DNA of 35,221 nucleotides from Actinomycetes bacterium (GTDB taxonomy: Bacteria; Actinomycetota; Acidimicrobiia; Acidimicrobiales; Palsa-688): positions 1 to 35,221 of the forward strand of contig JAKCEB010000007.1 in NCBI GenBank assembly GCA_021838305.1, read 5' to 3'. The notes beneath the pieces were generated by a model that saw nothing but the letters and a program-made list of their open reading frames with translations, was not told where the DNA came from and did no database searches. Both the position numbers and the translations under genes were made by a program. This document shows positions 1-35,221 of the stretch, one piece after another (positions within the stretch are counted from its first letter, which is position 1; the number at the start of each line of letters is the position of its first letter).

Positions 1-902
1 CCCTTGCGGGCCATGTCCGCGGCGCGGGCGGCGACCTTCTGAGCCGCAAGGGCCGGCGTCGTGACGATGATCATCTCTGCGCGCGGAAGCATCCGGGCCA
101 GACCCATTTGAATGTCCCCGGTTCCGGGGGGCATGTCGACAAGCAGGTAGTCGAGCTCACCCCAGTCGACCTCCTCCAGAAAGTGCTGCACCGCACGGTT
201 GAGCATGAGACCCCGCCACATCACCGATTCGCTCTCCGGTGAAAGGAACCCCATCGACACCACTTTGAGCGTGCCGGTACCGACCTTCTTCTCCACGGGT
301 TGGATGAGAAGCTTCCCGTTCTCCTCGGATCGCCGGGCGTCGAGGACACCTTCCACGCCAAGCATTCTCGGTATCGAGAAGCCGGCTATGTCAGCGTCGA
401 GGACTCCCACGGTCAAGCCGCGTGAAGCGAGCGCAGCAGCAAGGTTTACGGTGACCGAGGACTTTCCGACCCCGCCTTTGCCCGACGAGATGGCGAAAAT
501 CCTGGTATTCGCCCGGATTTGCGTGCTGAGCGGGTTCTCGGTTGCCTTCTGGCGGGCCCTGTCCATGAGGCGGCGTTTGTGGTCGAGGCTCATCTCTACG
601 GTTTTTACCTCGACTCGCTCCACACCAGCGAGGGACCTCAGGCGCTCTTTGACATCCGTCGTAATCTGGACCCGGAGCGGGCAGAGTGCGGTTGTGAGCG
701 CGACCTCGACTGTCAGGACGCCGCCATCGAAGCTGAACCCGCGGTACATGCCGAGTTCGACCACGTCGGCGCGAAGTTCCGGGTCGATGACGTCTCGCAT
801 CGCCTCCGTAACCGATGAGCTGGTGACGGCTGGGCGGCTGACGGCTGGGCGGCTGACGACGAGCTCGCCGTCGCTTTCTTCGCCCTCGTCTCCTAGTCCC
901 AT
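1..902 (-). CDS. mrp: Mrp/ApbC-family Fe-S cluster carrier ATPase, 3' end beyond window
   Basis: Reading the minus strand from an ATG at 902-900 gives about 300 residues, open to the window edge, so the C-terminus is missing. Residues about 27-110 form a MIP18/DUF59-type domain (VIDPEL near residue 38). A P-loop of the Mrp/MinD deviant type follows (SGKGGVGKSS near residue 140), then LDADIAG and a Walker B region ending DMPPGTGD. Mrp/NBP35 proteins bind and transfer 4Fe-4S clusters in the cytoplasm; the CXXC cluster motif would lie past the edge and cannot be checked. An in-frame TAA lies just upstream of the ATG, so no longer start exists, although the ribosome site is poor. It is divergent from an A-type Fe-S carrier gene, which supports an Fe-S biogenesis role. 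Confidence 0.93.
   Translation of the reverse strand, partial: MGLGDEGEESDGELVVSRPAVSRPAVTSSSVTEAMRDVIDPELRADVVELGMYRGFSFDGGVLTVEVALTTALCPLRVQITTDVKERLRSLAGVERVEVKTVEMSLDHKRRLMDRARQKATENPLSTQIRANTRIFAISSGKGGVGKSSVTVNLAAALASRGLTVGVLDADIAGFSIPRMLGVEGVLDARRSEENGKLLIQPVEKKVGTGTLKVVSMGFLSPESESVMWRGLMLNRAVQHFLEEVDWGELDYLLVDMPPGTGDIQMGLARMLPRAEMIIVTTPALAAQKVAARAADMARK
825..854. repeat. 15-bp tandem duplication inside mrp
   Basis: The unit GACGGCTGGGCGGCT occurs twice back to back (825-839 and 840-854). On the coding (minus) strand it duplicates five residues (SRPAV) in the flexible N-terminal leader of Mrp, before the DUF59 domain. It keeps frame and looks like a slippage duplication. Confidence 0.85.
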
Positions 903-996
903 CCTTGAAGTTTAAAGCTTGAGGCGCCGATCAGGCGGCCGTATCTGGTGGCCTACGAGCTGGATCCGGCCTCAGACCCCCCGTAAACCGTCAAAA

Positions 997-1157
997 TTGG
1001 TCAGGATCTTCAAGTTGGAAAACTTTTGTACCAAAAAGTGCGTTTGCTGAGCGAGGGCTGGTACACGATTTTTCGGGACCGAAGATCGTGTACCAAAAGG
1101 TGCGAAAAAACGCTTCAAATGGTCAGGCTGTCGCAACTCTCAGAAAGTCCTGACCAA
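997..1157. repeat. Nested inverted and direct repeats (operator cluster or small palindromic element)
   Basis: Three copies of a TGGTCAGG core are present: 997-1006 (TTGGTCAGGA), 1120-1127, and inverted at 1148-1157 (TCCTGACCAA). The outermost pair is a perfect 10-bp inverted repeat bracketing the nest. Inside are two near-identical 16-mers, TGTACCAAAAAGTGCG (1027-1042) and TGTACCAAAAGGTGCG (1089-1104), 62 bp apart, and a strong hairpin at 1060-1094. Two unrelated repeated words suggest binding sites for two regulators; terminal inverted repeats could alternatively mark a MITE-like insertion. Confidence 0.7.
1060..1094. repeat. Perfect 10-bp stem with inner 5-bp stem
   Basis: Arms GGTACACGAT (1060-1069) and ATCGTGTACC (1085-1094) are exact reverse complements. 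Within the loop TTCGG (1072-1076) pairs with CCGAA (1079-1083), so the whole segment can fold into one long hairpin. There is no T-run directly after it on the plus strand, and the next bases are AAAAGG, so it does not look like a plus-strand terminator; read on the minus strand the hairpin is followed by a short AT-rich stretch only. Confidence 0.75.
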
Positions 1158-1370
1158 AATGAACAGAGTTGGCGGTTGCCAAGGGTCGTCGAACGCTCCC
1201 GCCGACGGGTCAGAGCGCCTCACACGCACCTAACCCTACGCCGATGGAAGGTCCGCCAAATAGGTTGTGGGCAAACGGGGCGTGCCCCTGTAGAGTGTCG
1301 GAAGGAAAAGTGCATTACGTACCGCTTCGGGTCCGCCTGCGGTCCCGCAAGTCGACTTGAGGAGGAACCG

Positions 1371-1721
1371 GTGACCACCACCGACACACAGATCACCCCG
1401 CCGATAACGCTCACCGATACGGCTATCACCAAAGTTGCTGAGCTGATCGAGGACGAAGGAAACCCAGATCTGGCCCTGCGAGTAGCGGTGCGGCCGGGCG
1501 GCTGCTCAGGCTTCAGCTACGAGATGTTCTTCGACTCCGAGACCACCGCTGAAGACGTCACCTTCGGGTTCGGGAATGTCCGGGTGGTCGTCGACCCCGC
1601 CAGTGCCGACCTTCTCGTCGGTGCGACGCTCGACTTCAAGGACGGTCTCACGGGCGCCGGTTTCTCGATCAATAACCCGAACGCGACCCGCACCTGCGGC
1701 TGCGGCAACTCTTTCAGCTGA
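1371..1721 (+). CDS. erpA: A-type iron-sulfur carrier (HesB/IscA/ErpA family)
   Basis: The 116-residue product is the normal length of an A-type carrier. It delivers assembled Fe-S clusters to apo-proteins in the cytoplasm. The three cluster-ligand cysteines of the family are visible: Cys45 in RPGGCSGFSY, and Cys109 and Cys111 in the C-terminal TCGCGNSF motif. The start is a GTG at 1371 with a strong Shine-Dalgarno GAGGAGG at 1359-1365. The frame is open further upstream, but that stretch lacks similarity to the family. A ridA gene follows after 42 bases on the same strand, and mrp is divergent. The ErpA-type name is by general resemblance; IscA/SufA subfamily cannot be distinguished by eye. 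Confidence 0.93.
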   Translation: MTTTDTQITPPITLTDTAITKVAELIEDEGNPDLALRVAVRPGGCSGFSYEMFFDSETTAEDVTFGFGNVRVVVDPASADLLVGATLDFKDGLTGAGFSINNPNATRTCGCGNSFS

Positions 1722-1763
1722 GCGCGAGCCCGCTGAACGACGGCGCGAGCGACTGAAGCTATC

Positions 1764-2120
1764 GTGTCCCCTCCGACTCCGGTAGGCCCCTACAGCCCGG
1801 CGGTGCGGGCGGGGGACTGGCTGATCTGTAGCGGCCAGACGCCGGTCCGTGACGGAATACTGCTTCACGGCGACATTGCGGCGCAGACGACCCAGTGCCT
1901 AGACAATCTGGCTGCGGTCCTCGAGGACAACTCGGCGTCATTGGCTGACATCGTCAAGACGACGGTGTTTCTCGTCGACATGGCCGACTTCGCGGAGATG
2001 AACGGGGCTTATGCGGCCAAATTTGGTGACCACCGTCCGGCGCGCTCGACGATCGCGGTAGCGGGCCTCCCGCTAGGCGCGCGAGTCGAGATCGAAGCCT
2101 GGGCCTACCTGGGTCGCTGA
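1764..2120 (+). CDS. ridA: RidA/YjgF-family enamine/imine deaminase
   Basis: The 118-residue product has the YjgF/YER057c/UK114 fold signature: VGPYSPAV near the N-terminus, ICSGQTP in the middle, a LADIVKTTVFL segment and a C-terminal PARSTIAVAGLP motif followed by VEIEAWA. Arg94 is the counterpart of the conserved carboxylate-binding arginine of RidA. Family members hydrolyse reactive 2-aminoacrylate and related imines formed by PLP enzymes. The start is a GTG at 1764 with only a weak ribosome site, and the protein is about ten residues shorter at the N-terminus than E. coli RidA, which is common. It follows erpA at 42 bases and may share its transcript. Confidence 0.9.
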   Translation: MSPPTPVGPYSPAVRAGDWLICSGQTPVRDGILLHGDIAAQTTQCLDNLAAVLEDNSASLADIVKTTVFLVDMADFAEMNGAYAAKFGDHRPARSTIAVAGLPLGARVEIEAWAYLGR

Positions 2121-2228
2121 CCCGCCCCCGCTATCTCGCATCGGGACCGGCGAGGCAAGACGGGCGTCGCTGAGCCCCAGCAGCTCCGCGCTTCTCTAGC
2201 TGTCGTCGTCTCTTGCTGTCGCCCCCCT

Positions 2229-2900
2229 CTAGCGGACCTGACCGAAGCGGTAACCAACCGACCTCACCGTCGAGATGAGGTTCGCCTGTTCCTCGCCGAG
2301 TTTCGCTCGGAGGCGCCGGATGTGCACGTCGACGGTCCGGGCGCCCCCGTAGTACTCGTAGCCCCAAACCCGCGACAGGAGAGTCTCCCGGGTGAACACC
2401 TTGCCGGGATGTGTCGCAAGGAACTTGAGAAGTTCGTACTCCATGTAGGTGAGATCTAGCGGCCGTCCTGCCAGGCTCGCCTGGTAGGTCTCGAGGTTGA
2501 GCACGAGACCGCCATGCTCGACGACCTCGGGCCGTCGTCCCCGACCTGTCCGCCAGAAAAGATGGCCGAGCCTCGCCCCGAGCTCCCTAGCGGTGGCTGC
2601 GTCGAGGCAGAAGTCGTCGAAAAGGTCCTCGCGAAGGTCCAACTCGGGAAGCTGGCGTTCGGCGACGACCAGCAGAAGAGGCGACAGTGGGCTGTCCCGC
2701 TTGCGCAACGCACGGCAAAGGGCGAAGGCTGTCTCGGAGTCCGGTTCCGCGCACACAAGTGCGCCGGACCATCCGTCTTCCGGCTCCCGTCGCTCTGCGT
2801 CCCGGACGGACCCGACCGCGCACCACGGGTAGCCGTTCGCCTCGACCGCCGCCACGATGTCACGCGGAGGAGGATCAGGAAAAAGTAGGAGGGGTTCCAC
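2229..2900 (-). CDS. glnR: GlnR-like OmpR-family nitrogen regulator with degenerate receiver
   Basis: The 223-residue product has an N-terminal receiver-like domain (about 1-115) and a C-terminal winged helix (about 127-220). The winged helix carries segments highly reminiscent of actinobacterial GlnR: LDLTYMEYELLKFL, HPGKVFTRETLLSRVWGYEY and RTVDVHIRRLRAKLG. In studied GlnR proteins a conserved Asp near residue 50 substitutes for the usual phosphoacceptor; here that position appears to be Cys50 (ALVCAEPDSE), so phosphorylation is very unlikely. GlnR activates or represses glutamine synthetase, ammonium transport and nitrate genes. It lies 15 bases downstream of a glutamine synthetase gene on the same strand, which supports the assignment. 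No cognate histidine kinase is nearby. Confidence 0.85.
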   Translation of the reverse strand: MEPLLLFPDPPPRDIVAAVEANGYPWCAVGSVRDAERREPEDGWSGALVCAEPDSETAFALCRALRKRDSPLSPLLLVVAERQLPELDLREDLFDDFCLDAATARELGARLGHLFWRTGRGRRPEVVEHGGLVLNLETYQASLAGRPLDLTYMEYELLKFLATHPGKVFTRETLLSRVWGYEYYGGARTVDVHIRRLRAKLGEEQANLISTVRSVGYRFGQVR

Positions 2901-2915
2901 CAGCCGTCTCTTGCG

Positions 2916-4265
2916 CTACAACGCCGTCAGATAGCGGCGCCACTCGAACTCGCCGACCTCGGCCTTGTAGTCTGCCCATTCGGATCTTTTGTTCCGAACG
3001 AACCATTCGAAGACGTGATCGCCAAGCACGGAAGCCATCAGATGGGAGCCCTCCATGTCGTCGAGGGCTTCGGATAACGATCCGGGTAGGGACCGGATTC
3101 CGAGAGCCACCCGCTCGTGCGCCGAGAGCTCGTACAGGTTTGAGGCGGCCTCCTCCGGTAGCTGGTAGTCGCCTTCGATCCCGGCCAGCCCGGCGGCCAG
3201 GAGCGCCGCGAAAGCGAGGTAGGGGTTCGTCGCTGGATCGGGTGCCCGGTACTCGATGCGGGTCGACTCGGCCTTTCCTGTTTTGGTCGGAGGGACACGG
3301 ACCAACGCCGAGCGGTTGTTGCGGGCCCAAGATATGTGCACGGGTGCTTCGTAGCCGACGATCAGGCGCTTGTAGGAGTTCACCCACTGGTTGGTCACAG
3401 CGGTGAGCTCGCGGGCGTGAACCAAAAGTCCGGCGATGAACTGCCGGGCTGTCCGGGACAGGTGGTACTCGTCGCTCTCGTCGTAGAACGCGTTGACGCC
3501 ACCGGAGAACAGGGACATGTGGGTGTGCATCCCCGAGCCTTGAACCCCGGTTAGCGGCTTCGGCATGAACGTCGCCGCTATGCCGTGGCGCGCAGCGACC
3601 TCCTTGACGACCATGCGGACGGTCATCACGGTGTCCGCCATTGTCATCGCGTCGGTATAGCGCAGGTCGATCTCGTGCTGGCTGGGGGCGTCCTCGTGCT
3701 GGCTGTACTCGACAGGAATCCCCATCTCCTCCAACGTGAGCACCGTCTCTCGGCGCACCTCGCTTGGAAGGTCGTGGGTGGACAGATCGAAGTACGAGCC
3801 GGAGTCGAGCGGTTCGGGGGGGACGGTAACCGACGTCTTCGCGCCGGACGCCCGTTGGAAGTAGAAGTACTCGAGCTCGGGGGCTACGTAGAAGCTGTAG
3901 CCGACATCACGGGCCCTGTCCATTACCCGGCGCAGCACGTCACGGGGATCTCCGCCGAAGGGGCTTCCGTCGAGGTTGACCACGTCGCAGACCATCCTGG
4001 CTACGGGTGATCCTTCCCCGGGATGGGGAAGCAGCTGGAAGGTCTTCGCGTCAGGGACAGCGAGTACGTCGCTCTCCTGCACGCGGCTGAAGCCGTCGAT
4101 GGCCGAGCCGTCGAAAGTCATGCCTTCCTCGAGCGCGTTCTCGAGCTCGGCGGCGGTGATCTGGAACGACTTGGCGGTACCGAGGACGTCGGAGAACCAC
4201 AGCTGTACGAATCGCACGCCGCGCTCCTCGACGGTCCGCATTACATAGTCGGCTTGGCGTTCCAC
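2916..4265 (-). CDS. glnA2: Type I glutamine synthetase, GlnA2-like
   Basis: The 449-residue product has the GSI layout: N-terminal beta-grasp (FVQLWFSDVLG, MTFDGSAIDGF), then the catalytic domain with metal and substrate motifs (PELEYFYF, GSGMHTHMSLF, NRSALVRVP, RIEYRAPDPATNPYLAFAALL). The start and C-terminus (RNKRSEWADYKAEV) resemble the GlnA2 branch of actinobacteria rather than the principal GlnA1. The family forms glutamine from glutamate, ammonia and ATP, but some Streptomyces GlnA2/GlnA3 proteins are gamma-glutamylpolyamine synthetases, so the substrate is not certain. I chose the GTG at 4265 because homologues begin with a closely matching (M/V)-x-RQ sequence; a GTG at 4313 is in frame and would add 16 residues. 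The glnR-like gene follows directly. Confidence 0.92.
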   Translation of the reverse strand: MERQADYVMRTVEERGVRFVQLWFSDVLGTAKSFQITAAELENALEEGMTFDGSAIDGFSRVQESDVLAVPDAKTFQLLPHPGEGSPVARMVCDVVNLDGSPFGGDPRDVLRRVMDRARDVGYSFYVAPELEYFYFQRASGAKTSVTVPPEPLDSGSYFDLSTHDLPSEVRRETVLTLEEMGIPVEYSQHEDAPSQHEIDLRYTDAMTMADTVMTVRMVVKEVAARHGIAATFMPKPLTGVQGSGMHTHMSLFSGGVNAFYDESDEYHLSRTARQFIAGLLVHARELTAVTNQWVNSYKRLIVGYEAPVHISWARNNRSALVRVPPTKTGKAESTRIEYRAPDPATNPYLAFAALLAAGLAGIEGDYQLPEEAASNLYELSAHERVALGIRSLPGSLSEALDDMEGSHLMASVLGDHVFEWFVRNKRSEWADYKAEVGEFEWRRYLTAL

Positions 4266-4327
4266 CCCCCAGACGCTACCGATAGAGCGACGGTCGTGTC
4301 GCCATGAGTCCACCCTTGGCTGTCGAT

Positions 4328-4343
4328 GTCACAGAGCATTAAC
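4328..4343. promoter_or_regulatory. Possible half GlnR box between glnA2 and glnII
   Basis: GTCAC (4328-4332), six bases, then TTAAC (4339-4343) fits the spacing of one a-b pair in the actinobacterial GlnR box (GTnAC-n6-GAAAC repeated). The second pair is not recognisable downstream. It sits in the shared promoter region of the divergent glutamine synthetase genes, the expected place, but the match is partial. Confidence 0.3.
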
Positions 4344-4459
4344 ACGCCGGGGCCCTCGCGGCTTGGTAGCGGTGGCACAATATGGGCACCCAAGAGGTGG
4401 CTAGAAGAGCTGATCTGGCCCGCCTCAGCTACCAGACCACCAGCCAAGGAGCGCCAGGA

Positions 4460-5464
4460 GTGACAATCAAAGCCGAATACCTCTGGATCGACGGAACGGA
4501 GCCCACCCCGCTGCTTCGCTCCAAGACGAAGATCCTGCCGGCGGGAACCACCGACATGCCGATCTGGGGTTTCGACGGTTCCAGCACGAACCAGGCTCCC
4601 GGGAAGGCGTCAGACTGCGTCCTCAATCCTGTCTTCACGTGTCCGGACCCGATACGCGGCGGCGACAACTTGATCGTCCTCTGCGAGGTACTCCTCACCG
4701 ATTTCACGCCGCACAAGACGAACACCCGTTCCCAGCTTGTCCCGGTCGCGGAGAAGTACGGCGCGCAGGAGTCGCTGTTTGGTATCGAGCAGGAGTACAC
4801 CCTGTTCAAGGGCAGCCGGCCCCTCGGCTTTCCCGAGCACAATGGCTACCCCGCCCCGCAGGGCCCCTACTACTGCGGCGTCGGTGCCGACGACATCTAT
4901 GGGCGCCCGCTCGTGGAGGCACATTTGGACGCATGCCTGCAGGCAGGTCTCGCAATCTCGGGTATCAACGCCGAGGTGATGCCAGGCCAGTGGGAGTTCC
5001 AGGTCGGCCCCGTCGGGCCGCTCGAGGTTTCCGACCAGCTGTGGGTCGCGCGCTGGCTGCTGCATCGTGTCGGCGAGGACCTCGGTATATCGGTCACTCT
5101 CGACCCGAAGCCTGTTCGCGGCGACTGGAACGGCGCGGGATGCCACACCAACTTCTCGACCAACTCCATGCGCGAGTCCTACGACGCTGTCGTAAAGGCC
5201 GCTGAAGCCCTCGGCCAGAACGCAGAGGAGCACGTAGCCGCCTACGGCCACGGAATCGAGGATCGCCTCACCGGTCACCATGAGACCGCCCACTACAGCG
5301 AGTTCAGCTACGGGGTCTCGGACCGGGGAGCGTCTGTGCGGATCCCCTGGCAGGTGGAAAAAGACGGCAAGGGTTACCTCGAAGACCGCAGGCCGAACGC
5401 GAACATGGACCCCTACGTCGTCACCCGGCTGATCGTAAACACCTGCTGCTCGGCCCTGGTCTGA
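4460..5464 (+). CDS. glnII: Type II (eukaryote-like) glutamine synthetase
   Basis: The 334-residue product matches the short GSII form found in eukaryotes, rhizobia and Streptomyces. Signature segments are IWGFDGSSTNQA, the cation-binding FGIEQEYTLF, AEVMPGQWEFQVGP, GDWNGAGCHTNFST and the C-terminal EDRRPNANMDPYVV. It makes glutamine from glutamate and ammonia in the cytoplasm and, unlike GSI beta enzymes, is not controlled by adenylylation. I use the GTG at 4460, preceded by AAGGAG (4446-4451), because homologues start with MT(F/I)KAEY; the frame is open to a GTG/ATG around 4382 but that extension is not conserved. It is divergent from glnA2/glnR and is an obvious GlnR target. Confidence 0.95.
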   Translation: MTIKAEYLWIDGTEPTPLLRSKTKILPAGTTDMPIWGFDGSSTNQAPGKASDCVLNPVFTCPDPIRGGDNLIVLCEVLLTDFTPHKTNTRSQLVPVAEKYGAQESLFGIEQEYTLFKGSRPLGFPEHNGYPAPQGPYYCGVGADDIYGRPLVEAHLDACLQAGLAISGINAEVMPGQWEFQVGPVGPLEVSDQLWVARWLLHRVGEDLGISVTLDPKPVRGDWNGAGCHTNFSTNSMRESYDAVVKAAEALGQNAEEHVAAYGHGIEDRLTGHHETAHYSEFSYGVSDRGASVRIPWQVEKDGKGYLEDRRPNANMDPYVVTRLIVNTCCSALV

Positions 5465-5505
5465 GAAGCCCTGGTCTGAGAAGCCCTAGTCTGAGAAGCC
5501 CTGGT
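5461..5505. repeat. Three 15-bp tandem copies of the glnII stop-codon region
   Basis: The unit CTGAGAAGCCCTGGT lies at 5461-5475, 5476-5490 (one change, G to A) and 5491-5505. The first copy contains the last bases of glnII including its TGA, so the array places in-frame TGA codons at 5462, 5477, 5492 and 5507. The gene's own GCCCTGGT just upstream is a further partial copy, showing the array grew from the gene end. Confidence 0.9.
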
Positions 5506-5517
5506 CTGAATCAGGGC
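5498..5517 (+). terminator. Hairpin built from the last tandem repeat after glnII
   Basis: GCCCTG (5498-5503) pairs with CAGGGC (5512-5517) across an 8-base loop. No U-tract follows, so it is at best a weak or factor-assisted terminator; each upstream repeat carries another GCCCT(G/A) that could compete for the same partner arm. Confidence 0.4.
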
Positions 5518-5609
5518 CGTCCGGCGCAGGAGTCAGGGGGTGGGTTCCTTGCTCTTGCGCCGGGTCTGCGCGTTGTCTAAGCGCGGAAGGGCCGGTAGCG
5601 TAAAGGAAA

Positions 5610-6113
5610 ATGTCTTTCGCTGCGGAATCCGCATCAGCTTCCCCGGTTAGCTTCCCGGCGGACACTCCGACGGCTTCGCCAGATACGTCAACGCGAGTCG
5701 GGTCGCTCGCCCAGACCCCGACGCTGGTGCGCCCCGGCCCGAGCAGTGACAGCGGTCTCGGGTGGGCTGATAAGGCCATGGCGCGCCTTTTGAGGGTACC
5801 TCTCGGCCGGCCGAGGGCTACCGAAGCCCAAGCGCAAAGCCTGTTTCGAACCTCCATCGCGATCTCGGCGGTCAGGTGCGTAGTCAGCTATCTCGCCGTG
5901 CCGATCGCGTTGCCCTTTCTTGGCTCACTTAGCAATGTGGCTCCGGCGGTCGAGATCGTCCTGAGCGTGGTAGCGCTCGCATTCGACGTGAAGGCCCTCA
6001 GGAGATTTTGGTTGGCGTGGCACTCGTGGCGCTGGGCGATGACTCTCGTGTACACGGTGGTGATGGTTCTGATCACGGTTCTGCTTGTGTCGAACGTCGC
6101 TTCTCTCGTCTGA
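5610..6113 (+). CDS. Uncharacterised small integral membrane protein
   Basis: I do not recognise a named family. The 167-residue product begins with about 50 residues rich in Ser, Pro and Thr, likely disordered and cytoplasmic, followed by three hydrophobic stretches (about residues 84-110, 112-126 and 142-165) separated by a basic loop (DVKALRRFWLAWHSWRW). The ATG at 5610 has an AAAGGAA ribosome site five bases upstream. Its last 41 bases overlap the end of the convergent antiporter gene, and the upstream neighbour is glnII. Codon use looks like the neighbours. No function is assigned. Confidence 0.7.
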   Translation: MSFAAESASASPVSFPADTPTASPDTSTRVGSLAQTPTLVRPGPSSDSGLGWADKAMARLLRVPLGRPRATEAQAQSLFRTSIAISAVRCVVSYLAVPIALPFLGSLSNVAPAVEIVLSVVALAFDVKALRRFWLAWHSWRWAMTLVYTVVMVLITVLLVSNVASLV

Positions 6114-7299
6114 GGCCGCTCCGGGCGACGCGGGCCGATGCCGGCTTGACGAGGGATCCTTGAACTGCGACCGATGCCAGAACGACGACAACGACGATCC
6201 CGAAAAGTCGGGGGTCCTCGCCGGTGGCCGCCCCGAGTAGGTACGTGCCGAGCAGGATAGGGACCGCTCCTTTTAGCCCCGCGAACGCTACGAACATACG
6301 ATCAGGTCGCGAAAGCCCCGAGCCCGCCAAGCACCCAGCGACGGCGACGGGTCTGGCCACGACGGCGACTATCGCCGCCAGGGCGAGTCCGGGAGCCCAC
6401 GTCGAGGTCTTCGCTATGACAGTCAGGTTTACCGTGAGGCCGAGAGCCACGAAGGCGGCTATCTCCCCGAGTGTCGCGAGGGTGGCGTGGAACTGGCGAA
6501 CTTGGGTCTTGTGAGCGAACTGCTCGTCGCCGGCGACTATCCCGGCCAGGAAGACGGCGAGGAAGCCGGAACCTCCTGCGGCGGCGGCGAGCCCGAAGAT
6601 CGCCGCAGCCGCTGACAGGGAAACGATCGACTGCTCCCCGGGGCCGCCAAGAGAATCGGAGCGCAGAAGCCACACGAGCCCTTTGCCGCCGGCGACGCCT
6701 ATCAAAGCGCCGAGAGACATCTGCATCGCGAAAGTAGCGCCGGCGTGGCTTAGACCGCTGAGGTCGATACCTTTCGCCGCCAGCAACGCCACCATCAAAG
6801 CGATGCCGACCGGATCGTTCGCGCCGGACTCGCCCTCGAGCACGGTCGTGACCGTCCCGCCGAGCGGGTACTTTCCGAGTAGGGAGAACACGACGGTAGG
6901 GTCGGTGGGAGCTACGGCGGTCGCAATGAGCAACGCCGGGTACCACCCGAAGCCGAGAGCGAAGTGCAAGAACGCTCCCGCGATACCGGCTGTCATCAAC
7001 GTGCCAGCCACGCCAAGTGTGACCACCGGGCGCGCTGCATTCAAAATGCGACGCCTGCCGATACGCATTCCGCCGGCGTAGAGCACAACAACCAGCGCCA
7101 CGGTTACGACCTTCGATACGGCCGCCTCTCCGAGGTGGGCTGCGCTCGGCAGAAGGCGTGCAACGACAGCGGCGCATGGAAGGACGAGGACGGGGAGAGG
7201 GACGCCCGTCCGCTTGCACACCCTGCCTGCGACGAGAACGGCGATCACACTTATGGCTACGGCGGCGACTGCGGCGGCGAAAGGAACCGGGTCAGGCAA
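6073..7299 (-). CDS. CPA1-family cation/proton antiporter
   Basis: The 408-residue product is almost wholly hydrophobic with about 12 membrane segments. Two CPA1 hallmarks are visible: TAVAPTDPTVVFSLLG and EGESGANDPVGIAL, where the Asn-Asp pair belongs to the ion-binding centre. Such proteins exchange Na+ or K+ for protons at the plasma membrane and control pH and ion balance. The start is a TTG at 7299 with GGAG six bases upstream. No C-terminal RCK/TrkA domain is present; it ends in a short basic tail. The 3' end overlaps the convergent membrane-protein gene by 41 bases. Substrate ion cannot be read from the sequence. Confidence 0.88.
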   Translation of the reverse strand: MPDPVPFAAAVAAVAISVIAVLVAGRVCKRTGVPLPVLVLPCAAVVARLLPSAAHLGEAAVSKVVTVALVVVLYAGGMRIGRRRILNAARPVVTLGVAGTLMTAGIAGAFLHFALGFGWYPALLIATAVAPTDPTVVFSLLGKYPLGGTVTTVLEGESGANDPVGIALMVALLAAKGIDLSGLSHAGATFAMQMSLGALIGVAGGKGLVWLLRSDSLGGPGEQSIVSLSAAAAIFGLAAAAGGSGFLAVFLAGIVAGDEQFAHKTQVRQFHATLATLGEIAAFVALGLTVNLTVIAKTSTWAPGLALAAIVAVVARPVAVAGCLAGSGLSRPDRMFVAFAGLKGAVPILLGTYLLGAATGEDPRLFGIVVVVVLASVAVQGSLVKPASARVARSGLRREKRRSTQAEP

Positions 7300-7517
7300 A
7301 AGGACTCCGATGTTCGGAATGCAGCGAACTGCGTTCTACAATGCCGACCAGGCTTCCCGGCGCTCCAGCGCTAGTTTATCCGCTCCGGCGGTGCGGACAC
7401 AGCGACGACTGCAGAGGTTTTGTGTATCATCTCGGCCGTTGCAAACTGGAGGGCGATCCGCGGCAACCGGGGTCACCTACCACTCAGGGGCAGTACTTCC
7501 AAGAAAGGGTTGAAATC

Positions 7518-7949
7518 ATGGCGGAAAAGCCGAAAGCGCTTTCGGAGTTCAAGGACTTCGTATTGCAGGGCAACGTCGTCGACCTGGCGGTAGCTGTGGT
7601 GATAGCCACGTTCTTCGGGGCGATCGTCAAGGACATGGTCGGGTTGATCTTGTCGCTTCTTGCGATTCCTGGGAAGACGTCCCAATCCTTCTCGAGCTTG
7701 AAGTTCACGATCGGGCACGGGATTTTCAGTTACGGGCAGCTGATTCAAGACATTCTGACCTTTGTCATAGTTGCCGCGGTTGTGTTCTTCGCAGTGGTGC
7801 GTCCCGTGAGATCGCTACTTCTGAAGCGTCAAGCCACGCCCGACCCTGAGAGCACCGACCGGCCCTGCCCCGAGTGCCTGAGCGACATTCCGAAGGCCGC
7901 GACCCGCTGCCGTTACTGCACCTCGGAAGTCGCGGTCACCGTCTCCTGA
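7518..7949 (+). CDS. mscL: Large-conductance mechanosensitive channel with zinc-ribbon-like tail
   Basis: The 143-residue product starts with the MscL N-terminal helix and pore helix (EFKDFVLQGNVVDLAVAVVIATFFGAIVKDMV), has a shortened external loop, and a second membrane helix at about residues 75-96 (LIQDILTFVIVAAVVFFAVVR). MscL forms a homo-oligomeric pore that opens under membrane tension to release solutes in osmotic downshock. The cytoplasmic tail is unusual: Cys117/Cys120 (CPEC) and Cys131/Cys134 (CRYC) form a CXXC-10-CXXC ribbon in place of the usual charged C-terminal helix. The ATG at 7518 follows an AAGGG-type ribosome site; the frame is open upstream but is not conserved there. Confidence 0.9.
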   Translation: MAEKPKALSEFKDFVLQGNVVDLAVAVVIATFFGAIVKDMVGLILSLLAIPGKTSQSFSSLKFTIGHGIFSYGQLIQDILTFVIVAAVVFFAVVRPVRSLLLKRQATPDPESTDRPCPECLSDIPKAATRCRYCTSEVAVTVS

Positions 7950-8009
7950 TCGGTCGCATCCAGGCGGAGCGGTTTCTCGGGTTGGTGTAGCGGTGACTAC
8001 TCTCGGGAC

Positions 8010-9767
8010 GTGCCCCGACTGCGCCTAGCTCTCGCCCAGCTCAACTCTGTAGTAGGCGATCTCGAGCAGAACACGGAGCGAATCGTCGGTGCTTTGGAGT
8101 CCGCTACGGAGGCGGGCGCGGACGTGGCGGTCTTTCCTGAGCTGGCCGTGACCGGTTACCCACCGGAGGATCTTCTTCTCAAGCCGGGGTTCATCGCCGA
8201 CAACATGCGGGCGGTCGAGCGCATCGCGGCGGCGTCACGTCACTGCGTCTCGATCGTCGGTTTCGTAGACAAGCGTACGGACATCTACAACGCAGCGGCG
8301 ATATGTGCCGGCGGCACCGTCCGAGGCGTGTACCACAAGCAAGTTCTTCCTAACTACGGGGTCTTCGACGAGCAGCGCTACTTCACGGCGGGGACCGGTG
8401 CGTCGGAGCTTTTCGGGATAGCCGGGGTGACGGTCGGCGTGTCGATCTGCGAGGACGCCTGGAGCCCGACCGGTCCGATCTCGACCCAGGCCGCAGCAGG
8501 CGCTGAGCTCGTGGTCAACATCAACGCCTCGCCGTACTCGGTCGGGCGTGTCGCCGACAGGGAGCGCATGCTTGCGACACGCGCGGCCGACGCCAGCTGC
8601 TCGCTCGTCTACCTGAACTGCGTCGGAGGCCAGGACGAGTTGGTCTTCGACGGGGCCTCGATGGTCTTCGACGCCGGCGGTGAGCTGCTCGCGTCGTTGC
8701 CCCAATTCGAGGAGCTGGTAACTGTCGTCGACGTCGACGTGCGGGAAGTTTTTCGGAAGCGGTTGATAGACCCGAGGGGACGGCGAAGTGTGGGCGCTCT
8801 GCCTGTCAGCCTGCTTGGGGATCACCACGACGGGCCTAAGGAGGCAAACGCTCACCTGAGGCCCGAAGACCGGAGTCAGGGATTCGCTCAGTCCGCAGCC
8901 CCGGGTCGTGCGAGCCGCCTCGGGCGCGAGGCCGAGATCTACCAGGCGCTTGTACTCGGGACCAGGGACTACGTTCGCAAGAACGGGTTCAGCGACGTCG
9001 TGATCGGCCTCTCCGGAGGCATCGATTCGTCTCTCGTCGCTTTGATAGCCGCTGATGCTCTCGGAGCGGACCATGTAAACGGGGTTGCGATGCCGTCACG
9101 GTATTCGTCGAGCGGTTCAATCGACGACGCACAGAAGCTCGCCGCCAACTTGAAGATCGGCTTTCGAGTCGTTCCCATCGAAGGTCCCCACGTAGCGTTC
9201 CTGGAGCTCTTGGACGGAACTTTGAGCGCTGACTCTCCTGGCTTGGCTGAAGAAAATCTCCAAAGCAGAATACGAGGGTTGATACTCATGGCGCTGTCGA
9301 ACAAGCTCGGATGCCTAGTGCTCACGACCGGGAACAAGAGCGAGGCGGCTGTTGGGTATTCGACGCTTTACGGTGATACGGCTGGTGGTTTTGCTGTCAT
9401 AAAAGATGTCGCCAAGACCACCGTGTACCGTCTCTGCGAATGGCGCGACCGGGTAGGGCCTAACCCTTTGCTACCGCCGGACGTGATGACAAAGCCCCCG
9501 TCGGCGGAACTTCGTCCCGACCAGCGAGACGACCAGTCGCTGCCGGCCTACGATCTGCTCGACCCGCTGCTAGCCGCGTTCGTCGAGGACGACATGACAG
9601 CCAGCGAGCTCGTCGAGGCGGGTTTCGACGTATCTTTGGTTTCGCGCGTCGTCAGGCTCGTGGACCTTGCCGAATACAAGAGACGTCAGACGCCTCCCGG
9701 CATACGCATCACAGCCAAAGCGTTCGGACGGGACCGGCGCATGCCGATCACCAATGGCTATCGCTGA
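8010..9767 (+). CDS. nadE: Glutamine-dependent NAD+ synthetase
   Basis: The 585-residue product fuses a nitrilase-type glutaminase (about 1-270) to an ATP-pyrophosphatase synthetase (about 300-585). The Glu-Lys-Cys triad of the amidase is visible as Glu44 (FPELAVTGYPPEDLL), Lys110 (YHKQVLPNYGVFDE) and Cys147 (SICEDAW). The synthetase P-loop is SGGIDSS at 335-341, with TTGNKSE later. It converts deamido-NAD, ATP and glutamine to NAD+, the last step of NAD synthesis. The GTG at 8010 gives the conserved LRLALAQLN opening. It stands 60 bases after mscL and 24 bases before a tetR gene. Confidence 0.95.
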   Translation: MPRLRLALAQLNSVVGDLEQNTERIVGALESATEAGADVAVFPELAVTGYPPEDLLLKPGFIADNMRAVERIAAASRHCVSIVGFVDKRTDIYNAAAICAGGTVRGVYHKQVLPNYGVFDEQRYFTAGTGASELFGIAGVTVGVSICEDAWSPTGPISTQAAAGAELVVNINASPYSVGRVADRERMLATRAADASCSLVYLNCVGGQDELVFDGASMVFDAGGELLASLPQFEELVTVVDVDVREVFRKRLIDPRGRRSVGALPVSLLGDHHDGPKEANAHLRPEDRSQGFAQSAAPGRASRLGREAEIYQALVLGTRDYVRKNGFSDVVIGLSGGIDSSLVALIAADALGADHVNGVAMPSRYSSSGSIDDAQKLAANLKIGFRVVPIEGPHVAFLELLDGTLSADSPGLAEENLQSRIRGLILMALSNKLGCLVLTTGNKSEAAVGYSTLYGDTAGGFAVIKDVAKTTVYRLCEWRDRVGPNPLLPPDVMTKPPSAELRPDQRDDQSLPAYDLLDPLLAAFVEDDMTASELVEAGFDVSLVSRVVRLVDLAEYKRRQTPPGIRITAKAFGRDRRMPITNGYR

Positions 9768-9791
9768 CTCGAGCCTCGGTAGGATAGCAGG

Positions 9792-10448
9792 GTGAGCACG
9801 GTCGAGCTGGCAGAGGCACCGCGACGCACCCGGTCGCGCCGCGGCGAGGGCGACAAACTTCGCGAGGACATCCTCGAAGCCGCCGAGCGGATGCTCGTCG
9901 AAAGTAACGACCAGTCTTCGCTGTCTATCAGGGCAATCGCAAGCGCTGTCGGCGTGACCCCCCCGTCGATCTACCTTCACTTCGCGGACCGAAACGAGCT
10001 GCTTTTTGCTGTATGCGAACGTCAAAGCAGAGAAATCGAGGGCGCTATGGAGGCCGCTTGCGACGGGGTCGCCGATCCTTGGGAGAGGTTGCGGCGACGG
10101 GGTAGGGCTTATCTTACTTGGGGCCTTCAGAATCCGGAGCACTACCGGATCTTGACGATGAGCCATTCGGATGCGACCCCCCAATGCTTCACCGACGAGC
10201 GCCTTGCTGGGATGGCCGGCCTTCAGGCTGTCCGGGCCGACCTCGTTGCCGGGATCGAAGCGGGGGCGTTCGATCCGATGAGCGACCCGCTCGGATGTAG
10301 CGAGCTTTTGTGGATGGCCGTCCACGGGATGGTCTCGCTTCTGATCTGCAAGCCCGAATTCCCTTTCGGCGACCCCGACCGTGTCTACGAAGCCATGTTC
10401 GAGCTGCTCCACCACGGCGTTGCCTCGAGGGTGGCCGCTTCCCTGTGA
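9792..10448 (+). CDS. TetR-family transcriptional regulator
   Basis: The 218-residue product has a basic leader (RRTRSRRGEG), a TetR helix-turn-helix at about residues 24-70 (LREDILEAAERMLVES, ITS-type helix SIRAIASAVGVTPPSIYLHFADRNELL) and an all-helical ligand domain resembling the WHG/TetR_C_13 group (PEHYRILTMSH). The ligand is unknown. The GTG start at 9792 follows a possible -10 box TAGGAT (9779-9784) at the distance expected for a leaderless transcript. Its TGA overlaps the ATG of the next gene by one base, so the two are probably translationally coupled and it may control its own operon. Confidence 0.88.
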   Translation: MSTVELAEAPRRTRSRRGEGDKLREDILEAAERMLVESNDQSSLSIRAIASAVGVTPPSIYLHFADRNELLFAVCERQSREIEGAMEAACDGVADPWERLRRRGRAYLTWGLQNPEHYRILTMSHSDATPQCFTDERLAGMAGLQAVRADLVAGIEAGAFDPMSDPLGCSELLWMAVHGMVSLLICKPEFPFGDPDRVYEAMFELLHHGVASRVAASL

Positions 10449-11032
10449 TGTCCCCGGACGCGTCGGGAGAACTCCTCGGTTTGGAAGAGTCCTCCCGCGT
10501 TGCTGCACGCCATCACTGGGTCGAGTCGAACATGTTCACTCTGCTAGGCGGTTGGGTGAAGACAACGTCGACACCCGAAGCGAAGCTTCTCTTCGACCGT
10601 CAGGCGGGCCACCACGCGTGGAGGGCCCAGCAATGGTGGAACCGGCTGCCGGCGCTGGCCGACGTAGACCGGGCGGCACTGGTAGCACGACCCGGCGATC
10701 GCCTGTCGGCCGTGTTCAAAGCCGTGAGCGACGAGGAGTCGACCGTGTCGCGACTCGTGTGCACCTACAGGGTTCTAATACCAAGGCTCGCCGTATCCTA
10801 CGAGCGCCACCGGACTAGGGCTAGTGCGGTGGCTGACTCGTCCGTGCTGCGCACCCTCGAGATCGTCGCCCGTGACGTATCCTCGGACTGGTTGGACGGC
10901 GAGGCGGTCTTGGAGCGCGTTCTGGAAAGCGAGATCCCACCTGCCGGCGAGTGCGACTACGAGGCGCTGAGTGCCGCTAACACCTTCGCCGCCTCCATCG
11001 AGGTCCAGCTAGCTTCAGCAGCTGGCTTTTAG
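10448..11032 (+). CDS. Uncharacterised helical protein, possibly ferritin-like
   Basis: I do not recognise a firm family. The 194-residue product is soluble and predicted mostly helical, rich in His, Trp and Glu in its first half ([27 protein letters not shown]), with [14 protein letters not shown] and [17 protein letters not shown] later. Regularly spaced His and Glu residues in long helices resemble proteins loosely described as ferritin-like in actinobacteria, but no canonical EXXH pair is evident, so metal binding is only a guess. The ATG overlaps the tetR stop (TGATG), and an RsbV-like gene follows at once, so it likely belongs to a TetR-controlled unit. Confidence 0.7.
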
Positions 11033-11058
11033 GCTGTTTGCGAACTAGGGTGGCCCAC

Positions 11059-11397
11059 GTGGAGCTCGGTCTGCATGTCGACACAAGTCGCCCCCCTTAC
11101 ACCGTCATCGAGGTTCGGGGGGAGTTGGACGTCTACAGTGCGCCGCGCCTTCGCGAGGCGCTTGTCGAATTGGTTAGCGAGGGCCACCGCCAACTGATCG
11201 CGAATCTCGAGGCGGTCGATTTCCTGGACTCCACCGGTCTCGGAGTCCTGGTGGGTGGCCTTAAGCGGCTCAGGAGTAACGACGGCGACCTTGCCTTGGT
11301 GTGTACCCAGTCGCGAATCCTCAAAGTGTTCGATATCACAGGGTTGACCACAGTCTTCCGGATCGGCGCTTCGGTTGACGACTGCATGGCCGGCTGA
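11059..11397 (+). CDS. STAS-domain anti-anti-sigma factor (RsbV-like)
   Basis: From the GTG at 11059 the product has 112 residues and is a single STAS domain. The phosphorylation motif [14 protein letters not shown] is present, with Ser58 as the expected phospho-site, along with [19 protein letters not shown] and [13 protein letters not shown]. Such proteins bind an RsbW-type kinase when unphosphorylated and release the sigma factor. Starts at GTG 11050 or TTG 11038 are in frame; I chose 11059 because AGGG (11047-11050) sits eight bases upstream and homologues start close to the first strand. The partner kinase gene follows 14 bases downstream. Confidence 0.9.
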
Positions 11398-11411
11398 GTT
11401 CGGAGCGAGCC

Positions 11412-11903
11412 GTGTCGGCTAGGTCGAAGTCCCTCGAGTTGGCGATCCCGGCCCGTCCGGAATACGTGGCGGTGGTCCGTCTCGTCGTCGCCTCCCTCGC
11501 CGCAAGCAGGCGTAACCTGGCGGCGGACCGGATCGACGATCTGAAACTGGCCGTGTCGGAGGCGTGCACCAACGCTATAGAGGCCAACCAGGAGGTGGAC
11601 GCCGAGCAGTCGGCGCCGGTCTTCGTCAGCTGTTGGGAAGCACCCGAGAGATTCGAAGTGTGCGTTGCGGACTCCGGGACCGGGTTCGATCCGTCGAATC
11701 TTTCAGTGCACCCGCCTGTCACCGATCCGGAGAGGCTCACCTTCGAGCGCGGCCTCGGCATCCCGCTCATAAGATCGCTCGTGGACGAGCTGCGCTTCGA
11801 CTCGACGCCTTCGGGGACACAGGTGTGGATGACAATATTCGGGGGTCCCGGCTCGGGGGACGCTACGACCGAAATCGTACGGACGGTCGTCAGTCGCGAG
11901 TAA
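11412..11903 (+). CDS. RsbW-like anti-sigma factor serine kinase
   Basis: The 163-residue product is a GHKL-type ATPase of the HATPase_c_2 group. The N-box (SEACTNAIEA), G1 box (VADSGTGFDP) and G2 box (RGLGIPLIRSLVDEL) are all visible. These kinases sequester a SigB/SigF-like factor and inactivate it, and phosphorylate their STAS partner. The start is a GTG at 11412 with GGAGCGAG upstream. No sigma factor or PP2C phosphatase gene is present within the window, so the target sigma factor must be encoded elsewhere. Confidence 0.9.
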   Translation: MSARSKSLELAIPARPEYVAVVRLVVASLAASRRNLAADRIDDLKLAVSEACTNAIEANQEVDAEQSAPVFVSCWEAPERFEVCVADSGTGFDPSNLSVHPPVTDPERLTFERGLGIPLIRSLVDELRFDSTPSGTQVWMTIFGGPGSGDATTEIVRTVVSRE

Positions 11904-11999
11904 CTGCCGCTCAAGTTGCGTCGGCCACGAACTCGGGGGAACCCAGCCGGTCGAGGTTTGCACCAGAGAATCGCCCGACGGAAATCCTGATCAACCCGG

Positions 12000-12005
12000 T
12001 AGTGT
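12000..12005 (+). promoter_or_regulatory. Possible leaderless -10 box before DUF4395 gene
   Basis: TAGTGT at 12000-12005 fits TAnnnT and ends seven bases before the GTG at 12013, the distance at which transcription would start on the start codon. No ribosome site is seen upstream of that GTG, and no clear -35 is found. Confidence 0.3.
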
Positions 12006-12012
12006 TTATTAG

Positions 12013-12534
12013 GTGAGGAAGATCTTCGGCTTTCCCGAACAGGTCAACGAAACTTCCGCCCGGGTTGTCGCTGGCGGAGTCGTCGCTATGGCCGGAACCG
12101 CAGTGTTGGCGGACCAGCCCTGGCTGATGGTTCCGCTCGTGTATGGCTTCGCCGCCCGTGTCGCATCCGGCCCGCGCCTGAGCCCGCTCGGGCAGCTCGC
12201 AACCCGAATTGTCACCCCCAGGCTCGGCGTGGAGCATAAGTTCACCCCGGGACCCCCGAAGCGCTTCGCCCAGGCCGTCGGGTTGACCGTGTCAAGCGTC
12301 GCGATGTTCCTCCATTTCCGCCGGGGCAGGACTGGCGCGGCGAAGGTTGCGCTCGGCCTGCTCATCGTTGCCGCGGGCCTTGAAGCTGGTTTCGGCCTTT
12401 GCCTCGGATGCAGGATGTTCGCCCTCGGAATGCGCCTCGGCCTTGTGCCTGAGGAGACGTGCCGAGAGTGCGCCGACATCTGGGCACGGACGGCACCCCG
12501 GAAAGAGTTTTCCGAAGAATGTGTTGACATTTAA
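12013..12534 (+). CDS. DUF4395 membrane protein
   Basis: The 173-residue product matches DUF4395: an N-terminal FGFPEQVNETSARVVAG, membrane segments at about residues 20-38, 39-55, 91-106 and 115-135, and the conserved PRLSPLGQLATRIVTPRL. It carries a cysteine cluster GLCLGCRMF and ETCRECADI near the C-terminus, the two CXXC-like pairs typical of the family. Homologues are often beside thioredoxin-like or sulfurtransferase genes, but the function is unknown; redox or sulfur handling is a fair guess only. The gene ends inside the palindrome of the downstream dtxR promoter. Confidence 0.87.
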   Translation: MRKIFGFPEQVNETSARVVAGGVVAMAGTAVLADQPWLMVPLVYGFAARVASGPRLSPLGQLATRIVTPRLGVEHKFTPGPPKRFAQAVGLTVSSVAMFLHFRRGRTGAAKVALGLLIVAAGLEAGFGLCLGCRMFALGMRLGLVPEETCRECADIWARTAPRKEFSEECVDI

Positions 12535-12552
12535 CTAAGTAAAATCTAAGGT
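12524..12552 (+). promoter_or_regulatory. Sigma-70-type promoter of the DtxR-family gene
   Basis: A perfect -35 TTGACA (12524-12529), a 17-base spacer and a -10 TAAGGT (12547-12552) precede the ATG at 12568. Transcription would start about eight bases before the ATG, giving a near-leaderless mRNA. The -35 lies within the last codons of the DUF4395 gene. Confidence 0.65.
12529..12545. promoter_or_regulatory. Palindromic operator in the dtxR-family promoter
   Basis: The 17-mer ATTTAACTAAGTAAAAT is an almost perfect dyad: seven of eight base pairs are symmetric about 12537. It fills the spacer between -35 and -10, an ideal repression site, and is A/T-rich like DtxR/MntR-class operators. Autoregulation by the adjacent regulator is inferred. 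Confidence 0.55.
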
Positions 12553-12567
12553 TCGGGCTGCGAAATT

Positions 12568-13398
12568 ATGGATGCGGCCCTCAACAAGTCAGAGCGCGAG
12601 ACGCTGAAAGCCATTTGGCGGATCACCTCCCTGCAACCGGGTGAGTCGACCGGCGACCCTTCGGGCGCGCGCACCGGCGACCTCGCATCGTCGCTCAATG
12701 TGACTCCGGGTGCTATGACGGCCACGGTCAAAAAGCTCGCCGATCGGGGTCTCGTCCTGCACACCCCCTACCATGGGGTGGCGCTCACCGACGTCGGCCG
12801 TCGCCTTGCGATGGGCGTCCTTCGCCGACATCGCATAGTCGAACGCTTCTTGGCAGACTACCTCGGCTACACCTGGTCAGAGGCTGACCGCTTAGCCTTG
12901 TCGTTCGAGCACTCCCTGCCGAAGGAAGTCGAGGACCGGCTGTTCGTGGCTTTGGACAGGCCCGCTACCTGCCCTCACGGTTTCCCGATCCCGACCAGCG
13001 GAAGCGACGACTTGCCGTCGATGCCGGCGTTGTACGACCTTGCGCCGGGCGACAGAGCTGTTGTGGCACTGCCGGGGTCGATCGATGCCGAAGTCGTGAC
13101 GTTTCTCGACGGCCTTGGAGTTCGCCCGAGTGTCGAGGTGAAGATAGTGGACAAACAACCTTTCGGCGGACCGCTAGTCGTCTCTGTCGACGGCCAAGAG
13201 CGGATGCTGGGCGAGAAGCTTGCGAGAGTCATCCTCGTGAGCAGGGCGGTCGACCAGCAATCCGGCAGTGGGTCTGGCAGCCACCGAAGCACTGGTGCTA
13301 AGCAGACCAGCCAACCAAGTAACACCAGCAGTGCAGTTGACATTCAAACATCCGAAACCGATAGAAAGGAACCGTCTGCAGATGCGATTCGTCGCTGA
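12568..13398 (+). CDS. DtxR/IdeR/MntR-family metal-dependent regulator with extra C-terminal tail
   Basis: The 276-residue product has an N-terminal winged helix (about 8-78), the DtxR dimerisation and metal domain (about 79-142, ending CPHGFPIP) and an SH3-like FeoA domain (about 155-230). By alignment from memory to M. tuberculosis IdeR, ligands His79, Glu83, Glu105 and His106 are kept (His88, Glu92, Glu114, His115), but Met10, His98 and Cys102 correspond to Glu11, Asp107 and Leu111, so metal preference is uncertain. The last 45 or so residues are Ser/Gln/Thr-rich and not part of the family; this stretch also holds the ribosome site of hppA, whose ATG lies 17 bases before the stop. Confidence 0.9.
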   Translation: MDAALNKSERETLKAIWRITSLQPGESTGDPSGARTGDLASSLNVTPGAMTATVKKLADRGLVLHTPYHGVALTDVGRRLAMGVLRRHRIVERFLADYLGYTWSEADRLALSFEHSLPKEVEDRLFVALDRPATCPHGFPIPTSGSDDLPSMPALYDLAPGDRAVVALPGSIDAEVVTFLDGLGVRPSVEVKIVDKQPFGGPLVVSVDGQERMLGEKLARVILVSRAVDQQSGSGSGSHRSTGAKQTSQPSNTSSAVDIQTSETDRKEPSADAIRR

Positions 13399-15724
13399 GG
13401 GCGGCTACCAGCCGTTCCACCTTCACAGCACGGAATGGGCGTGGCTCATATTTGCCGCGGCCTGCGGGCTCATAGCGATCGTCACGGGACTGGTCTTGAT
13501 GCGGGGCATGCTCGCGTCCGACCAGGGCACTCCTTCGATGATCGAGATCGCCAAGGCGGTTCAAGAAGGCGCTCAGGCGTATCTTGTGCGCCAGTTCAGG
13601 GCGATTGGGATCATAGTCATCCCACTCGCAATCCTCGTCTTCGTCACCGCCAGCAAAGTGACAGAGACGGTGACCGTAAACGGTGTGACGACCAAACATA
13701 CCGCACTGTCCTACGGGTTGTCCGGCCTGTTCCGCGCAATCGCGTTTCTCATTGGCGCGTCCTTGTCCGGGTTGGCGGGCTTCATCGGCATGAGCACAGC
13801 CGTAAGGGGAAATGTCCGCACCGCCGCTGCAGCGCGTGACGGCTCGCTGCAGGGTGCCCTCAAGGTGGCCTTTCGCACCGGGGCTATCACAGGCCTGATG
13901 GTCGTGGGCCTCGGCCTTCTCGGTGCGACCATCATCATCATGCTCACCCAGAACACCGCCACCGCTACGCTGGTCGGGTTCGGGTTCGGCTGTTCACTCC
14001 TGGCGCTTTTCATGCGCGTCGGCGGCGGCATCTTCACGAAGGCGGCGGACGTAGGCGCTGACTTGGTCGGCAAAGTCGAAGCCGGCATACCCGAAGACGA
14101 CCCCCGCAACGCGGCCACGATCGCCGACAACGTCGGAGACAATGTGGGTGACTGCGCCGGCATGGGGGCAGACCTCTTCGAGTCCTATGTGGTCATACTG
14201 GTCGCAACCCTGATACTTGCGAACGCTGCGTTCCCCGGCCGAGGTCAGGTGGGGCTTGCCTTCTCGCTCATCGTGCCTGCCATCGGCATCCTCGCATCTA
14301 TCATCGGTATCTTTGCGGTGAAAGCGACCTCGAAGGACCGCACGGCTATGGCGCCGATCAACCGAGGCCTTCTTGTGTCCGCTGTTCTGACCATCCTCGG
14401 AACGCTTGCTGTCTCTGCGTGGTACGTGCACAGTTACAGGGTCTTCTTCGCCGTGACTACCGGCGTCGTTCTCGGACAAGTGGCAAGTCGAGTGACAGAA
14501 TACTACACGTCGACGGAGACGAGCCCGGTCCGCGACATCGCCGAATCGACTCGGACAGGACCCGCCACAGCGGTCCTTTCGGGCATAAGCACAGGCCTCG
14601 AGTCGGCGACGCCGGCGATCATTGCGATCGTGCTTGCAATCGTCGTCGCGATCGCCCTCGGCAAGGGAAACATCCAGTACGAGCTCTATCTCGTATCGCT
14701 TGTAGGCCTCGGGCTTCTCTCGAACGCCGGAATCGTCGTATCGGAGGACACGTTCGGGCCCATCTCCGACAACGCAGCCGGTATCGCGGAGATGAGCGGT
14801 GAGTTCCATGGCGAGCCGGAGCGGATCATGGTCAGCCTCGACGCCGTGGGCAACACAACCAAAGCGATCACGAAGGGATTTGCGATCGGATCAGCGGTCA
14901 TCGCTGCGGTCGCGTTGTTCGCAAGCTACATACAGACGATCGCGGAGAACGCCAAAGGCGTACCTCAGCTGACCGGCAAAGCGGCAAACGCCCTCTTCAC
15001 GACCGTCTCTCAGAGCATCATCAACGTCGCCAACCCGAAGACCTTCCTCGGCTTGCTCATCGGTGGGTCGATCGCATTCCTCTTCTCTTCGTTGGCTATC
15101 CGCGCCGTCGGACGCTCCGCGGGCACCGTGGTAGAGGAGGTAAGGCGGCAGTTCCGTGAGCATCCCGGGATCATGGACCGAACCGAGCGTCCAGAGTACG
15201 GCCGGGTCATCGACATCTGCACGGCGGCCGCGCAGCGCGAGCTGGCGACGCCAGCCCTGCTGGCGATCCTTTCCCCTGTCGTAGTCGGCTTTGCCATCGG
15301 CTACGAGGCGCTCGGTGCGTTCCTCGCGGGAACGATCCTCACCGGACAGCTGATGGCGAACTTCCTGAACAACGCCGGGGGCGCCTGGGACAACGCTAAG
15401 AAGTACATCGAGGACGGACACGAGGGCGGCAAAGGTTCGGAGTCGCACAAAGCCGCCGTCATCGGTGACACAGTCGGCGACCCGTTCAAAGACACTGCCG
15501 GCCCGGCCATCAACCCGCTGATCAAGGTGATGAACCTCGTGAGCCTGCTCATCCTGCCGGCGATCATAAGCTTGCAGTCCGACACCGTACTGCGGACCGT
15601 CATCGCCGTGCTCGCGGGTGCCGTGATCCTCGGTGGTGTACTTTTCTCCAAGCGGAAGATGGCCCCGGTGGGCGACGAGACCCCCGGAAGCTCCACGCAA
15701 TCGGTCGGTGCCGGGCAGGTCTAG
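13382..15724 (+). CDS. hppA: Membrane proton-pumping pyrophosphatase, K+-independent type
   Basis: The 780-residue product has about 16 membrane helices and the H+-PPase signatures: DVGADLVGKVEAGIPEDDPRN from about residue 223, DNVGDNVGDCAGMGAD, and near the C-terminus GDTVGDPFKDTAGPAINPL. It couples hydrolysis of pyrophosphate to proton export across the plasma membrane. Lys494 in GNTTKAITKG is the residue that marks the K+-independent subfamily (K+-dependent enzymes have Ala). The ATG at 13382 has GAAAGGA at 13364-13370; it overlaps the DtxR-family gene by 17 bases, so the two are co-transcribed and probably coupled. The frame is open upstream to 13268 but that part is the regulator's gene. 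Confidence 0.96.
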   Translation: MRFVAEGGYQPFHLHSTEWAWLIFAAACGLIAIVTGLVLMRGMLASDQGTPSMIEIAKAVQEGAQAYLVRQFRAIGIIVIPLAILVFVTASKVTETVTVNGVTTKHTALSYGLSGLFRAIAFLIGASLSGLAGFIGMSTAVRGNVRTAAAARDGSLQGALKVAFRTGAITGLMVVGLGLLGATIIIMLTQNTATATLVGFGFGCSLLALFMRVGGGIFTKAADVGADLVGKVEAGIPEDDPRNAATIADNVGDNVGDCAGMGADLFESYVVILVATLILANAAFPGRGQVGLAFSLIVPAIGILASIIGIFAVKATSKDRTAMAPINRGLLVSAVLTILGTLAVSAWYVHSYRVFFAVTTGVVLGQVASRVTEYYTSTETSPVRDIAESTRTGPATAVLSGISTGLESATPAIIAIVLAIVVAIALGKGNIQYELYLVSLVGLGLLSNAGIVVSEDTFGPISDNAAGIAEMSGEFHGEPERIMVSLDAVGNTTKAITKGFAIGSAVIAAVALFASYIQTIAENAKGVPQLTGKAANALFTTVSQSIINVANPKTFLGLLIGGSIAFLFSSLAIRAVGRSAGTVVEEVRRQFREHPGIMDRTERPEYGRVIDICTAAAQRELATPALLAILSPVVVGFAIGYEALGAFLAGTILTGQLMANFLNNAGGAWDNAKKYIEDGHEGGKGSESHKAAVIGDTVGDPFKDTAGPAINPLIKVMNLVSLLILPAIISLQSDTVLRTVIAVLAGAVILGGVLFSKRKMAPVGDETPGSSTQSVGAGQV

Positions 15725-15743
15725 GTAATCCCCGAAGAGAAAC

Positions 15744-15799
15744 GAGAGTGGGCTAGGACGGCTGGGACTCCGATCGAGTCCCGGCCGTCACCCATTCTC
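15744..15799 (+). terminator. Very large stem-loop terminator after hppA
   Basis: An inner stem of 14 pairs with one G-U wobble (GACGGCTGGGACTC 15757-15770 with GAGTCCCGGCCGTC 15776-15789, loop CGATC) sits on an outer 9-bp stem with one G-U wobble (GAGAGTGGG 15744-15752 with CCCATTCTC 15791-15799). The tail is CTTTCCC, only weakly T-rich, so it may act as a terminator or an mRNA 3' stabiliser. Confidence 0.75.
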
Positions 15800-15903
15800 C
15801 TTTCCCGTCGCGTTAGCCTGACGCCAGGCGGCTGTCGTAGTAGGGGCGCCACCATTCCTTTTTCCCGATACGTACAGAAATCCTGGAACCAACGAGCGCT
15901 TCG

Positions 15904-18819
15904 ATGCCAAAACCTCTTGTAATCGTCGAGTCCCCGGCGAAAGCGCGGACAATTTCGCGCTTTCTTGGATCCGATTACGACGTCGAGTCTTCCATAGGCC
16001 ACATCCGCGACCTCCCGCGAAATGCTGCCGACGTTCCTGCCGCGTACAAATCCGAGCCGTGGGCTCGCTTGGGCGTCGATGTCGACAACGACTTCAAGCC
16101 GCTTTACGTCGTGTCGGCGGAGCGTCGTGACCAGGTCCGCAAGCTGAAGGCGATGGTCAAGAACGCCAGCGAACTGTTCCTCGCCACCGACGAGGACCGC
16201 GAAGGTGAATCGATAGCGTGGCATCTCCTCGAGGTTCTCGCGCCGAGAGTTCCTGTGAAGCGGATGGTGTTCCACGAGATAACGCAGGCGGCGATCGAGC
16301 GAGCGGTTCGCGACTGGCGTGAGCTGGACCGCCGCCTGGTCGATGCTCAGGAGACTCGCCGCATTCTCGACCGTCTCTACGGCTACGAGGTAAGCCCAGT
16401 CCTGTGGAAGAAGATCATGCCGTCCCTCTCGGCGGGGAGGGTCCAGTCGGTCGCGACCCGGCTGGTGGTCGAGCGTGAACGGGCCAGGATGCGCTTCAGG
16501 GCCGCCTCCTATTGGGATCTTGTAGGTTCCTTCCTCGGGGGCAGCCCGCGCGAGACGTTCACGGCGACGCTCGTGGAAGTCGACTCGCGTCGACTCGCGA
16601 CGGGTCGGGATTTCGACGAGGGAGGCCGACTCACCCGAGAGGATGCGATCCTGCTCGACGCCGGCGCTGCCGGAGAACTCGCGTCCAGGCTTCGAGGTGC
16701 CGACTTCGCTGTGCGCACGGTGGAGGAGAAGCCGTGGAGGCGAAGCCCTCACGCTCCTTTCATGACCTCGACCCTTCAGCAGGAAGCCGGCCGCAAGCTG
16801 CGCTTCACGGCTGCGCGGGCGATGCGCGTCGCCCAGGAGCTCTACGAGTCAGGCCACATCACTTATATGCGAACCGACTCGACCACCCTTTCTGTGGAGG
16901 CGCTGGAGGCTGCCCGATCTCAAGCGCGGACGCTCTACGGGGACTCGTACGTCCCGAACGCTCCTCGGCGCTACGACAAGAAGGTCAAGAACGCGCAGGA
17001 AGCCCATGAGGCGATCCGACCCGCTGGGGACAGGTTCAAAACGCCGGAACAGACCGGTCTGAGCGGGGACGCCCGGCGTCTCTACGAGTTGATCTGGATG
17101 CGGACCGTTGCCTCCCAGATGGCCGACGCTGTCGGGCGGAGTGTGTCGGTGCGCATAGGGGCGACGTCCAGCTCAGGGGAGGACGCCGTGTTCGCCACCT
17201 CCGGCCGGGTGATCACATTCCCGGGCTTCCTACGCGCTTATGTCGAAGGCTCCGACGACCCTGACTCCGAGCTCGAGGACCGGGAGGTTCGCTTGCCCGC
17301 GCTCGCCGTAGGGGACCGAGCCGATCTCGAGTCGCTTGGCGCCGACGAGCATTCCACCTCCCCGCCCGCGCGCTACAGCGAGGCGTCGCTAGTCAAGGCC
17401 CTCGAAGAAATGGGGGTCGGCCGGCCATCCACCTACGCTTCGATCCTGGACACCGTCCAAAGCCGTGGCTACGTGTGGAAGAAAGGTTCTGCTCTGGTCC
17501 CATCGTGGACAGCATTCGCGGTCGTCGGGCTCCTCGAACAGCACTTCGCGGATCTCGTCGACTACGGCTTCACTGCGTCTATGGAAGAGGATCTCGACGA
17601 GATAGCGAACGGGGCGAGGGAATCGATCCCCTGGCTCACCCGGTTCTATTTCGGCGACACGGCCGGGAGCAGCGCGCCGAACAGGGGCGCTCCGGGTGCC
17701 GGCAACGCCGACGGCGACCCTGGCCTCAAGGGGCTGGTTCTGGAGAACCTTGGCGAGATCGACGCCCGAGAAGTGAACTCGATCCCGATAGGCGGAGCGG
17801 ACTCGGGGATCGTCGTGAGGGTCGGCCGATACGGTCCCTATGTGCAGCGCGAAGTCCCGGGCGACGGGGACGGTAGAGCCCCGAGCGACATGGACGCGTC
17901 TGCTGTTTCGGCGAAGGCTGGCGCGTCCTCCGGCCAGCGCGCATCGTTGCCCGACGACCTTGCACCCGACGAGCTCACGATCGAGAAGGCACTCGAGCTT
18001 CTCGAGGCCGGCTCGTCAGATAGAGAGCTCGGCATCAACCCCGGCTCCGGGCTCGCAGTGACAGTGAAAAGTGGTCGCTTCGGCCCCTACGTGCAAGAGA
18101 CCGAGACACAAGGAGACTCTGCGTCGCCGGCCAGCGGATCGCAGGCGGTGAAGCCCCGAACAGCCTCGTTGCTCAAGGGCATGGACCCTTCGACAGTCAC
18201 CCTCGACGAGGCCCTTCGCCTTCTCAGCCTTCCCCGCACCGTCGGCGTGGACCCTGGCACCGGCGAGGCGATCGAAGCAACAAACGGCCGCTACGGTCCG
18301 TACCTAAAGCGGGGCAGCGAATCGCGCTCGCTCGACAGCGACGAGAAGCTTTTCAGTGTGACCTTGGACGAAGCGCTCGCGATGTTCGCCCAGCCGAAAG
18401 AGCGAAGAGGCCGCGGCGTGGCTGCTCCACCGCTGCGCGAGCTAGGCGCAGACCCCGAGACGGGCGTCGTGATAGTCGTCAAAGACGGGCGTTTCGGTCC
18501 CTACGTCACGGACGGTTCGACCAACGCATCCCTACGCAAAGGCGACACGGTAGACGGAATCACCACCGAAAGGGCCGCCGAGCTTCTGGCGGATCGCCGC
18601 AACGCTCCGCCGAGGCCCGGCAGGGGATCGCCGGGCGGTAGGAGGAAGGCTGCTGGCTCGCGAAGCGCCGGGGTTGCCAAGAAGTCAGCCGCCGCGAAGA
18701 AGGTTGGGGGAGTGGCCAAGACCGCTGCCGTCAAGAAGGCGGCTGCTCCAGCGAAGAAGACCGCTGGCGTGAAGAAGGCTCCCACGAGGAAAGCCGCTGT
18801 GAAGAAGGCTGGTGGCTGA
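15904..18819 (+). CDS. topA: DNA topoisomerase I (type IA), actinobacterial form
   Basis: The 971-residue product relaxes negatively supercoiled DNA. The TOPRIM domain occupies about residues 1-120, with Glu9 (IVESPAKA) and the DxDxE acidic motif Asp96/Asp98/Glu100. The catalytic tyrosine is Tyr321 (ITYMRTDSTTLS). After the core, about residues 640-900 hold several topoisomerase C-terminal repeats, each with a GRYGPY or GRFGPY signature (four copies), and no cysteine zinc fingers. The last 60 residues are Lys/Ala-rich (KKxA repeats), a histone-like DNA-binding tail found in actinobacterial enzymes. The ATG at 15904 starts the conserved KPLVIVESP. Its stop overlaps the tmk start by eight bases. 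Confidence 0.96.
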   Translation: MPKPLVIVESPAKARTISRFLGSDYDVESSIGHIRDLPRNAADVPAAYKSEPWARLGVDVDNDFKPLYVVSAERRDQVRKLKAMVKNASELFLATDEDREGESIAWHLLEVLAPRVPVKRMVFHEITQAAIERAVRDWRELDRRLVDAQETRRILDRLYGYEVSPVLWKKIMPSLSAGRVQSVATRLVVERERARMRFRAASYWDLVGSFLGGSPRETFTATLVEVDSRRLATGRDFDEGGRLTREDAILLDAGAAGELASRLRGADFAVRTVEEKPWRRSPHAPFMTSTLQQEAGRKLRFTAARAMRVAQELYESGHITYMRTDSTTLSVEALEAARSQARTLYGDSYVPNAPRRYDKKVKNAQEAHEAIRPAGDRFKTPEQTGLSGDARRLYELIWMRTVASQMADAVGRSVSVRIGATSSSGEDAVFATSGRVITFPGFLRAYVEGSDDPDSELEDREVRLPALAVGDRADLESLGADEHSTSPPARYSEASLVKALEEMGVGRPSTYASILDTVQSRGYVWKKGSALVPSWTAFAVVGLLEQHFADLVDYGFTASMEEDLDEIANGARESIPWLTRFYFGDTAGSSAPNRGAPGAGNADGDPGLKGLVLENLGEIDAREVNSIPIGGADSGIVVRVGRYGPYVQREVPGDGDGRAPSDMDASAVSAKAGASSGQRASLPDDLAPDELTIEKALELLEAGSSDRELGINPGSGLAVTVKSGRFGPYVQETETQGDSASPASGSQAVKPRTASLLKGMDPSTVTLDEALRLLSLPRTVGVDPGTGEAIEATNGRYGPYLKRGSESRSLDSDEKLFSVTLDEALAMFAQPKERRGRGVAAPPLRELGADPETGVVIVVKDGRFGPYVTDGSTNASLRKGDTVDGITTERAAELLADRRNAPPRPGRGSPGGRRKAAGSRSAGVAKKSAAAKKVGGVAKTAAVKKAAAPAKKTAGVKKAPTRKAAVKKAGG

Positions 18820-19495
18820 AGCTCCTCGCGCCTTTGACGGGGACGGCGAACGCCCCGCGAGTCGCGGGAGGTTTATTGTTCTCGAAGGCGTCGAGGCCAG
18901 CGGGAAATCGACCCAGGCAATCCGGCTCGCCGCCGAGCTCGGAGCGTTGCTGACCAGGGAACCGGGAGGTACCCCGCTTGGGGAGAGACTGCGAACGCTC
19001 GTACTCGACCCGAAATCCCCGCCGGTGTCGGCGCGCGCCGAGGCCCTGTTGATGCTCGCAGCGCGCGCCCAGCATGTCGAAGACGTCATCGCCCCGGCGT
19101 TGCGTAGCGGTCGAGACGTGGTTTGTGACCGTTTCAGTGCGAGCACAATCGCTTACCAAGGGCACGGGCGTAAGCTCGACCCGGCCGAGCTTGGCCGCCT
19201 GTCCGAATGGGCGGCCGCAGGGGTATCTCCCGATCGGGTCATCCTCCTCGACGTCGGTCCCGGGGAAATCGCGAGGCGCTTGGTCGAAAGACGCAAAGAA
19301 GCCAGGACCACACCTAATCCCGAGCTGGTCGACCGGATCGAAGCTGAGGAGACGAATTTTTTTCACAGAGTGGCGGGTGGATTCGCCGCCCTGGCCTCTT
19401 CCGACCCTGTTCGTTGGCGGGTGGTGGATGGCCTCGGGAGCTTTGACGAGGTCGCCGAGCGAGTGCTGTCGGCCGCGAGCGACGACGGTGGTTAG
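18812..19495 (+). CDS. tmk: Thymidylate kinase
   Basis: The 227-residue product phosphorylates dTMP to dTDP. The P-loop region is LEGVEASGKST (about residues 24-34), a variant of the usual EGxEGxGKST. TREPGGTPLGERLR and CDRFSASTIAYQGHGR (the DR-F/Y motif) follow, then a short lid region with RRKEAR. About 18 residues before the first strand are extra. The GTG at 18812 overlaps the topA stop (18817-18819), so translation is probably coupled. The holB gene follows after 15 bases. Confidence 0.94.
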   Translation: MAEAPRAFDGDGERPASRGRFIVLEGVEASGKSTQAIRLAAELGALLTREPGGTPLGERLRTLVLDPKSPPVSARAEALLMLAARAQHVEDVIAPALRSGRDVVCDRFSASTIAYQGHGRKLDPAELGRLSEWAAAGVSPDRVILLDVGPGEIARRLVERRKEARTTPNPELVDRIEAEETNFFHRVAGGFAALASSDPVRWRVVDGLGSFDEVAERVLSAASDDGG

Positions 19496-19510
19496 CTGCC
19501 AGCCGAGAGC

Positions 19511-20686
19511 ATGGCAAAATCAGACGTGGATGGCCGGATTCACATGACCGAGCTCTACGCTGACGTGACCGGCCAACCTGACGCGGTTGCCCTGTTGAAG
19601 AGAGCCGTTGCACGGCCCGTGCATGCGTACCTCTTCCTCGGGCCTGCGGGAAGCGGCAAGCGAGCCGCAGCGCGCAGTTTCGCCGCAGCACTGGTGTGCC
19701 CCGATGGAGGACTACACGCGAACGGGAGCTCGACGTGCGAATCGTGTAGACGGGCTCTCGCTGGGATGCACCCCGATGTCGTGTCTGTCGAGCGCGAAGG
19801 GGCGTTCATAGGAATGTCTGCGGCGAGAGAGGCCGTGAGATCAGCTCATGTCAGCCCTTTGGAGTCGCAAAGAAAAGTGATCGTCCTCCACGACTTCCAC
19901 CTGGTTCGAGACACCGGGCCGGCTCTTTTGAAGACCGTGGAGGAACCCCCATCTACGACGGTGTTCGTCATCCTGGCCGACTTTCTGCCTCCTGAGCTGG
20001 TCACGATCGCTAGCCGTTGTGTCGAAGTGGGCTTCTCGCCTCTTACGATCGACCAGGTCGCCGAAGTGCTCGCGGCTGGAGGTGTCGACCCGAGGCGAGC
20101 GCATCTGCTCGCAACCGCTGCGGCCGGCCGCCTGGACCGGGCTGCGAGTCTCGCATCCGACCCTGAGGTAGAGGCCCGTCGAGACGCCTGGTATTCGATA
20201 CCCGCGCGTCTTGACGAAAGCAACGTGACGGCGGCCTCCATAGCGGACGAACTGATCGCCCTTCTCGAATCGAGCGCATCGCCCTTGGTCGCACGTCATT
20301 TGGAGGAACGCACCAACCTCGCCGAGGCGAACCGCCGTGCTTCTGAGGTCATGGGAGCTCCGAAGAGGACCAAAGGGTCGCGCGCCGCTAAGGGAGGGAA
20401 GGCCGGCGGTCCCGCGATGGCAGAACTCGACGATCGCCAGCGCAGGGAGGCCCGCCGTCAGCGCGCAGATGAGCTGCGAGCCGGGCTGGCAGTCCTCGCC
20501 GGCGCATATCGCGACCGGCTTGCAGCAAGCGCCGGTGCCGAGAACGCCCAGCGGGCCAGAATAGATTCGGAGGACGCGCTGAACGCGGTCGGTCTGGTCG
20601 AGAAGTGTGCCCGTGACTTGGAGTTCAACCCGGGCGAACTGCTCGCGCTTCAAGCTCTCCTGGCGCGACTGAGCCATCGAAGGTAG
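19511..20686 (+). CDS. holB: DNA polymerase III delta' clamp-loader subunit
   Basis: The 391-residue product has the AAA+ clamp-loader fold: P-loop GPAGSGKR (about residues 44-51), a zinc-module cysteine set in the ALVCPDGG...CESCRRAL region, HPDVVSVE, the Walker B counterpart LHDFHLV, and the sensor-1 region KTVEEPPSTTVFVI. It has no SRC-to-active-site arginine call beyond TIASRCVEVGF. A basic linker (APKRTKGSRAAKGGKAGG, about 280-297) precedes the C-terminal helical collar domain. Its role is loading the beta clamp at the replication fork. An in-frame ATG at 19544, giving MTELYADVTGQ, matches homologue starts better than 19511 and may be the true start. The topA-tmk-holB order fits a replication operon. 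Confidence 0.9.
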   Translation: MAKSDVDGRIHMTELYADVTGQPDAVALLKRAVARPVHAYLFLGPAGSGKRAAARSFAAALVCPDGGLHANGSSTCESCRRALAGMHPDVVSVEREGAFIGMSAAREAVRSAHVSPLESQRKVIVLHDFHLVRDTGPALLKTVEEPPSTTVFVILADFLPPELVTIASRCVEVGFSPLTIDQVAEVLAAGGVDPRRAHLLATAAAGRLDRAASLASDPEVEARRDAWYSIPARLDESNVTAASIADELIALLESSASPLVARHLEERTNLAEANRRASEVMGAPKRTKGSRAAKGGKAGGPAMAELDDRQRREARRQRADELRAGLAVLAGAYRDRLAASAGAENAQRARIDSEDALNAVGLVEKCARDLEFNPGELLALQALLARLSHRR

Positions 20687-20731
20687 AAAAAACGCGGCTC
20701 GGCCTCGTCCGACGCGGACTGCGTCAGCCGC
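20687..20731 (-). terminator. Intrinsic terminator of the minus-strand Gly/Ala-rich gene
   Basis: On the minus strand GCGGCT (20731-20726) pairs with AGCCGC (20699-20694), with an inner hairpin GACGC/GCGTC (20725-20721 and 20715-20711), followed by G and six Ts (20692-20687). The stop codon of the gene is within the stem. The T-run is the complement of the A-run directly after the holB stop. Confidence 0.65.
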
Positions 20732-21110
20732 CCGATCCTGCGGGGCTGGTTGAACTTGGCGGACAGCTGAGAACGCTCGGTGCGAGACCGACATCGGAGA
20801 CAAGCGGCGCAAGGTTCGCAGTGCTGCTGCCCAGCTGCAGACCGCCGCCCGCTCCGCCCCCCTTCGCACCGCCAGTCGCCGCTGCGTCGCTCGATGCTCC
20901 GGTGGCTGCTGTGCCGGTTCCCCCACCGCCTGCTGCTGCTATCGCCTGATTGTCGGCGCACAGCCCGCTCACTGCGTTGCCTACGAGCTTCGATGGCTGC
21001 AGCGGGGACGACGACGAAAGCGAGAAGGAGCGAAACGTAACTATTCCGAGGACGACTGTCACGACGAGGCCGATCAGCTTCAAGATCAGTCGTGCCCGCA
21101 TAGAGCCCAC
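20724..21110 (-). CDS. Membrane-anchored Gly/Ala/Ser-rich protein, function unknown
   Basis: The 128-residue product has one hydrophobic segment near the N-terminus (about residues 8-26, LILKLIGLVVTVVLGIVTF) and then a low-complexity extracytoplasmic part rich in Gly, Ala, Ser and Thr with two cysteines (LCADNQAIA and LSCPPSS). There is no lipobox. It could be an envelope or anchored linker protein; no family is recognised. The start is a GTG at 21110 or an ATG at 21101. A good intrinsic terminator at its 3' end supports that the gene is real. It is convergent with holB and divergent from the sugar ATPase gene. Confidence 0.6.
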   Translation of the reverse strand: MGSMRARLILKLIGLVVTVVLGIVTFRSFSLSSSSPLQPSKLVGNAVSGLCADNQAIAAAGGGGTGTAATGASSDAAATGGAKGGGAGGGLQLGSSTANLAPLVSDVGLAPSVLSCPPSSTSPAGSGG

Positions 21111-21297
21111 ATCCGCCTTTCGACTGCGACGGGTGCTGACTTAAGAACTCGGCTGGCGGCTTCGCCTTATTCCGACGATCGTTCTGCGCATGGGCCGGGG
21201 TCGCCACTCGGCTTCGGCGTCCAAGTCTGTTGGAATGTGAAAGCTAGCGTGCCTAAATGAGAGATTATGTTGGGTATTGTGTCAACCGTTGGTGTGC

Positions 21298-21303
21298 TAT
21301 AGA
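21298..21303 (+). promoter_or_regulatory. Possible -10 box of the MsiK-like gene
   Basis: TATAGA at 21298-21303 lies about 43 bases before the start codon. A poor -35 candidate TTGTGT (21277-21282) is 15 bases away, shorter than usual. A strong ribosome site AGGAGAGGGG (21333-21342) precedes the ATG at 21347. Confidence 0.35.
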
Positions 21304-21346
21304 CTACGAGGGTTGGCGAAAGCCCGCACGATAGGAGAGGGGAAAT

Positions 21347-22438
21347 ATGGCAACCGTCACTTTTGACAAGGCCACGAGGCTCTACGCTGGATCGACGAAG
21401 CCGGCAGTCGACCAGCTCGAGCTCGATATCAAGGATGGGGAATTTCTTGTACTCGTAGGGCCTTCCGGTTGCGGGAAGTCGACTTCGCTGCGCATGCTCG
21501 CCGGCTTGGAGGCGGTGGATCAAGGCTCGATCCGTATAGGCGACCGTGACGTTACCGACCTGCAGCCACGCGAACGCGACATCGCGATGGTGTTCCAGAA
21601 CTACGCCCTCTATCCCCACTTCACGGTTGCGGACAACATGGCCTTCGCACTTAAGATCGCCAAGGTTCCCAAGGACGAGATCGCTCGTCGTGTGCAGGAG
21701 GCAGCGAAGCTGCTCGACTTGGAGCCGTATCTAGAACGCAAGCCCAAAGCCCTTTCGGGTGGCCAGCGCCAAAGGGTAGCGATGGGCCGGGCAATCGTTC
21801 GGGAGCCCCAGGTCTTCCTGATGGATGAGCCCTTGTCCAACCTCGACGCCAAGCTCAGGGTGCAAACGCGTACCCAGATTGCCGCTCTCCAGCGCCGCTT
21901 GGGGACGACCACGGTGTATGTCACCCACGACCAGGTGGAAGCGATGACTATGGGGGACCGCGTCGCAGTGCTCAAGGACGGGCTTCTACAGCAGGTGGGC
22001 TCCCCGAGGGAGCTTTACGATCAGCCAGCGAATGTCTTCGTAGCCGGTTTCATCGGTTCGCCCCCCATGAACCTGGTTCCCGCCCGCCTTACCCCCGATG
22101 GAGCCGTAGTCGGTGGCGGGAATGTACCGCTCAGCCGGGAGATCCTCGCGGCCGCAGCCGCCAAGCAGGTCGAAGAGGTCACGATCGGTTTCCGTCCCGA
22201 GGACGTGACCATCGGAGATGCCGGTTCGGGCATTGCTGTCGAAGTCCAGATCGTCGAAGAGCTCGGCGCCGACGCCTATGCCTACGCCACGCTCGTCGGA
22301 CCGAATTCCGGTCTGTCTCAGATCGTCGCACGAACCGACGGACGCCGCCCACCGGCTCGAGGTGAGGTCGTGCACCTTGTCGTCAAGCCCGACCACGCCA
22401 GGGTCTTTGATCCACGAGACGGGCTTCGCATCTCCTAG
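21347..22438 (+). CDS. msiK: Orphan multiple-sugar ABC transporter ATPase (MsiK/UgpC/MalK type)
   Basis: The 363-residue product has Walker A GPSGCGKST (about 43-51), Q-loop FQNYALYPH, signature LSGGQRQR, Walker B and D-loop (VFLMDEPLSNLDAKLR), switch His (VTHDQ), and a C-terminal TOBE/OB regulatory domain (about 240-363, IGFRPEDV). It energises import of sugars or oligosaccharides. No permease or binding-protein gene is adjacent, which is the pattern of MsiK, a shared ATPase serving several sugar importers in Streptomyces. The convergent neighbour, eight bases away, is an alpha-galactosidase gene, in keeping with oligosaccharide use. Confidence 0.92.
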   Translation: MATVTFDKATRLYAGSTKPAVDQLELDIKDGEFLVLVGPSGCGKSTSLRMLAGLEAVDQGSIRIGDRDVTDLQPRERDIAMVFQNYALYPHFTVADNMAFALKIAKVPKDEIARRVQEAAKLLDLEPYLERKPKALSGGQRQRVAMGRAIVREPQVFLMDEPLSNLDAKLRVQTRTQIAALQRRLGTTTVYVTHDQVEAMTMGDRVAVLKDGLLQQVGSPRELYDQPANVFVAGFIGSPPMNLVPARLTPDGAVVGGGNVPLSREILAAAAAKQVEEVTIGFRPEDVTIGDAGSGIAVEVQIVEELGADAYAYATLVGPNSGLSQIVARTDGRRPPARGEVVHLVVKPDHARVFDPRDGLRIS

Positions 22439-22445
22439 ACCCCGG

Positions 22446-24680
22446 CTACTGCCCGACGACATGGATTACTAGCGCCTGGCAAGGTGTCAGAATTGGGACG
22501 GTTAGCCCTACGAGCGATGCGCCGCGGCCGGTGAGTTCGACCGGCCCCGGCCACCAAGGAGGTGCTGTCTTAGCGACAGTCACCGGTTTGGAGAAGATGT
22601 CCTCCACGGCAATCTTGTAGACCCGATCCGGGTCGAGACCATCCAAGCGTAACGGAGCTGCAAGGCTGGCGCGGCTCGCCGCCAGCTGCGCGAAACAGTA
22701 CAGCGCCTCGCCTCCGTCCTTCGCAACGACGCCATGAGCGATCACAGACGCGTCGGGATGCTCCAACCGCACGACAGTTCCACTGTGAATTAATCCACGC
22801 CGTGCCTTATAGAGCGCCGCCCAGCGGCGAAGGTAATCGAGGTCGTCAGCGCCAAGACCAGACACATCCCACTCGATGCCGGCGTGGGCGAACAGGGCGG
22901 TCGCAGCTCTAAATGACAGGTCTGTGTGACGTCCGCTGATGTGCGCCCGCGGCGCTCCCACGTGCGACCCGATCATCTCCGGTGGGATCACGAACGACGT
23001 CCAGCGCTGGATTTCCTGGCGGTCGACTGGGTCGATTGAGTCGCTCGCCCACACCCGATCGCACAACTGGAGCATGCCGAGGTCGACACGACCTCCTCCC
23101 GAAGCGCACGACTCTATCTCGAGGCCCGGATGGCGGTCCTTCAACGCGGCGATCAAAGCGTAGAGGGCGAGCGTTTGGCGGTGTGCAGCAGGCCTCCCGT
23201 AAGCGTCGGCTGCGTCGGTCAACGGGCGATTGTGATCCCACTTTAGATATGAGATCGGGTACTCGCCTAGCAGAGCGTCGAGGCGATCCAGTAGGTATGC
23301 GTAAACCTGAGGGCGGCTCAGGTCGAGCACTTGCTGGTGGCGTCCCTCGGGCGGGAGGCGGCCTGAAATGCCGAGCATCCACTCGGGGTGTGCTCGCGCG
23401 AGATCACTGTCGGGGCTGACCATCTCAGGCTCGACCCACAGGCCGAGCTGCATCCCGAGATCGCCGACAGCGCCAGCGACACGGCGAAGCCCGTCGGGCA
23501 GGCGACCTGTGTCTATCCACCAGTCGCCGAGGCCGCGCCGCTCGCTGGTTCGGGTGTGAAACCACCCGTCGTCGACGACAAAGCGTTCGACGCCGACCGC
23601 AGCGGCACTGCGCGCCAGGGCAATCAAACGTTCTTCGCTGACATCGAAGTACACGGCCTCCCAGCTGTTGAAGCTCAACGGGCGAGGCGAGCGGGGGTGC
23701 CTCGGGCGGGAGCGCAGATGAGAATGGAAGCGGGCGGAGATGCCGTCGAAGCCTCGATCCGACCACGCCGCGAGTATCGGGGGTGCCTGGTAGGTTTCAC
23801 CGGGCCCGAGGTCCAGTTCGCCGGGGAGTAGAAGTTCCGACGCACTGATCCATGTGGAGCCGTCCGGACGTCGCTCCACCAAGTGGCGGTGGTTCCCGCT
23901 CCAGCACAGCGACACGGCCCAGGCCTCGCCTCGCCTCCAATCGCAGTCCTTGCTGGTGACCGTCAAGGCAACGGGAAAGTCGTGTCCGGAGCGTCCCTCC
24001 GTAGTGTCGCGCAGCCACGTTCCGAAGGTGACCGGAAGCTGGTCGGCTATTCGCTCGGAACCCCATCGACCTGAAAGGGAGAGGATCGTGGCCGCCCTCT
24101 CAGGAATCGGCAATGACAGTGCCAGCAAATCTAGTTGGAAAGGAGTGTCGGCAGTGTTGGTGACAGACGCTTGCAGCGTGACGATCCCGCTGGCGTCGAC
24201 GGCGAAATCCACCGATGCCGCCAACCCGGCGTCCGGATCTGAGGCGGTCGCATGCAGGCGCCGGTTCCACGACAAGGGCTCGTGCGCCTCATCGATTGCA
24301 GCGTCGCCTTCGGGTGCAGGAACTTGTTCTAGCGTCGCGACGTTCAGGGGGCGATCTCGTAGGAGACGCACGGACCAGCCGCTGCCGTCGGGTCTGCGTC
24401 CGGAGATGCCGAGTGGGGCCGCCTGGCCACGAAACCGCTCCGCTAAAACCGTCGAGCGCTCGGGGTTGTCCAGGCCGGCGTGTGCGACTGCGGGCGCCGT
24501 GACGGCCACCAAGGCGGCCGCCTGCTCGTCTGTCAGTGTGCCCAGGTCTGCACCCCAGTACACGACCGACGGGAGTCCCGGCCCGGACGTGTCCAAAAGA
24601 ACGGCCACGCCGCCGCCTCGCAGGTATGCGTAGACTGATCCAGTAACTGGCAGTGAGCTCGGCTTCGATTGGGAATTCAA
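22446..24680 (-). CDS. GH36-family alpha-galactosidase
   Basis: The 744-residue product has the GH36 layout: N-terminal beta-supersandwich (about 1-330), a TIM barrel (about 335-650) and a C-terminal beta domain. FVVDDGWFHTR, GLWVEPEMVSPDSDL, the nucleophile motif LKWDHNR and the acid/base region WASDSIDP are present, with the preceding ESCASGGGRVDLG. Such enzymes remove alpha-1,6-galactose from raffinose, melibiose and similar sugars. There is no signal peptide, so action is cytoplasmic after import. The TTG start at 24680 overlaps the DeoR stop in TTGA, suggesting coupling to the regulator. Confidence 0.93.
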   Translation of the reverse strand: MNSQSKPSSLPVTGSVYAYLRGGGVAVLLDTSGPGLPSVVYWGADLGTLTDEQAAALVAVTAPAVAHAGLDNPERSTVLAERFRGQAAPLGISGRRPDGSGWSVRLLRDRPLNVATLEQVPAPEGDAAIDEAHEPLSWNRRLHATASDPDAGLAASVDFAVDASGIVTLQASVTNTADTPFQLDLLALSLPIPERAATILSLSGRWGSERIADQLPVTFGTWLRDTTEGRSGHDFPVALTVTSKDCDWRRGEAWAVSLCWSGNHRHLVERRPDGSTWISASELLLPGELDLGPGETYQAPPILAAWSDRGFDGISARFHSHLRSRPRHPRSPRPLSFNSWEAVYFDVSEERLIALARSAAAVGVERFVVDDGWFHTRTSERRGLGDWWIDTGRLPDGLRRVAGAVGDLGMQLGLWVEPEMVSPDSDLARAHPEWMLGISGRLPPEGRHQQVLDLSRPQVYAYLLDRLDALLGEYPISYLKWDHNRPLTDAADAYGRPAAHRQTLALYALIAALKDRHPGLEIESCASGGGRVDLGMLQLCDRVWASDSIDPVDRQEIQRWTSFVIPPEMIGSHVGAPRAHISGRHTDLSFRAATALFAHAGIEWDVSGLGADDLDYLRRWAALYKARRGLIHSGTVVRLEHPDASVIAHGVVAKDGGEALYCFAQLAASRASLAAPLRLDGLDPDRVYKIAVEDIFSKPVTVAKTAPPWWPGPVELTGRGASLVGLTVPILTPCQALVIHVVGQ

Positions 24681-25522
24681 GCCGAGGCACCCGGCCGGCC
24701 GTCTACACGATCTGAGAGTCGTGTCATATTGCCCGGCGTAAGATCGGTACTGGTCGGGACGACTACGAGCTCTCCGACCGCGTCAGCGAGGACGCTGCGT
24801 GCTTCAGGCGATATAGCGTCGTCGGTGACGAGCACGTCTGCCTCGCCGAGAGAAGCGAAGGTGGACAGGCCGATCTCGCCCCATTTGGTGTGGTCGGCGA
24901 GGACGACGAGCCGCCTGGCGGCTTCGACGAGCGCCCGGTTGACCTCGGACTCGGTGAGATTTGGTGTCGTAAACCCGGTGCGCTCGGCCATTCCGTGGAC
25001 GCCCATGAACACTGCGTCGAAGTGCAGGGACCTGACCGTGTTGAGGGCGATCGGCCCGACGAGGGCGTCTGATGGTGTGCGCACGCCGCCGGTGAGGATC
25101 ACGGTCGGCTCGATGTTGCCCGATGACCAAAGAACGTCGGCGATGCGGATCGAGTTCGTAACCACGGTAAGGCCCGCAATGCCTGGAAGGTGATGTGCAA
25201 GGGCGTATGTAGTCGTCCCGGCTGACAGCGCTATCGCCGAGCCGGGCATGATCATGGCTGCCGCCGAGCTCGCTATGAGGTCCTTCTCGCGCAGCTCCCT
25301 ATTGGCCTTGGCTTCGAAGCCGGGCTCCTCGGTCGACAGGTGGCCGCCGATCGTCGCGCCGCCGTGCACCTTCTCCAGCAAACCCTCACGGGCCAGAATG
25401 TCGAGGTCGCGCCGGATTGTCATGTCCGAGACGCCAAGCATCTGGGTGAGCTCCGAGACTCTCACCCCGCCGGAGCGTCGGACCTGGTCAAGGATGAGGG
25501 ACCGTCTTTGTTTCGCCAGCAT
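24677..25522 (-). CDS. DeoR-family transcriptional regulator
   Basis: The 281-residue product begins with a DeoR winged helix (RRSLILDQVRRSGGVRVSELTQMLGVSDMTIRRDLDIL, about residues 6-45, then HGGA at 62-65) and has the DeoR sugar-phosphate sensing domain with SAGTTTYAL, TNSIRIADVL, ILTGG and the C-terminal VLADHTKWG. Members repress carbohydrate operons and respond to phosphorylated sugars. The downstream, overlapping alpha-galactosidase gene is the obvious target. The ATG at 25522 has an AAGG ribosome site. The dapD gene is 42 bases upstream on the same strand. Confidence 0.93.
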   Translation of the reverse strand: MLAKQRRSLILDQVRRSGGVRVSELTQMLGVSDMTIRRDLDILAREGLLEKVHGGATIGGHLSTEEPGFEAKANRELREKDLIASSAAAMIMPGSAIALSAGTTTYALAHHLPGIAGLTVVTNSIRIADVLWSSGNIEPTVILTGGVRTPSDALVGPIALNTVRSLHFDAVFMGVHGMAERTGFTTPNLTESEVNRALVEAARRLVVLADHTKWGEIGLSTFASLGEADVLVTDDAISPEARSVLADAVGELVVVPTSTDLTPGNMTRLSDRVDGRPGASA

Positions 25523-25564
25523 GGTCAGCCTTAAGGATAGATCCCGTCGAACCTGGTTGCGTTA

Positions 25565-26491
25565 CTACTGAGAGATGTGAAGGTCGGAGTTGAGGTCACC
25601 CCACGACGATGTTCGAGGAAGAACCTCGACGGCGCCGCTCACACTATTGCGGCGGAACAGCAGACCGGAGCGTCCGCTCAGAGACCGTGCCTTCATTTTT
25701 GTTCCGTCCGGCAGCGAGACAATCGTTCCCGCTGTCAAATAAAGTCCTGCTTCGACGACGCAGTCGTCTCCGAGGGCGATCCCGAGCCCGGAGTTCGCGC
25801 CGAGAAGGCAGCGCTCGCCTAGCGAAACCCGTTCCTTGCCGCCACCCGACAGCGTCCCCTGGGTGGACGCGCCTCCACCGATGTCCGACGAGTCTCCCAC
25901 GACGACTCCCTGACTGATCCTGCCTTCGACCATTGCTGTGCCGAGGGTACCTGCGTTGAAGTTGACGAAACCCTCGTGCATGACGGTCGTGCCCGAAGCG
26001 AGGTGGGCGCCGAGGCGTACCCGGCTGGCGTCAGCTATGCGAACGCCCGACGGGACTACATAGTCCGCCATACGCGGGAATTTGTCGACCGAGTGCACTT
26101 CGAGGTGGAGCCCAGCCACGGCGGCTTTAGACCGGACCGACGGCAGGTCGGAGGGGTGGACCGGCCCAAGCGAGGTCCACGCTACGTTCGGGAGGATCCC
26201 GAAGATACCGTCGAGGTTGACGTCGTTCGGCACGACCAAACGGTGCGAAAGAAGATGCAGCCTCAGATAGACGTCGTCCACCGTCGCCGGCGGGCAGTCG
26301 AGATCCTCGATGAAAGTCCGAAGTCGGATCCGGCGCACGCCGCGCATCGGATCCTCACGGTCCGACCACGAGGCGGCCGGGTTCGCGTCCGCGTCGGGGG
26401 GCGGCCCGAGAGCCGGCGTCGGATACAACGCCTCCAGGATCTCGCCCTCCCTCCAGGTTGCGAGTCCATCCGCCCAGGCTGATCGTGGCAT
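25565..26491 (-). CDS. dapD: Tetrahydrodipicolinate N-succinyltransferase, actinobacterial type
   Basis: The 308-residue product closely follows the M. tuberculosis DapD pattern: [32 protein letters not shown], the left-handed parallel beta-helix core ([63 protein letters not shown]) and the tail [14 protein letters not shown]. It transfers succinyl from succinyl-CoA to tetrahydrodipicolinate in the lysine and diaminopimelate pathway. The ATG at 26491 gives the expected length; the frame is open further upstream but that stretch is non-conserved and overlaps the divergent MFS gene. No other dap gene is near; it precedes the DeoR/galactosidase pair. Confidence 0.94.
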
Positions 26492-26595
26492 GACCTCGAT
26501 AGTAGTGGGACAGCCCCGGCGCCACGGGCGGACGTGTCCGCGCTCGATGCCGGCACCCTCGGCGCAAGCCTGAACGCTGCCCGTAGCATGAAGAG

Positions 26596-27810
26596 GTGCC
26601 CGAGAGTCCTGAGTCGACGGTGCACGCACCGCGAGGCCAAAGCGCCGTTGGCAGCGACCTGCTCTTCGTCGTCCTGGCAGCTGCAGTCGCATTGGAAGCT
26701 GTCGGAGTAGGTGTCCTATTCCCATTACTGGCGACAATCCAAAAAGATGACCATCTGCCGACATATGGCCTTGGGATGATGTCGGGAGCCAGCTTCTTTG
26801 CCGGCTTGATCGCCCAGCTCGCCGTCACCCCGCATCTGGACGGAGCTCGCTCCCGACGGGTTCTCTTCGCCGGCCTGGCTGTAGGGGCGGCGTCGCAAGT
26901 TTGCTTCGCGTTGGTGGGAAGCCTGTGGCTTCTCGTCGCTGCACGCGCAGCAGGCGGGGTGGCCTTCGGGATCCTTCTCCCTGCGGCACTTCGCCAAGCG
27001 GGGGCGGGACGCGTCGGCGCCGAGCGCGGTCAACGCCTTGGGAGGATCTCGTCGTCGATGATGGCCGGGATCACGATCGGACCATTGCTCGGAAGCGTCC
27101 TCTACTCCTTCGGTGGTATCCGGCTCCCGTTCCTGGCGGTGGGCTTCCTCCTTGCTGTCGTGCTTTGCGCAGCCGTGGTACTGGACAGGCCGGACCCGGA
27201 CGGGGACACACCCGAAGCACCCAGCGCGAAGGAGAGCTGGCAGCTGCGAGGAATCCCGATCCGTATGGTCGCCGTCGTCTTGCTCGTCGGCGCTGCCGCG
27301 CAGCTGCCCAACGGGTTGTACGACGCGCTTTGGTCGCGGCTGCTCACCGATCGGGGTGCGAGCGCCCTTCTAATCGGCCTGAGCCTGACGCTGTTTGGAG
27401 CACCGTTCGTGGTGCTCGCACCGCTCGGGGGTCGTCTCGCGTTGCGGCGCGGACCTCTGCTTTGCGCAGCAGTAGCGCTAGTGATCGCGGATTGCTTCAT
27501 GGCGACCTACGGGTTCGTGCCGTCGCCTGTGGTGATCACTTTGCTCGGAGTCGCGGAGGCGTGCGTGCAAGCGGTGGCCGTCCCGAGCGGGTACGCGCTC
27601 GTCGGCGAGGTATTCCCTGACGAGCGGGCGGCTACCGGCCAGGGCTGGTTCGGCGCAGCAGGAACCGCAGCAGCCGGTATCGCAGCCGTTACCGGCGCAC
27701 CGCTTTATGCGACCGTGGGTTCGGGGGCGGTATTCGCCGGCGGCGCGGTGATTAGCGCAGGTCTGGCAGCAGCGGCGGCGGCTACGGGGCTTCGACGACG
27801 TCGACGGTGA
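26596..27810 (+). CDS. MFS transporter
   Basis: The 404-residue product has about 12 membrane helices. The loop between helices 2 and 3 ([14 protein letters not shown]) is a degenerate MFS motif A, and helix 4-5 shows [16 protein letters not shown]. Substrate is unknown; architecture resembles drug or metabolite efflux proteins of the DHA1 type. The start is a GTG at 26596 in GAAGAGGTG; the ribosome site is poorly spaced. It is divergent from dapD with 104 bases between, and its 3' end overlaps the convergent FAH-family gene by 29 bases. Confidence 0.85.
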
Positions 27811-28630
27811 TCTCGCCGAGGCCGGCGATCCGGCTGACGAGCCTGTCTCCTGCACCCATGTAAACCTGCGGGTCACGGCGATTGCCGACACCGGCTGGAG
27901 TCCCGGTGAAGATGAGATCGCCGGGCCAGAGCGCGCACACCGATGACAGTCGGGCGACGAGCTGCGGCACCGACCAGATCATCCTCGATGTCCGGTCGTG
28001 TTGCATCACCTTGCCGTTGAGGCTGCATTCGATCTCGAGGTCGTCGGGGTCGTCGAGAGCGCTTGGTGCAACCACGGCGGGACCGGTCGGCCCGAATCCT
28101 TTGAAGGATTTGCCGAGACTCCACTGCGGGGCGGCCCCGGCGAGCTGCACGTCGCGCGCTGAGAGATCTTGGCCGACCATCAGCCCGGCCACGAAGCGCC
28201 AACCGTCTTGTTCCTTGACCTTCTCTGCGTGGCGACCGATGACCGCCACCAGCTCGACCTCCCAGTCCATACGACTCCCAACGGCCGCGACGGTGCTCGC
28301 GGGTCCGCCGAGACAGCTCGGGAATTTGGTGAAGACCTGCGGCAACCCGTCGGTGTCGTACCCGGCTTCAGCCGCGTGGTCGCGGTAGTTGAGGCCGATA
28401 GCAAAGACCTGGCGGGGTTTGGGAACGGGGGGGCCGAGAAGCGACACATCGACGGCGCCCTGAGAAGCGGGCTCACGGTTCGTTGCCCAACCCCAGAAAC
28501 GCTCCCAGTCCTCGAACAACGAAAGCGGCTCCGGTCCCCAGCGACCACCGCTCGCGTCGAAGACGTCGAGCGCGCCGGATTCCCACCAAAGCGATGCGCG
28601 GCCGGCCAGGTTCGCGAGACGTGGGATCAT
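27782..28630 (-). CDS. FAH-family hydrolase/lyase 1
   Basis: The 282-residue product has a small N-terminal domain and a C-terminal fumarylacetoacetate-hydrolase fold. The metal-binding acids are visible in DWEVELVAVIG (Glu...Glu) and VGQDLSARDVQ, and FAIGLNYRDHAAEAG and TGTPAGVG are family signatures. Members cleave or hydrate acylpyruvates and diketo acids; some hydrolyse 2,4-diketo-3-deoxy sugar acids next to SDR dehydrogenases. The exact reaction is not readable. It is the last gene of the minus-strand catabolic run, 73 bases after the SDR gene with a hairpin between, and its end overlaps the convergent MFS gene. Confidence 0.87.
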   Translation of the reverse strand: MIPRLANLAGRASLWWESGALDVFDASGGRWGPEPLSLFEDWERFWGWATNREPASQGAVDVSLLGPPVPKPRQVFAIGLNYRDHAAEAGYDTDGLPQVFTKFPSCLGGPASTVAAVGSRMDWEVELVAVIGRHAEKVKEQDGWRFVAGLMVGQDLSARDVQLAGAAPQWSLGKSFKGFGPTGPAVVAPSALDDPDDLEIECSLNGKVMQHDRTSRMIWSVPQLVARLSSVCALWPGDLIFTGTPAGVGNRRDPQVYMGAGDRLVSRIAGLGEITVDVVEAP

Positions 28631-28659
28631 CGTCGCCGGGTTGGACCGTACCTCGACGG

Positions 28660-28678
28660 GCGCTGCGCATTGCAGCGC
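28660..28678. repeat. 7-bp perfect hairpin between SDR and FAH 1 genes
   Basis: GCGCTGC (28660-28666) and GCAGCGC (28672-28678) form a GC-rich stem with a 5-base loop. No T-run follows on either strand, so it is more likely a processing or attenuation element between cistrons than a full terminator. Confidence 0.5.
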
Positions 28679-28703
28679 GGGTCGCCCCGAAGCGCATCCA
28701 CTG

Positions 28704-29531
28704 TCAGGCCCCGATCATGCTGTAGCCGCCGTCGCACATGATGAAGTTGCCGGTCATGTGGGAGGCGTCGTCGGTCGCCAACCACAACGCTGCGGCGGCA
28801 AGCTCCTCAGGCGGCGGAACGCGGCTCATCGGGGTCTGGGAGATTACGCGCTGGCGACGCCCGTTGTTCCAGTCCTCGCGGCCCAACGTGGACTCGGTCT
28901 CCATGAAACCAGGACCGAACGCATTGACCCTTACGGTCGGAGCGAACGCAGCAGCGTACGATTTGGTGAGGCCGAGCATCCCGTATTTGCCCGCGGCGTA
29001 CTGGGGGGCTCTCGGGCTGCCTCGCACAACGACAGTCGAGCCGATGTTGACGATGCAGCCACGCCCGCGGTCAAGCATCCGCAGGCCGTTCTCGTGCATC
29101 ATCAACATGGTTCCTTTGATGTCGACAGCTAGAACCCGGTCGATGACGGCCTCGTCGATGTCACGCCACGACATCTGATCGGTAGCGATGTCTCCGACGT
29201 TATTGACGAGCACATCGAGGCCGCCGGTCAGTGCCCAGGCCTGCTCGGTCATCGCCTTGATGTCCGACCAGCTTTTGATGTCAGCCTGCACGACGGCAGA
29301 TTGACGGCCGAGCGCTTCGACTCCCGAAGCAGTTCGACGTGCTCCCTCCTCGGAGGCGTGGTAGTGCACGACCACGTTCGCCCCTTCAGCGGCGGCGCGC
29401 AGGGCCAATGTCGCGCCGAACCCCGTGCCGGCTCCCGTCACGAGCACCCACTTGCCTTCGAAGCGGGGAAACACTGTCTGTGGAAAGCTGAGTTGGCGTG
29501 GCATCGCCTCTTGTGTCGGCGTGAGTGTCAT
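28704..29531 (-). CDS. Short-chain dehydrogenase/reductase (classical SDR)
   Basis: The 275-residue product has the Rossmann motif TGAGTGFG (residues 32-39), NNVG (110-113, the NNAG motif), catalytic Ser165, Tyr178 and Lys182 (YAAGK), and the C-terminal VNAFGPGFMET and CDGGYS. It oxidises a hydroxyl or reduces a carbonyl using NAD(P). The first 25 residues precede the usual start of the fold; an in-frame ATG at residue 10 is possible, but the ATG at 29531 has a good AAAGGAAG ribosome site. It lies between the two FAH-family genes, suggesting a dehydrogenation that makes the substrate of a hydrolase. Confidence 0.92.
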   Translation of the reverse strand: MTLTPTQEAMPRQLSFPQTVFPRFEGKWVLVTGAGTGFGATLALRAAAEGANVVVHYHASEEGARRTASGVEALGRQSAVVQADIKSWSDIKAMTEQAWALTGGLDVLVNNVGDIATDQMSWRDIDEAVIDRVLAVDIKGTMLMMHENGLRMLDRGRGCIVNIGSTVVVRGSPRAPQYAAGKYGMLGLTKSYAAAFAPTVRVNAFGPGFMETESTLGREDWNNGRRQRVISQTPMSRVPPPEELAAAALWLATDDASHMTGNFIMCDGGYSMIGA

Positions 29532-29574
29532 ATTCTATGCTTCCTTTCGGTAAAATTCCCGTGGATCGGAATGG

Positions 29575-30447
29575 CTAGAGCCATTCGTCGCCGGTCGGAG
29601 CGGGAGTATCGTGAGCGTCCTCCCAGGCAACCACCCGGTTGCGCAGGATTCCGAGCTTCTCGATCTCTGCTTCGACCACGTCCCCGGGCTTGAGGTAGTT
29701 GGCGAACGGGTCGCTGGTGCTGGCTGCAACCCCGGCGATAGTGCCCGTGGTTAGCAGGTCGCCTGCCGAATAGACCTGCGGCGAGTGGTAGGCGACAAGC
29801 TGTGGGATCGACACAGACATCCGGCTGGTGTTCGACTTCTGGCGTACCTGCCCGTTCACACGGAGTTCCATGTCGAGATCATGCGGGTCGCCCACCTCGT
29901 CGGCGGTCACGACGTAAGGACCGAGAGGGCAGAATGTGTCGATCGCCTTCGAGAAGGAAAAGACGCCTGACTCCATCTCCCGGCGTTGGATGTCACGGGC
30001 GGTGATGTCGTTGAAGACGACGTAGCCGCCGATATGGTCCGCCGCTTCGTCGGCGCTGAAGAACTTCCCCGGCTTCGATATCACGATAGCCATCTCCAGT
30101 TCGTAGTCCAGTTCCTCGGTGAGCTTTCCGGGGTAGACGATCGGATCCTCGGGCCCGATAATCGCGTCCACGTTCTGGAAAAAGACAATCCCTTTGTTGA
30201 CCGGATGGGACCAACTGACCCGGGCCAGGTCCTCGTGGTGCTCGCGGAAGTTCCCGGCAGTGTGAAAGAACTTCTTCGGGACGATCGGCGCACGCAGTCG
30301 AACTGAGTCCAAGGCGAGGACGGCTCCCGTCTCGCGCACGGCGCCCTCCAGTTCGAAGTAGGCCCGCAGGGAAGGGCAGTCCAACTCGACGATCTGACCG
30401 TCCGTCAGGCGACCGACGCGGCCTTCGTCGAAAGAGACGAGTTTCAT
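29575..30447 (-). CDS. FAH-family hydrolase/lyase 2
   Basis: The 290-residue product has the FAH fold with metal-binding motifs EELDYELEMAIVI and FNDITARDIQ, plus FFHTAGNFREHHED, SFSKAIDTFCPLGPYVV and a TGTIAGVA segment near the end. It is of the same superfamily as FAH 1 but clearly not a recent duplicate; loops and termini differ. Typical reactions are C-C hydrolysis of acylpyruvates, isomerisation/decarboxylation of 2-oxoheptenedioates, or hydration of 2-oxopentenoates. The ATG at 30447 has a strong AAAGGAG site. The ThDP enzyme gene is 37 bases upstream and the SDR gene 43 bases downstream, so all are probably one operon. Confidence 0.89.
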   Translation of the reverse strand: MKLVSFDEGRVGRLTDGQIVELDCPSLRAYFELEGAVRETGAVLALDSVRLRAPIVPKKFFHTAGNFREHHEDLARVSWSHPVNKGIVFFQNVDAIIGPEDPIVYPGKLTEELDYELEMAIVISKPGKFFSADEAADHIGGYVVFNDITARDIQRREMESGVFSFSKAIDTFCPLGPYVVTADEVGDPHDLDMELRVNGQVRQKSNTSRMSVSIPQLVAYHSPQVYSAGDLLTTGTIAGVAASTSDPFANYLKPGDVVEAEIEKLGILRNRVVAWEDAHDTPAPTGDEWL

Positions 30448-30484
30448 TGGGTGTATCTCCTTTCGTTTGTGACGCGCCGATTGA

Positions 30485-32101
30485 TCACGGCGTGAACTCC
30501 GAGTCGTCGTGCACGACGGCGTCGACGAGAAATGGCTCGTCTGTTCGAGTCCGGCGACTCAAGGCTTCGTCGAGCGCCTCCTCGAGCTGGCGGTGCCCTT
30601 CGACGCGGCGGGTCCTGCAGCCGAACCCTTGAGCGATCCGCGCAACGTTGATCTCGCTGAAAGCCGGCCACGGCCCTGGGATGCCTCGCTTCCGGGCCAG
30701 GTGGTCCATAATGGCGTAACGTCCGTTCGACAGGACGACGAAGACGACTGCGACCTTGTAGTGAACCGCCGTCCAGACAGCCTGAATGCCATAAAGGGCG
30801 GAACCGTCACCGGTGACTGCCACGACCTGTCGATCCGGTAGGCCTATTCGAATTCCGACTGCAGCCGGCATCGCGAAACCGAGGCCACCCATGGCCGCAC
30901 TGACAAACCCGAGTGGACGCCGGGCAGGAAGGATCCTGTGCAGGTCCGGACGGCTTGACGGGCATTCTTCGACCACGACACAGTCCTTGTCGACTCGACG
31001 CGCAAGGCCGCGCAACACGTCGGAAGGCCGGAGCACGTCGGTAGATTCTGTCGTTGCATCGTTCCCCTCCGGCGTGGCACGGGCATCACTTCCGGCTCGG
31101 ATGGGCCGGGGACCCCGTACAGTGACTCGGTCGGCCAGCCGACTACACACTGCGGGAATCGGGCCGATGATCGCGAGATCGGCCGGGCTATGGTGAGCCA
31201 GGTCAGGGTCGTCTACGACCATCGCAACCCGGACGCCTTCTGCGACGAGCGGTCCCGACTCGTAGGGGTACTGCCGGAATGCGGGGGCACCGATGACCAC
31301 TATGAGGTCGTGTTGTCGAAGCGAGCTGCGAAGCCGCTCCCGGCCCGACGGTAGGTGACCGGCGAACAGCTGATGGTCCTGGGGGAAACCGGCCCTCGCA
31401 CCAAATGCCTCTTGCCATACCGGAGCCTGCAGCCGCTCTGCGAGGGAGACGATCGCCTGCCAGGCTTCCTCGCTGTCGGCGTCGGCTCCAACAACGATCG
31501 CCGTTGAGGCAGAGGCTTCGACGAGATCCGCCAAATCTTCGATAGCGCGCGGATCGGCTGCGGATGCGCCGACGATATGGCGCGCCGCGACCTGGCTTCC
31601 CGGCTTCGCGTCTGCGTCCCAGTCGTCCATGGGGACCACGACTACCGCCGGGCCGCGACGCGTCTTGGCTTCGTGCCACGCCTGTTCGATCGCTCCAGGG
31701 ACGTCGGTCGCGAGCGCCGGTTGGCAGCGCCACACTGGGTAGGAACCTGCCAGCCCATCGAGGTCGCCGGCGAGGAACGGTCTGAGCGGTAGGTGGCGGC
31801 GGTCCTGCTGGCCGACGACGACCACGAGCGGGGCTCGGTTGACCCGGGCGGTGGCTAGTGCTCCGACCGCGTTCCCGTATCCGGCGGTCGTATGCAGCAC
31901 GACGAGGGATGGATCGCCCGTAGCCAAGGCGAACCCAGTTGCCGCGCCGACGACGGAGCCTTCATGTAGGGCGAGCACGAACCGGATTCCGCTGTCCGGC
32001 CGGCACAGAAGCGGAATCTCGGTCGAGCCGGGGTTGGCGAACATCGTCGTCAGGCCGAGAGCCCCGCAGGTTTCGTAAGCAGCATCGGCGACTGAGATCA
32101 C
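30485..32101 (-). CDS. Benzoylformate-decarboxylase-like ThDP enzyme with His281 replaced
   Basis: The 538-residue product has the three domains of ThDP decarboxylases. From the GTG at 32101 its N-terminal numbering coincides with Pseudomonas benzoylformate decarboxylase: Ser26 (ANPGSTE), Glu47 (LALHE, cofactor activation) and His70 (LHTTAG) are all kept. The fourth classic residue, His281, aligns (by my memory of that sequence) with Tyr278 in FRQYPYESG. The ThDP motif is GDGSALYG through LSN. A 2-oxo acid decarboxylase or carboligase is expected; the substrate is unknown. The start is set by GGAG eight bases upstream and by a GTGA overlap with the ABC ATPase stop; the frame's further upstream part (to 32527) is a shadow of that gene. 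Confidence 0.88.
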   Translation of the reverse strand: MISVADAAYETCGALGLTTMFANPGSTEIPLLCRPDSGIRFVLALHEGSVVGAATGFALATGDPSLVVLHTTAGYGNAVGALATARVNRAPLVVVVGQQDRRHLPLRPFLAGDLDGLAGSYPVWRCQPALATDVPGAIEQAWHEAKTRRGPAVVVVPMDDWDADAKPGSQVAARHIVGASAADPRAIEDLADLVEASASTAIVVGADADSEEAWQAIVSLAERLQAPVWQEAFGARAGFPQDHQLFAGHLPSGRERLRSSLRQHDLIVVIGAPAFRQYPYESGPLVAEGVRVAMVVDDPDLAHHSPADLAIIGPIPAVCSRLADRVTVRGPRPIRAGSDARATPEGNDATTESTDVLRPSDVLRGLARRVDKDCVVVEECPSSRPDLHRILPARRPLGFVSAAMGGLGFAMPAAVGIRIGLPDRQVVAVTGDGSALYGIQAVWTAVHYKVAVVFVVLSNGRYAIMDHLARKRGIPGPWPAFSEINVARIAQGFGCRTRRVEGHRQLEEALDEALSRRTRTDEPFLVDAVVHDDSEFTP

Positions 32102-32931
32102 GCGAGGTGCTCCGTAGACTGTGGTTCGGTTATCGACGTAGGACGCGTAAGCGCTGCACTTCGACCGGCCGACTCGACGTGGCTCAAGACTTCGGCTTCG
32201 AGCTCGACGAAGCGGGGAAGGAGCCGTGTGTGGCGCTGCGATCGCGGCCGAGGAAGGTCGACGGGTATCTCCGCGAGAATCCGGGACGGCCTGGCCGAAA
32301 GCACGAGGACCCGGTCGCCTAGATAGACGGCCTCGCCGACGTCGTGGGTTACGAGAAGCGCTGCGAACGAGGAACGCTCCCACAGGTCCGCGACGACGTC
32401 TTCGAGGTGGCCTCGGGTGAGAGCATCGACGGACGCGAAGGGCTCGTCCATCATGAGAAGCTTCGGGTCCGAAACCATTGCACGGGCCAGGGCGGCGCGC
32501 TGCTGCATCCCCCCGGACAGCTCCCACGGGTATCTCGATGCGAAACCTTCAAGACCGACGCTCGCTAGTGCCGCGTCGACGTGGCTTTGACGTTGCGACT
32601 GCGGCAACCTCCGCGCCCCGAGCGAAACGTTCTTCCCGATCGACATCCAAGGGAAGAGGCTTTTGTTGTACTCCTGGAAGACGATCGATATCCCCGGCGC
32701 CACATCTCCGAGCGGCTGTCCGTCGAACAGGACCTCTCCTCGGTCCGGACGGCGAAGCCCTGAAGCTGCACGCAGCAGTGTCGTCTTGCCGCTCCCCGAG
32801 GGCCCGACGATGCTCACGAACTCACGGCGACCGAGGTCGAGGCTCAGGTCGGCGGTTACCTCGTTGACCGAGCCGTCCCTTCCATGCAGCGTGATACCGA
32901 GGTGTTTAAGTGAAAGGATCGGGTCAGACAT
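32098..32931 (-). CDS. NitT/TauT-type ABC importer ATPase
   Basis: The 277-residue product has Walker A GPSGSGKTT (43-51), Q-loop FQEYNKSLFPW, signature LSGGMQQR, Walker B LLMMDEPFASVD and switch His VTHDVGEAVYLGDRV, the standard order of SsuB/TauB/NrtD-type subunits. A C-terminal extension of about 50 residues follows the usual end. I use the ATG at 32931, whose product begins with the first strand; it overlaps the upstream permease stop by eight bases (ATGTCTGA). A start at 32967 would lie deeper in the permease gene. Its own stop overlaps the start of the ThDP enzyme gene in GTGA. Confidence 0.92.
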   Translation of the reverse strand: MSDPILSLKHLGITLHGRDGSVNEVTADLSLDLGRREFVSIVGPSGSGKTTLLRAASGLRRPDRGEVLFDGQPLGDVAPGISIVFQEYNKSLFPWMSIGKNVSLGARRLPQSQRQSHVDAALASVGLEGFASRYPWELSGGMQQRAALARAMVSDPKLLMMDEPFASVDALTRGHLEDVVADLWERSSFAALLVTHDVGEAVYLGDRVLVLSARPSRILAEIPVDLPRPRSQRHTRLLPRFVELEAEVLSHVESAGRSAALTRPTSITEPQSTEHLA

Positions 32932-33739
32932 ACCGGCCGCCCCCGACAGTTCCGCGTTGCCAGGCAAGGAGTCGGCCCTCAGCGAGCAGGAAGACAGTGT
33001 CGAAAGCCCACCCGAGAAGGCATAGCACCAGTACGCCGGCGTAACTTGCCGTTATCCTGAAAGACTGCTGGGCGCTGGCGATGAAATAGCCGATACCCGA
33101 CCCGCCGCCGAGGATCTCGGACACGACCATCACGGCCAAGGAGACGCTGATCGCAACGCGCAGGCCCGCGAAGACTTGCGGGCTCACAGCGGGGAGGAGC
33201 ACCTTTTGAAGTAGCGCCCTTCCTTTGAGGCCGAGCATTCGCGCGGTGTCTACGACGGTCGGATCGAGAGCTGCAGTTGCGTTTGCAGTGTTGATCAAGA
33301 CGGGCCAGACCGCGGCTGTGATGATGATCGCGACGACCATCTTGCCGCCGAGGCCGAACACGACGAGTGCGACCGGCACCAAGAGCGGTGTGGGCATGAA
33401 ACGCATGAACGCGAAAACGGCCTTGGTCCAGTCGGTCAACGCCCGGTAGTACCCGGTCAGCATCCCTACCGTCACGCCGAGGACTGCACTGATCGCAAAG
33501 CCGAGGAGAGTTCGCTCCACCGAGGGGATGAGGTCTTTGGTGAGCACCGAGCTGTCTAGAAGGTCCCATGACCGCGCGGCGGAAGCCGTGAAAGTTGGGA
33601 TTATCGAACTTCCCCACAGCAGCGAAGCGATCTGCCAAGCGAGGGCGGCGAGAGCCAGGCCTAGCCAACCGAGGCCCCAGTAGCCGACGCGCCGCCTGCG
33701 GTGCCGAGATGTCGCTGTGGTGCGCACGGCGACGCTCAT
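32924..33739 (-). CDS. ABC importer permease 2 (SsuC/TauC type)
   Basis: The 271-residue product has six membrane helices of the BPD_transp_1 domain and a basic N-terminus (RHRRRR). The EAA-loop counterpart, which docks on the ATPase, is visible at DTARMLGLKGRALLQKVLLPAVSPQVFAGLRV. Its ATG overlaps the stop of the previous permease gene in ATGA (33736-33739). It would form a heterodimer with that second, different permease. Confidence 0.92.
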   Translation of the reverse strand: MSVAVRTTATSRHRRRRVGYWGLGWLGLALAALAWQIASLLWGSSIIPTFTASAARSWDLLDSSVLTKDLIPSVERTLLGFAISAVLGVTVGMLTGYYRALTDWTKAVFAFMRFMPTPLLVPVALVVFGLGGKMVVAIIITAAVWPVLINTANATAALDPTVVDTARMLGLKGRALLQKVLLPAVSPQVFAGLRVAISVSLAVMVVSEILGGGSGIGYFIASAQQSFRITASYAGVLVLCLLGWAFDTVFLLAEGRLLAWQRGTVGGGRYV

Positions 33740-34602
33740 GCCGGGGACTCCCGGCGATCAGCCCAGGGAAGCAAACGAGTTGAGGCTGCCGTCGAGGCGA
33801 TGTTCAAGAGCCACCCGAGCGTCCCACCCGCAACGATCCCCGCGTACATCAAGGGTACTTCATTAGCCTGCTGAGCTTGCAGTACGAACGAGCCGATGCC
33901 GCCGGTGCCTCCTACGAGCTCTACCGATACCGTCACGACCAATGCCAACCCAAAAGCCACCTGGATGCCGCTCGCGATCAGCGGGGCTGCGCAAGGAATG
34001 ATGACTCGGGCGATCAGCGACGCGCCTTTCAGGTCCAGCGTTCTGCCTGTCTCGATGAACAGATTGTCGACCTGGCGAACCCCGTAGCGCGTATTGATGA
34101 AGATCGGCCAGAACGATGTAAACGCGACGAGTCCCGCGGTCATCTTGAGGCCGAGTCCGAAGGCAAGTATCGCTATCGGTATCAGCGCCAGCGAGGGTAA
34201 GGGTCTCATCATCCTGACCAGGATCTCGGTCGACGCCTCCGCGATCTTCGAGCGGCCCACAACCGTTCCTAGGACGATCCCGGCGGTGGTCGCAATCGCG
34301 AGACCGACGCCCCAAGCTTCGAGCGTGGCGCCTGCTGCATCGAAGAGTGATCCAGCGTGAGTCCAAATCGCCGCGGCCGTGTCATTGACACTTGCGAGCG
34401 CCTGGTTTGTGACGGCTCCGCTAACACTCACGACTTCCCACAACCCTACGGCAACTGCGACGCCGCCAAGCTGTCTGGCTGACCGGCGCAAGTCCGGCCC
34501 AGAGCCCCAGAACTTTCGCGGAGCATCTGAGGTTAAACCGACGAGGCTCGGATCGGCCAAGCGCACGCCGTCCGCCGCCGAGCCTATCTCAGCCGTTTGC
34601 AC
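33736..34602 (-). CDS. ABC importer permease 1 (SsuC/TauC type)
   Basis: The 288-residue product carries a BPD_transp_1 domain with six helices and an EAA-loop counterpart ETGRTLDLKGASLIARVIIPCAAPLIASGIQV. About 40 polar residues precede the first helix. It starts with a GTG at 34602, 14 bases inside the 3' end of the binding-protein gene. It is similar in layout but clearly divergent in sequence from permease 2, so the importer uses two distinct membrane subunits, unlike the classical single-permease SsuC/TauC systems. Confidence 0.92.
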   Translation of the reverse strand: MQTAEIGSAADGVRLADPSLVGLTSDAPRKFWGSGPDLRRSARQLGGVAVAVGLWEVVSVSGAVTNQALASVNDTAAAIWTHAGSLFDAAGATLEAWGVGLAIATTAGIVLGTVVGRSKIAEASTEILVRMMRPLPSLALIPIAILAFGLGLKMTAGLVAFTSFWPIFINTRYGVRQVDNLFIETGRTLDLKGASLIARVIIPCAAPLIASGIQVAFGLALVVTVSVELVGGTGGIGSFVLQAQQANEVPLMYAGIVAGGTLGWLLNIASTAASTRLLPWADRRESPA

Positions 34603-35221
34603 CGGCCCAGACGAGACTGGAGACTGCTACGGAGGACTTGATCCATCCCAACTGCAGCATGAGTTGCTCTTGGGATTGGATGCTCGACGTGTTGAGTGTC
34701 GGGCTCCAAACGGGCAGGATCAGTTTGGATGCGACCGCTGCAGGGATGCTCGTGTAGGTCGGGATTATCGCCTGGGCTGCGGCCGGGTTGGCTGCGGCGT
34801 ATGCGAGTGACTTGTTCATGGCGGTGACGAACCGGCTGACCAGCGCGGGGTCGCTGCTGATCTCCTTCGTGGAAGCGAAGTAGCCTGCGACCATTTCCGA
34901 AGGCTGCTCCCCCTCGAAGAGCGGGCTCAGCAACTTGCCTCCTTTCGCTTCTATCGAGGAAACGAACGGCTCGACTTCAGTCACCGCTTGCACCTGGCCC
35001 GAAGTCAACGCAGCGGGCATAGTAGGGAACGCGAGGGCCACCACATGCACCGACGAGGGCTGGACACCATTTCGTTGCAATATGGCGTCAAGAGCGAGCT
35101 CGTTCTCGCCCTGGGTCGCGTTAGCGGCGATGGTCTTGCCCGCAAGCTGTGAGATCGAGGTGATGCCGCTGTTGGCGCTGACGAGGATTCCGGACCAGGC
35201 GGTCGCCGCAGTTGACCCGGC
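34589..35221 (-). CDS. NMT1/SsuA-type substrate-binding protein, 5' part beyond window
   Basis: The frame is open to the window edge, giving the last 210 residues of a periplasmic-type binding protein. It shows SISQLAGKTIAAN (a typical lobe-2 entry strand), PTMPAALTSGQVQAV, EPFVSSIEAKGG and the helical end AQAIIPTYTSIPAAVASKLI. These fit the NMT1/THI5/SsuA superfamily that feeds importers for sulfonates, nitrate, pyrimidines or aromatic acids. The signal peptide and N-lobe are missing, so ligand class cannot be told. The gene heads the importer-catabolic operon and overlaps the first permease gene by 14 bases. Confidence 0.88.
   Translation of the reverse strand, partial: AGSTAATAWSGILVSANSGITSISQLAGKTIAANATQGENELALDAILQRNGVQPSSVHVVALAFPTMPAALTSGQVQAVTEVEPFVSSIEAKGGKLLSPLFEGEQPSEMVAGYFASTKEISSDPALVSRFVTAMNKSLAYAAANPAAAQAIIPTYTSIPAAVASKLILPVWSPTLNTSSIQSQEQLMLQLGWIKSSVAVSSLVWAGANG

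Follow-up and report, generated by a model that had tools for sequence, protein, structure and literature searches.

This locus raises the question of which reaction is catalyzed by a protein that resembles benzoylformate decarboxylase (BFD) and carries a tyrosine where the P. putida enzyme has His281, and whether that tyrosine says anything about the reaction. The coding sequence of this BFD-like ThDP-dependent decarboxylase lies on the minus strand at positions 30485..32101 of the window, i.e., the whole stretch of 35,221 nucleotides analyzed. It runs uninterrupted from a GTG start at 32101 to a stop at 30485, an open frame of 538 aa, and the GTG overlaps the stop (32098) of the upstream ABC ATPase gene.

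The domains TPP_enzyme_N, TPP_enzyme_M and TPP_enzyme_C all score above their Pfam cut-offs. The top NCBIfam model is NF005485, benzoylformate decarboxylase, with 487.6 bits, which misses the equivalog cut-off of 493 bits; an E-value of 1e-147, approximately the level of that cut-off, is attained by 12 of 48 members of the actinobacterial clade described below. Among the best 25 of the 54 NCBIfam families listed, the second is the acetolactate synthase large subunit (233.7 bits versus a cut-off of 363), and no acetohydroxyacid synthase cut-off is passed. Comparison with P. putida BFD (1bfd) using phmmer yielded 309.7 bits and E = 3.1e-91, hence the resemblance reflects homology rather than chance. 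In a sequence search of the PDB, P. putida BFD and mutants of it score best, with 4mpp in first place.

The structural comparison with BFD proposed in the initial annotation was carried out on an AlphaFold model built from 48 clade sequences, which has a mean pLDDT of 85.7 and a pTM of 0.90 and which, as a single chain, covers contacts other than those of Tyr278 across the dimer. The top structure found by Foldseek is again 4mpp. In VIA-align, BFD-type structures fill the top 42 rows (Z 42.6-44.7, rmsd 2.4-2.5 Å over 507-521 residues), followed by acetohydroxyacid synthase (Z 40.9). The predicted fold is BFD-type, and the BFD-like assignment made in that annotation is borne out by the TPP domains, the best NCBIfam model and the leading structures. 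The product of 30485..32101 is a member of the BFD-like ThDP decarboxylases, in their Tyr281 branch: it combines a predicted BFD fold with Glu47 and a GDG...N motif at own residues 431-459 (30725..30811, minus strand, from the alignment), which we take to be the ThDP/Mg motif. On sequence grounds, we refrain from filing it as a benzoylformate decarboxylase proper, because the NCBI cut-off is missed, His281 is replaced, and the protein stands apart from MdlC in the tree.

Relatives were collected by scanning contigs with two queries, the window protein and the relative closest to it. Of the 293 relatives counted, the best 80 (51-67% identical) were kept; all come from actinobacteria according to the titles of the source organisms, three of which (L040, L050 and L056) are given to order or phylum only. 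Together with the window and L002 they form a clade alignment of 82 rows, 81 of them distinct, L002 and L031 being one identical locus.

Three catalytic residues are invariant in this alignment: Ser26 (codon at 32024..32026), Glu47 (31961..31963) and His70 (31892..31894), all on the minus strand, are each found in 82/82 rows. Glu47 is presumably the ThDP-activating Glu. These residues are retained at exactly the numbers first proposed, and the claim that the numbering matches that of BFD holds for the N-terminal part, but not for the loop, which is shifted by three; later the offset is four in the other direction, so that BFD positions 377 and 460 correspond to own residues 381 and 464. The loop FRQYPY (own residues 275-280, 31262..31279, minus strand) aligns with FRYHQY of BFD (278-283), in agreement with the earlier reading of a Tyr at the His281 position. 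Its Tyr278 (codon at 31268..31270, minus strand) pairs with His281 both in the multiple alignment and in the HMMER alignments. A proper alignment had been named as a check that could place a His at this position; once run, it gives Tyr278. No His able to take position 281 lies in the loop when the protein is aligned with P. putida BFD, which rules out a substitute histidine there.

Tyrosine at this position is the rule among relatives. It occupies position 281 in 81 of the 82 rows of the clade alignment (80 of the 81 distinct members). L058 is the sole clade row with a Ser there (FRQSPY). Outside the clade, 42 further loci were gathered: from 396 genomes of the phylum drawn, 62 matched the BFD model at E 1e-80 and the best 30 loci were taken, and 12 plasmid loci were hand-picked from 60 hits. 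The 30 genome loci represent a single phylum and include several near-identical ones (L112-L114). One of the 42, L141, falls inside the clade; the other 41, a sample leaning to one phylum, carry Tyr in 27 cases and His in 14. Two natural crystallized "BFDs", 4q9d from M. smegmatis and 4k9q from Polynucleobacter, likewise have Tyr at 281, and the crystallized 4-hydroxybenzoylformate decarboxylases 7orx and 6qsi have His281. Since most of the related proteins examined carry tyrosine at 281, its presence there is by itself no sign of new chemistry.

The history of the position was followed in a maximum-likelihood tree of 69 rows, rooted at the midpoint and with long outer branches. The window clade, represented by 21 rows (20 from the clade alignment plus L141), is supported at 100/100 and is separate from MdlC. 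The opposite side of the fork holds the 42 other BFD-like rows, MdlC included, with support of 86/87, and the fork joining all 63 BFD-like rows has support of 100/98, with L009, L012 and L018 outside. The tree placement suggested at the outset therefore puts the enzyme with the BFD-like proteins, but not in a group with MdlC.

When changes were counted over 65 rows, omitting the outgroup rows L005, L009, L012 and L018, His281 required two changes, one leading to the 11 rows of an MdlC-type group and one to the 4 rows of a Burkholderia-type group. Given that two gains of His suffice and that Tyr is also present in L003 and L004, the closest rows outside, Tyr281 is most simply the older state in these sequences and His281 a derived one, gained twice. 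This inference is of moderate strength, due to the midpoint root, the long outer branches and an alternative grouping: a constrained tree in which the Burkholderia-type His281 group joins the window clade is not rejected (p-AU 0.291). Placing all His281 rows in one clade is mildly rejected (p-AU 0.025), with the group named after seeing the tree. Within the tree set, His281 is accompanied by Ala (11) or Val (4) at residue 460, and Tyr281 by Ile (44) or Val (7); an independent-pairs test of 281 against 460 comprises two pairs only. With tyrosine both commoner among the relatives examined and most parsimoniously older, the suggestion that loss of His281 indicates changed chemistry is left without support.

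Published work on the P. putida enzyme bears on the same point. According to PMC6028569, less than 3.5 Å separate His281 from R-mandelate in the complex, and enamine protonation was formerly attributed to this residue; a later calculation gives it no acid/base role, and its role is stated to be substrate binding only. The proton-transfer function named in the initial annotation is thus an older assignment that is now disputed. Saturation mutagenesis tolerates several replacements, with kcat losses of 5-fold for H281F and less than 20-fold for H281W and H281E (Yep et al. 2008, as reported in PMC6028569), and H281A loses 170-fold in kcat in another study (as reported in PMC6028569). A further study gives 35 U/mg for H281A versus 390 U/mg for the wild type (PMC2976732). 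For H281Y in a BFD-derived formolase, PMC11089019 reports a kcat of 69.1 versus 73.1 per min, and a KM for formaldehyde carboligation that goes from 88.7 to 61.6 mM. Crystal structures of BFD H281Y (4k9k) and H281Y/T377P/F397T/A460I (4mpp) have been determined.

The remainder of the substrate pocket also differs from that of P. putida BFD, whose native Ala460 was taken from mutant names. Pro381 (codon at 30959..30961, minus strand) stands at BFD Thr377, and Ile464, Met465, Asp466, His467 and Leu468 (30698..30712, minus strand) align with Ala460, Leu461, Arg462, Trp463 and Phe464. Throughout the clade, Pro for Thr377, Arg at 380, Ile or Val for Ala460, Asp at 462 and Leu for Phe464 are found in 82/82 rows, Met for Leu461 in 77/82, and Ser for Phe397 in 74/82. 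In the three rows of the acidimicrobial branch, the listed pocket residues are the majority types of the other 78 rows. None of the listed residues separates this branch, so the substrate class of the clade is probably valid for the window. Judging from these residues, substrate preference may differ from that of P. putida BFD through the pocket as a whole. The idea of another 2-oxo acid may hold in this form, because positions 377, 397, 460, 461 and 464 differ too, while Tyr281 alone is no pointer to it.

The four changes engineered in 4mpp also occur together in nature: Tyr281, Pro377, Thr397 and Ile460 are the natural residues in L119, from an actinobacterial genome, in L148, from a Providencia stuartii plasmid, and in L152, from a Deinococcus plasmid. 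In L152, the Tyr281 BFD-like gene (4995-6614) stands beside galactonate-pathway genes, and the substrate in that other branch may be non-aryl.

In the window, the decarboxylase gene is part of a row of genes that all lie on the minus strand. It is preceded by an NMT1-type substrate-binding protein of an ABC importer (34589..35221, PF09084), which runs off the window end, two ABC permeases (33736..34602 and 32924..33739, both PF00528) and the ABC ATPase with the overlapping stop (32098..32967), for which the best models are SaoA, SsuB and TauB, none of them reaching its cut-off. It is followed by a first FAH-family gene (29575..30447), a short-chain dehydrogenase/reductase (SDR; 28704..29531) and a second FAH-family gene (27782..28630). 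This same-strand row is probably an operon. The best NCBIfam model of both FAH-family neighbors is the sugar-acid hydrolase NF053535, with 162.1 and 169.9 bits, far below the cut-off of 500. No aldehyde dehydrogenase (ALDH) gene is present in the row; the FAH and SDR genes are found in its place. The Acidiferrimicrobium locus L031 has the same order, plus a PcaR/PobR-like IclR gene and a second SDR gene before the second FAH gene; its counterparts in the same places are 88% (first FAH), 88% (SDR) and 71% (second FAH) identical to those of the window.

Elsewhere in the window, at 2916-5464, two divergent glutamine-synthetase genes are found, a full one at 2916-4313 on the minus strand and a 360-aa one at 4382-5464 on the plus strand. 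The latter matches part of the catalytic domain only (60 bits) and is possibly an altered paralogue.

Neighborhoods were compared across 82 rows (L002, L031-L110 and L141), again 81 distinct. In 28/82 rows, the decarboxylase gene is followed on the same strand by an ALDH gene that starts less than 300 nt away; these ALDHs share 63-82% identity with the one used as query, that of L034, itself among the 28. A further 8/82 rows have an ALDH at 300-3000 nt downstream, and none was found downstream in 46/82 within the available flanks (which extend 1.5 kb or more in 76/82 rows). Phenylacetaldehyde dehydrogenase models match the ALDH as well, at scores far short of the cut-off (293 versus 800). A PobA-like gene lies near 8/82 rows, and the copy tested, that of L039, exceeds both NCBIfam cut-offs. 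An MFS family adjoins the decarboxylase in at least 13/82 rows; for the member tested, the best model is an aromatic-acid symporter at 266.8 bits, below the cut-off of 418.55. The ABC importer recurs as well, each permease being matched in 32/81 rows, although the two permeases are homologous and may match one gene. In the clustering of neighbor families, from which the MFS count is taken, some antisense frames seem to remain (f11, f30, f31), so its family counts are lower bounds.

Seven Streptomyces loci (L059, L069, L072, L076, L084, L085 and L101) have an amidase, a nitrilase-like gene, an LDH-like dehydrogenase and an ALDH around the decarboxylase gene; the nitrilase-like gene is 8.4 kb away in L059 and within 2 kb in the other six. 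We take this set to fit a mandelonitrile/mandelamide route. An indole route fits equally, given that the best model of the amidase is indoleacetamide hydrolase (487.6 versus a cut-off of 532), so the clusters are candidate mandelonitrile/mandelamide or indole pathways with a putative NAD-type dehydrogenase. The clade loci yielded no homologue of mandelate racemase or of FMN-type mandelate dehydrogenase.

Two kinds of match were set aside. In eight Geodermatophilaceae-type loci (L049, L070, L080, L087, L091, L100, L107 and L109), FAH matches of 33-40% adjoin frames resembling citramalate synthase and glutamyl-tRNA synthetase, as judged by eye, and look like a separate housekeeping island rather than pathway partners. 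The PcaR-type matches in 46/82 rows reflect the broad IclR family as a whole and were given no weight as evidence.

The genome of the window is a 2.8 Mb draft of 274 contigs, 77% complete. One stretch of it (L153, 7560-12384) holds a pobA-like gene, a PcaR/PobR-like regulator (below cut-off), pcaHG (protocatechuate 3,4-dioxygenase subunits) and pcaIJ (3-oxoacid CoA-transferase subunits), the last two pairs all above cut-off. The pobA-like product exceeds the subfamily cut-off (531.8 bits versus 351) and lies below the equivalog cut-off (461.6 versus 538.7). With pobA-like, pcaHG and pcaIJ genes encoded together, the organism probably uses 4-hydroxybenzoate or a near relative. The single strong FMN_dh protein of the genome has lactate dehydrogenase as its best model, below cut-off. 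No close copy of the partner ALDH was found, with best matches of 37% in this 77% complete genome, 40% in the genome of L031 and 42% in that of L050.

The explanation we lean towards is that the enzyme uses ThDP to decarboxylate an aryl 2-oxo acid of the benzoylformate type and belongs to a separate actinobacterial Tyr281 branch with an altered pocket. Such an acid, possibly 4-hydroxylated, is predicted to be cleaved non-oxidatively into CO2 and the corresponding aldehyde. In this scheme, ThDP would be activated by Glu47; Ser26 and Tyr281 would bind the carboxylate of the substrate, a task of His281 in the P. putida enzyme; and the oxyanion hole would be built from His70 and the amino group of the cofactor. 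The gene would be transcribed in a probable operon with the ABC importer, the two FAH-family genes and the SDR gene, the last three having presumed roles in the same context. An aryl substrate is suggested by the ALDH, PobA-like and aromatic-acid-MFS-like neighbors in the clade and by the organism's own pobA-like, pcaHG and pcaIJ genes. Against it stand the window row, which lacks an ALDH and has FAH and SDR genes instead, the want of a close ALDH copy in its genome and in those of L031 and L050, the 46/82 rows in which no downstream ALDH was found within the available flanks, the altered pocket, the missed NF005485 cut-off, the His281 of 7orx and 6qsi, the amidase that points equally to indole compounds, the own PobA below its equivalog cut-off, and the absence of mandelate racemase and FMN mandelate dehydrogenase from the clade loci.

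An unlikely alternative, though one to be taken seriously, is that the changes to Pro377, Ile460, Met461 and Leu464 shifted specificity to a non-aryl 2-oxo acid (aliphatic, branched or derived from a sugar acid), with the FAH and SDR genes in the same pathway. The five differing pocket positions and the sugar-acid hydrolase model, which leads for the FAH neighbors far below its cut-off, are consistent with this. Mutants of P. putida BFD at 377, 397, 460 and 464 have been crystallized. A460I and T377L/A460Y are reported to shift BFD toward pyruvate. However, the wider clade has the same pocket and ALDH, PobA-like and aromatic-acid-MFS-like neighbors. We give rather less credence to an arylpyruvate decarboxylase, in which indolepyruvate or phenylpyruvate would yield an arylacetaldehyde for the ALDH. 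Indoleacetate can be reached from indoleacetamide, indoleacetonitrile and indolepyruvate alike, which agrees with the amidase, nitrilase-like gene and ALDH of the seven Streptomyces loci, as does the match of the ALDH to phenylacetaldehyde dehydrogenase models; but the PobA-like genes near 8/82 rows point to hydroxybenzoate instead of arylacetate, and among the named models BFD is closest to the sequence.

The original proposal that Tyr for His281 alters proton transfer or product release, giving a carboligase or slow-release enzyme, is improbable. It draws on the proximity of His281 to R-mandelate and its former assignment to enamine protonation (PMC6028569), as well as the lower KM of formolase H281Y (PMC11089019), whereas the same sources report a calculation that denies the acid/base role, tolerance to mutagenesis, and an almost unchanged kcat of H281Y, and Tyr is the common natural residue. 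Least probable of all, we believe, is an acetolactate-synthase-like or benzaldehyde-lyase-like carboligase that merely resembles BFD. The acetolactate synthase model does come second among the best 25 of 54 families listed, but the BFD model scores twice as high, and the tree joins the clade with BFD-like rows, leaving L009, L012 and L018 outside.

Extending the favored aryl 2-oxo acid reading, we tentatively put forward a broader picture that may or may not hold: a deep, structurally unexplored actinobacterial BFD branch with its own conserved pocket (Tyr281, Pro377, Arg380, Ile/Val460, Met461, Asp462, Leu464) would decarboxylate one particular hydroxyaryl 2-oxo acid, which some members of the clade would take up through an NMT1-type ABC importer dedicated to it, and the textbook His281 would be a late, twice-acquired specialization rather than the ancestral catalytic residue. 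The case illustrates how single-residue annotation can mislead in the BFD family, where His281 is used to argue mechanism and function even though Tyr is found in most BFD-like proteins examined. If Tyr is common and older, natural sequences join published mutagenesis in pointing to His281 as a substrate-binding specialization. An ALDH accompanies the decarboxylase in roughly one locus out of three, PobA-like genes are near some and the ABC importer is near others, and these pairings provide a testable substrate prediction for the clade. Its 81 distinct loci have P. putida BFD and its kind as closest solved structures, and the clade is not named in the titles and abstract openings seen of literature on BFD annotation (M. 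smegmatis), phylogeny, paralogues, A460, Streptomyces mandelate and mandelamide. Two points of interest are left: an uncharacterized clade that has a pocket and gene partners of its own, and a hint that His281 arose later than Tyr281.

In comparison with known systems, the window enzyme can be set beside P. putida MdlC (1bfd, 1mcz), with which it shares the predicted fold (Z 43.8 and 35% identity to 1bfd), Ser26, Glu47, His70, the GDG...N motif, and Arg279 and Gly286 of the 281 loop. It differs in having Tyr for His281 and Pro, Ser, Ile, Met and Leu for Thr377, Phe397, Ala460, Leu461 and Phe464. The natural enzymes 4q9d and 4k9q are alike in Tyr281 (FRYYPY and FRYYPW) and Ile460, but have Lys462 and Phe464 in place of the Asp and Leu of the window enzyme; 4q9d, a putative ThDP enzyme of M. 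smegmatis, is placed outside the window clade by its 998-bit relative L135. The enzymes 7orx (R. jostii RHA1) and 6qsi (P. fluorescens Pf-5) share the fold, and their decarboxylation of 4-hydroxybenzoylformate is the chemistry proposed for the window enzyme, yet both carry His281, and L147, a 985-bit relative of 7orx, groups with MdlC. Finally, the engineered BFD variants 4k9k (Tyr281) and 4mpp (Tyr281, Pro377 and Ile460, among its four changes) introduce residues that are natural in the window enzyme, although they do so in a P. putida frame, whereas the window enzyme has Ser397, Met461, Asp462 and Leu464.
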